A stretch of 42,291 bases of DNA, taken from Candidatus Thioglobus sp. Lineage in GTDB: Bacteria; Pseudomonadota; Gammaproteobacteria; PS1; Pseudothioglobaceae. The position numbers and the translations under genes were made by a program. The DNA lies in assembly GCA_029936515.1 (NCBI GenBank), contig JAPYSK010000008.1, positions 1-42,291 of the forward strand. The letters run 5' to 3'. Shown piece by piece: positions 1 to 42,291 of the stretch (within the stretch, counting starts at the first letter, position 1; every line of letters starts with the position of its first letter). A model generated the notes under the pieces. It was given only the letters and a program-made list of their open reading frames with translations. It ran no database searches and was not told the DNA's origin.

Positions 1-1906
1 CCATAAATAAACGCTGCCTATAGGTCGCACCGAATGCGTCTGCTGCCTCCATAGCCTCCTTGTCAACTAAACGAATACCCAAATTTGTTAAACGAACAAT
101 AGGTGGCATTGCATAAATACAAACCGCAATCAAGCCAGGAACCTTGCCTATACCTAACAACATAACAACGGGTATTAGATAGACAAAAGAAGGAATCGTT
201 TGCATGATGTCAAGCACCGGTGTAATCGTTGACTGAGCTCTGTCAGAGCGTGACATCCATATTCCAAGGGGTATCCCAATCGTTAGACATAGCAGAGTGG
301 CAGTAGCTATCATAGTGACAGTAGAGATCATAGGAGCCCACATGTCAAGGAATCCAATAGAAAAGAAGCCTAGTATTACTCCCACTGTAACCTTAACACT
401 TCTGGAACCAACCCAAGCTAGTGCGCCCGCTCCTAATAAAAAAACAGGCCAAGGCGTGGCAAGTAATAGTTGTTCAAATTGAGCTAAAAAGAATAATAAT
501 GGATCAAATATTTTTTCAATAATATCCCCAAACTCTCTCGTAAAGTCTCTAAAGGCTGAGTCAACACAGATACGTGAATTCATCATCACATCACGAGGTA
601 TTGATATAGCGTTATTGACAAACAAAGAAAAGTCAGATACGTTAATTGCGTCAATTACCTGAGTCGATAAAGTCGCAAAATAATCTCCTTGAGTAACGGG
701 GTCAACTGATTGAGTAGACTCAAATTGAGTTTCAATATTTTGAGACAATTTACTGATAGTTGCTGACAAAGTTTCTGGGTCAGTAGAACGAATGGACTGA
801 TATGTTCTATCAAGCCTTTGCACTACTTTATCAAGATTTTTGATTACATTAACCTTTATTTCTGCATAATTACCAACCTCATACTGAGCCGCTAAATCGA
901 TTACTTTTGCACTTAGCTCATTTGTTTTATTAACTAGTGGCATTAATACGTTTTCAACTGAACTAACATCGGTCCTTATAGAAGCTTCTTTGACCGCTTT
1001 AGAGAGAGCTTCAGAATCATTCAATAAAGGTATTAAGTTTGATACAATCTCGTTACTATCAAACATATCTTGTACTTTTGCATGGGTTGAGATACTCAAC
1101 TCATCCAAACTGAAAATCATGTCTTTAGAACCAGAAAAACTCTTATACGTTGAAGCTAAAGAATTTACCTGATCCCTTGTTTGAGAAATTTGCTCAATAT
1201 GGGACTGAACTTCGATATTCGAATTGAGAGAGTCGACCTGACCTATAAGTCCTCGAATTTTCTCGTTTATGAAACCTACCTCTGAAGCGATATCACTCAT
1301 AAACGATGGGGCATAAGTGTCTGCTTTATCAGAGTATTGTTGCGCCAACAATTCAACTTTATTAACAAGTTCACTGGCATTATCGTTACTAATTAGATAG
1401 CGTGAGTTTTCCTCTATATCCTTTAGAATGGGTTCTATATCCTTAAATATAGAAATAACTTGATTGGGTGAATTTATCGAATCAACCCTGCTTGAGAGTT
1501 CTGCAATAGAATTGTTATAAACCTCATATTGAGTAGTTGCGTTAGAGTTAAACTGAGTTCCAAGTTCCTGAGTTTTATTTGCTAGGGCTTGAGACAATAA
1601 TTGAACTTTTTCAAACAGTTCTGCAGCACTATTTACCTCAGTTAGAGGATTTGTTTCATTTGAAAAATCCTTTAAAGTTTGAGCTTTGACACTAGCTCGA
1701 TCTGCAAGTTTGGTATAGTTATCAGTGATTTTGACTAGCTGAGTATAATCTGTCGCACTTAGAGCTTGTGACGTTAAGTCATCTGCCCTTTTAGTCATTG
1801 CTTGAATGAAATTTAGGTCTTTATTGGCAATTCTTAAGTCGCCAATTTCAACTGCAGTTGGAAGGCAATCTAATATACTTTGTTTAGGTATCGGTCTAAC
1901 TGCCAT
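1..1906 (-). CDS. proW: Glycine betaine/proline-type ABC permease with a giant N-terminal extension (partial)
   Basis: My reading of the minus strand gives an open frame of 635 codons from ATG at 1906 that leaves the window at base 1; the C-terminus is missing. Residues from about 483 onward are a ProW/OpuAB permease: hydrophobic segments, then the family-typical stretches LGIW at 547-550, DIMQTIPSFVYLIPV at 566-580, and the EAA-type loop EAADAFGA at 620-627 that contacts the ATPase. It imports a quaternary amine such as glycine betaine across the inner membrane. Residues 1 to about 470 have no membrane segment or signal peptide. They are polar, rich in S, N, Q and predicted helix, and contain a tandem repeat. 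E. coli ProW has an N-tail of only about 100 residues. A GGAG Shine-Dalgarno lies 7 nt before the ATG. The binding-protein gene is directly upstream; an ATPase gene presumably follows beyond the edge. Confidence 0.88.
   Translation of the reverse strand, partial: MAVRPIPKQSILDCLPTAVEIGDLRIANKDLNFIQAMTKRADDLTSQALSATDYTQLVKITDNYTKLADRASVKAQTLKDFSNETNPLTEVNSAAELFEKVQLLSQALANKTQELGTQFNSNATTQYEVYNNSIAELSSRVDSINSPNQVISIFKDIEPILKDIEENSRYLISNDNASELVNKVELLAQQYSDKADTYAPSFMSDIASEVGFINEKIRGLIGQVDSLNSNIEVQSHIEQISQTRDQVNSLASTYKSFSGSKDMIFSLDELSISTHAKVQDMFDSNEIVSNLIPLLNDSEALSKAVKEASIRTDVSSVENVLMPLVNKTNELSAKVIDLAAQYEVGNYAEIKVNVIKNLDKVVQRLDRTYQSIRSTDPETLSATISKLSQNIETQFESTQSVDPVTQGDYFATLSTQVIDAINVSDFSLFVNNAISIPRDVMMNSRICVDSAFRDFTREFGDIIEKIFDPLLFFLAQFEQLLLATPWPVFLLGAGALAWVGSRSVKVTVGVILGFFSIGFLDMWAPMISTVTMIATATLLCLTIGIPLGIWMSRSDRAQSTITPVLDIMQTIPSFVYLIPVVMLLGIGKVPGLIAVCIYAMPPIVRLTNLGIRLVDKEAMEAADAFGATYRQRLFM
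1208..1633 (-). repeat. Tandem protein repeat inside the permease N-terminal extension
   Basis: Residues 92-150 and 175-233 of the permease align without gaps at about 20 identities in 59 positions, counted by eye. Both copies begin with an A-x-E-L-x-x-K-V-x-L-L-x-Q pattern and end with V-D-S-x-N-S-x-x-x-V. The period is 83 residues. A weaker third copy may start near residue 315 (NELSAKVIDLAAQY resembles SELVNKVELLAQQY). The pattern suggests a helical module that was duplicated. Its function is unknown to me. Confidence 0.6.
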
Positions 1907-1922
1907 GTGTCACTCCAATAAA

Positions 1923-1955
1923 AATTGCCCGTAAATATAAAATCTACGGGCAATT
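1923..1955 (-). terminator. Intercistronic hairpin between binding protein and permease genes
   Basis: An 11-bp perfect inverted repeat (arms 1923-1933 and 1945-1955, core ATTGCCCGTA, loop 11 nt) sits in the 78-nt gap between the two importer genes. Read on the minus strand it is followed by a short T-run. It could be a partial terminator or a 3' end-stabilising stem. Either would give more binding protein than permease, as is common in ABC import operons. Confidence 0.6.
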
Positions 1956-1984
1956 ATCAGTACTTATTTTTCTACTTTTCTAAC

Positions 1985-2992
1985 TTATAAAGCAGCTTCA
2001 ACAGAGGCAGCTATGTCAGCGTCAACCCATGCCTTCCATACATCTGCATGATTCGAAAGAAAATGAGTAGCAGCGTCAGATCCAGTACCACCAGTTTCAC
2101 CCATCCAAACAAGCATAGAGTTCATGATAGTACCAGGCCATATACGTGCTGCAAAGTAGTCCATACCTTCTGTTGGTCCGTTATAGAAAAAATTGTCACT
2201 CACCAAAGTGTTGACACGTGACTCAGTCCATCCAGAAATCTGAGGGTCAGAACAACCATCCCAACCAAGAGCAATGCAACTATCCCAGTTATCATTACCG
2301 GCAAATGGCCCTAAGTCAAGAGACCTGAGGTCATATTTACCAACCAATGCAGTTGGATTCCAGTAGTAACCAAACCAGTTTTCACCTTGCTCAGAGGCTT
2401 TCGCAATAGAGCCATCAAGACCAGCTGCTGTACCAGGATCACCTAGTACCCATCCTTTGTCAGCCATTCCATGGGCTCTGAAAAGACTTTGGCTTGCTAA
2501 TTGACAACCCCAACCAGCAGGACAACCCATAAAGAAACCCTTAGAAGGGTCTTCTTTGGAAGGGAATAAATCAGGTCGAGCTATAACATCTTCGACTGTA
2601 ACTAGTTCTGGGTATGCGTCCTGCGTGTAAGGTGTAATCCACCAACCCTCACCTAGACCACTCATTGGCGCAGCATTACCAATATGTATTCTGCCTGCTC
2701 CAACCGCACTATCAACAAGTGTAGCCATCGCATTAGCCCAGATTTCAGCAGCAACATCTGGCTCTCCTGTAGCATCCATTGAAGCCCATGTAGTCATTGT
2801 AGCACCAACTACAAGCTCAACATCACAGCCCATTGCTTCTAACATCGCTTTATCAACATGAGCCATCAAAGATGCTGAAGGCCAGTTCATGTCTGCCATG
2901 GTGATTTTGCCACAGGCAGCATTAGCAGCTGTGCTTAATAAAAATGCTGAAGCAACAGCGCCAAACACTTTCATAGAAAATTTAATATTCAT
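1985..2992 (-). CDS. proX: Glycine betaine-type ABC transporter substrate-binding protein
   Basis: The 335-residue protein has a Sec signal peptide (KVFGAVASAFLLSTAANA, likely cut after residue 25) and the layout of the OpuAC/ProX family of periplasmic quaternary-amine binding proteins. It is rich in tryptophan (for example NWPSAS, EIWANAM, GEGWWITPY, WFGYYWNP), as expected for a pocket that holds a cationic trimethylammonium group in an aromatic cage. Four cysteines at CPAGWGC and in the D-S-C-I / G-C-S-D segment could form disulfides. AGGAG lies upstream of the ATG. It is the first gene of a transport operon with the permease at 1-1906. The exact ligand (glycine betaine, proline betaine, choline or DMSP-like) cannot be told from sequence; the name proX is by family. 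Confidence 0.85.
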   Translation of the reverse strand: MNIKFSMKVFGAVASAFLLSTAANAACGKITMADMNWPSASLMAHVDKAMLEAMGCDVELVVGATMTTWASMDATGEPDVAAEIWANAMATLVDSAVGAGRIHIGNAAPMSGLGEGWWITPYTQDAYPELVTVEDVIARPDLFPSKEDPSKGFFMGCPAGWGCQLASQSLFRAHGMADKGWVLGDPGTAAGLDGSIAKASEQGENWFGYYWNPTALVGKYDLRSLDLGPFAGNDNWDSCIALGWDGCSDPQISGWTESRVNTLVSDNFFYNGPTEGMDYFAARIWPGTIMNSMLVWMGETGGTGSDAATHFLSNHADVWKAWVDADIAASVEAAL

Positions 2993-3052
2993 ATTTTTTA
3001 CTCCTTTTTTTAATAGTATTCAGTGAGCAAAAATTCTCTACACCGAAAGAAG

Positions 3053-3062
3053 ATTATAGCAA
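3053..3062 (-). promoter_or_regulatory. Extended -10 promoter for the betaine importer
   Basis: On the minus strand the sequence TTGCTATAAT (complement of 3053-3062) is a perfect TATAAT with a TGn extension, about 60 nt before the binding-protein ATG. No good -35 box is seen 17 nt further upstream, as is usual for extended -10 promoters. The 195-nt gap 2993-3187 also takes the 3' end of gyrA. That end has only A/T-rich runs and no convincing GC hairpin. Confidence 0.45.
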
Positions 3063-3187
3063 GACATCAATGGCTTTTTGAGTTTTCTTGCGCTAAAAAA
3101 GCTTAAGTATCATTAAATAGAACTCATAATAGAACTTAGATTAAAAAAAATATGTATAAAAAATTAATAGGTTTTTTTTAAATTAAG

Positions 3188-5824
3188 TTACTCTTCTGAC
3201 TGAGAGTCCTCTTTTGGTTTAGAAATCACTTCTGAGCTAGAATCATCTTCTGATTGAACATCGTCTTCTGAATCATCTTCTTCAGATTCTGCAATTTTAG
3301 CTACTGAAACTAGCTTTTCGTCATCTGCTATATTAATTAGAGTAACACCTTGAGTATTCCGTCCAATAATTGATACATCAACTGCTCGAGCTCTAACTAA
3401 GGTTCCTTTATTTGAAATAAGCATCATTTCATCTTCATCAGTCACCTGAATAGCGCCAACAACTTGTCCATTTCTCTCAGACGTTTTAATAGAGATAACT
3501 CCAGAACCTCCTCTCGCTTGAGTGCGATACTCATCCAATTGAGTTCTCTTGCCATAACCTTTTTCAGTTGCTGTGAGAATAGGATCATTAGATTCAGCAA
3601 CGATTAAAGATACCACTTTATCGTTATCAGCTAATCGTATCCCTCTAACCCCTATAGCAGTTCTTCCTACCACACGAACATCTGACTCTCTAAAGCGAAT
3701 AGACTTTCCAGCTGACGAGAATAATAAGATGTCATGCTCACCGGCTGTAATCTCAACACCAACCAATTTATCATCATCTCTTAAGTCAATAGCAATGATG
3801 CCGCCTTTTCTTGGACGAGAAAAGTTTTTAAGTGATGTTTTTTTACAAGTTCCGGTACTCGTAACCATAAATACATACTGATCATCTGTAAATTCTTTTA
3901 CTGGCAAAATGGCATTGATTGACTCATCCTGTTCAATAGGTAGTAGATTAATGATTGGCTTTCCTCTTGAAATTCTTGAAGCCATTGGCAGTTCATAAAC
4001 TTTTAGCCAGTGAACCTTTCCCGTTGAAGAGAAACACAATACGGTGTCGTGTGAATTAGCTACAAATAATTGATCTACAAAATCTTCATCTTTCATTTTT
4101 GTAGCTGCTTTGCCTTTTCCGCCTCTACGCTGAGCATGATAATCACTAAGAGATTGAGCTTTAACATAGCCACCATGAGATAATGTCACAACTCGATCTT
4201 CTTGAGCAATTAGGTCTTCTAGAGTTAGGTCAATCTTGCTTTCAATAATTTCAGTCATTCTAGCTGAGCCAAAATTATCTCTAATTTCAGTGATTTCTTG
4301 TCGAATTACTTCCATTAAAAGATCTGGAGTTTGAAGGATATCAAGCAGTTTTTTAATTTCTTCTAATAACTCATTGAATTCATTAAATATTTTGTCTTTT
4401 TCAAGCCCAGTAAGTCTATGAAGCTTTAAATCAAGAATAGCTTGAGCCTGTTTCTCTGATAATTGATAATCACCATTCTTTTGAAGGCCAAGCTTTGGAT
4501 TTAAATCTTGCGGCTTGAATTGAGACATATCTCTATCACCAATAAGCTCTTGTATAACTGAACCTTGCCATGTTCTTGCAACTAAGCCATCTCTTGCATC
4601 ACTTGGATTAGGTGCAGCCTTTATCAGCTCAATAACTTCATCAATATTGAAAAGCGCTACAGATAAACCTTCTAATAAATGGGCTCGGTCTTTTGCTTTA
4701 TTAAGCTCAAAAATAGAGCGACGAGTAACCACCTCTCTTCGATGAGCAATAAAGGCGCTTAACACAGACTTAAGATTCATTAATTTTGGCATTCCATGGT
4801 CAATTGCAACCATATTGATACCAAAAACAGTTTGCATTTCAGTTAGCTTATATAGATTATTAAGCATAACTTCTGGCACTTCACCTCTTCGAAGCTCAAC
4901 AACCATTCGCATACCATCCTTATCTGATTCATCCCTCAGACCAGTAATACCATCAATCTTCTTGTCTTTGACAAGTTCAGCAATTTTTGTAATAAGTCTC
5001 GCCTTATTAACTTGATAGGGAAGCTCTGTTACAACAATGCTTAACTTATCTTCGCCTTCAACATGGGATCTTGAACGCAAATAAATCTTTCCTTTACCAG
5101 TTTCATAAGCTTCACGAATTCCACTTGCACCATTGATTATTCCGGCAGTAGGAAAGTCAGGACCAGGCAATATTTCTAAAAGCTCATCAACCGTTATGTC
5201 CTCGTTATCAATAAACCTAAGACAAGCTTCAGTAACCTCCAAAAGATTATGAGGTGGCATATTTGTAGCCATACCAACAGCAATTCCTGAAGAGCCATTT
5301 ACTAATAAATTTGGTACACGAGTTGGCAATACTGAAGGTTCACTTTCAGACCCGTCATAGTTATCAATAAATTCAACCGTGTCCTTGTCTAAGTCTCTTA
5401 AGAGCTCATGGGAGAGCTTTGTCATACGTATTTCTGTATAACGCATAGCGGCCGCTCGGTCACCATCAACTGAACCAAAGTTACCCTGACCATCTACAAG
5501 TATATTTCTCATCGAAAATGGCTGCGCCATTCTAACTATAGTGTCATAAACTGCCGTATCACCATGAGGGTGATATTTACCAATAACATCACCGACAATT
5601 CGGGCAGATTTTTTATAAGATTTATTGTAGTCATTACCAAGCACTTCCATGGCGTAAAGAACACGTCGATGGACTGGCTTTAAGCCATCCCTTACATCAG
5701 GCAAAGCCCTGCCAACAATAACACTCATTGCGTACTCCAAATAGGAGTCACGCATCTCATCTTCTATTGTTACTATGGGGTATTTTTCTTCAAAAATTTC
5801 TTCAGAATCGTTATCGTCAGACAT
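3188..5824 (-). CDS. gyrA: DNA gyrase subunit A
   Basis: The 878-residue protein (E. coli GyrA is 875) forms the breakage-reunion half of gyrase and works with GyrB to introduce negative supercoils. The catalytic tyrosine is Tyr129 in [11 protein letters not shown]. The quinolone-resistance region reads [11 protein letters not shown], with Thr90 at the E. coli Ser83 position and Asp94 at the Asp87 position; Thr is a natural variant in some genera, so resistance cannot be inferred. The GyrA box QRRGGKG at 565-571 marks it as gyrase rather than topoisomerase IV, followed by the six-bladed pinwheel repeats. The last 40 or so residues are strongly acidic (E, D, S), like the E. coli autoregulatory tail. 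It stands alone, with its own upstream gap after DAHP synthase. Confidence 0.98.
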
Positions 5825-5927
5825 ACAAAAAACCTATAAAAAGAACTAGATTTTATTGTACCCTAGATGGGTTAAAAAATAGCTAAAATTTAGTCATTTT
5901 TAACTAAAGAAAAGTTAAAAAAATGCT

Positions 5928-6983
5928 TTAATTATTGCGAACTTTGACCGACTTTGCCAAGTCCCTCAAAAGCATTTCAGTGTCTCCCCAGCCAATACAA
6001 CTGTCAGTAATACTAACACCGTATTTAAGTGAAGATAGAGGGCCAACTTTTTGATTACCTTCGTTAAGATGAGATTCAATCATAACGCCAAAAATTGAAT
6101 TCGAACCGTTTTCAATCTGTGAAGCTATATTAGCGCCAACTTTTAGTTGATTTTTATATTGTTTTTCAGAATTTGCATGAGAAAAATCGACCATTACTTT
6201 AGAAACTAATCCTTTTTTACTTAAAGCGTCACAGGTTTTTTCAATATGCCCTTCAGAGTAATTCGGCCCATCCTTGCCTCCTCTAAGAATGATATGAGCT
6301 GTCTCATTACCTAGAGAAGTAAAATGGCTAATACCCCCATTCTTATTGACTGAGAGAAGGTGATGAGGACTATTTGCAGATTGAATAGCGTCAAATGCAA
6401 TTTCTAAAGAGCCACCGGTGCCATTTTTGAAGCCAACTGGACAAGACAGTGCAGATGCTAACTCTCTATGAGATTGACTTTCAGTTGTTCTAGCACCTAT
6501 AGCACCCCATGAAATCAAATCGGATAGATATTGAGGGGTTAAAACATCTAAATACTCAACACCAACATGCATATTAAGTTCGCCCAAATCAACAAGCAAC
6601 TTTCTGGCAGTTTCAAGACCTTTATCAATATTAAAACTCTCATCTAAATATGGGTCATTAATTAATCCCTTCCAACCAACTGTGGTCCTAGGCTTTTCAA
6701 AATAAACGCGCATAACGATAAGTAAATCTTCAGATAGCTCCTCTTTTAGCTTTAATAGTTTATTGGCATATTCCATTGCAGCATTAGTATCATGAATGGA
6801 GCAAGGACCAACAAGAACCATGAGACGTTTATCATCGCCATAGAGTATATTTTTTATAGCTTTCCTAGCATTAACTATTCCCGATGCCGCCTTTTCAGAC
6901 AAAGGAAGTTTATCTATAAGATTTTTCGGTGACACCATCGGTGCACTCGAAATAATTCGAACATTATCAGTGTTGTATTGCAT
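5928..6983 (-). CDS. aroG: 3-deoxy-7-phosphoheptulonate (DAHP) synthase, AroF/G/H type
   Basis: This 351-residue class I-alpha DAHP synthase condenses phosphoenolpyruvate with erythrose 4-phosphate, the first step of the shikimate pathway to aromatic amino acids. Recognisable blocks are VLVGPCSIHD, the substrate loop KPRTTVGWKG, RTTESQSHRELAS, GFKNGTGG, ILRGGKDGPNY and VDFSHANSEKQY; these carry the metal- and PEP-binding Cys, His, Glu and Asp residues of the family. Length equals the E. coli isozymes (350-356). I cannot tell which aromatic amino acid inhibits it, so the symbol is by family only. It is the last gene of queD-folE2-aroG, starting 4 nt after folE2. A weak TTTAGT/ACTAAA stem with a T-run at 5885-5908 may end the transcript. 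Confidence 0.93.
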   Translation of the reverse strand: MQYNTDNVRIISSAPMVSPKNLIDKLPLSEKAASGIVNARKAIKNILYGDDKRLMVLVGPCSIHDTNAAMEYANKLLKLKEELSEDLLIVMRVYFEKPRTTVGWKGLINDPYLDESFNIDKGLETARKLLVDLGELNMHVGVEYLDVLTPQYLSDLISWGAIGARTTESQSHRELASALSCPVGFKNGTGGSLEIAFDAIQSANSPHHLLSVNKNGGISHFTSLGNETAHIILRGGKDGPNYSEGHIEKTCDALSKKGLVSKVMVDFSHANSEKQYKNQLKVGANIASQIENGSNSIFGVMIESHLNEGNQKVGPLSSLKYGVSITDSCIGWGDTEMLLRDLAKSVKVRNN

Positions 6984-6987
6984 AGGT

Positions 6988-7779
6988 TTACTTTCGATTT
7001 GTTATCATTGCATAAGCAGAATGATTATGAATAGATTCAAAATTTTCTGACTCAAGTGAATAAAAATTAATTTTTTCATTGCTATTTAGCTCAACAGCAA
7101 TATCTCTGACAATATCCTCTACAAAAGCTGGGTTGTCATAAGCCCTTTCAGTAACAATCTTCTCGTCATCACGCTTCAAAATAGCATAAAGCTCACTTGA
7201 TGCTTTCTGCTCTGCTAAATCAATCAAATCCTCTAAGTATATTACGCTCCCTGCAGTTGCTATTGCTTCGATAGTGATGTGCGACCTTTGGTTATGAGCA
7301 CCATATTTAGAGATACTTTTTGAACATGGACAAAGACTGGTAACTGGTACTTCAACCTTAACAGATAGATTACTTTTTTCATCAACAATACTACCGCTTA
7401 ATGTTGCTTGGTAGTCCAGTAAACTTTGTACACCTGAAGAAGGCGCAGACTTTTTACGAAAAAATGGAAAGTGCACGACAATATGAGCACTATTTGAATC
7501 AAGTTTTTGAGCAACTGTTTGAACTAAATCCATAAAACTTTCAACACTAAAACTGCATTCATTAGCATTTAAAATTTCAATAAACCTAGACATATGCGTG
7601 CCTTTGACATTTTCTGGCAACCTGACAGTCATTGTAAAATTAGCAACCGATGGGAAGGATTCATTATCACGATTGATAAAGTTAATTGGATGCAAAATAT
7701 CCTTTATACCAACCTGGTTAATAACAATATTACGAATATCTTTAGTATTCTGTGTATCTGGAAGTTGTGTATTTTTCAT
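6988..7779 (-). CDS. folE2: GTP cyclohydrolase FolE2 (type IB)
   Basis: The 263-residue protein belongs to the GTP cyclohydrolase IB family (COG1469). It converts GTP to 7,8-dihydroneopterin triphosphate, the shared precursor of folate and of the 7-deazaguanine (queuosine) pathway. The signature region SLCPCSKSISKYGAHNQRSH holds the catalytic/metal Cys150 and the conserved His162 and His167; the N-terminal block SVANFTMTVRLP is also typical. In studied bacteria FolE2 can use metals other than zinc and replaces zinc-dependent FolE under zinc limitation. The gene begins 4 nt after queD, whose product uses the FolE2 product, so a role in preQ0 synthesis is likely. Whether a second folE exists lies outside this window. 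Confidence 0.95.
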   Translation of the reverse strand: MKNTQLPDTQNTKDIRNIVINQVGIKDILHPINFINRDNESFPSVANFTMTVRLPENVKGTHMSRFIEILNANECSFSVESFMDLVQTVAQKLDSNSAHIVVHFPFFRKKSAPSSGVQSLLDYQATLSGSIVDEKSNLSVKVEVPVTSLCPCSKSISKYGAHNQRSHITIEAIATAGSVIYLEDLIDLAEQKASSELYAILKRDDEKIVTERAYDNPAFVEDIVRDIAVELNSNEKINFYSLESENFESIHNHSAYAMITNRK

Positions 7780-7783
7780 TTTA

Positions 7784-8152
7784 TCATTCCGAATAAGTAA
7801 CTGCTGATCTTGGTGTTTCCCAAATGGTAACTTCTTTAACCTTAACGTCTTGATTATTAATTAAAATATCAATTTCTTCAAAAAAATATTTAGCAATATT
7901 TTCCGCAGTTGGATTAAGCACATCAAAAGGCTTAATATCATTCAAATATTGGTGATCTAATCTCTTAACTACCAACTTAGTTTGCTTCTTAATTTCGCGA
8001 AAATCAATGGCAATACCAGATTCGTCTAAAACTTGAGAACCGACAGACACTTCTACTTGCCAGTTATGACCATGAAGTCTAGCACAATCGCCAGGATAAT
8101 CACGTAGGGAGTGTGCAGATGCAAAGTCTGTTACAATTTTTAGGACGAACAT
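7784..8152 (-). CDS. queD: 6-carboxytetrahydropterin synthase
   Basis: The 122-residue protein of the PTPS/QueD fold turns dihydroneopterin triphosphate into 6-carboxy-5,6,7,8-tetrahydropterin, the second step of queuosine precursor synthesis. Zinc-ligand histidines are seen at His14 (ASAHSL) and in the LHGHNW motif (His27, His29); Cys23 in CARLHGH is the QueD catalytic cysteine. The C-terminal TIWETP strand is also conserved. It heads the queD-folE2-aroG operon. The gap to parC is 126 nt and includes a plausible promoter. Confidence 0.95.
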   Translation of the reverse strand: MFVLKIVTDFASAHSLRDYPGDCARLHGHNWQVEVSVGSQVLDESGIAIDFREIKKQTKLVVKRLDHQYLNDIKPFDVLNPTAENIAKYFFEEIDILINNQDVKVKEVTIWETPRSAVTYSE

Positions 8153-8178
8153 TTTCTGAAAAATTGATAAAAAACGGA

Positions 8179-8207
8179 ATTATACCTGTTTGAATGTCAC
8201 TATTCCA
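8179..8207 (-). promoter_or_regulatory. Promoter for queD-folE2-aroG
   Basis: On the minus strand a TATAAT (complement of 8179-8184) is preceded 17 nt upstream by TGGAAT as a weak -35. Transcription would start near 8172, leaving a leader of only about 20 nt before queD. That is too short for a preQ1 riboswitch. The rest of the 126-nt gap shows nothing clear. Confidence 0.45.
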
Positions 8208-8278
8208 CCTACATTAAGTGTGAGAATAGAGCTTAAGATACAAACTAGAAGCCTTCTTGGGCTATATCAAGTATAGAA

Positions 8279-10525
8279 CTAATCAATTGCTTCTATACTG
8301 TCAGCTTTATTAAAAACACCTGGAAGAATTAAACCTTTTCGAGCACGGTGACTAACAAAATTAATTAAATCTTCAAAAGAATAATTTTTGTGTTTCTTTC
8401 CATTCTTACCATATTGGACTCTTAATTTTTGATTATCTTTAATTGCACAAATTCCAACAACAAACTCTTCACCAGCAATAAAGTCTTTTGTTGCAATCTG
8501 AATAAGTTTATTACCTTTGCCTTTGGAAAGTTGTGGCAATTCAGAGACAGGAAATATCAACAATCTAGCCCTATTGGTAACGACTGCAACAAACTGACTT
8601 TCTATATCTTCAACCATAGCAAGTCTAATAGCTTTTGCTTGATTAGATAATGTAATCACATGTTTACCAGACTTGGTTTTTGATTTTAAATTACCTAGGT
8701 TTGATATAAAGCCATAACCAGCATCAGATGAAAGCATTACTAGCTGATCATCTTTGCCCATAATAACATCAATAAATTCTGCACCAATAGGTGGTGCCAA
8801 TCTTCCAGTTAAGGGTTCTCCTTGACCTCTAGCGCTAGGAAGACTATTAGCTAGTAAAGTGTATGACCTGCCAGTAGAGTCAATAAAAAATGCCATCTTA
8901 TTACTTCTACCTTTAGCATCCTTTAGGAAGGTGTCGCCAGACTTATAGTTTAGTGAAGAAGAGTCAATTTCATGCCCCTTGGCGGCTTTTACCCAGCCCT
9001 TTTCACTTAGCACTACTGTAACATTTTCAGCAGGAATCATGTCCTGATCATTGAAAGCCTGTGCGGAAGGAACATCTGAAATAATTTGACATCGCCTCTG
9101 GTCTCCAAACTCTTCAAGGATAACTCGTAGCTCTTTTTTAATGAAGGTTTTTAATCTTGTTTCACTTGAGAGAAGTAATTCAATGGTTTTGCGATCTTTC
9201 TCAAGTTTTTCAACTTCGCTTTTAATTTTAATCTCTTCAAGCTTTGCTAGATGACGCAACTTAAGTTCTAGGATAGCTTCAGCTTGAATTTCACTAAGCT
9301 TGAATTTTGCAATGAGAACTGGCTTAGGTTTTTCTTCGCGTCGAATTATAGCTATAACTTCATCAATATTAAGATAAGCTACCTGTAACCCTTCAAGAAT
9401 ATGTAAGCGATCTAAAATTTTATTTAGTCGAAACTGAAGTCGATTGACAACCACTTGCGTTCTATATTGCAACCACTCTTTTAATAATGGAATTAATGGC
9501 TTAACTTGCGGTTTACCATCTAGACCAATAACATTCATGTTAACGCGATAATTTTTCTCAAGGTCAGTAGTGGCAAACAAGTGCAACATTAGCTGATCAC
9601 AATCTACCCTATTAGATCTCGGAACGATAACAATTCGAGTCGGATTCTCGTGGTCAGACTCATCACGAAGATCCTCAACTAATGGCAGCTTCTTGTTGCG
9701 CATCTGTGCGGCAATTTGCATAATAACTTTGGCACCAGATGTTTGATATGGAAGGGCTTCAATAACAATTTCACCATCATCCTTGATGTAACTTGCCCTC
9801 ATTTTTACCGACCCATAACCGGTCTCATATATTTTGTAGAGCTCATCTCTAGAGTTAACTATATATGCATTTGTTGGATAGTCAGGGGCAGGTAGTATCT
9901 TTATTAATTGATCAAGATCAGTAGAAGGCTTTTCTAGAAGCTTAATACATGCAGTAATTATCTCTATAAGATTATGAGGAGGCACATCAGTTGCCATACC
10001 TACAGCAATCCCTGAGGTGCCATTTAACAATAAGTTTGGAACCTGCGCAGGTAATTGCTGTGGCTCTTGAATTGTGCCATCAAAATTATCTGTCCAACTT
10101 ACTGTACCTAGATTGATTTCACTGAGAAGTAAATCTGCATAAGGCGATAATTTAGATTCTGTATATCGCATTGCTGCAAATGATTTTGGGTCATCTGGAG
10201 CTCCCCAGTTTCCCTGACCATCAATAAAGGGATAGCGATAAGAAAAAGGTTGAGCCATCAACACCATAGCCTCATAACAAGCACTATCTCCGTGCGGATG
10301 AAATTTACCTAAAACGTCTCCAACAGTCCTAGCTGACTTTTTAAATTTTGCAGTAGACTTTAGACCAAGCTCACTCATCGCATAGATAATGCGTCTTTGA
10401 ACAGGCTTTAAGCCGTCACCAACAAAAGGTAGTGCACGGTCAAGAATGACATACATTGAGTAATCAAGATAAGCGCGCTCACTATAATCTCCAACGCTTT
10501 GTCGCTCAATGCCGTTTTGGCTCAT
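8279..10525 (-). CDS. parC: DNA topoisomerase IV subunit A
   Basis: The 748-residue protein (E. coli ParC is 752) is the cleavage subunit of topoisomerase IV, which decatenates daughter chromosomes with ParE. Tyr121 in [11 protein letters not shown] is the catalytic tyrosine. The quinolone region [12 protein letters not shown] keeps Ser81 and Glu85, the sensitive-type residues. The GyrA box QRRGGKG is absent and the C-terminal domain is shorter, which separates it from the gyrA of this window. AAGGAAAG precedes the ATG. parE is not in the window. Confidence 0.97.
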
Positions 10526-10600
10526 TCTTTCCTTAATATTTTTAAATTGAAAGTCACACTCATAAGAGCAATGTGAGATGGGGTTATTTTAATTCAACTA

Positions 10601-10613
10601 TTCACGCAGTGAA
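10601..10613. promoter_or_regulatory. Short perfect palindrome upstream of parC
   Basis: TTCAC-GCA-GTGAA lies in the 116-nt gap between the HIT gene and parC, about 75 nt before the parC start. No T-run follows on either strand, so it is not a terminator. It could be a protein-binding site; no known box is recognised. Confidence 0.2.
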
Positions 10614-10641
10614 GAATAATTATTGAACTTATCACAAGATA

Positions 10642-10980
10642 TTAACCTGGCGGCCAAGACATTTGTCGGCCACCTAGGCAATGAAGATGTATATGAAATA
10701 CACTTTGACAGCCATCACTATTGCAGTTCATAACAAGCCTATAGCCTTTTTCAGCAAATCCACGTTCCTTAGCGATCCTTGAAGCGGTAATATTTAACCT
10801 ACCTAATAAAGCTTCATCAGTAGCATCGTTAGGAGTAGAAATATGCTCTTTAGGTATTACTAGAAAATGTTCTGGCGCCTGGGCATTAACATCCTTAAAG
10901 GCTAAAACTTTGTCATCCTCATAAAGCTTTTCAGCAGGTATATCACCTTTAATGATTGAACAAAAAATACAGTTTTCCAT
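10642..10980 (-). CDS. hinT: HIT family purine nucleoside phosphoramidase (HinT-like)
   Basis: The 112-residue protein has the histidine-triad motif HIHLH with His96, His98 and His100 and the N-terminal CIFCSIIKGDIPA block (Cys4, Cys7) of the HinT branch. HinT proteins hydrolyse adenosine phosphoramidates and acyl-adenylates in the cytoplasm; the physiological substrate is uncertain. Length is normal for the family. It is transcribed towards parC but separated from it by 116 nt, and diverges from the rutE-like gene at 11074. Confidence 0.93.
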   Translation of the reverse strand: MENCIFCSIIKGDIPAEKLYEDDKVLAFKDVNAQAPEHFLVIPKEHISTPNDATDEALLGRLNITASRIAKERGFAEKGYRLVMNCNSDGCQSVFHIHLHCLGGRQMSWPPG

Positions 10981-11032
10981 AATTCAATTTTATATCTTTC
11001 AATATCTAATATAAAGAAATACTAAAAGAACT

Positions 11033-11038
11033 TATAAT
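11033..11038 (+). promoter_or_regulatory. -10 box for the rutE-like gene
   Basis: TATAAT on the plus strand ends 35 nt before the ATG at 11074. A Shine-Dalgarno-like AAGGA lies just before that start. The -35 region is too AT-rich to choose a hexamer. Confidence 0.4.
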
Positions 11039-11073
11039 CAAGCATATTAATTCAAATATTAAGGATAAATTAT

Positions 11074-11655
11074 ATGCTTTCAACTTCAAGTCTAGATAAA
11101 CTTTTTACAAAAGCACGAAGTCATAAAGGCTGGATAAATAAAGATATAAATGACCAGCAAATTCATCAAATCTATGATTTACTTAAATTTGCACCAACTT
11201 CTTCCAACACTTGTCCAGCTCGATTCACTTTTATTCGAAGTAAAGAAGCCAAGGAAAAACTTAAGCCTTCATTAGATCAAGGAAACATCAATAAAGCTAT
11301 GAATTCTCCTGCCGTTGTTGTCATCAGTTATGACACTGAGTTCTATCAAAAGCTTCCCTACCTTTCACCACATAATAATGCTAAATCATGGTACGAAGGC
11401 AAGGATAAAAAAATAAAGTCTACTGCTGAATTTAATTCAGCGCTCCAAGGAGCTTACTTTATTATGGCAACCCGTTCAATAGGTCTAGATTGTTGCCCAA
11501 TGATTGGCTTTAACAAAGAAAAATTAAATCAAGAATTTTTCCCTGACAACAAATACAAGGCCATCTTTATATGTGGGATTGGTTATGGAGATGAGTCCAA
11601 GTTGCTTTCTCGGGCACCACGCCTAGACTTTAGAGAAGCTTGTAACATCTTGTAA
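11074..11655 (+). CDS. rutE: RutE-like nitroreductase (malonic semialdehyde reductase family)
   Basis: The 193-residue FMN-dependent nitroreductase-fold protein matches E. coli RutE along its length: SLDKLFTKARSHKGW, the FMN-binding APTSSN(T)CPAR block, FIRSKEAKEKLKP, a D-x-E-F-Y segment, ALQGAYFIMATRSIGLDCCPM, and the end GYGDESKLLSRAPRL. RutE reduces malonic semialdehyde to 3-hydroxypropionate in the pyrimidine-degradation (Rut) pathway. No other rut gene is near, so here it may detoxify reactive aldehydes or act on another substrate. It is a single plus-strand gene, convergent with the EamA gene downstream. Confidence 0.85.
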   Translation: MLSTSSLDKLFTKARSHKGWINKDINDQQIHQIYDLLKFAPTSSNTCPARFTFIRSKEAKEKLKPSLDQGNINKAMNSPAVVVISYDTEFYQKLPYLSPHNNAKSWYEGKDKKIKSTAEFNSALQGAYFIMATRSIGLDCCPMIGFNKEKLNQEFFPDNKYKAIFICGIGYGDESKLLSRAPRLDFREACNIL

Positions 11656-11689
11656 TATTGACTTATCCAAGTTTAATACTACTTAAAAA

Positions 11690-12598
11690 CTAAAAAACTT
11701 CTGAGTTTTTTTTAGTGAAATACTTTTGTAAAAATAAACCTAGGAAAATAAGGATAACGCCAATAATAGTTGAAGTTAAGATAGCCTCTTTTAATACAAA
11801 ATGAAGAATCAGAAGAGATAAAAAAGGAGTAATAAAAACTAAGCTAGCAACTCTAGAAACAGTTGTTGAAGTTTTTAAAGCTACCTGCCAAAGAACTACA
11901 GAAATGCCCATCTCAAATAAGCCTATATATGCAGAACCAATAAAGCCTTCTATTGAGGGGATGATAAATGAATTACTAAAGTAAACAATTAATAAAATAT
12001 AAGGCAAACTAAAGAGAAATATTAAAAACAAACTTACAACAGTGTCATTAGAATTTTTGGTATTAAAGAGCCAAAATAAGGCCCATATAACAGTAGTAAT
12101 TAGAATATAGATAACTCCTAACGGACTTTCAAACTGCATTGAAAATACATTACCCTTTGACGCAATAACTACAACGCCAATATAGCTAACAATAATTGAC
12201 AGAAAAGACTTAATATCTATTGTTTGCTTAAGAATTGGAATCGATAAAATAACAATCATTACAGGCCAACTAAAATTAATCACCATAGCCTCTTGAGCAG
12301 GCAATATATCATAACCCTTAAAAAGAATGATGTAATAAAGACACGGGTTTAAAAGTGCAAGAAAAGCGCACTTTAACAGAGCATACTTTGAGAAGTTTTT
12401 AATTAACTTTAGCTTACCCTGAAAAAGAACAATAAAAAAAAGTACTAATACAGAAAATATCGTCGAATAAAAAACTAACTGGATAGGCTCTAAATGCTCT
12501 AATGAAAGCTTAAAAGCAGTGGCAACAGTAGACCAGAAAAATATTGCAATACCGGCAAAAATATAAGCTCTATTCTGATTAGAAAAACTTAAAGACAT
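11690..12598 (-). CDS. EamA/DMT-superfamily membrane transporter
   Basis: The 302-residue, very hydrophobic protein has about ten predicted membrane helices in two EamA-like halves. The first starts FAGIAIFFWSTVATAFKLSL; the second starts near GVIYILITTVIWALFWLFN. The C-terminus is basic (KYFTKKNSEVF). The family exports metabolites or amino acids, and the substrate cannot be told from sequence. It starts 6 nt after the methyltransferase gene, so the two are probably cotranscribed, perhaps with rarD upstream. Confidence 0.8.
   Translation of the reverse strand: MSLSFSNQNRAYIFAGIAIFFWSTVATAFKLSLEHLEPIQLVFYSTIFSVLVLFFIVLFQGKLKLIKNFSKYALLKCAFLALLNPCLYYIILFKGYDILPAQEAMVINFSWPVMIVILSIPILKQTIDIKSFLSIIVSYIGVVVIASKGNVFSMQFESPLGVIYILITTVIWALFWLFNTKNSNDTVVSLFLIFLFSLPYILLIVYFSNSFIIPSIEGFIGSAYIGLFEMGISVVLWQVALKTSTTVSRVASLVFITPFLSLLILHFVLKEAILTSTIIGVILIFLGLFLQKYFTKKNSEVF
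11692..11713 (+). terminator. Weak intrinsic terminator after the rutE-like gene
   Basis: An A-rich arm (AAAAAACT), the loop TCTG, and the arm AGTTTTTT continuing into more T lie 37 nt after the stop codon, inside the 3' end of the convergent EamA gene. The stem is nearly all A-T and therefore weak. Confidence 0.35.
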
Positions 12599-12604
12599 CT
12601 TATT

Positions 12605-13240
12605 TTATGCGGCTATTTGATATAAGCATAATTGACAACTTATACCTTCTTGAACGTTATAGTCTGAAGTGAAGCGCTCAATCTCGTGCCATAACTCAGC
12701 TTCTTCTAGATCTTTGATAGTTTTTTCATATGGCAAAGCTTCCCACTCTTGTTTGCGGACAGTAAAACTTATATATCCACCACTTTTTGTTATGCGCACC
12801 ATTTCTACAAATGCCTCAGGACCTACATGACCACATGTAAATGTGCCAGCACAAACAATTGCATCAAAAGTATCATCTTCGAAATCAAGTTTCTTAGTCA
12901 AGTCCATTAAGTGCAGGGATTTATATACATTTTTTTTAAGAGCTAAGTCAAGCATTTGCTGAGAAAAGTCAACGCCAACTATATTTTTTATACCCTTTTT
13001 GTGAAGTATCTCTCCAACAAGACCTGTACCGCACCCAGCATCTAGCACCTCAAATTCATTATTCGTAAAGTATTTAAGTAAAAGCCTTGTAGTAATAAGA
13101 TGCCCAACATAGCCCGCTAATTGAATCACGTCATGCTCGTAGTCAGGTGCCCAATTTTTATATATGTTTTCTAACTCATTAAGAGTTGAAGTATGTAATG
13201 TTTTAAAAATTGTTGGAATCATACTTTTAGTATTCTTCAT
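12605..13240 (-). CDS. Class I SAM-dependent methyltransferase
   Basis: The Rossmann-type methyltransferase has motif I VLDAGCGTGLVG, the acidic end of strand 2 in GVDFSQQM, and motif IV FDAIVCAGTF. The overall pattern resembles WBSCR27/UbiE-like small-molecule methyltransferases; the substrate is unknown. I place the start at the ATG at 13240 (211 residues), which has TTGGAG 6-7 nt upstream. The longer reading frame begins with a TTG at 13252 that overlaps this Shine-Dalgarno and is unlikely. It lies between rarD (43 nt upstream) and the EamA transporter (6 nt downstream). It lacks the features I would expect to call it BioC. Confidence 0.8.
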   Translation of the reverse strand: MKNTKSMIPTIFKTLHTSTLNELENIYKNWAPDYEHDVIQLAGYVGHLITTRLLLKYFTNNEFEVLDAGCGTGLVGEILHKKGIKNIVGVDFSQQMLDLALKKNVYKSLHLMDLTKKLDFEDDTFDAIVCAGTFTCGHVGPEAFVEMVRITKSGGYISFTVRKQEWEALPYEKTIKDLEEAELWHEIERFTSDYNVQEGISCQLCLYQIAA

Positions 13241-13283
13241 AGAGTACTCCAAGAAAACCTCTAAAAGCCAACACTATTATTGA

Positions 13284-14147
13284 CTATTTATTTTTAATAA
13301 GCGCATAACTATACATTACAAGACCTATCCAAACACCAAAAAATCCAATCAACTGATTAACATTTACTGGCTCATCATATAAAGCATATCCCACCAAAAA
13401 TTGAATTGTAGGGGTAATCAAAAACAATATACCTACTGTAGTCATAGGAAGAAGCTTTGTTCCAGCAGTAAATAGCGCCAACGGAACGACAGTAACCAGA
13501 CCTGCCAATATTAATAAAATATCTGTAGATAGATTCACATTAAATATGGCTACCTCATGATTGGAATAAAACCATATAGTGAATATAAACACAAAAGGTA
13601 AAAGCAATAATGTCTCAATATATAGACCAGGAACTGGTGAGGTTGCCATTGCCTTTCTTGCTACTCCATATGAAGAAAAAGTGAGCCCTATCAGAAGCCC
13701 TAACCATGGAAACGAGTCTCCACTAAAAACATAATATAAGGCTCCAAAGGTAGCAAAGAAAACGGCCCACTTCTTAACTCTAGAGATTCTTTCATGGAAA
13801 AAAATATAGCCACCTAACATGTTTATTACTGGAGAAAGGAAATAGCCCATAGAGGCCTCTACTATCCTTCCTAGATTTACTGCAAGGATATAACCACCCC
13901 AATTAATAGTTATCAGAGTTGCAGTCAAAAACAAGAAAAGTAGCTCTTTTCGAGAAGTTATAGATTCCCTAAAATTAGCTTGCCAAGATGGCCTAAAGTA
14001 GACAAGAATAAAAAGTACAGGGATTGACCAAACTATTCTGTGAACAAGAACTTCTGAAGGGTTTACATGATTTAAGAAAGCCCAATAAATTGGGAAAAAA
14101 CCCCACATCAGATAGCCAGAAAGAACAAGCAAGATGCCTCTATTCAT
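13284..14147 (-). CDS. rarD: RarD-type EamA permease
   Basis: The 287-residue protein has about ten membrane segments and the marks of the RarD family of the DMT superfamily: an N-terminal GYLMWGFFPIYWAFL, the VHRIVWSIP segment, NWGGYILAVN, EASMGYFLSP and a C-terminal LFTAGTKLLPMTTVG. RarD was named for chloramphenicol sensitivity in E. coli and Pseudomonas, but its natural substrate is not known. It likely leads a minus-strand group with the methyltransferase and the second EamA transporter. Confidence 0.9.
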   Translation of the reverse strand: MNRGILLVLSGYLMWGFFPIYWAFLNHVNPSEVLVHRIVWSIPVLFILVYFRPSWQANFRESITSRKELLFLFLTATLITINWGGYILAVNLGRIVEASMGYFLSPVINMLGGYIFFHERISRVKKWAVFFATFGALYYVFSGDSFPWLGLLIGLTFSSYGVARKAMATSPVPGLYIETLLLLPFVFIFTIWFYSNHEVAIFNVNLSTDILLILAGLVTVVPLALFTAGTKLLPMTTVGILFLITPTIQFLVGYALYDEPVNVNQLIGFFGVWIGLVMYSYALIKNK

Positions 14148-14204
14148 GAAGTATTCACTCTAGAAAAGACTTATTGTAGACTAAATAGAGCCCTATAAGA
14201 CCTA

Positions 14205-14564
14205 TTAATGCTTGTAGTAATCTTTTTCAAAACTAGTACTACTAAGACTATCACCTTCACCAGTTTTGTTATTAATTTCATCCAAGTTTTCATTGATACG
14301 AAATAGAATCACAACGAGCTCACAGGCAACCCTAGAGGCAAGTGAACCGCCAATAACCCAAACCAAACCACGCCAGAAATCACCCTCTAAAAATATGTCT
14401 CCAAGCCCTTTGGTTATAATTCCAAACAACAGTATCCAATACAATAATGTAATTAACTTAGGGGTCACCATTTCATCTAGATAAAACATGTAATGGTTAT
14501 CCATCTTATCTAGAGTAGCTTTAAAAGCTTTTTTTATACTTTCCCAGATTTCATTATTATTCAT
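14205..14564 (-). CDS. DUF4282-like small membrane protein
   Basis: The 119-residue protein has a soluble N-terminus, then a block starting DEMVTPKLITLLYW with two membrane segments (about 36-56 and 66-90), ending in VILFRINENLDEI. This matches the DUF4282 domain pattern of a T-P-K-x-I start, two helices and an E-L/F-R-I-x-E-N-L end. The tail is polar and serine-rich. The function is unknown. It sits 57 nt upstream of rarD and follows the strong terminator of the liv operon. Confidence 0.7.
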   Translation of the reverse strand: MNNNEIWESIKKAFKATLDKMDNHYMFYLDEMVTPKLITLLYWILLFGIITKGLGDIFLEGDFWRGLVWVIGGSLASRVACELVVILFRINENLDEINNKTGEGDSLSSTSFEKDYYKH

Positions 14565-14671
14565 TTTATTGCCCTTACTTTCCTTGAACTGTAGTTATTA
14601 TAATACTTATGAATCAAAAAGTTCTATATTCATACTTCGGTTAATTACTTTAAGAATATTATAAACAAAAA

Positions 14672-14698
14672 AAAGCCCATCTTTAAGATGGGCTTTTT
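14672..14698 (-). terminator. Strong intrinsic terminator of the liv operon
   Basis: The hairpin AGCCCATC / GATGGGCT (arms 14674-14681 and 14687-14694, loop 5 nt) is flanked by A-runs on one side and T-runs on the other. On the minus strand it is followed by eight T, 20 nt after the livK stop. On the plus strand it would also work with five T, so it may block readthrough both ways. Confidence 0.9.
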
Positions 14699-14717
14699 CA
14701 TAGATATTTAAAGCTTA

Positions 14718-15902
14718 TTATTGATGGATCTTTACGTTAGTAAACACACCACCAATAACTTCACGCTCTGCATATGAGCCATTAGCTGTACCACCTGCAT
14801 CCAACTCAACACCAGTAGCACCGACATAGTCAACAGGTAGACCACCTGAAATCCATTTCAGGCAAGTACCCAAATCACCAGCACTACATTTATTACCAGG
14901 AGCGTTAGCAACATTCATAACTTCTGCCTGAATTGCCGCTCTGTCAGTAGAACCTGCAGCCTGAGAGGCGAGGATAATTAAAGCCATCGCGTCATAAGCT
15001 TCAGCAGAAAATACGCCAGAACCATCAACATCACCTGCTGCAGCTACTGCTACCCAGTTAGCACCAAGAGCTTCATCTGGAGAAGGCATAGTACCCCATG
15101 AGCCATCTGCAACAGCTCCTGAAGTTAATTCACTGATCATGCCGTCACCAAAGACGTAGTCAGTAAATGCACCTGTATCTTCTGAAGCAGCAATGATTCC
15201 TCTACCACCAGTATTAGCATAACCAAGAACTGCAAGAGTAGCAGAACCACCAGCTGAAAGAGCTGCTACATCAGCAGAATAGTCAGCCTTATCGTCATCA
15301 TGTCCTGCCATAACAGTAACTGTTCCACCAGCAGCTTCATAAGCAGTTACGAATGCATCTGCTAATCCCTTACCATAGTCACTGTTTGAAAACGTTACCG
15401 CCATATCAGTTTGTCCTCTAGAGATTGCAATACTTGCAAGTACTGGACCCTGTCTCGCATCTGAAGGGGCAGTTCTAAAGAACCATCCACCATCTTCTAG
15501 GGTAGTCAAAGCAGGTGAAGTAGCTGATGGTGAAATTGCAACTACACCATTAGGTACTAACACATTGGTTATAACCGCACCAGTATTACCTGAGCAGTTA
15601 GGACCCATAATAGCCATAACATTATCATCGTTAATCATTTTTTCAGCCTGTGCAATTGCAACAGCCGGATCAATACATACTGAATCACCCTGAACAACAT
15701 TAATTGTTCCATAAAGGTAATTACCAGAGGCATTCGCTTCTGTTACTGCTAGGTTTGCACCACCAGACATAGGTCCTATCATAGATTCGAGTGGTCCTGT
15801 AAACCCTTGAAGCTCACCAACATTGACAGTAGCACCAAAAGATGCAGTTGCCATAGTAGCTGACAATACAAAGCCAGCCGTTGTTTTTAAATAACTTTTC
15901 AT
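14718..15902 (-). CDS. livK: Branched-chain amino acid-type ABC substrate-binding protein
   Basis: The 394-residue type I periplasmic binding protein of the Liv/HAAT class starts with a signal peptide (MKSYLKTTAGFVLSATMA, cut near residue 23 before ATVNVGEL). The family pattern is visible in LAVTEANASG, IMGPNCSGNTGAV, AISPSATSPALT, FFRTAPSDARQGP and the SNSDYGKGLADAF block. Two cysteine pairs (near D-S-V-C-I / P-N-C-S, and in NKCSAGDLGTC) could form disulfides. I use the ATG at 15902 with AGGAG upstream; a longer frame from a TTG at 15941 would bury the signal peptide. It is the last gene of livG-F-H-M-K and has 172 nt before it. The ligand is not fixed by sequence: Liv-family systems also take urea, amides or other organic acids. 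Confidence 0.88.
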   Translation of the reverse strand: MKSYLKTTAGFVLSATMATASFGATVNVGELQGFTGPLESMIGPMSGGANLAVTEANASGNYLYGTINVVQGDSVCIDPAVAIAQAEKMINDDNVMAIMGPNCSGNTGAVITNVLVPNGVVAISPSATSPALTTLEDGGWFFRTAPSDARQGPVLASIAISRGQTDMAVTFSNSDYGKGLADAFVTAYEAAGGTVTVMAGHDDDKADYSADVAALSAGGSATLAVLGYANTGGRGIIAASEDTGAFTDYVFGDGMISELTSGAVADGSWGTMPSPDEALGANWVAVAAAGDVDGSGVFSAEAYDAMALIILASQAAGSTDRAAIQAEVMNVANAPGNKCSAGDLGTCLKWISGGLPVDYVGATGVELDAGGTANGSYAEREVIGGVFTNVKIHQ

Positions 15903-16074
15903 TTTGTCTCCTAATTTTAAAAAAAGATTCCCCACGCTCAATCAAACATCAAGACGCATTTCCAACGGGATTCAAGGTAATGATAAACAGTTTCTTGTGC
16001 TTTGTGTTAAAAATATTACAAAAAAATTGAACTAAACCTAACTACAGTATATCTTTCGGCACAATTTATAAAAA

Positions 16075-17448
16075 TTATAGCTCTTTATTTTTCTCTGGAA
16101 GAATACCGCCTGGAGAGAATCTCATTATTAAGAGCAATATAGTGCCCATAAAGACAAGTCTAAGATAGTGAACTCGATCTTCTATGAACTCTAATGATGT
16201 ATTTCCTTCTTGAATAAAGTTACCAAGCATTTCAACCACCCAAAGCCCCATTGGACCCGATTGAATCCAAATAAACCAGATAATAAAGGCACCTAAAACG
16301 GACCCTAAATTATTACCCGAACCACCAAGAATAACCATTACCCATATCAAAAAAGTAAATCGAAGGGGTTGATAAGCAGTAGGAATAAATATTCCATCAT
16401 AGGTAACCAATAAAGCACCAGCAACACCAACAATTGCAGAACCTAAGACAAAAATTTGTAGATGTTGACGCTTAATATTCTTACCCATCGCCGAGGCTGC
16501 AACTTCATTATCTCTTATTGCTCTTACTTTCCTTCCCCAAGGAGAATTTAAAGCAAGATTAGAAAGCAGTATGAAAGCAACTAAAATTAAAAGAATTAAA
16601 CCTGAATAACTAAGCTTAACAAAAACGACTGATGCCGCTCTAACATAGTCACCTAGCTTATCAATTTGATCTGATTGAGACAACAACTGAAGTTCTGATC
16701 TGTGAATCCAAGCAACAATATTTTGTAACCATTCAGATTTTTGCATGTCAACTTCATAAGGCACTGGCCTAGGAAGTCCATAAACATTTTTAAGGCCACG
16801 TACTAACCAGTCTTCATTTTTAATAACATAAAGAATAATTTCAGAAATACCCAGCGTTGCGATTGCAAGATAATCCGTCCTTAAACCTAAAGTTATCTTA
16901 CCAATCCACCAAGCTGCTCCAGCAGCAGCTATTCCTCCTACTATCCATGAGAAGGCTATAGGAAGTCCAAAGCCACCTAAGTAACCTGTAATTGCAGGAT
17001 CTACTTTTTCAATTAAATCTGCAGCTTCAGAGAAATAATATCTTGTAAATAGGTAACCAATAACTACAATTGCTGATACTAACCATTTATTAACGCCTCT
17101 TCTATTTAGTAATACTCCTGCAGTAATAGTTGCGGCACCCAAGATCAAGGCGAAAAGCATCTTCATGCCACCAGCATCTATCGCTTCAGTAACAGGCTGT
17201 TGAGCTATCAAAACTACGCTGACACCTCCTAAGGCAGCAAATCCCATAATTCCAACATTAAAGAGGCCTGCATACCCCCATTGGATATTTACACCTAGAG
17301 CCATAATAGCTGAAATCAAAGATAAGTTAATAATACCAAGTGCTAAAGCCCATGATTGATTTAGGCCTACAAATAAAAGTATGAGCCCCATTATAGTAAA
17401 GCAAGCAATCGCTTTATTAGCTTGCCAAAAAGTATTTAAATTATTCAT
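16075..17448 (-). CDS. livM: Liv-type ABC permease, LivM
   Basis: The 457-residue inner-membrane permease of the branched-chain amino acid family has many hydrophobic helices, the WGYAGLFNVGIMGFAALGG block, and the EAA-type loop GRKVRAIRDNEVAASAMGKN near residue 310 that docks the ATPases. It is longer than the E. coli protein because of a middle insertion with extra helices and a polar stretch around residues 225-265. I choose ATG 17448 (AAGGTG upstream) over the TTG at 17451. It overlaps livH by 8 nt, which suggests translational coupling, and pairs with LivH to form the channel. Confidence 0.9.
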   Translation of the reverse strand: MNNLNTFWQANKAIACFTIMGLILLFVGLNQSWALALGIINLSLISAIMALGVNIQWGYAGLFNVGIMGFAALGGVSVVLIAQQPVTEAIDAGGMKMLFALILGAATITAGVLLNRRGVNKWLVSAIVVIGYLFTRYYFSEAADLIEKVDPAITGYLGGFGLPIAFSWIVGGIAAAGAAWWIGKITLGLRTDYLAIATLGISEIILYVIKNEDWLVRGLKNVYGLPRPVPYEVDMQKSEWLQNIVAWIHRSELQLLSQSDQIDKLGDYVRAASVVFVKLSYSGLILLILVAFILLSNLALNSPWGRKVRAIRDNEVAASAMGKNIKRQHLQIFVLGSAIVGVAGALLVTYDGIFIPTAYQPLRFTFLIWVMVILGGSGNNLGSVLGAFIIWFIWIQSGPMGLWVVEMLGNFIQEGNTSLEFIEDRVHYLRLVFMGTILLLIMRFSPGGILPEKNKEL

Positions 17449-18475
17449 CAACTATCACCTTACCCTTAAACAATCCTGTAGGTTTTATTAGAAGAACAAT
17501 AACCAAAATTACAAAGGATATTGCGTATTTATACTCTGTGCCAATAAGTTGAACCAAAGAGGTAGGATGCATTGATAGTGGTAACAAGTATATTAAAAAC
17601 TTCTTATAGGCATAAGTAAGAAATATCTCAGAAAATGCGACTAAAAAAGCACCTGCAATTGCGCCAATGGGTGAGCCAATACCACCTACGATAACCGAGG
17701 CAAAAATTGGTAATAGTAATAAATGATATTGTTGCGGTGCAAAACCTTTATCAAGACCATAGAGTGTTCCAGCAATCGTTGTAAAAAGAGCGACCAGTAA
17801 CCAGGTTATTTGAACTACTTTATCTGGGTCAATACCAGAGAGAAGAGCTAATTCTTTATTGTCTGAATAAGCGCGCATAGCTTTTCCAGTTTTAGTTTTT
17901 TGTAGAAAGTAAAATAGAAAAGAAACTAATAATAAAGCAATAGTAACTGTTAAAAATTGAGATGTTTTTAGCGCAATACCCTGCTCAAGACCAGTATAAG
18001 CCTTGAATTCTCTGACAGAAAAAATAAATCTCTCCCCGTCTCCAAACCTTTGAGCAGAAGCACCTAATATAAACCTAACAATACCTCCTGTAACAAACAT
18101 AACGCCTATTGATGCTGAAATACCTACTATTGATTTAGCCTTTATTCTGCGATAATGCCTGTAAACCAATCTATCCATTGTGAGTAAATAAATTGACATA
18201 CCTATTAAGGCCATTGGAATTGCTAAAAGAGCAGTTGGTACTCCAGTTATAGTCCACCCTCTACTAATCATATAGCTACTAATTAATATAACAAGCATTG
18301 TTCCAAAAGCCATACTATCGCCCTGAGCAAAATTGGAAAACCTCAAAATTGAATAAACTAGAGTCACTGCCAAAGCGCCAAGCGCCAATTGTGAGCCATA
18401 AGATAATGCTGGAAGAATTACAAAATTAGTTAGTAAAGCAAATGCATTAATAATATCAATTGATTCTGACGTCAT
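17441..18475 (-). CDS. livH: Liv-type ABC permease, LivH
   Basis: The 344-residue inner-membrane protein has about eight or nine helices, the SNFAQGDSMAFGTM segment, the EAA-type loop GKAMRAYSDNKELALLSGID, and VGGIGSPIGAIAGAF near the end, all typical of LivH. It is the partner of LivM. Its start codon directly follows the livF stop and its end overlaps livM by 8 nt. Confidence 0.92.
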   Translation of the reverse strand: MTSESIDIINAFALLTNFVILPALSYGSQLALGALAVTLVYSILRFSNFAQGDSMAFGTMLVILISSYMISRGWTITGVPTALLAIPMALIGMSIYLLTMDRLVYRHYRRIKAKSIVGISASIGVMFVTGGIVRFILGASAQRFGDGERFIFSVREFKAYTGLEQGIALKTSQFLTVTIALLLVSFLFYFLQKTKTGKAMRAYSDNKELALLSGIDPDKVVQITWLLVALFTTIAGTLYGLDKGFAPQQYHLLLLPIFASVIVGGIGSPIGAIAGAFLVAFSEIFLTYAYKKFLIYLLPLSMHPTSLVQLIGTEYKYAISFVILVIVLLIKPTGLFKGKVIVDE

Positions 18476-19180
18476 CTACCCTCCTAAAAACTTTTTTCTA
18501 ACTTCCGGGTTGTTTATGAGCTCTTTACCAGTTCCAGTGTGCTCATTGCGTCCAGAGACTAAAACATAGCCCTTATCTGCTATATTTAGTGCCTGCTGTG
18601 CATTTTGTTCAACCATCAGCACTGCCATACCGGCATTTCTAACATCCAGTATATTAGAAAAAATTTCATCCATTACTATTGGTGATACTCCTGCAGTGGG
18701 CTCATCTAGAAGCATAACTGAAGGCCTTGTCATCATAGCTCTTCCAAAGGCTACTTGCTGCCTTTGACCACCCGATAATTGCTCAGCTAATTGTTTTCGC
18801 TTCTCATGGAGTATAGGAAACAATTCATAAACCTCATCAATAGTTTTGCTAATATCATCTTTTCTAATAAACCCACCCATTTGAAGGTTTTCCTCAACTG
18901 TCATTGATGGAAAAACATTTTTTGTCTGAGGGACAAATGCCATACCATGATTAATTCTTTCTTGTGTAGACAACATTGAAATATCCTTGCCATCAAATTT
19001 TACTGAGCCTGAGGTTGCATCTAGCATCCCTAAAAGCACTCTCATAACTGTTGATTTACCAGCACCATTTGGCCCTACAATTACTGCAAGTTCACCCTTC
19101 TCTACTTCTACAGAGCACTCATGCAATATTGGTACTACACCATATGATGCAACTAAATTATTTCCTTCAAGATAGGCCAT
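18476..19180 (-). CDS. livF: Liv-type ABC ATPase, LivF
   Basis: The 234-residue ATPase has Walker A GPNGAGKST, Q-loop region FVPQTKNVFPSMTVEENL, signature LSGGQRQQ, Walker B VMLLDEPTAGVSP and the H-loop replaced by the LivF-typical MVEQN. It energises import with LivG. Its ATG overlaps the livG stop by one base (TAATG). The gene lies second in the liv cluster. Confidence 0.95.
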   Translation of the reverse strand: MAYLEGNNLVASYGVVPILHECSVEVEKGELAVIVGPNGAGKSTVMRVLLGMLDATSGSVKFDGKDISMLSTQERINHGMAFVPQTKNVFPSMTVEENLQMGGFIRKDDISKTIDEVYELFPILHEKRKQLAEQLSGGQRQQVAFGRAMMTRPSVMLLDEPTAGVSPIVMDEIFSNILDVRNAGMAVLMVEQNAQQALNIADKGYVLVSGRNEHTGTGKELINNPEVRKKFLGG

Positions 19181-19956
19181 TAAGTAGCTGCCTCAGTCTT
19201 CATTCCTTTGCCTAAATAGGCCTCAATTACCGCATCACTACTCTTAATTTCATCAGGCGTACCAGTTGTCAAAATTTGACCTTCAGCTAAAACTACTACT
19301 GGATTACAAAGCCTTGAAATAAAATCCATATCATGCTCAATCATACAAAACGTATACCCCCTTTCAGAGTTCAGTCTTAAGATCGCATCACCAATTTGTC
19401 TCAGTAATGTTCGATTAACTCCTGCTCCAACTTCATCTAAAAGAACTACCTTAGCATCCACCATCATAGTTCGAGCTAACTCTAATAATTTTTTCTGACC
19501 TCCAGAAAGGTTGCCTGCCCTCTCATTTTTGAGATGACCAATACTAAGAAAGTCAATAACTTCCTCTGCCTTTGTCTGAAGAGTCTTCTCTTCTTCTTGA
19601 ATTTGCTTTCGTTTTAACCAAGTATTCATCAAACTTTCACCTAACTGATTTGCAGGCACCATCATCAAATTTTCTAATACACTTAATGTTGGGAACTCGT
19701 GCGCAATCTGAAAGGTTCTTAACAATCCCTTATGAAAAAGTTGGTGTGACGTTAGTTCTGTAACATCTTCACCATCTAATATGATTTCGCCTTCTGTTGG
19801 CTGATAAAGTCCAGCAATAAGATTGAACATTGTAGTTTTGCCTGCACCATTTGGTCCAACTAAGCCTGTAATAGAACCCCTTTCAATATGCAGGTCAACA
19901 CCGTCAACTGCCTTGATTCCACCAAAATGTTTTGATAAGTTCTTAACTGTAATCAT
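19180..19956 (-). CDS. livG: Liv-type ABC ATPase, LivG
   Basis: The 258-residue ATPase has Walker A GPNGAGKTT at 34-42, the LivG-type long insertion between Walker A and signature, the signature LSGGQKKLLEL and the H-loop MIEHDMDF. Walker B is VVLLDEVGAGVN: the catalytic Asp-Glu pair is kept, but the usual P-T-A-G is changed to V-G-A-G. It heads the transporter part of the operon, 77 nt after the yciI-like gene. No strong promoter or terminator is seen in that gap, so readthrough from kdsA-dapB-yciI is possible. Confidence 0.94.
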   Translation of the reverse strand: MITVKNLSKHFGGIKAVDGVDLHIERGSITGLVGPNGAGKTTMFNLIAGLYQPTEGEIILDGEDVTELTSHQLFHKGLLRTFQIAHEFPTLSVLENLMMVPANQLGESLMNTWLKRKQIQEEEKTLQTKAEEVIDFLSIGHLKNERAGNLSGGQKKLLELARTMMVDAKVVLLDEVGAGVNRTLLRQIGDAILRLNSERGYTFCMIEHDMDFISRLCNPVVVLAEGQILTTGTPDEIKSSDAVIEAYLGKGMKTEAAT

Positions 19957-20033
19957 TATTCAAGCCTTCGATTGAACTGCATTTACCAAAAAGTGCTAAA
20001 TTATCCTGAAAAAATAATAGCTGTGGTACTCTT

Positions 20034-20333
20034 TTAAGGCAAAACTTTATTAAAAGTTTTAACGACAACGCTTGAATATACGCCCGCTTCGACATACGGA
20101 TCAGAATCAGCCCAAGCGCGGGCTTCCTTAAGATTTTCAAACTCAGCAACAACGAGTGAACCCGTAAATCCAGCCTCACCTGGATTTTTAACATCAATAG
20201 CTGGATGAGGGCCAGCCAAAATAAGTCGACCTTCATCCTTTAATTTATTTAATCGAGCAACATGATCTGGGCGCGCACCTATTCGCTTTTCAAGACTATT
20301 CTCAATATCTTGTGAAATAATAGCATACAACAT
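20034..20333 (-). CDS. yciI: YciI-like protein
   Basis: The 99-residue protein has the YCII ferredoxin-like fold pattern: LYAIISQD at the start, [17 protein letters not shown] with the conserved His and Asp, [31 protein letters not shown] and a short tail. The family forms dimers and is thought to include small enzymes, but the substrate is unknown. It starts 10 nt after dapB and so belongs to the kdsA-dapB operon. Confidence 0.88.
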
Positions 20334-20343
20334 TTAATTCGCC

Positions 20344-21907
<1,564 letters not shown>

Positions 21908-21984
21908 GTACTTCACTCAAGACTTAAATATATACGTAAATTATATTCGTTTAAAATAAGCATTGTTATAAATTCATTAAAACC

Positions 21985-22785
21985 ATGCCACAAAAGACGC
22001 CTGACATACTCAAAAAAATTGTTGCCAGAAAGCATGAAGAGATTGCAGAGTCAATTAGTCGTGTTCCAATGGAGAGAATGATCGAACTTACAAAGTTTGC
22101 CGATAGTACTCGTGGTTTCTATAGCGCTCTAAAAGAAAAAGTAGACAACCACCAAAGTGGCATCATTGCTGAAATTAAAAAGGCATCACCAAGCAAAGGT
22201 ATTCTTCGAGAAAACTTTGAGCCTGTTGAAATTGCAAAAAGTTACGAAAACGGCGGTGCTAACTGCCTTTCTATCTTGACAGATAGAGATTTCTTCCAGG
22301 GTGACCCTCAGTATCTAATTAAGGCTCGCGCAGCAGTATCAATTCCAGTGATACGAAAAGATTTCATCATTCATCCTTATCAAGTATATGAATCAAGGGC
22401 AATGGGTGCGGATTGCATTTTATTGATTACTTCTTGCTTAGAAGATGATGAAATAAAAACACTGAGCGAACTTGCGTTATCTCTCAAGATGGATGTTTTA
22501 GTTGAGGTACACGATTTAAATGAACTCCATCGAGCTCTAAAAAGTAATTTACCAATGATTGGGATTAACAACAGAGATCTTCGCAGCTTTGATGTCAGTC
22601 TTCAGACTACTATCGATTTGCTGGATGAAATTAGTGATGATAAACTTGTGATTACTGAGTCAGGCATCACATCAAAGGCTGATGTAGAATTGATGCATAA
22701 TAACAATGTGTTTGGATTTTTGGTTGGTGAGGCTTTTATGAGGCATTCTGATCCTGGCCAACAACTTAAGGAGTTTTTTGGATGA
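21985..22785 (+). CDS. trpC: Indole-3-glycerol phosphate synthase
   Basis: The 266-residue stand-alone TrpC barrel closes the indole ring of tryptophan from CdRP. Visible blocks are the N-terminal ILKKIVARKHEEI, the catalytic-lysine strand IIAEIKKASPSKG, SILTDRDFFQG, VIRKDFIIHPYQVYE with the second lysine, IGINNRDLRSF and ITESGI. It is not fused to TrpF and no other trp gene is adjacent. Its stop overlaps the start of the OsmC gene (ATGA), so the two are cotranscribed. Confidence 0.96.
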   Translation: MPQKTPDILKKIVARKHEEIAESISRVPMERMIELTKFADSTRGFYSALKEKVDNHQSGIIAEIKKASPSKGILRENFEPVEIAKSYENGGANCLSILTDRDFFQGDPQYLIKARAAVSIPVIRKDFIIHPYQVYESRAMGADCILLITSCLEDDEIKTLSELALSLKMDVLVEVHDLNELHRALKSNLPMIGINNRDLRSFDVSLQTTIDLLDEISDDKLVITESGITSKADVELMHNNNVFGFLVGEAFMRHSDPGQQLKEFFG

Positions 22786-23195
22786 ATATTTCTGTTAACT
22801 GGGTCGACGGTATGTTGATGGTAGGTAAGTCAGATAGTGGACATACTATTACTATGGACGGACCACCAGAAATTGGTGGTGAAAATTTAAGTGTCAGACC
22901 AATGGAGATGCTACTGCTTGGAATGGCTGGTTGCACTATGATTGATGTTGTCACTACACTTAAAAAAATGCGCGAAAATCTTGTGCATTGTGAAACCCAA
23001 GTGAGTGCAGATCGTGCTGATGAATACCCAAAAGTTTTTACCAATATTCACATTCACTTTATTGTCAAAGGTAAAGATCTCGATTCAAAAAAGGTTAATA
23101 AAGCAATCACGCTTTCAGCTGAAAAGTACTGCTCTGCATCAATTATGCTAGGCAAAACTGCAACCATTACTCATGATTTTGAAATCATTGAATAA
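22782..23195 (+). CDS. OsmC-family (YhfA-like) protein
   Basis: The 137-residue protein has the OsmC/Ohr fold pattern with two redox cysteines, Cys51 (GMAGCTMIDVV) and Cys117 (EKYCSAS). The RPMEMLLLGMAGC segment and the short form are closest to the YhfA branch. Members reduce organic hydroperoxides or have unknown roles; without a partner gene the precise role stays open. It overlaps trpC by 4 nt and is followed 66 nt later by tRNA-Ser. Confidence 0.85.
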   Translation: MNISVNWVDGMLMVGKSDSGHTITMDGPPEIGGENLSVRPMEMLLLGMAGCTMIDVVTTLKKMRENLVHCETQVSADRADEYPKVFTNIHIHFIVKGKDLDSKKVNKAITLSAEKYCSASIMLGKTATITHDFEIIE

Positions 23196-23244
23196 TATTT
23201 TATTAAACCCTGATTACTAAAATATTCATCTAAAATAATTCCAG

Positions 23245-23250
23245 TATAAT
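23245..23250 (+). promoter_or_regulatory. -10 box for tRNA-Ser
   Basis: A perfect TATAAT ends 11 nt before the mature tRNA 5' end, so a start near 23257 would give almost no 5' leader. The -35 is not clear. Confidence 0.45.
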
Positions 23251-23261
23251 ATTCCATCTTC

Positions 23262-23353
23262 GGAGAGATGGCCGAGTGGCTGAAGGCGCTCCCCTGCTAA
23301 GGGAGTAAAGGCTTTAACTCCTTTCGAGGGTTCGAATCCCTCTCTCTCCGCCA
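23262..23353 (+). tRNA. tRNA-Ser (anticodon GCU)
   Basis: A full class II cloverleaf: acceptor GGAGAGA pairs with TCTCTCC, the anticodon arm is CTCCC / GGGAG with loop CTGCTAA (anticodon at 23296-23298), and the T-arm loop is TTCGAAT. A long variable arm typical of tRNA-Ser follows the anticodon stem. The discriminator is G and CCA is encoded. It reads AGC/AGU serine codons. Confidence 0.97.
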
Positions 23354-23408
23354 TACAAAGCTTGCTACTAAAGCATTCTTATTTTCAATGTGTCACTATT
23401 ACCCAACT

Positions 23409-24317
23409 CTACTTCAGTAAATCTTCTTTAGATACACTCCAATAAGGGTCGCTATGCTTATCCCAATAAGCTTTATGCAGCTTCCTTGTTATTTCACCAG
23501 GAGCTCCCTGCCCTATTAGTTGGCCATTTATTTTTGTTATAGGCATTATTCCTCCGGCAGTTGAAGTTGCAAAGACTTCATTTGCGCTTTTAAGTTTTTC
23601 TAATGATATTGAGCTTAGTTGAAATGGTAAGTTTAATTCTTTAGCTAAATCTAGAACTGTTTGTCTAGTAATTCCTTTTAAAACTCCCTTCTTTGGAGAA
23701 TTGAGACCTGCCTCATCAACGCAGAAAATATTAAAGCCAGGACCCTCTGAAATATTATTTTCTTGGTCAGTTAGAATTACTGTGTCATGACCATAATCGT
23801 AAGCTTCATACATTCCACTTACTAAGTCTAACCAATGATAATTTTTAATCCTTGAGTCAATAGAGTCAGGCGATATTCGCCTTCTATTGCTCACTAAAAC
23901 ATCTAAGCCTTTTTCAAACTCTTCAGGCCTTAGGATCCATCCGAAAGGAACTGCAAATGCAATAAAGCGGGGCTCAGATTTGCGTGGGTCTCTTTCAAAA
24001 TTAGGGGACATTCCTCTAGTTTGAATCATCTCAACGTAAGCATTATCTAAACCAGAACGATCGACACAACCAGCAAGTATCTTTTTAAGCTCAACTCTAC
24101 TGACTGCACATGGCATTCTTAATTTTTCAGTTGATTCAAAAAACCTGTCAATGTGTTTATCTAGACGAAAAAAACGACCTTTCCATACATGTACAACATC
24201 ATAAGTTGCATCAGACCTTAAAAATCCCCAGTCTAGAACGGGTATTCGAGCTTCCGATAATTGAATAAACTCACCGTTCATCCAGGCCGCTCCTTTTGGA
24301 AAAATATCTTCTTTCAA
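23409..24317 (-). CDS. Class IV PLP aminotransferase (D-amino acid / (R)-amine transaminase-like)
   Basis: The 302-residue fold-type IV enzyme has the PLP lysine at Lys158 (SRIKNYHWLD), the phosphate/cofactor Glu191 in NISEGPGFNIF, and the C-terminal TSTAGGIMPIT block. The segment DNAYVEMIQTRG at 91-102 resembles the Y-V-E-x-x-x-T-R-G motif of (R)-amine transaminases more than branched-chain aminotransferases (IlvE) or Dat. It could act on D-amino acids, branched keto acids or amines; I cannot fix the substrate. It starts 6 nt after upp, suggesting one transcript. Confidence 0.8.
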   Translation of the reverse strand: MKEDIFPKGAAWMNGEFIQLSEARIPVLDWGFLRSDATYDVVHVWKGRFFRLDKHIDRFFESTEKLRMPCAVSRVELKKILAGCVDRSGLDNAYVEMIQTRGMSPNFERDPRKSEPRFIAFAVPFGWILRPEEFEKGLDVLVSNRRRISPDSIDSRIKNYHWLDLVSGMYEAYDYGHDTVILTDQENNISEGPGFNIFCVDEAGLNSPKKGVLKGITRQTVLDLAKELNLPFQLSSISLEKLKSANEVFATSTAGGIMPITKINGQLIGQGAPGEITRKLHKAYWDKHSDPYWSVSKEDLLK

Positions 24318-24323
24318 AGTTAT

Positions 24324-24953
24324 TTATTTAGTTCCAAAAATCTTGTCACCAGCGTCTCCTAAACCTGGCAGAATATAGCCATGCTCATTTAAAGAGTCAT
24401 CTATTGCAGCAATAAAAAGATCGACATCTGGATGCAGCTTAGTTACTCTTTCTAAACCCTCAGGAGCAGCAACTAAAAATAAACCAATAATTTTTTTACA
24501 TCCTTTTTGTTTTAAAAGCTCAATTGTAGCGAGCAACGTCCCTCCGGTTGCCAGCATAGGATCAATAATTAAGGCAGTCCTTTGGTCAATGTCAGTAATA
24601 ATTTTGTCGAAGTATGCAACTGGATTTAAAGTTTCTTCATCCCTATAAAGCCCAACAACACTGACTTTAGCATTTGGCACTAATGTCAATACACCATCAA
24701 GCATCCCTAAACCTGCTCGCAAAATAGGAATAATCGAAAGCTTTTTCCCTTTAAGCATTTGAGTTTTTATCGGCTTACCTTCCCAACCCATAATTTCACG
24801 ATTTTCCAGTGGTAAATTCCGAGTAGCCTCATAAGTTAATAGACTTGCAACTTCATTAGCTAGTTCACGAAATTGCTTTGTACTTATTCCATCTTGCCTA
24901 AGTAAGGCAATTTTATGAGCTAATAGAGGGTGTTTAATTGCATTTAGAGCCAT
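24324..24953 (-). CDS. upp: Uracil phosphoribosyltransferase
   Basis: The 209-residue enzyme salvages uracil with PRPP to UMP. It matches E. coli Upp throughout: [23 protein letters not shown], the PRPP loop [11 protein letters not shown], and the uracil-binding C-terminus [12 protein letters not shown]. Length is one residue off the E. coli enzyme. It is first of a pair with the aminotransferase and diverges from the oxidoreductase at 25090 across a 136-nt AT-rich gap in which I see no clear site. Confidence 0.97.
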
Positions 24954-25089
24954 CGTGATTCCTTAGAACAAATTTCTTTTAAAATGTTAATTTTACATGT
25001 TAAAACAATTTGTAATATTATTCTAAAAATCACATAATAATAACAAGTATTATTATCTCTTCAATAAAAAAACTAAATATAGGGTTTAA

Positions 25090-26031
25090 ATGAAATTTGG
25101 AATTTTAGGCGAAGCAAAAATTGCTCGTGAATGGTTGGTTCCAGCAATTCTAGATGCAGGTCATGAGGTCACCCATATTGGAAGAAGAAACCCAGGCAAA
25201 GAGCCCTTACCATCTATTTATAAAGGCGCTATTGAAACTGATTATGAAAGCCTACTATCAGAGTCATCTATAGACGCAATATATAACCCACTCCCAAATC
25301 ACCTTCATGTCCCCTATTCCATTAAAGCACTCCAGTCAGGAAAACATGTGCTCTGTGAAAAGCCTGTCGCACTTACTATGGATGAATTATTACAACTAGA
25401 GTCTGTAGTTAAAGAAAATAACTACTACTTTTATGAAGCATTCATGATCAGAAGCCATCCACAGTGGCACTGGCTTCAAAATCTAGATATCGGAGAGCTT
25501 CAATCAGCCCATTTCGTTTTTAGTTACCCACAACAACCAATTGGAAACCACCGTAATCGGGCTGACGATGGTGGTGGACCTCTATATGATATTGGGTGCT
25601 ATGCAATATTGTCGGGCTGTTTACTTTTTAGTGGTATGCCTGAAGTCATCTCAGCAAACGCGATAATGAATAACAATTTTGATGTTGAGAAGCAAGTGGA
25701 TGCAGTCTTAAGGTGGCCTAATGGCGCAATTCTAAACTTTACTGTCTCCGGAAGCGCAGCACTTTGCCAATCTTTAAGTGTTTTAGGCACAAATGGCTGG
25801 GCAAAGCTCAATGTACCAGTCAATCCACCCGAGGTAACTCATGCTTACTGGTCGAAAGGAGGATTACAAGAAGGCACTAAAGTGAGTTTTCCTGCGTGTA
25901 ATCAATATAAACTAATGGTCGATGACTTTGTATCTCATGCAAACTCTGGCGTACCTTCCGATTTTTCGATGTCACGGGTAGTAACCAAAACCATTAATGA
26001 CATTCAGCGGATAGCCGGATTAACAATATAA
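25090..26031 (+). CDS. Gfo/Idh/MocA-family oxidoreductase
   Basis: The 313-residue NAD(P)-dependent dehydrogenase has an N-terminal Rossmann strand FGILGEAKIAREWLVPAI, the family mark CEKPVALT near residue 95, and a C-terminal domain with DDGGGPLYDIGCYAI, the sugar-dehydrogenase D-x-G-x-Y/H pattern. Substrates of the family are sugars, inositols and related polyols; this one is unassigned. It is a lone plus-strand gene before thiG, with 76 nt between. Confidence 0.88.
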   Translation: MKFGILGEAKIAREWLVPAILDAGHEVTHIGRRNPGKEPLPSIYKGAIETDYESLLSESSIDAIYNPLPNHLHVPYSIKALQSGKHVLCEKPVALTMDELLQLESVVKENNYYFYEAFMIRSHPQWHWLQNLDIGELQSAHFVFSYPQQPIGNHRNRADDGGGPLYDIGCYAILSGCLLFSGMPEVISANAIMNNNFDVEKQVDAVLRWPNGAILNFTVSGSAALCQSLSVLGTNGWAKLNVPVNPPEVTHAYWSKGGLQEGTKVSFPACNQYKLMVDDFVSHANSGVPSDFSMSRVVTKTINDIQRIAGLTI

Positions 26032-26107
26032 ATAATTCATTCAAACTTGAAAAGATTACTGAGCAATTAAGCAATATCAATGGCCGCTCATGGTATCTTA
26101 TTATGCT

Positions 26108-26890
26108 ATGAAAAAAGACACTCCATTTATAATTGCAGGTAGAACTTTTAGCTCTAGATTGCTTGTTGGTTCAGGGAAATACAAAGACCTCGAGGAAACA
26201 AGATTGGCAACAGAAAAATCAGGCTCTGAGATTATCACCGTAGCAATTCGCCGAACTAACATAGGTCAAAATCCAAACGAGGAAAGCCTTCTCGATGTGA
26301 TTTCGCCAGAAAAATACACCATTCTTCCAAACACTGCTGGCTGCTATAACTCAAAAGATGCTGTCAGAACATGCCTTCTAGCTAGAGAGCTATTAGATGG
26401 TCACAACTTAGTTAAGTTAGAAGTGCTGGGCGATGAAAAAACGCTTTATCCTAATATAGTTGAAACCCTTGACGCGGCTAAAACACTAATAAAAGAAGGA
26501 TTTGATGTGATGGTTTATACTTCAGATGACCCTATAGTAGCAAAAGAGCTTGAGGCTATTGGTTGCTGTGCAATTATGCCTTTAGCTTCTCTTATCGGTT
26601 CAGGTCAGGGTATCGCAAACCCTTTCAACATTAAATTAATTAAAGATCAAGCTAATGTTCCTGTCCTAGTTGATGCTGGCATTGGTTGCGCAAGTGACGC
26701 TGCTAAAGCAATGGAGCTTGGATGCGATGGCGTACTTATGAATTCTGCAATTGCCAATGCAAATAATCCACTATTAATGGCAAGCGCAATGAAGTATGCT
26801 GTTATAGCCGGACGTGAATCTTACCTTGCAGGCAGAATGATGAAGAAAGCCTATGCTAGTGCATCATCACCTATGGAAAATTTAATATAG
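26108..26890 (+). CDS. thiG: Thiazole synthase
   Basis: The 260-residue enzyme builds the thiazole phosphate of thiamine from deoxyxylulose 5-phosphate, dehydroglycine and ThiS-thiocarboxylate. Matching blocks are [21 protein letters not shown], the Schiff-base lysine in [23 protein letters not shown] and VLVDAGIG. I place the start at ATG 26108 (MKKDTPF); an in-frame ATG at 26090 adds six residues not seen in relatives. The sulfur carrier thiS, often just upstream, is not encoded in the 76-nt gap and must be elsewhere. bioF begins 18 nt downstream. Confidence 0.95.
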
Positions 26891-26908
26891 CTTTACTATT
26901 TTAATGCC

Positions 26909-28018
26909 ATGAACTTCTCAAAAAAAATAAGTGATATTGAGCAAAATCACTTATTGCGTTTAAGAAGAATCGCTAATAGTGCACAGGGCACTGAAATGAA
27001 AATTGATGGCAAAAAAATTGTAAATTTTTGCTCTAATGATTATTTATCATTAGCCAATCACCCTCAAATCAAAGAAGCATTAATTAAAGGTATTAGTCTC
27101 TATGGTGTTGGTTCAGGCGCTTCACATTTAGTTAGCGGTCACTCAGATTCACATCATAGACTTGAAGAGGCCTTAGCAGATCATACTGGTCAACAAAGAG
27201 CTCTACTATTTTCATCTGGATATAGCGCAAACCTGGGTATCTTTTCTGCACTGAGGGATGAAATTAACTGGTCACTTCAAGACAAACTCAATCATGCATC
27301 ATTGATTGACGGAAATAGATTGATTGGTCTGCCTATTCAGAGATATCTCCATAATAATCTTGACTCGCTTAAGAACAAACTCCAAAAACAAATTGGGAAT
27401 GGTTTAGTAGTAACTGATAGCGTATTTAGTATGGATGGTGACAGAGCAGACATCGAGGCTATAAATAAAATTTTAAATAGGCCTGAGTCTCTTTTAATGC
27501 AAGATGATGCTCATGGCTTTGGTATTTTTGAGCCAAATATCCCTAAACATTCCATCTATATGGCGACCCTAGGAAAGGCTGCAGGAGTGATGGGTGCTTT
27601 TGTTGCTGGAGACGAAGATTTTATAGAATTCTTAATACAAAAATCAAGGCCCTATATTTATACCACAGCTATTCCATCAAGCTTATGTGAAGCAACTCTT
27701 AAAAGCTTAGAGCTGATTCAAAAAGGTGAACAAAAGGAAAAGTTATTTAATAACATTAATTACTTTAAAAAATTTGCGAGCAAACTAGGGTTAAAATTTT
27801 CAATCTCTGAGAGCGCAATTCAACCACTAGTTATTGGCTCTAGTTCTAAAGCTTTAAAATTAAGTCGTAAACTCTTTGAGGATGGATTTTTTGTCAATGC
27901 GATTCGCCCACCAACCGTACCGCCAAATACCGCTCGACTGCGCTTTACATTATCTGCAGATCATAATTTTCAGCAAATTGAATTACTCCTAGAAAAAGTT
28001 AAAGATGTTATGGCATAA
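26909..28018 (+). CDS. bioF: 8-amino-7-oxononanoate synthase
   Basis: The 369-residue PLP enzyme of the alpha-oxoamine synthase family condenses pimeloyl-ACP with L-alanine in biotin synthesis. It shows NFCSNDYLSLANHP, the GVGSGASHLVSGHS loop, FSSGYSANLG, the cofactor Asp and His in QDDAHGFG (199-205), and the PLP lysine Lys223 in TLGKAAGVMGAF. Length is slightly below E. coli BioF (384). Its 3' end overlaps bioH by 14 nt. Confidence 0.96.
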   Translation: MNFSKKISDIEQNHLLRLRRIANSAQGTEMKIDGKKIVNFCSNDYLSLANHPQIKEALIKGISLYGVGSGASHLVSGHSDSHHRLEEALADHTGQQRALLFSSGYSANLGIFSALRDEINWSLQDKLNHASLIDGNRLIGLPIQRYLHNNLDSLKNKLQKQIGNGLVVTDSVFSMDGDRADIEAINKILNRPESLLMQDDAHGFGIFEPNIPKHSIYMATLGKAAGVMGAFVAGDEDFIEFLIQKSRPYIYTTAIPSSLCEATLKSLELIQKGEQKEKLFNNINYFKKFASKLGLKFSISESAIQPLVIGSSSKALKLSRKLFEDGFFVNAIRPPTVPPNTARLRFTLSADHNFQQIELLLEKVKDVMA

Positions 28019-28706
28019 GGTAACAGGCAATGGCCCAAATTTAGTAATCTTGCATGGATGGGGTTATAGTAGTGATATCCTTCAAGGATTAGTAGAAAAA
28101 AACAAAGCAAACTATCGTATTACAGTTATTGATCTCCCAGGTCATGGAAGAAGTGAAGATGTTGATGGTGATATAGAAAGCTGGGGCGATGAATTAATAA
28201 AACTCATACCTGAAAACTCTACTCTACTTGGTTGGTCTTTAGGAGGACTTCTTTCAATATATATAGCAAGTAAAATTCAACTCAAAGAACTAATTCTTGT
28301 AGCTGCTACACCATGTATAGTCAATAATGACAATTGGAAATATGGAATCAAAAGTGAGGTTTTTCATCAATTTGCCGTCAACTTGAAAACTGATGGAACT
28401 AGATCACTTAAGCGATTTGTTAGCCTTCAAAGCAAAGATAAATCCCAAATAAAAGAGCTCTACAAAGCAATACAAAAATATCCCGCAACTGATAGTGCTC
28501 TGAATACTGGACTAAATATATTAATTAATTCTGATTTACAGGATTTATATAAAGAACTTGAAATCCCTAAAACTGCTATTCTAGGATCTCTAGATACTTT
28601 AGTTCCAGTAAAAATTAAAGATTGGTATATAGAAAATGGAACTAAAACTTATTTATTACGCTCAGGCCACCTGCCTTTTTTAGATAATACTTTTAAATTA
28701 CCATAA
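28005..28706 (+). CDS. bioH: Pimeloyl-ACP methyl ester carboxylesterase
   Basis: The 233-residue alpha/beta hydrolase frees pimeloyl-ACP from its methyl ester before BioF acts. The catalytic triad is visible: Ser78 in GWSLGG, Asp197 in GSLDTLVP and His222 in SGHLPF. The oxyanion-hole strand ILHGWGYS is present. It ends only 11 residues after the catalytic His, while E. coli BioH has roughly twice that, so the C-terminal helix is short; no other frame continues it. It overlaps bioF by 14 nt. The partner methyltransferase bioC is not in the window. Confidence 0.9.
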   Translation: MLWHKVTGNGPNLVILHGWGYSSDILQGLVEKNKANYRITVIDLPGHGRSEDVDGDIESWGDELIKLIPENSTLLGWSLGGLLSIYIASKIQLKELILVAATPCIVNNDNWKYGIKSEVFHQFAVNLKTDGTRSLKRFVSLQSKDKSQIKELYKAIQKYPATDSALNTGLNILINSDLQDLYKELEIPKTAILGSLDTLVPVKIKDWYIENGTKTYLLRSGHLPFLDNTFKLP

Positions 28707-28751
28707 CTGTTATTGAGGACTCAGTTTCGAGTCTAAGAACCATGTTGTTTT

Positions 28752-28759
28752 GGTATAAT
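28752..28759 (+). promoter_or_regulatory. purE: Extended -10 promoter for purE
   Basis: TGG immediately before TATAAT lies 30 nt upstream of the purE ATG, giving a leader of about 22 nt. No convincing -35 is seen at 17 nt spacing. Confidence 0.45.
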
Positions 28760-28788
28760 TTGTTTAATCTCCTCACCAAAACTTATTA

Positions 28789-29277
28789 ATGAGTGCATTA
28801 GTTGGCGTTATTATGGGTTCACAGTCAGACTGGCCTACAATGAAGAATGCCGTAGACATGTTAGAAGAATTTGGCGTGCCATATGAAGTTAAGGTTGTCT
28901 CTGCTCATCGCACACCTGACCTAATGTTTGAATATGCTGAAACGGCTCAAGAGCGTGGTCTAGAGGTAATAATTGCTGGTGCAGGTGGTTCTGCTCACTT
29001 GCCAGGAATGGTTGCTGCAAAAACTATTGTTCCAGTTCTTGGAGTTCCAGTTAAGTCAAAAGCTTTAAGCGGTCAAGATTCTCTTCTATCCATCGTGCAA
29101 ATGCCAGGAGGGATTCCTGTAGGCACCTTAGCTATTGGCGAAGCAGGTGCAAAAAATGCAGGGATTTTAGCGGCACAAATTGTTGGCAATCACAATAAAA
29201 TAGTAAGACAAAAAGTGGCTAAGTTTCGCTCAGATCAAACTCAAAGCGTTCTCAATAATCCTAATCCTGATAATTAA
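28789..29277 (+). CDS. purE: N5-carboxyaminoimidazole ribonucleotide mutase
   Basis: The 162-residue class I PurE moves the carboxyl group of N5-CAIR to make CAIR in purine synthesis. Marks are [12 protein letters not shown] at the start, [10 protein letters not shown] with the catalytic His, [12 protein letters not shown], and [14 protein letters not shown]. Dependence on purK, next door, confirms the N5-CAIR route. purK follows after 3 nt. Confidence 0.97.
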
Positions 29278-29280
29278 CCT

Positions 29281-30369
29281 ATGAAAATTGGTATTCTTGG
29301 GTCAGGTCAATTAGGGAGAATGCTCGCACTATCTGCCTATCCTTTAGGCCACGAAATGAGATTTTTAGCACTATCTGAAGAAGACCCCTCTTCTCTGCTT
29401 GGTAAAACATTCATTCATAATGACGATCCTAACATTATTAGAAGCTTTGCTGATAGTTCAGATGTAGTGACTTATGAAAGCGAAAATACTGATGTCAGTA
29501 TTGTTAATGAGATCAGTCTAAATACAGGCGTTTATCCTAGTGAAAAGTCATTATATATCTCTAAACATCGTGGAAGAGAAAAGGCACTTTTTGATAAGCT
29601 AAACATACCAAGCGCACCTTATGAAATGATCAATACTTTAGATGATCTGAAAAGTGCAGTTTACAAAATCGGTCTGCCCGCAATCCTAAAAACAGCTACT
29701 AATGGTTATGATGGTAAAGGACAGTTTTTAATTAATTCAGAATCACAACTCCTAGAAGCATGGGAAAGCATGTCAGGAGTTGAGTCTATTCTGGAGGGAT
29801 TTGTAAAGTTTAAGAGAGAGCTCTCTTTAATAGCAGTAAGAGGAGTAGATGGTAATCTTGAGTATTACCCCTTAGTTGAGAATACTCATTATGAAGGTAT
29901 TCTCAGACTAACTATAGCTCCAGCTAATAATATTAACAAAATACTCCAAAAAAAGGCAGAAGATTATATGCGCTTAATTCTTAAGGAGATTAATCATGTT
30001 GGAGTCTTGACTATCGAACTTTTTGAAACTGAAGATAACCTTATAGTTAATGAGATGGCTCCAAGAGTTCATAATTCTGGACATTGGACTATTGAGGGAG
30101 CTCAAACTTCGCAATTTGAAAATCATATTAGAGCAATAACAAAGGCGCCTCTAGGTGATACATCTTGTACCAATAGATATAGTGCTATGATTAATATAAT
30201 TGGAGACTATGGGGATTTAGAAAAGGTTCTTGAAACCAAAAATGCTAACCTTCATCTTTACAATAAGGCTGAGCGTGAGCGAAGGAAGCTTGGCCATATA
30301 ACAATAACTTCTAATTCAATTGATGAATTAAACAATAGCTTGGAAAGCCTAAAAGACTTTATGCCCTAA
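29281..30369 (+). CDS. purK: N5-carboxyaminoimidazole ribonucleotide synthase
   Basis: The 362-residue ATP-grasp enzyme uses ATP and bicarbonate to carboxylate AIR. It begins GILGSGQLGRMLA, has PAILKTATNGYDGKGQ for ATP binding, ESILEGFVKFKRELS, and the metal/substrate block VNEMAPRVHNSGHWT. It is the second gene of purEK and ends 7 nt before the convergent gene at 30377. Confidence 0.97.
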   Translation: MKIGILGSGQLGRMLALSAYPLGHEMRFLALSEEDPSSLLGKTFIHNDDPNIIRSFADSSDVVTYESENTDVSIVNEISLNTGVYPSEKSLYISKHRGREKALFDKLNIPSAPYEMINTLDDLKSAVYKIGLPAILKTATNGYDGKGQFLINSESQLLEAWESMSGVESILEGFVKFKRELSLIAVRGVDGNLEYYPLVENTHYEGILRLTIAPANNINKILQKKAEDYMRLILKEINHVGVLTIELFETEDNLIVNEMAPRVHNSGHWTIEGAQTSQFENHIRAITKAPLGDTSCTNRYSAMINIIGDYGDLEKVLETKNANLHLYNKAERERRKLGHITITSNSIDELNNSLESLKDFMP

Positions 30370-30376
30370 GCTGAGA

Positions 30377-30754
30377 TTAATCTTCATTTATATCAAGATT
30401 GTTTTCTTCAAATTTACCAGCTAATTCTTCATCAAAAAACTGTTCTGCAAGTTTTTCTTCATGATGGTAAGCAGACAACTCACTCACTTCTACGCCTGCC
30501 AAGAATTGACAAACGTGAATCATCTCATGACACAAAGTAACAATAAATTTTCGAGTATCTAAAGACTCTTCAATCTCAATAAAAAATTTACCATCACCTT
30601 CATAATCTGTCCAAGCTAAAGCTTCGTCGACTTTTTGAATGGTTAAATCAATTGTTGGGTTATCAGTTTTAGAAAACAATCCATTACTACAGAAGTTGAA
30701 CAACTGCTTTGAAAGTCTTACCTGATCTTTGTTTCCACCATGTATATATAACAT
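30377..30754 (-). CDS. Small HExxH putative zinc metallopeptidase-like protein
   Basis: The 125-residue protein of no family I recognise has HEMIH at 76-80, a zinc-binding HExxH motif in a hydrophobic helix (KFIVTLCHEMIHVCQFLAG). A run of Glu residues at 99-110 could supply a third ligand, as in gluzincins. There is no signal peptide or membrane segment. The C-terminus is acidic. The size suggests a minimal zincin core, like SprT or phage-type domains, but this is inference. It is the last gene after lpxK-kdsB-folD-grx, 22 nt after the glutaredoxin-like gene. Confidence 0.7.
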   Translation of the reverse strand: MLYIHGGNKDQVRLSKQLFNFCSNGLFSKTDNPTIDLTIQKVDEALAWTDYEGDGKFFIEIEESLDTRKFIVTLCHEMIHVCQFLAGVEVSELSAYHHEEKLAEQFFDEELAGKFEENNLDINED

Positions 30755-30776
30755 TTTTTAATACAACACATAGAAA

Positions 30777-31145
30777 TTATAAAAAACGCTCTTCTAAATA
30801 TTTAATAATATCATTGGACTCATAAATCCAGCTCACTTCGCCTGCATATTCCACCTTTAAGCAAGGAACCAAAATCTTACCACCATTTATTTCAAGCTCT
30901 TTTCTATACTCACCCTCTTGAGCATTTCTAGTCTCAATTTGAAGATTTAAGCGCTTGATTGTTCGACGTGCTTTCACACAAAATGGACAAGCATAAAACT
31001 GATAAAGCTTTAAAACTTTTGTTTGCTGATTGACTTTTGATTGGTCTTCATCACTTCTTTTAATTATTGAAGGTCTAAAGATCCAATCAATTAAAATAAT
31101 CAGTCTTCCAGAACCTTCTCGCAATAATTTTAAAAAAGTTCTCAT
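30777..31145 (-). CDS. Glutaredoxin/GST-N-like thiol protein
   Basis: The 122-residue protein carries a thioredoxin-fold glutaredoxin domain at about 44-122: LYQFYACPFCVKARR with the CPFC pair Cys53 and Cys56, the cis-proline loop I-L-V-P-C-L, and a C-terminal I-x-E-S-N-D-I-I-K-Y-L glutathione-site helix. About 42 residues precede the domain, with a hydrophobic/basic stretch (LIILIDWIFRP) that may associate with the membrane. It likely reduces disulfides or glutathione adducts. It overlaps the folD end by 4 nt. Confidence 0.85.
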   Translation of the reverse strand: MRTFLKLLREGSGRLIILIDWIFRPSIIKRSDEDQSKVNQQTKVLKLYQFYACPFCVKARRTIKRLNLQIETRNAQEGEYRKELEINGGKILVPCLKVEYAGEVSWIYESNDIIKYLEERFL

Positions 31146-31975
31146 AGGCTTTGCTTATAAGCTATTAAGGTATTTTCCAATAGAGTGGCAATAGTCATTG
31201 GCCCAACCCCTCCAGGAACGGGCGTTATAGCTCCAGCTTTTTCTTTAATGGCATCAAAATCAACATCGCCAACTAATCTTCCATCTTCTAAACGATTAAT
31301 TCCAACATCTATAACAATTGCCCCGTCTTTAACCCAGTCACCTTTAACCATTTCAGGGATACCTACCCCAACAACAACAATATCTGCCCGACTAACTACG
31401 CCGGCAAGATCTTTTGTTTTACTGTTGCAAATAGTTACAGTACCACGGGCATTGAGAAGTTCCATTGCCATTGGTCTCCCAACAATATTCGAAGCACCAA
31501 TGACAACACAATTCATACCCATTACTGTACAGTCAATTGAAGACAGTATAGTCATAACACCTTTTGGGGTACATGGGCGTAAATGAGATTTATTTTGCAT
31601 TAATTTTCCAATATTTTCACTATGAAAACCATCAACATCCTTTAAAGGTGAAATATGCTCAATAACTTTATTGGCATTGATATGACTAGGCAGAGGCAGC
31701 TGAACCAAAATACCATCTATATGTGGATTATTATTTAGACGCTCTACTTCTTCTAAAAGTTGCTCTTCTGTCGTGTTTTCTGATTTAATAATTTTATCTG
31801 AAAAGAAACCAGCCTCCTTACATGCAAGTTCCTTATTGCGAACGTAGACAGCTGATGCAGAATCTTCACCAACTAATATTACAGCTAGACCTGGTGGTCG
31901 TTTAAGTGTTTTAACTTCATTTGCAATTTTTATTCTCAGATCTTTTGCAATCTGTTTGCCATCAATAATATTCAT
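31142..31975 (-). CDS. folD: Methylenetetrahydrofolate dehydrogenase/cyclohydrolase
   Basis: The 277-residue bifunctional enzyme interconverts 5,10-methylene-, methenyl- and 10-formyl-tetrahydrofolate. Marks are YVRNKELACKEAG with the catalytic lysine, ILVQLPLPSHIN, KDVDGFH, the NADP strand VIGASNIVGRPMA and the end TPVPGGVGPMTIATLL. It overlaps kdsB upstream and the glutaredoxin gene downstream by 4 nt each, so one polycistronic mRNA is likely. Confidence 0.97.
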   Translation of the reverse strand: MNIIDGKQIAKDLRIKIANEVKTLKRPPGLAVILVGEDSASAVYVRNKELACKEAGFFSDKIIKSENTTEEQLLEEVERLNNNPHIDGILVQLPLPSHINANKVIEHISPLKDVDGFHSENIGKLMQNKSHLRPCTPKGVMTILSSIDCTVMGMNCVVIGASNIVGRPMAMELLNARGTVTICNSKTKDLAGVVSRADIVVVGVGIPEMVKGDWVKDGAIVIDVGINRLEDGRLVGDVDFDAIKEKAGAITPVPGGVGPMTIATLLENTLIAYKQSL

Positions 31976-32709
31976 TTTGTCATTTCCTTTTTGGCTCTTT
32001 TTAGATCATTTTCTGTATCTATACCATAACCAGTTGGAGCACAAGCAATCCCCACATGGATATCCATCCCATTACTCAATATAGTCAATTGTTCCAATTT
32101 TTCAGAGAGCTCTAGATCCGATTTCTCCATCTGAAAATATTTTTTTAAAAAACTTACTCGATAGGCATATAAACCAACATGTCGAAAACAAACATCTAGG
32201 TCTATATCATGCTCATTCCTAAAAGCAGGAATTGGTGATCTTGAGAAGTATAAAGCTTTGCCGCGAGAATTATATACAACTTTGACACAATTTGGATCAA
32301 AGTACAACTCCTTACTTTCAATTTTTTCACACAAAGTTGCCACATCCATACAACTATCAACTAGGTTGAAAGCTACTTGATTTATAACTTCTGCATTGAG
32401 CATTGGCTCATCACCTTGAACATTAACAACAATCTCATCATCGTCAAAATCAAGATCAGAAGCAACTTCAAAGAGTCTGGATGTACCAGATGTGTGACTT
32501 GAGCTCGTCATGCATACTTCTGCACCAAAATTTTTCGCTACGTTACTTATTCTTTCATCATCCGTTGCAATAATAACTCGTCTAGCACTACTCTTAAGAG
32601 CATTTAAGTAAGTATGCTCAATAAGAGATCTACCATTAATGTCCTCTAAGAGCTTTGCTGGAAAACGACTTGAGGCATACCTTGCAGGAATAATAACGGA
32701 AAAATCCAT
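31972..32709 (-). CDS. kdsB: CMP-Kdo synthetase
   Basis: The 245-residue 3-deoxy-manno-octulosonate cytidylyltransferase activates Kdo with CTP for transfer to lipid A. It shows the nucleotide-binding IPARYASSRFPAKLL, VATDDERI, VNVQGDEPML and RHVGLYAYR. The start overlaps the Trm112 gene stop by one base (TAATG). Together with kdsA at 21068 and lpxK upstream it covers several Kdo-lipid A steps in this window. Confidence 0.97.
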   Translation of the reverse strand: MDFSVIIPARYASSRFPAKLLEDINGRSLIEHTYLNALKSSARRVIIATDDERISNVAKNFGAEVCMTSSSHTSGTSRLFEVASDLDFDDDEIVVNVQGDEPMLNAEVINQVAFNLVDSCMDVATLCEKIESKELYFDPNCVKVVYNSRGKALYFSRSPIPAFRNEHDIDLDVCFRHVGLYAYRVSFLKKYFQMEKSDLELSEKLEQLTILSNGMDIHVGIACAPTGYGIDTENDLKRAKKEMTK

Positions 32710-32879
32710 TAATTTTCCGAATTCATTTTTCGAGCCTCTTCAACAAGAAGAACAGGGATACCATCTTGAATTGGATAAGCTAACTGACTCTTTTCACAGA
32801 TTAACTCATCACCTACAAGTTTAAGGGGGGCTTTACTTTTTGGGCAAACCAACATCTTTAATAAATCTTCATCAATCAC
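32709..32879 (-). CDS. ycaR: Trm112/YcaR-family small protein (56 residues, GTG start)
   Basis: I read this short gene by hand between lpxK and kdsB: GTG at 32879 to TAA ending at 32709. The protein starts MIDEDLLKMLVCPKSKAPLK and contains GDELICEKSQLAYPIQDGIP with Cys12 and Cys28, matching the UPF0434/Trm112 zinc-ribbon pattern. It keeps only two of the four cysteines of the full Trm112 site, as in E. coli YcaR. Trm112 proteins act as partners of methyltransferases. The order lpxK-ycaR-kdsB is also found in E. coli. Its start overlaps the lpxK stop (GTGA), with GGAG 8 nt upstream. Confidence 0.9.
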   Translation of the reverse strand: MIDEDLLKMLVCPKSKAPLKLVGDELICEKSQLAYPIQDGIPVLLVEEARKMNSEN

Positions 32880-33844
32880 AATTTAGACTCCAATTGCTCA
32901 TAAAAATCCAAACTCAGTTTTGCGCTAACATTTAAATACCACATCTGACTTGTCGCAAAATGCTTACATTTTACACAATCCTTAGCTGTCATTAGTATCG
33001 GATAATCTTCTTTAAAGGCTAGGTCACCTTTAATAAATGGGTGATGATCAGGAAATGACTTTGTAGTTAATTTAGCACCTTGGTCTTCAAGCATTTTATA
33101 AAAATTTTCAGGACTTCCAATTCCAGCAACAGCATAGCAGTTTATATTTTCAAAATAATCAAGTTTTTTAGTTTCACTTGTCAGAAGGTTTGTATAAGAC
33201 TCAGCCTCAAGTTGGCACGACACTTCTCCATCTGCTCTAGAACCATTATTAATAATTATATCAACTGATTTGAGTCTACTTATTGACTCTCTAAGTGGTC
33301 CTGATGGAAGAAATAGGCCATTTCCAAAACGATTAACGCCTTCAACAACTGCTATTTCAAGGTCACGACCCATTGAGTAGTGTTGAAGACCATCATCACT
33401 AATAATTATGTCTAAATTATAGTTTTTAGTTAAAAACTTAACTGCGTTGCTTCTTTTTTTTGCGACAACAACATTGGCATTTGTATGTTGCGCTATCAAG
33501 ACAGGCTCATCACCACACTCTCTAGGATTACTTAAGTGGGTGACTTCTAATGACTCTTGTGTGTAATTTCCGCCATAGCCCCTAGAAACAACCCCAACTT
33601 TTTTATTTTGAGAAACAAAATAATTAGCAATTGCTATTACGATTGGTGTTTTTCCACTGCCACCTACAGTAACATTTCCAACAACAACAACAGGAACTGA
33701 TGAATGATTTACCTTAAAAATTCCTACCCTATAAAGCCATCCTCTTAAGCTAGATAAGATAAAAAAGATTAATGATAAAGGAAGTAGAAGAATGTTAATG
33801 AAACCTAACTTATTATGATTAACAAAACTTAAAATACTTGACAT
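32876..33844 (-). CDS. lpxK: Tetraacyldisaccharide 4'-kinase
   Basis: The inner-membrane-associated kinase phosphorylates the lipid A precursor. There is a hydrophobic N-terminal helix (INILLLPLSLIFFIL), the P-loop VGNVTVGGSGKTP, VVSRGYGG, GDEPVL, ISDDGLQHYS and the C-terminal TAKDCVKC. I prefer ATG 33844 (322 residues), although the frame runs to a GTG at 33862, which would add MIKVTI; no strong Shine-Dalgarno decides between them. It diverges from the Lol permease across about 53 nt and is first of the operon lpxK-ycaR-kdsB-folD. Confidence 0.94.
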   Translation of the reverse strand: MSSILSFVNHNKLGFINILLLPLSLIFFILSSLRGWLYRVGIFKVNHSSVPVVVVGNVTVGGSGKTPIVIAIANYFVSQNKKVGVVSRGYGGNYTQESLEVTHLSNPRECGDEPVLIAQHTNANVVVAKKRSNAVKFLTKNYNLDIIISDDGLQHYSMGRDLEIAVVEGVNRFGNGLFLPSGPLRESISRLKSVDIIINNGSRADGEVSCQLEAESYTNLLTSETKKLDYFENINCYAVAGIGSPENFYKMLEDQGAKLTTKSFPDHHPFIKGDLAFKEDYPILMTAKDCVKCKHFATSQMWYLNVSAKLSLDFYEQLESKL

Positions 33845-33897
33845 TATGGTAACTTTAATCACTTTTAAAACATTAATTATGACAAAATATTCCGACC

Positions 33898-35133
33898 ATG
33901 AGTGTTGAATTTCATATTTCTAACCAATATTTACGATCTAACCGGAAAAAAGGCTTCGTTTCCTTTATTTCTGGGGTTTCTATGGTAGGCCTAATTCTTG
34001 CCGTTATGTCACTAATTACAGTGTTGTCAGTTATGAATGGCTTTCATGAAGAATTAACAAATCGAGTTTTAAATACTATATCTCACTCATACATAACCGA
34101 AAGTGATGATACGCTTGAAAATTGGGAAGAGCTTAGAATAAAAATAAACTCTCAGGAGCACATAGTGGCGTCCTCCCCTTATGTTGAAGATTTTGCTTTG
34201 ATGACCTCTAAAAAAGCTTCTCAAGGCGTTAGTGTTAGAGGAATAATGGTTGACCTAGAAGCAACGACATCTTCATTACTAGATGATATCAAGTATGGTG
34301 AAATAAGCCTTAATCAAGACTCATCAACTATTTTAATTGGAGTTGGATTAGCAACACTTATGGGCACTGGTATTGGAGATACATTAACACTAATAGCTCC
34401 AACTCGAAACTCAATTGGCTTATTGACGCCTAAATCACAAACCTATACAGTTGGTGGAATATTTAATGCCGGTCTAAACGAATATAACAATAGTTTAGCG
34501 TTCATTCACCTCTTTGATGCTCAAGATCTGTTCAGTTTAGAGGACCAAGTTTCGGGAATCCGCCTTAAAGTGGATGACTTGTTTGAAGCTAACAAGATTA
34601 CTAATGATTTAGTTAAGCAACTTGGTAATAATTATTATGGCGTTGATTGGATGCAACAAAAAAGAAATTTTATTAGAGCTTTAAATCTTGAAAAACAAAT
34701 GATTGCGATCATTCTGTCTTTGATTATTGCTGTTGCTGCTTTTAATATTGTATCTATGATGGTTATGGTAGTTACCGACAAAAAAGGAGACATAGCAATT
34801 CTTAGAACTATTGGGATGACTCCTAAGAGAATTGTAAAAATATTCTTTTATCAAGGTCTCAGTATTGGTTTTATCGGTATAGCTATTGGAACAATTCTTG
34901 GAATAATCTTAGCTCTTAATATTGAATCAGTTATCTCTGGAATTGAGAGTCTTATTGGATTCCAATTTTTTCCGAAAGATGTCTTTTATATTAATCGCTT
35001 TCCCTCAAAAATTCTAATGAGTGATGTAATTAGCATAATGCTAGGTGCTTTTGTGCTAGTAATTATTGCAGCAATTTACCCAGCAAGACGTGCTGGTAAA
35101 GTCAACATTTCAGAGGTTCTAAGACATGAGTAA
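33898..35133 (+). CDS. lolC: Lipoprotein-releasing ABC permease (LolC/LolE type)
   Basis: The 411-residue protein has the MacB/FtsX-like layout: an N-terminal cytoplasmic start, membrane helix 1 at about 21-46, a large periplasmic domain (about 48-265), then three helices, with the last ending [20 protein letters not shown]. It extracts outer-membrane lipoproteins from the inner membrane for LolA. Only one permease gene is present and it is followed at once by lolD, with no lolE, so it may be the hybrid LolF form that works as a homodimer. It overlaps lolD by 8 nt. Confidence 0.92.
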   Translation: MSVEFHISNQYLRSNRKKGFVSFISGVSMVGLILAVMSLITVLSVMNGFHEELTNRVLNTISHSYITESDDTLENWEELRIKINSQEHIVASSPYVEDFALMTSKKASQGVSVRGIMVDLEATTSSLLDDIKYGEISLNQDSSTILIGVGLATLMGTGIGDTLTLIAPTRNSIGLLTPKSQTYTVGGIFNAGLNEYNNSLAFIHLFDAQDLFSLEDQVSGIRLKVDDLFEANKITNDLVKQLGNNYYGVDWMQQKRNFIRALNLEKQMIAIILSLIIAVAAFNIVSMMVMVVTDKKGDIAILRTIGMTPKRIVKIFFYQGLSIGFIGIAIGTILGIILALNIESVISGIESLIGFQFFPKDVFYINRFPSKILMSDVISIMLGAFVLVIIAAIYPARRAGKVNISEVLRHE

Positions 35134-35803
35134 TATAATAGAATGTCGTTCTCTTAGTTTTTCATACATAGACGGAAACAATCAAACTTCTGTTTTAAAT
35201 AACTTAAATTTTGAAGTCGAACTAGGAGATTCAATAGCAATATTAGGTCAATCGGGTTGTGGAAAATCAACACTGCTTAACTTAATTGCAGGACTAGATA
35301 GCCCTTCGGAAGGTGATGTACTTATAAATAATATCAACATAGCAAAGCTCAATGAAAAAGATCGTACAGAGTTGCGCTCTAACAACTTTGGATTCGTTTA
35401 CCAATTCCATCACCTACTTAACGATTTTTCATCTATCTATAATGTTGCCTTGCCACTCCTTATTAGAGGAGACAATAAAGAAAGTGCAATTTTAAATTCT
35501 AAAAAAATATTGACAAAAGTAGGATTAGAAAATCGATTAAATCATAATCCCTCAGAACTCTCTGGCGGTGAAAGGCAGAGAGTTGCAATTGCAAGAGCAA
35601 TGGTCACTGAACCCGCATGTATTTTAGCAGATGAGCCCACGGGAAACCTTGATGCTAAGAATGCTAAAGATGTTTTAGAGTTAATCTTGGAGCTTAATGA
35701 AAACAACACTACATCATTATTGATTGTAACTCATGATTTATCTATAGCCAATAAAATGAACAGGAAGCTTACATTAAGTAATAGCAAGCTTGTTGATATA
35801 TAA
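35126..35803 (+). CDS. lolD: Lipoprotein-releasing ABC ATPase LolD
   Basis: The 225-residue ATPase has Walker [10 protein letters not shown], the Q-loop region [15 protein letters not shown] typical of LolD (the LolD motif), signature [14 protein letters not shown], Walker [12 protein letters not shown] and H-loop VTHD. It drives the permease upstream. It is convergent with oadB; the 83-nt gap contains a short CCAAC/GTTGG pairing but no clear terminator. Confidence 0.96.
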
Positions 35804-35886
35804 GATTATTTAAGTTCTTTTGAGTTTTTAGTAAAGCTAATTAATTGATCAAGATATAACCAACAACTAAAAGTCAGAATCGTTGG

Positions 35887-37017
35887 CTATCCTAAAAATT
35901 GAATCATAATTCCAGCTGCAATTGCAGAACCTATAACGCCAGCTACGTTAGGACCCATTGCATGCATCAATAAAAAGTTATTTGAGTCGGACTCGAGCCC
36001 TACCTTATTTGAGACACGAGCTGCCATCGGAACTGCTGAAACACCAGCTGAACCAATCAACGGGTTAATTTTATTTTTGCTAAATACGTTCATCATTTTT
36101 GCCATAAGTAGTCCACACATTGTCCCTATTGAGAAAGCAACTAAGCCTAATAACAATATCCCTAGCGTATCTAATTGAAGAAATTTATCTGCCATCAACT
36201 TTGATCCAACAGCCAAACCAAGAAAAATAGTTACTATATTAATTAAAGCATTCTGCGTTGTATCACTAAGACGATCTACAACACCAGACTCTTTCATTAA
36301 GTTACCGAAAGCAAACATACCTAGCAATGGTGCCGCTGCAGGAAGTAAAAGTGCTACAAGCAATAATAATATAATTGGGAAAACAATTTTTTCCATTTTA
36401 GAGACTTCACGTAATTGAACCATCTTAATCTTTCTTTCTTTCTCTGAAGTCATTGCTCTCATAATAGGAGGCTGAATAAGTGGAACTAATGCCATATAAG
36501 AATAAGAAGCTACAGCGATCGCACCTAATAACTCTGGTGCAAGAATTGAGGCAACATAGATTGAGGTTGGACCATCTGCACCTCCAATAATACCAATTGC
36601 AGCAGCCTGCTTTAAACTAAAGTCAAATACTCCAATTACTGACAGGCCAACTGCGCCTAGCAATGTCGCAAAAATTCCAAACTGTGCAGCTGCACCAAGC
36701 AGAAGAGTTTTGGGATTTGCAAGGAGGGGGCCAAAATCTGTTAAAGCACCGACACCCATAAAAATGATTAGTGGGAAAGCACCAGACTCAATACCAACCA
36801 TATAAAAAAGATGGAGAATACCACCATCAACGGCTAAATTAGCTCCTGGAATATTACTAAGAAGTGCGCCAAAACCGATAGGCAAGAGAAGAAGTGGCTC
36901 GAATTTTTTTACAATAGCCAGATATATTAACAGAATACCAACTAACAGCATTAGCCCTTGGCCCCATTCCATTTGATATAAGCCAGTATTAACCCAAAGT
37001 AGCTTTAAATACTCCAC
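35887..37017 (-). CDS. oadB: Oxaloacetate decarboxylase beta subunit (Na+ pump)
   Basis: The 376-residue membrane protein has about nine or more helices and the family core [14 protein letters not shown], whose Asp is the Na+-binding residue of the OadB/MmdB/GcdB family, plus [10 protein letters not shown] and [15 protein letters not shown] near the end. It decarboxylates the carboxybiotin formed by OadA and exports Na+. The family also includes methylmalonyl- and glutaconyl-CoA decarboxylases, but the OadA next door assigns it to oxaloacetate. It starts 2 nt after oadA. Confidence 0.95.
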
Positions 37018-37019
37018 AA

Positions 37020-38822
37020 CTAACCTAAAGAAAGTAGGAGTTGACCAACAGTTACTGAATCACTCTCTTTTACGCTAACATTCAAAACAACCCCAGATCG
37101 AGTTGCTTTGATTTCAGTTTCCATTTTCATAGCCTCTAAAATTACTAAAGTATCACCTTTTTTAACAGCCTGATTAGGGCTAACTAGGATTTTCCAAATA
37201 GTTCCAGATAGTGGAGCAGAGACGTCTTCTTTTCCATTCGCTAAAGGTATATTTGACTCCTCTTGAGAATCTCCAGAATTTGATGAGGATTTATCTGATG
37301 AAGCACCCATGGAGGTTATCGTTCCTCCATCTGATACGCTAACAGTATAAGATTGCCCTTTAAATGAAACGGTATAAACGCCTTCATTTTTTTCGTTAGA
37401 TAATGAGCTTGTTTCTTCTTTTGGAACAGGCTCAAAGAAATCTGGGTTATCTCTATTCTCTAAAAATTGAATACCCACTTGTGGAAAAAGTGCATAAGTC
37501 AGTAAATCATCAATTTTTTCATCAGCAACCCTTATATTTTTCTCCAAAACGATCTTATCAAACTCAGATTCTAGAATCTCCAACTCAGGTTCAATATTAT
37601 CCGCAGGACGACATGTAATAGCTTCTGATCCTTCTAAAACCCGTACTTGAAGTTCCTTATTTACAGGTGCTGGTGCAGCACCGTATTCACCTTTAAGGAT
37701 TCCAGCAGCCTCTCTAGTAATCGTTTTATATCGCTCTCCAGTTAGAATATTAAGTACGGATTGAGTACCAACAATTTGAGAGGTCGGCGTTACAAGAGGA
37801 ATGTATCCTAAATCTTTTCGAACGCGGGGAATTTCTAATAATACATCATCCATTTTATCAAGTGCATTCTGTTCTTTTAACTGACTTTCCATATTTGTCA
37901 ACATACCACCAGGAACTTGCGATAGTAAAATACGAGAATCTACACCCTTAAGGGATCCTTCAAATTTAGAATACTTAGCTCTTACAGGCTTAAAGTATTG
38001 ATCAATCTCTTCTAGTTTTTCTAGGTCCAGGCCAGTTTTTCGAGAACCATGCTCTAAAATAGAGACAACTGAATTAGTAGCTGAATGACTAGAAGTCATA
38101 CTCATAGATCCAATACATGTATCAACACGATCTATTCCAGCCTCAACTGCTTTAATAATACATGCTGTTGAAAGACCAGTTGTAGCATGTGCATGAAGCT
38201 GAATTGGTATATCAATCACTTTTTTTAATTTTTTAACTAAATCATAGGCTACATATGGTTGCAATAACCCAGCCATATCTTTAATACAAAGTGAATGAGC
38301 ACCCATATCCTCAATTCTTTTAGCCATATCAATCCATAACTCAGTAGTATGAACTGGGCTAACTGTATAAGAAATAGTACCTTGTGCATGTTGACCAACT
38401 TTAATGGTTTGATCAATGGCAGTTTTAAGATTGCGTGTATCATTCATTGCATCAAATATTCTCAAAACCTCAACACCATTATCTGCACAACGATCTACAA
38501 ACCTTCTAACTACATCATCACTGTAATGACGGTATCCCAATAAATTTTGCGCCCTTAATAACATTTGTTGAGGAGTATTGGGCATAACTTTTTTTATCTC
38601 ACGAATCCTCTCCCAAGGATCCTCACCCAGAAAACGAATACAGGCATCAAATGTAGCACCACCCCATGACTCCATCGACCAATACCCAATCTGATCAAGT
38701 TTTTCTGCAATAGGCAACATGTCATCAATTCGCATACGGGTTGCGAATAGTGACTGATGTCCATCTCTTAAAACTAGCTCAGTAATTTGTACGGGTTTGT
38801 TATTATTTTCTTTATCTGACAT
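37020..38822 (-). CDS. oadA: Oxaloacetate decarboxylase alpha subunit (biotin-dependent)
   Basis: The 600-residue protein has an N-terminal carboxyltransferase barrel ([16 protein letters not shown]; metal-site [10 protein letters not shown]), a middle PYC_OADA domain, a flexible S/G/E-rich linker (about 480-530), and a C-terminal biotinyl domain with the acceptor Lys566 in [10 protein letters not shown]. It moves CO2 from oxaloacetate to biotin, giving pyruvate. A carboxylase-type (PycB) function is excluded by the OadB and OadG partners. Second gene of oadG-A-B. Confidence 0.96.
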
Positions 38823-38825
38823 ATC

Positions 38826-39056
38826 TTATCTCTGTGTATGCATCTTTATTGCTGCTTCAATAATCGCTCTTGTTTTGTCATCAATTTCATTTGAAGGATC
38901 TGAATTTAGGGGAGGAACATTAATTGTAGGTTGAATTTTATCAACAATTAATGACATCAAATTGGTTACAACAACCATAAGTGCGAGGAATAAAAAAACA
39001 AAGCCCATTCCAAATATGGTCAAAGTTATCGAATCACCTAAAAGATTGTTATCCAT
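38826..39056 (-). CDS. oadG: Oxaloacetate decarboxylase gamma subunit
   Basis: The 76-residue protein has one membrane helix (LTIFGMGFVFLFLALMVVVT) and a polar tail ending KTRAIIEAAIKMHTQR, the usual OadG layout. It links the alpha and beta subunits. The short C-terminal I-x-A-A-I segment matches the region that contacts OadA. It is the first gene of oadG-oadA-oadB (gaps 3 and 2 nt), downstream of infA and tRNA-Leu on the same strand. Confidence 0.93.
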   Translation of the reverse strand: MDNNLLGDSITLTIFGMGFVFLFLALMVVVTNLMSLIVDKIQPTINVPPLNSDPSNEIDDKTRAIIEAAIKMHTQR

Positions 39057-39079
39057 TTTATAATATTCCTAAAAAAATT

Positions 39080-39166
39080 TGGTACCAGTGGACGGGCTCG
39101 AACCGTCACTCCCGTGAAGGAACCGGATTTTGAATCCGGCGTGTCTACCAATTCCACCACACTGGC
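39080..39166 (-). tRNA. tRNA-Leu (anticodon CAA)
   Basis: Class II cloverleaf on the minus strand: acceptor GCCAGTG pairs with CACTGGT (the first pair is G-U), the anticodon arm is CCGGA / TCCGG with loop TTCAAAA (anticodon CAA at 39132-39130), a long variable arm, T-loop TTCGAGC, discriminator A and encoded CCA. It reads UUG codons. It lies 11 nt after infA and 23 nt before oadG, likely in the same transcript. Confidence 0.97.
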
Positions 39167-39177
39167 ATATCTCAGGT

Positions 39178-39396
39178 TTATTTATGTCTGAAAGTAATTC
39201 TGCCTTTAGTTAGGTCATAAGGAGTCATTTCAACTGTTACCTTGTCGCCAGGTAATATGCGAATATAGTGCTTGCGAATTTTCCCAGAAATATGTGCGAG
39301 TACGCTATGACCATTTTCCAGCTCAACTTTAAAGGTTGTATTAGGTAATTTTTCTTTCACTACGCCCTCTAATTCTATGTAATCACTTTTCGACAT
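39178..39396 (-). CDS. infA: Translation initiation factor IF-1
   Basis: The 72-residue OB-fold protein is the size of E. coli IF-1 and matches it: [38 protein letters not shown], and [16 protein letters not shown]. It binds the ribosomal A site during initiation. In E. coli infA also lies close to tRNA genes. A 368-nt non-coding gap precedes it. Confidence 0.98.
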
Positions 39397-39764
39397 ATTT
39401 AATAATTTAGTATTAATTTCAAAAATTAAGTGAAATTATACATAATTACTTATTTAACAGTTTCATTGTAATAATATTTAAAAAAATGCTCATAAAAAAA
39501 TTCAAACACAATTGAAGTACATTAATTACCTTAATGTGATTTTCTCCAAAAAAATAAATATTTTTTTAGAAAAAAAGAATATATAGAAAATAATTTTAAA
39601 GATCTAGGATTTATTTAATTACTTATTGTGTGAAGACCTCACTCACGACCTACTTCAGTCCTAGTTGGATCTAAGTAGCAAGTTTCATAAAAGGATCATT
39701 AGCTACTTAAAAAGGATTGGTATGAAATGAGCCTATTGAAAGTCGAAATCCTCTCCCTCACACA
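39397..39764. other. 368-nt intergenic region between infA and serA
   Basis: The half next to infA (39397-39610) is very AT-rich with poly-A/T runs and no ORF. It probably holds the infA promoter, but I cannot choose one. The half next to serA (39625-39764) has higher GC and contains the structured element listed separately. No clear intrinsic terminator of serA is seen. Confidence 0.6.
39627..39764. ncRNA. Candidate long-range structured RNA next to the serA stop
   Basis: A 7-bp closing stem (TGTGTGA 39627-39633 with TCACACA 39758-39764) encloses a symmetric internal loop, a CGAC/GTCG stem (39646-39649, 39742-39745), a TTCA/TGAA stem (39654-39657, 39737-39740), a large open bubble, and an 8-bp apical hairpin TAAGTAGC/GCTACTTA (39672-39679, 39702-39709). 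All pairs are Watson-Crick, so the strand cannot be decided. The rod-bubble-hairpin form recalls 6S RNA, and the minus-strand bubble contains ATTTCATACC, which I recall from E. coli 6S. It could equally be the serA 3' UTR. Confidence 0.3.
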
Positions 39765-40943
39765 TCAAACTTCTATTGCAGGTTGATTGAGCACTCTTAA
39801 GGTCAAAATACCATCAATTTGCTTTAAATTATCAATCGCCATATCAGAAATTTCAGACTCCAAGTCAATTAAGGTATAGGCAACTTCATCCCTTGACTTG
39901 TTAAGCATATCAACAATATTGACTCCTACTTCAGCTATAGCATTTGTAATCTGACCAACCATATTGGGAATATTCTTGTGAGTAATTGCTAAGCGCTTCT
40001 CCCCTGCCCTAGGCATCTTTGCTTCTGGAAAATTTACCGAGTTAACAATATTGCCATTTTCAAGATAGTCTTTAATTTGCTTTGCCACCATGATTACGCA
40101 ATTAACTTCTGCTTCTGCTGTCGATGCGCCAAGGTGTGGCAATGCAATCACTCTGTCATTGTTTTTCTTATCGTTAATCGGAAAGTCGGTTACGTAATAC
40201 TTTATCTTGCCAGAATCGAGCGCTTCTATTAGAGCATCTTCATCGACAATTCCATCTCGAGATAAATTAATTACTACAGCGCCTTTAGGTAACAGAGCTA
40301 TACGCTTTGCATTTAACAAATTTTTTGTGCCTTCAACTAATGGCACATGAAACGATACAAAATCACTTTTCGAAAACAGTTCTTCGATATTTAAAGCTTC
40401 CTGAACATCTGCAGTTATCTTCCAAGCATTCTTTTTTGTGATTGATGGATCAAAGCCGATAACATTCATGCCCAATGCATGCGCTGCATTGGCAATTTCA
40501 ACGCCAATTGCGCCAAGTCCTACAATTCCCAAAGTTTTGCCTGGCAACTCTGTACCAGAATAATTTTTCTTACCATCTTCCACAGTTGTCTTAAGATTAT
40601 CAAGAGGTAGACTGTTCACATAATTCCATGCCTGGCAAATATTACGACTTGCAAGTAGCATCGATGAAATTACTAATTCTTTGACTGCATTTGCGTTAGC
40701 TCCTGGTGTATTAAATACGACAACACCATGATTACTCATTTTCTGCAAAGGAATATTATTCACCCCAACGCCAGCACGACCAACAGCTTTCAAGTTTTCG
40801 TCAATTTCCATTTCGTGCATCGCTGCGCTACGAACTAGAATGACATCAGGATTTATTAGCTCAGAGGAAACTTTGTATTTGTCTTTAGAGAATTTATCTA
40901 AACCTATCGGTGAAATGTTATTTATTGTTTGTACTTTTATCAT
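39765..40943 (-). CDS. serA: D-3-phosphoglycerate dehydrogenase
   Basis: The 392-residue enzyme oxidises 3-phosphoglycerate, the first step of serine synthesis. It has the NAD motif GIVGLGAIGVEIA, the catalytic Arg in INLSRDGIVDEDAL, the catalytic His in ALPHLGASTAEAE, and a C-terminal ACT domain (from about 320, THKNIPNMVGQITNAI) that normally binds serine as feedback inhibitor. It lacks the extra domain of the long SerA form. It diverges from serB across a 499-nt region rich in structure. Confidence 0.95.
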   Translation of the reverse strand: MIKVQTINNISPIGLDKFSKDKYKVSSELINPDVILVRSAAMHEMEIDENLKAVGRAGVGVNNIPLQKMSNHGVVVFNTPGANANAVKELVISSMLLASRNICQAWNYVNSLPLDNLKTTVEDGKKNYSGTELPGKTLGIVGLGAIGVEIANAAHALGMNVIGFDPSITKKNAWKITADVQEALNIEELFSKSDFVSFHVPLVEGTKNLLNAKRIALLPKGAVVINLSRDGIVDEDALIEALDSGKIKYYVTDFPINDKKNNDRVIALPHLGASTAEAEVNCVIMVAKQIKDYLENGNIVNSVNFPEAKMPRAGEKRLAITHKNIPNMVGQITNAIAEVGVNIVDMLNKSRDEVAYTLIDLESEISDMAIDNLKQIDGILTLRVLNQPAIEV

Positions 40944-40977
40944 TTAATCTCTACTAAGTTAAATTAAAGCCTTTGCT

Positions 40978-41026
40978 GGCGACAACAAAAGGAGATAAGT
41001 CGACGCCAACTAAGCCATTAGTCTCC
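40978..41026 (-). promoter_or_regulatory. Predicted H-type pseudoknot or switch in the serA leader
   Basis: On the minus strand, a = GGAGACTAA (41026-41018), b = GGCGTCGAC (41007-40999), a' = TTATCTCC (40998-40991), b' = GTTGTCGCC (40986-40978). a pairs with a' (8 bp, one bulged C) and b with b' (8 of 9, including one G-U that would be C-A on the other strand, which favours the serA sense). The order a-b-a'-b' is that of an H-type pseudoknot or of two mutually exclusive hairpins. It ends 34 nt before the serA ATG. No known riboswitch class is recognised. Confidence 0.45.
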
Positions 41027-41104
41027 TGCCACACTGAATTAGAATGGAAAGTGATAGGAAGGTCTCAAATGAAGGTTTAGCTCCTCCAAATATATTCTTT
41101 TAAT

Positions 41105-41120
41105 TGTCACTACTATGACA
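41105..41120. promoter_or_regulatory. Inverted repeat TGTCA-N6-TGACA
   Basis: A perfect 5+5 inverted repeat with a 6-nt spacer, midway between serA and serB and just downstream of a possible serA -10 (TATAAA on the minus strand, about 41136). It has the size and symmetry of a dimeric repressor operator. The regulator is unknown. Confidence 0.3.
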
Positions 41121-41210
41121 CAAAACCCGACATTTTATAGTAAAAGTGAATTAAATTCAATCACTCTTGAATTTATTTATTAAATCTACAAACCACCTTC
41201 TAATAATAGG

Positions 41211-41308
41211 TATACTGATACCCACTTGATAACCAATGACGGTTGTCAATAGAAAACATTGATGTTTAGCTGAGCCCAATATGTTTGCGCACAGCTAAAC
41301 TTTTTTTT
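41211..41308 (+). ncRNA. Candidate small RNA or attenuated leader with intrinsic terminator
   Basis: A TATACT -10 at 41211-41216 would start RNA near 41223. The RNA would fold into TTGATAACC/GGTTGTCAA (41226-41234, 41241-41249, one G-U) and a second stem GTTTAGCTG/CAGCTAAAC (41264-41272, 41292-41300) followed by eight T. Total is about 85 nt, typical for an Hfq-type sRNA. It could instead be an attenuated serB leader. The -35 is weak. Confidence 0.4.
41264..41308 (+). terminator. Intrinsic terminator 1 upstream of serB
   Basis: A perfect 9-bp stem (arms 41264-41272 and 41292-41300, loop 19 nt) runs directly into TTTTTTTT. It acts only on the plus strand. No protein gene precedes it in that direction. 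Confidence 0.75.
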
Positions 41309-41339
41309 GTCAGTTTGATGATGAGCTGAACTGGTATAG

Positions 41340-41387
41340 ATGCCTTTTACCCCTTAAGTTTTAAAAGGGATAGGAGGTATTTTTTTT
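41340..41387 (+). terminator. Intrinsic terminator 2 upstream of serB
   Basis: A long imperfect stem: the 5' arm 41340-41355 (ATGCCTTTTACCCCTT) pairs with the 3' arm 41365-41380 (AAGGGATAGGAGGTAT) with one C/A mismatch and three G-U pairs, loop 9 nt, then T to 41387. It lies 31 nt before the small ORF ahead of serB. Two such terminators in tandem suggest either strict end of an upstream RNA or control of readthrough into serB. Confidence 0.75.
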
Positions 41388-41410
41388 GTCTTCGTTTAAG
41401 GAACTTTAAC

Positions 41411-41446
41411 ATGAATATCGTGACAATAGTTACCCAAGCCAAATGA
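41411..41446 (+). CDS. 11-codon leader ORF overlapping the serB start
   Basis: ATG 41411 to TGA 41446 encodes MNIVTIVTQAK. AAGGAA lies at 41398-41403, a good Shine-Dalgarno spacing, while serB itself has none. The stop overlaps the serB ATG (ATGA), so ribosomes ending here could restart on serB. The peptide has no serine codons, so it is not a classical serine attenuator. It is too short to prove as a real peptide. Confidence 0.45.
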   Translation: MNIVTIVTQAK

Positions 41447-42291
41447 ACACATTCATTTTGCATAGCAAAGACTTAACTCTGGCCCAAAGACTTGCAAATG
41501 AATTGCAAGGGGAACTAGAAGAACGAAAAAAACATTTTCGTATTCATACAAATCTATCTGCAGACCTAGAACAATTAAGAGAGCTTTACGAAGTCGACAT
41601 TAACCTTCTTAGTAAAACATTTGATTACTCCCAAGTCGCTCTCTTGGTTAGTGATATGGACTCAACACTAATTACAAATGAAACCATTAATGACATTGCA
41701 AGTCCTGATATAGCAAGCAAAGTGTCTTCAATTACTGAGCAAGCTATGGATGGAAATTTAGATTTTACATCCTCATTTAAATCCAAAATTTCCTTGCTTA
41801 AAGGGACAAAAAGTGAAACCCTAGAACAAGTCTATAACGAACAATTGAATTTGAGCAAGGGTGCTCAAGAGCTAATTAATTTTTTTAAATTAATTGATGT
41901 GAAAATGGCTGTAATTTCAGGTGGATTGTCTTATTTTGCCGAACGCCTGAAGGATCAATTAGGATTTGATACTTATCGAGCTAGCAACATAGAGATTGTA
42001 GACAACTGTTTAACAGGAAATATCATTGGCAAGGTTATAGATGCTGATGCAAAGGCTCAATACATTCACGAACTTTGCGATCAATATGGCTTTGAAAAAA
42101 ACCAAGTCGTAGCTGTAGGTGATGGTGCTAATGATTTAGAAATGATGAAAATTGCTGGTCTCTCAGTTGCATATCATGCTAAACCTTTGTTGCAGAAAAA
42201 TTGTGATGTTGTTATTAAGTATGGTGGTTTGGATACAATTATTGATTTTTTTGAAATAATAGAAAATAATTCTAATAATTTAGTATTAATT
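41443..42291 (+). CDS. serB: Phosphoserine phosphatase (partial)
   Basis: 283 codons are open from ATG 41443 to the window edge without a stop, so the C-terminus is missing. This HAD-superfamily enzyme makes serine from O-phosphoserine, the last step of the pathway begun by SerA. The catalytic Asp71 and Asp73 are in LVSDMDSTLI; later motifs are the Ser in AVISGGLSYFAERL, a conserved Lys in DADAKAQYI, and the magnesium site VGDGANDLEMM. The N-terminal 60 or so residues form a short regulatory-type domain. Translation probably depends on the leader ORF that overlaps its start. A frameshift was considered for that overlap; I favour coupling. Confidence 0.94.
   Translation, partial: MNTFILHSKDLTLAQRLANELQGELEERKKHFRIHTNLSADLEQLRELYEVDINLLSKTFDYSQVALLVSDMDSTLITNETINDIASPDIASKVSSITEQAMDGNLDFTSSFKSKISLLKGTKSETLEQVYNEQLNLSKGAQELINFFKLIDVKMAVISGGLSYFAERLKDQLGFDTYRASNIEIVDNCLTGNIIGKVIDADAKAQYIHELCDQYGFEKNQVVAVGDGANDLEMMKIAGLSVAYHAKPLLQKNCDVVIKYGGLDTIIDFFEIIENNSNNLVLI

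Follow-up and report, generated by a model that had tools for sequence, protein, structure and literature searches.

A permease of an ABC importer encoded in the window (the whole 42,291-nucleotide stretch of DNA analyzed here) carries an N-terminal helical domain of 436 residues. The domain is conserved, specific to one lineage, and without a match to any family, and this is what is new; the kind of transporter that carries it is already known. The best overall explanation, which we hold to have about an even chance of being right, is that the permease of a DmpXWV-like importer gained this domain once and that the domain stands in the periplasm as a rod. DMSP is an abundant sulfur compound of the sea, made by algae. 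Whichever side of the membrane the extension occupies, it would be a hitherto unrecognized accessory domain on an apparent DMSP uptake system of widespread marine bacteria.

The permease gene is a single minus-strand frame, open from the ATG at 1906 to the edge of the window and coding for 635 amino acids. The window starts where contig C3 of a 1.44-Mb assembly starts, at its base 1, so the permease lacks its C-terminus here; a search of the remaining assembly did not recover the lost 3' part. Other assemblies have full-length orthologues, mostly of 721–723 amino acids in one frame. The named genomes among the hits are Candidatus Thioglobus and Ca. Pseudothioglobus, and the source organism is a member of the SUP05/Arctic96BD-19 group. 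The protein is a type I ABC importer permease by its match to BPD_transp_1 (PF00528), which covers residues 544–712 of the full-length orthologue L024 with 91.4 bits against a curated cut-off of 26.4; the truncated protein of the window scores 57.7 bits. The cytoplasmic EAA loop of the core, EAADAFGATYRQRLF, is nearly invariant. In one MAG (L031, L008), the C-terminus (3' end) of the permease is unlike that of all relatives, which is probably a frameshift error. The hairpin that precedes the gene (Table 1) is probably attenuating, and its effect may be a lower level of permease than of binding protein.

Table 1. Features of the extended permease gene and its surroundings, in window coordinates.
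Feature	Position	Strand	Remarks
Extended DmpW-type permease	2..1906	-	635 of ~721 codons; C-terminus lost at contig end
Permease core	2..598	-	residues 437-635 present here; common to short orthologues; contains EAA loop
Lineage-specific N-terminal extension	599..1906	-	residues 1-436; all-helical, acidic, no TM segment, no signal peptide
Tandem repeat unit, copy 1	1391..1630	-	residues 93-172; HMM-HMM match to copy 2
Tandem repeat unit, copy 2	1142..1381	-	residues 176-255; HMM-HMM match to copy 1
C14 codon	1865..1867	-	invariant 24/24; sole Cys of extension
C447 codon	566..568	-	invariant 24/24; matching segment of close short orthologues without Cys
Shine-Dalgarno-like GGAG	1913..1916	-	precedes long start
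Terminator-like hairpin	1923..1955	-	between binding-protein and permease genes; 14 pairs, 5 G-C, T tract
DmpX-like substrate-binding protein	1985..2992	-	OpuAC match; 7yle (RnDmpX)

The original prediction, made from the letters of the window, was of some 480 polar, helix-like residues joined to a betaine-type permease. The polar, helical domain was borne out, but the length had to be shortened to about 436 residues, since residues ~437–482 form an amphipathic lead-in that ordinary orthologues of ~295 amino acids have as well. When the full-length protein is compared with short orthologues by phmmer, the alignment begins only at residue ~430–443; for example, the start of the short orthologue L049, MDWLDEFPSLSRKSLRELNKVIDTAYRNFSRSYGEQIEDFFDPLLQFL, pairs with DVMMNSRICVDSAFRDFTREFGDIIEKIFDPLLFFL of the extended permease. 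The extension is therefore residues 1–436, and the amphipathic segment 437–482 is ancestral. AlphaFold places helices over most of residues 30–420 with a pLDDT of ~85–97, while confidence is poor at the N-terminal residues 1–29, at ~83–92, and at the junction (~425–449). Modeled by themselves, residues 1–460 give a pTM of 0.66.

Part of the domain is repetitive. An HMM-HMM comparison pairs the two repeat copies with a probability of 97% over 80 columns, at 28% identity, and its score of 56 compares with at most 16 in 60 column-shuffled comparisons. This indicates that the extension was built in part by tandem duplication of a unit of ~83 residues. More than two copies were considered and rejected, as significance is limited to this one pair. 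The extension and the junction have C14 and C447 as their only cysteines, and these arrived with the domain. A lipoprotein at C14 was rejected because the preceding residues (ILD, IIE, or IFE) are unfit as a lipobox and a hydrophobic segment is absent.

Searches of Pfam, NCBIfam, PHROGs, PADLOC, and the PDB gave no credible match to residues 1–436. Sequence and profile searches against Pfam, PHROGs, PADLOC, and the PDB returned low-scoring and inconsistent matches of the coiled-coil type and nothing else, so the thought that the domain might be a known, common module was dropped. Structure searches with the extension likewise found a generic resemblance to helical bundles and no known family. 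The extension can be compared with rods of the spectrin type, which are also long helical bundles (VIA-align to 3edv: Z 11.1, rmsd 20.5, 262 residues). However, their repeat is ~106 residues rather than ~83, a sequence match is absent, and the 3edv match is tied with unrelated ones, with an rmsd above 20 Å and a Z typical of common helical arrangements. Two other origins were tried and rejected. For a phage origin, the viral contigs hold no relative, and the structural matches to tail, tape-measure, and SMC-like proteins are generic and lie above an E of 0.001; for helical pore-forming toxins, Foldseek gives an E of ~0.01 and a TM below 0.22, again from generic long helices.

The transporter itself can be placed more closely. 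The original prediction had called the permease ProW/OpuAB-like, and its betaine-type family stands, but a DmpXWV-like importer fits better than ProU. The extended permease scores 258.7 bits with the ProW equivalog NF008196 (curated cut-off 439) and 253.1 bits with the choline ChoW equivalog TIGR03416 (cut-off 363), so both cut-offs are missed. The gene order is dmpX-dmpW-dmpV in L024, L028, and L040, where the start of the ATPase gene overlaps the permease stop. At an E of 1e-10 or below, the one PDB match of the binding protein in the window is 7yle, RnDmpX, and seven of the eight pocket residues of DmpX (W35, T64, W84, E113, W152, A153, Y200, W202) are identical, A153 being replaced by G. 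DmpXWV has been described as the DMSP ABC transporter of Ruegeria pomeroyi (SPO2441-2443; RnDmpX structure 7yle), and Candidatus Thioglobus has been reported to have DmpX (PMC10030565). A pocket of this type is widespread among related binding proteins and is no proof of DMSP; the substrate is therefore likely, but not certain, to be DMSP and may instead be a similar solute. The importer thus shares with DmpXWV the X-W-V gene order and the binding-protein pocket, and its permease core is 58–72% identical to that of close short orthologues, the closest permeases outside the group. Unlike it, these have ~295–320 amino acids and no extension. As a side observation, the binding proteins beside extended permeases have few Lys and Arg (14–21 of ~336 residues) and those beside short orthologues mostly 19–46, which may be a matter of lineage composition or of co-adaptation with the arm.

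The survey of relatives found the same architecture in two genera of one family. Of 83 genomes of the order searched with a profile of the extension, 24 were positive. The genus of the window (the Ca. Pseudothioglobus group) accounts for 22 of these, out of 29 searched, and another genus of the family, with both of its genomes, for the other two. Two nearly complete genomes of the window's genus are among those without the extension; in one (G001) the close core orthologue is absent too, and in the other (G026) the core is interrupted by a contig end. Among 398 genomes of the phylum, the same search matched the window's own genome and none of the other 397. Core searches of 274 genomes of the class, of the 398, and of 289 genomes of the class around G476, presumably the Alphaproteobacteria, yielded no further extended close orthologue among the frames that were opened; the long ones in this subset were binding-protein fusions or other architectures. 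In the core tree, the extended proteins (L039 among them, whose match is split by a deletion) form one clade with 100/100 support, nested among short orthologues and adjoining L116, whose family (f214) we take to be Rhodobacteraceae. The closest outside permeases begin near residue 430–443, so a DmpW-type permease of a DMSP/betaine-type importer probably acquired the extension in a single event. The simplest history puts this one gain on the stem of the extended clade, in the common ancestor of two genera within SUP05/Arctic96BD-19, perhaps after a transfer of the transporter.

On which side of the membrane the domain lies is the main question of topology. It had been expected in the periplasm if the layout of ProW were kept, and we still lean toward that side, because the core retains the seven-helix layout with its N-terminus outside. 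The loops of the core obey the positive-inside rule if the N-terminus is outside, with the positive charges cytoplasmic. E. coli ProW, of the same superfamily, has a hydrophilic N-tail of ~100 residues that is reportedly periplasmic (title of Whitley 1994, cited in PMC6110835), while the tail here is four times longer, folded, and repeat-containing. Within the same permease family, the permeases L168, L169, and L171 are preceded by an OpuAC binding domain; such an arrangement is sensible only if the N-terminus is outside, so it supports a periplasmic location. The invariant C14 and C447 occur in genomes that have both DsbA and DsbB. The three fusions are 613–664 amino acids long and reverse the C-terminal fusion in OpuA. 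Transporters of the OpuA type (7ahc) and these fusions resemble the permease of the window in carrying a large extra domain, in the fusions at the same N-terminus. However, the extra domain there is the OpuAC binding protein, and L169 has a signal-peptide-like start, whereas the domain here is helical, without a family match and without a signal peptide.

This last feature counts against a periplasmic extension. Residues 1–436 have no signal peptide, hydrophobic stretch, or transmembrane segment. According to one review, long tails with an outside N-terminus require a signal peptide (PMC13261788), and according to another, insertases handle only short tails (PMC7616256). The content of Lys and Arg in the extension (8.5%) lies between that of the cytosolic proteins of the window and that of its binding protein, near cytosolic values. 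These points favor a domain that stays in the cytoplasm, the first hydrophobic segments being placed differently in the membrane, and that would act there in regulation or oligomerization. This is a serious possibility but the lesser one, since the core, with the stretch that leads up to TM1, has 58–72% identity to short orthologues whose N-terminus is outside by charge, the family includes N-terminal binding-protein fusions, and the cysteine pair is invariant. If the domain is cytoplasmic, a conserved permease family has altered the placement of its N-terminus. If it is periplasmic, it is a natural N-tail about four times the classic tail of ProW that runs against the signal-peptide rule, and the extended permease would lend itself at once to testing that rule. 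In that case, a folded N-tail of ~436 residues would cross the inner membrane without a signal peptide or a preceding hydrophobic segment and then be closed by a disulfide into a periplasmic rod, a course of events that we consider possible but slightly less likely than its opposite.

A disulfide between C14 and C447 could staple the N-terminus to the membrane-proximal base, a possibility that we put somewhat short of an even chance. With such a staple, the rod would go out and return, and, as the transporter is dimeric, two rods would stand on it. Some structural alignments (rmsd 2–3.5 Å) pair early with late helices (24..430 and 123..399), which is consistent, though only indirectly, with a rod of this out-and-back kind. 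For a folded outer arm on an importer, holding or guiding the binding protein would seem the role that needs the fewest assumptions. By analogy with other transporters, in which a permease-fused binding protein has such an effect, the extension might serve as a collar or antenna that keeps DmpX near the pore, but this is a tentative and rather doubtful assignment. The extension and DmpX are both strongly acidic, so simple docking is not favored. If the arm is periplasmic, contact with the envelope is the main alternative: the rod would touch the cell wall or outer membrane as an anchor, spacer, or osmotic sensor instead of the binding protein. An elongated helical bundle with internal repeats suits this, as do the compatible solutes that are the usual cargo of this transporter family. 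However, the family searches found no wall-binding motif or family, and the extension evolves faster than the core; we regard this role as unlikely.

The extension begins at a start of its own. In nearly all of the 24 sequences, a Shine-Dalgarno of the GGAG type lies upstream of the long start; at the invariant M441/M442, no conserved ribosome-binding site was found in the same sequences, and the positions needed for one vary. The extension of the window permease is 31–89% identical to the others compared, and when the window is compared with four close relatives, dN/dS is 0.31–0.36 in the extension (0.31–0.40 between close relatives) and 0.04–0.10 in the core. The extension is under purifying selection and has its own conserved start. 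A gene fusion, an assembly error, or a true start near residue 440 (for which the invariant M441/M442 and the GGTGA-like letters just 5' of it in some sequences might speak) is refuted in practice and extremely improbable, as more than 20 assemblies, single-contig genomes among them, have the same ORF, the long start, unlike M441/M442, has kept its Shine-Dalgarno, and the dN/dS of the extension is 0.31–0.40. In L024 and L025, synonymous divergence from window 2-1906 is lower in the extension (0.11–0.17) than in the core (0.33–0.79), and recombination within the core could be the source.

Other long permeases were seen as well. A second permease of the same genome, with 509 amino acids (L111:1486-3015, genome contig C48; also L106), has a different N-terminal extension, made up of a DUF2628-like membrane segment, a coiled-coil-like stretch, and more hydrophobic segments ahead of the permease core. 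Judging from long frames in other genomes, this type seems to be more widespread. At 16075-17451, the window also encodes a LivM-like branched-chain permease of 458 amino acids, whose Pfam match runs from residue 37 to 442 against a profile of 268 positions; the span exceeds the profile, so there is seemingly an insertion of more than 100 residues.
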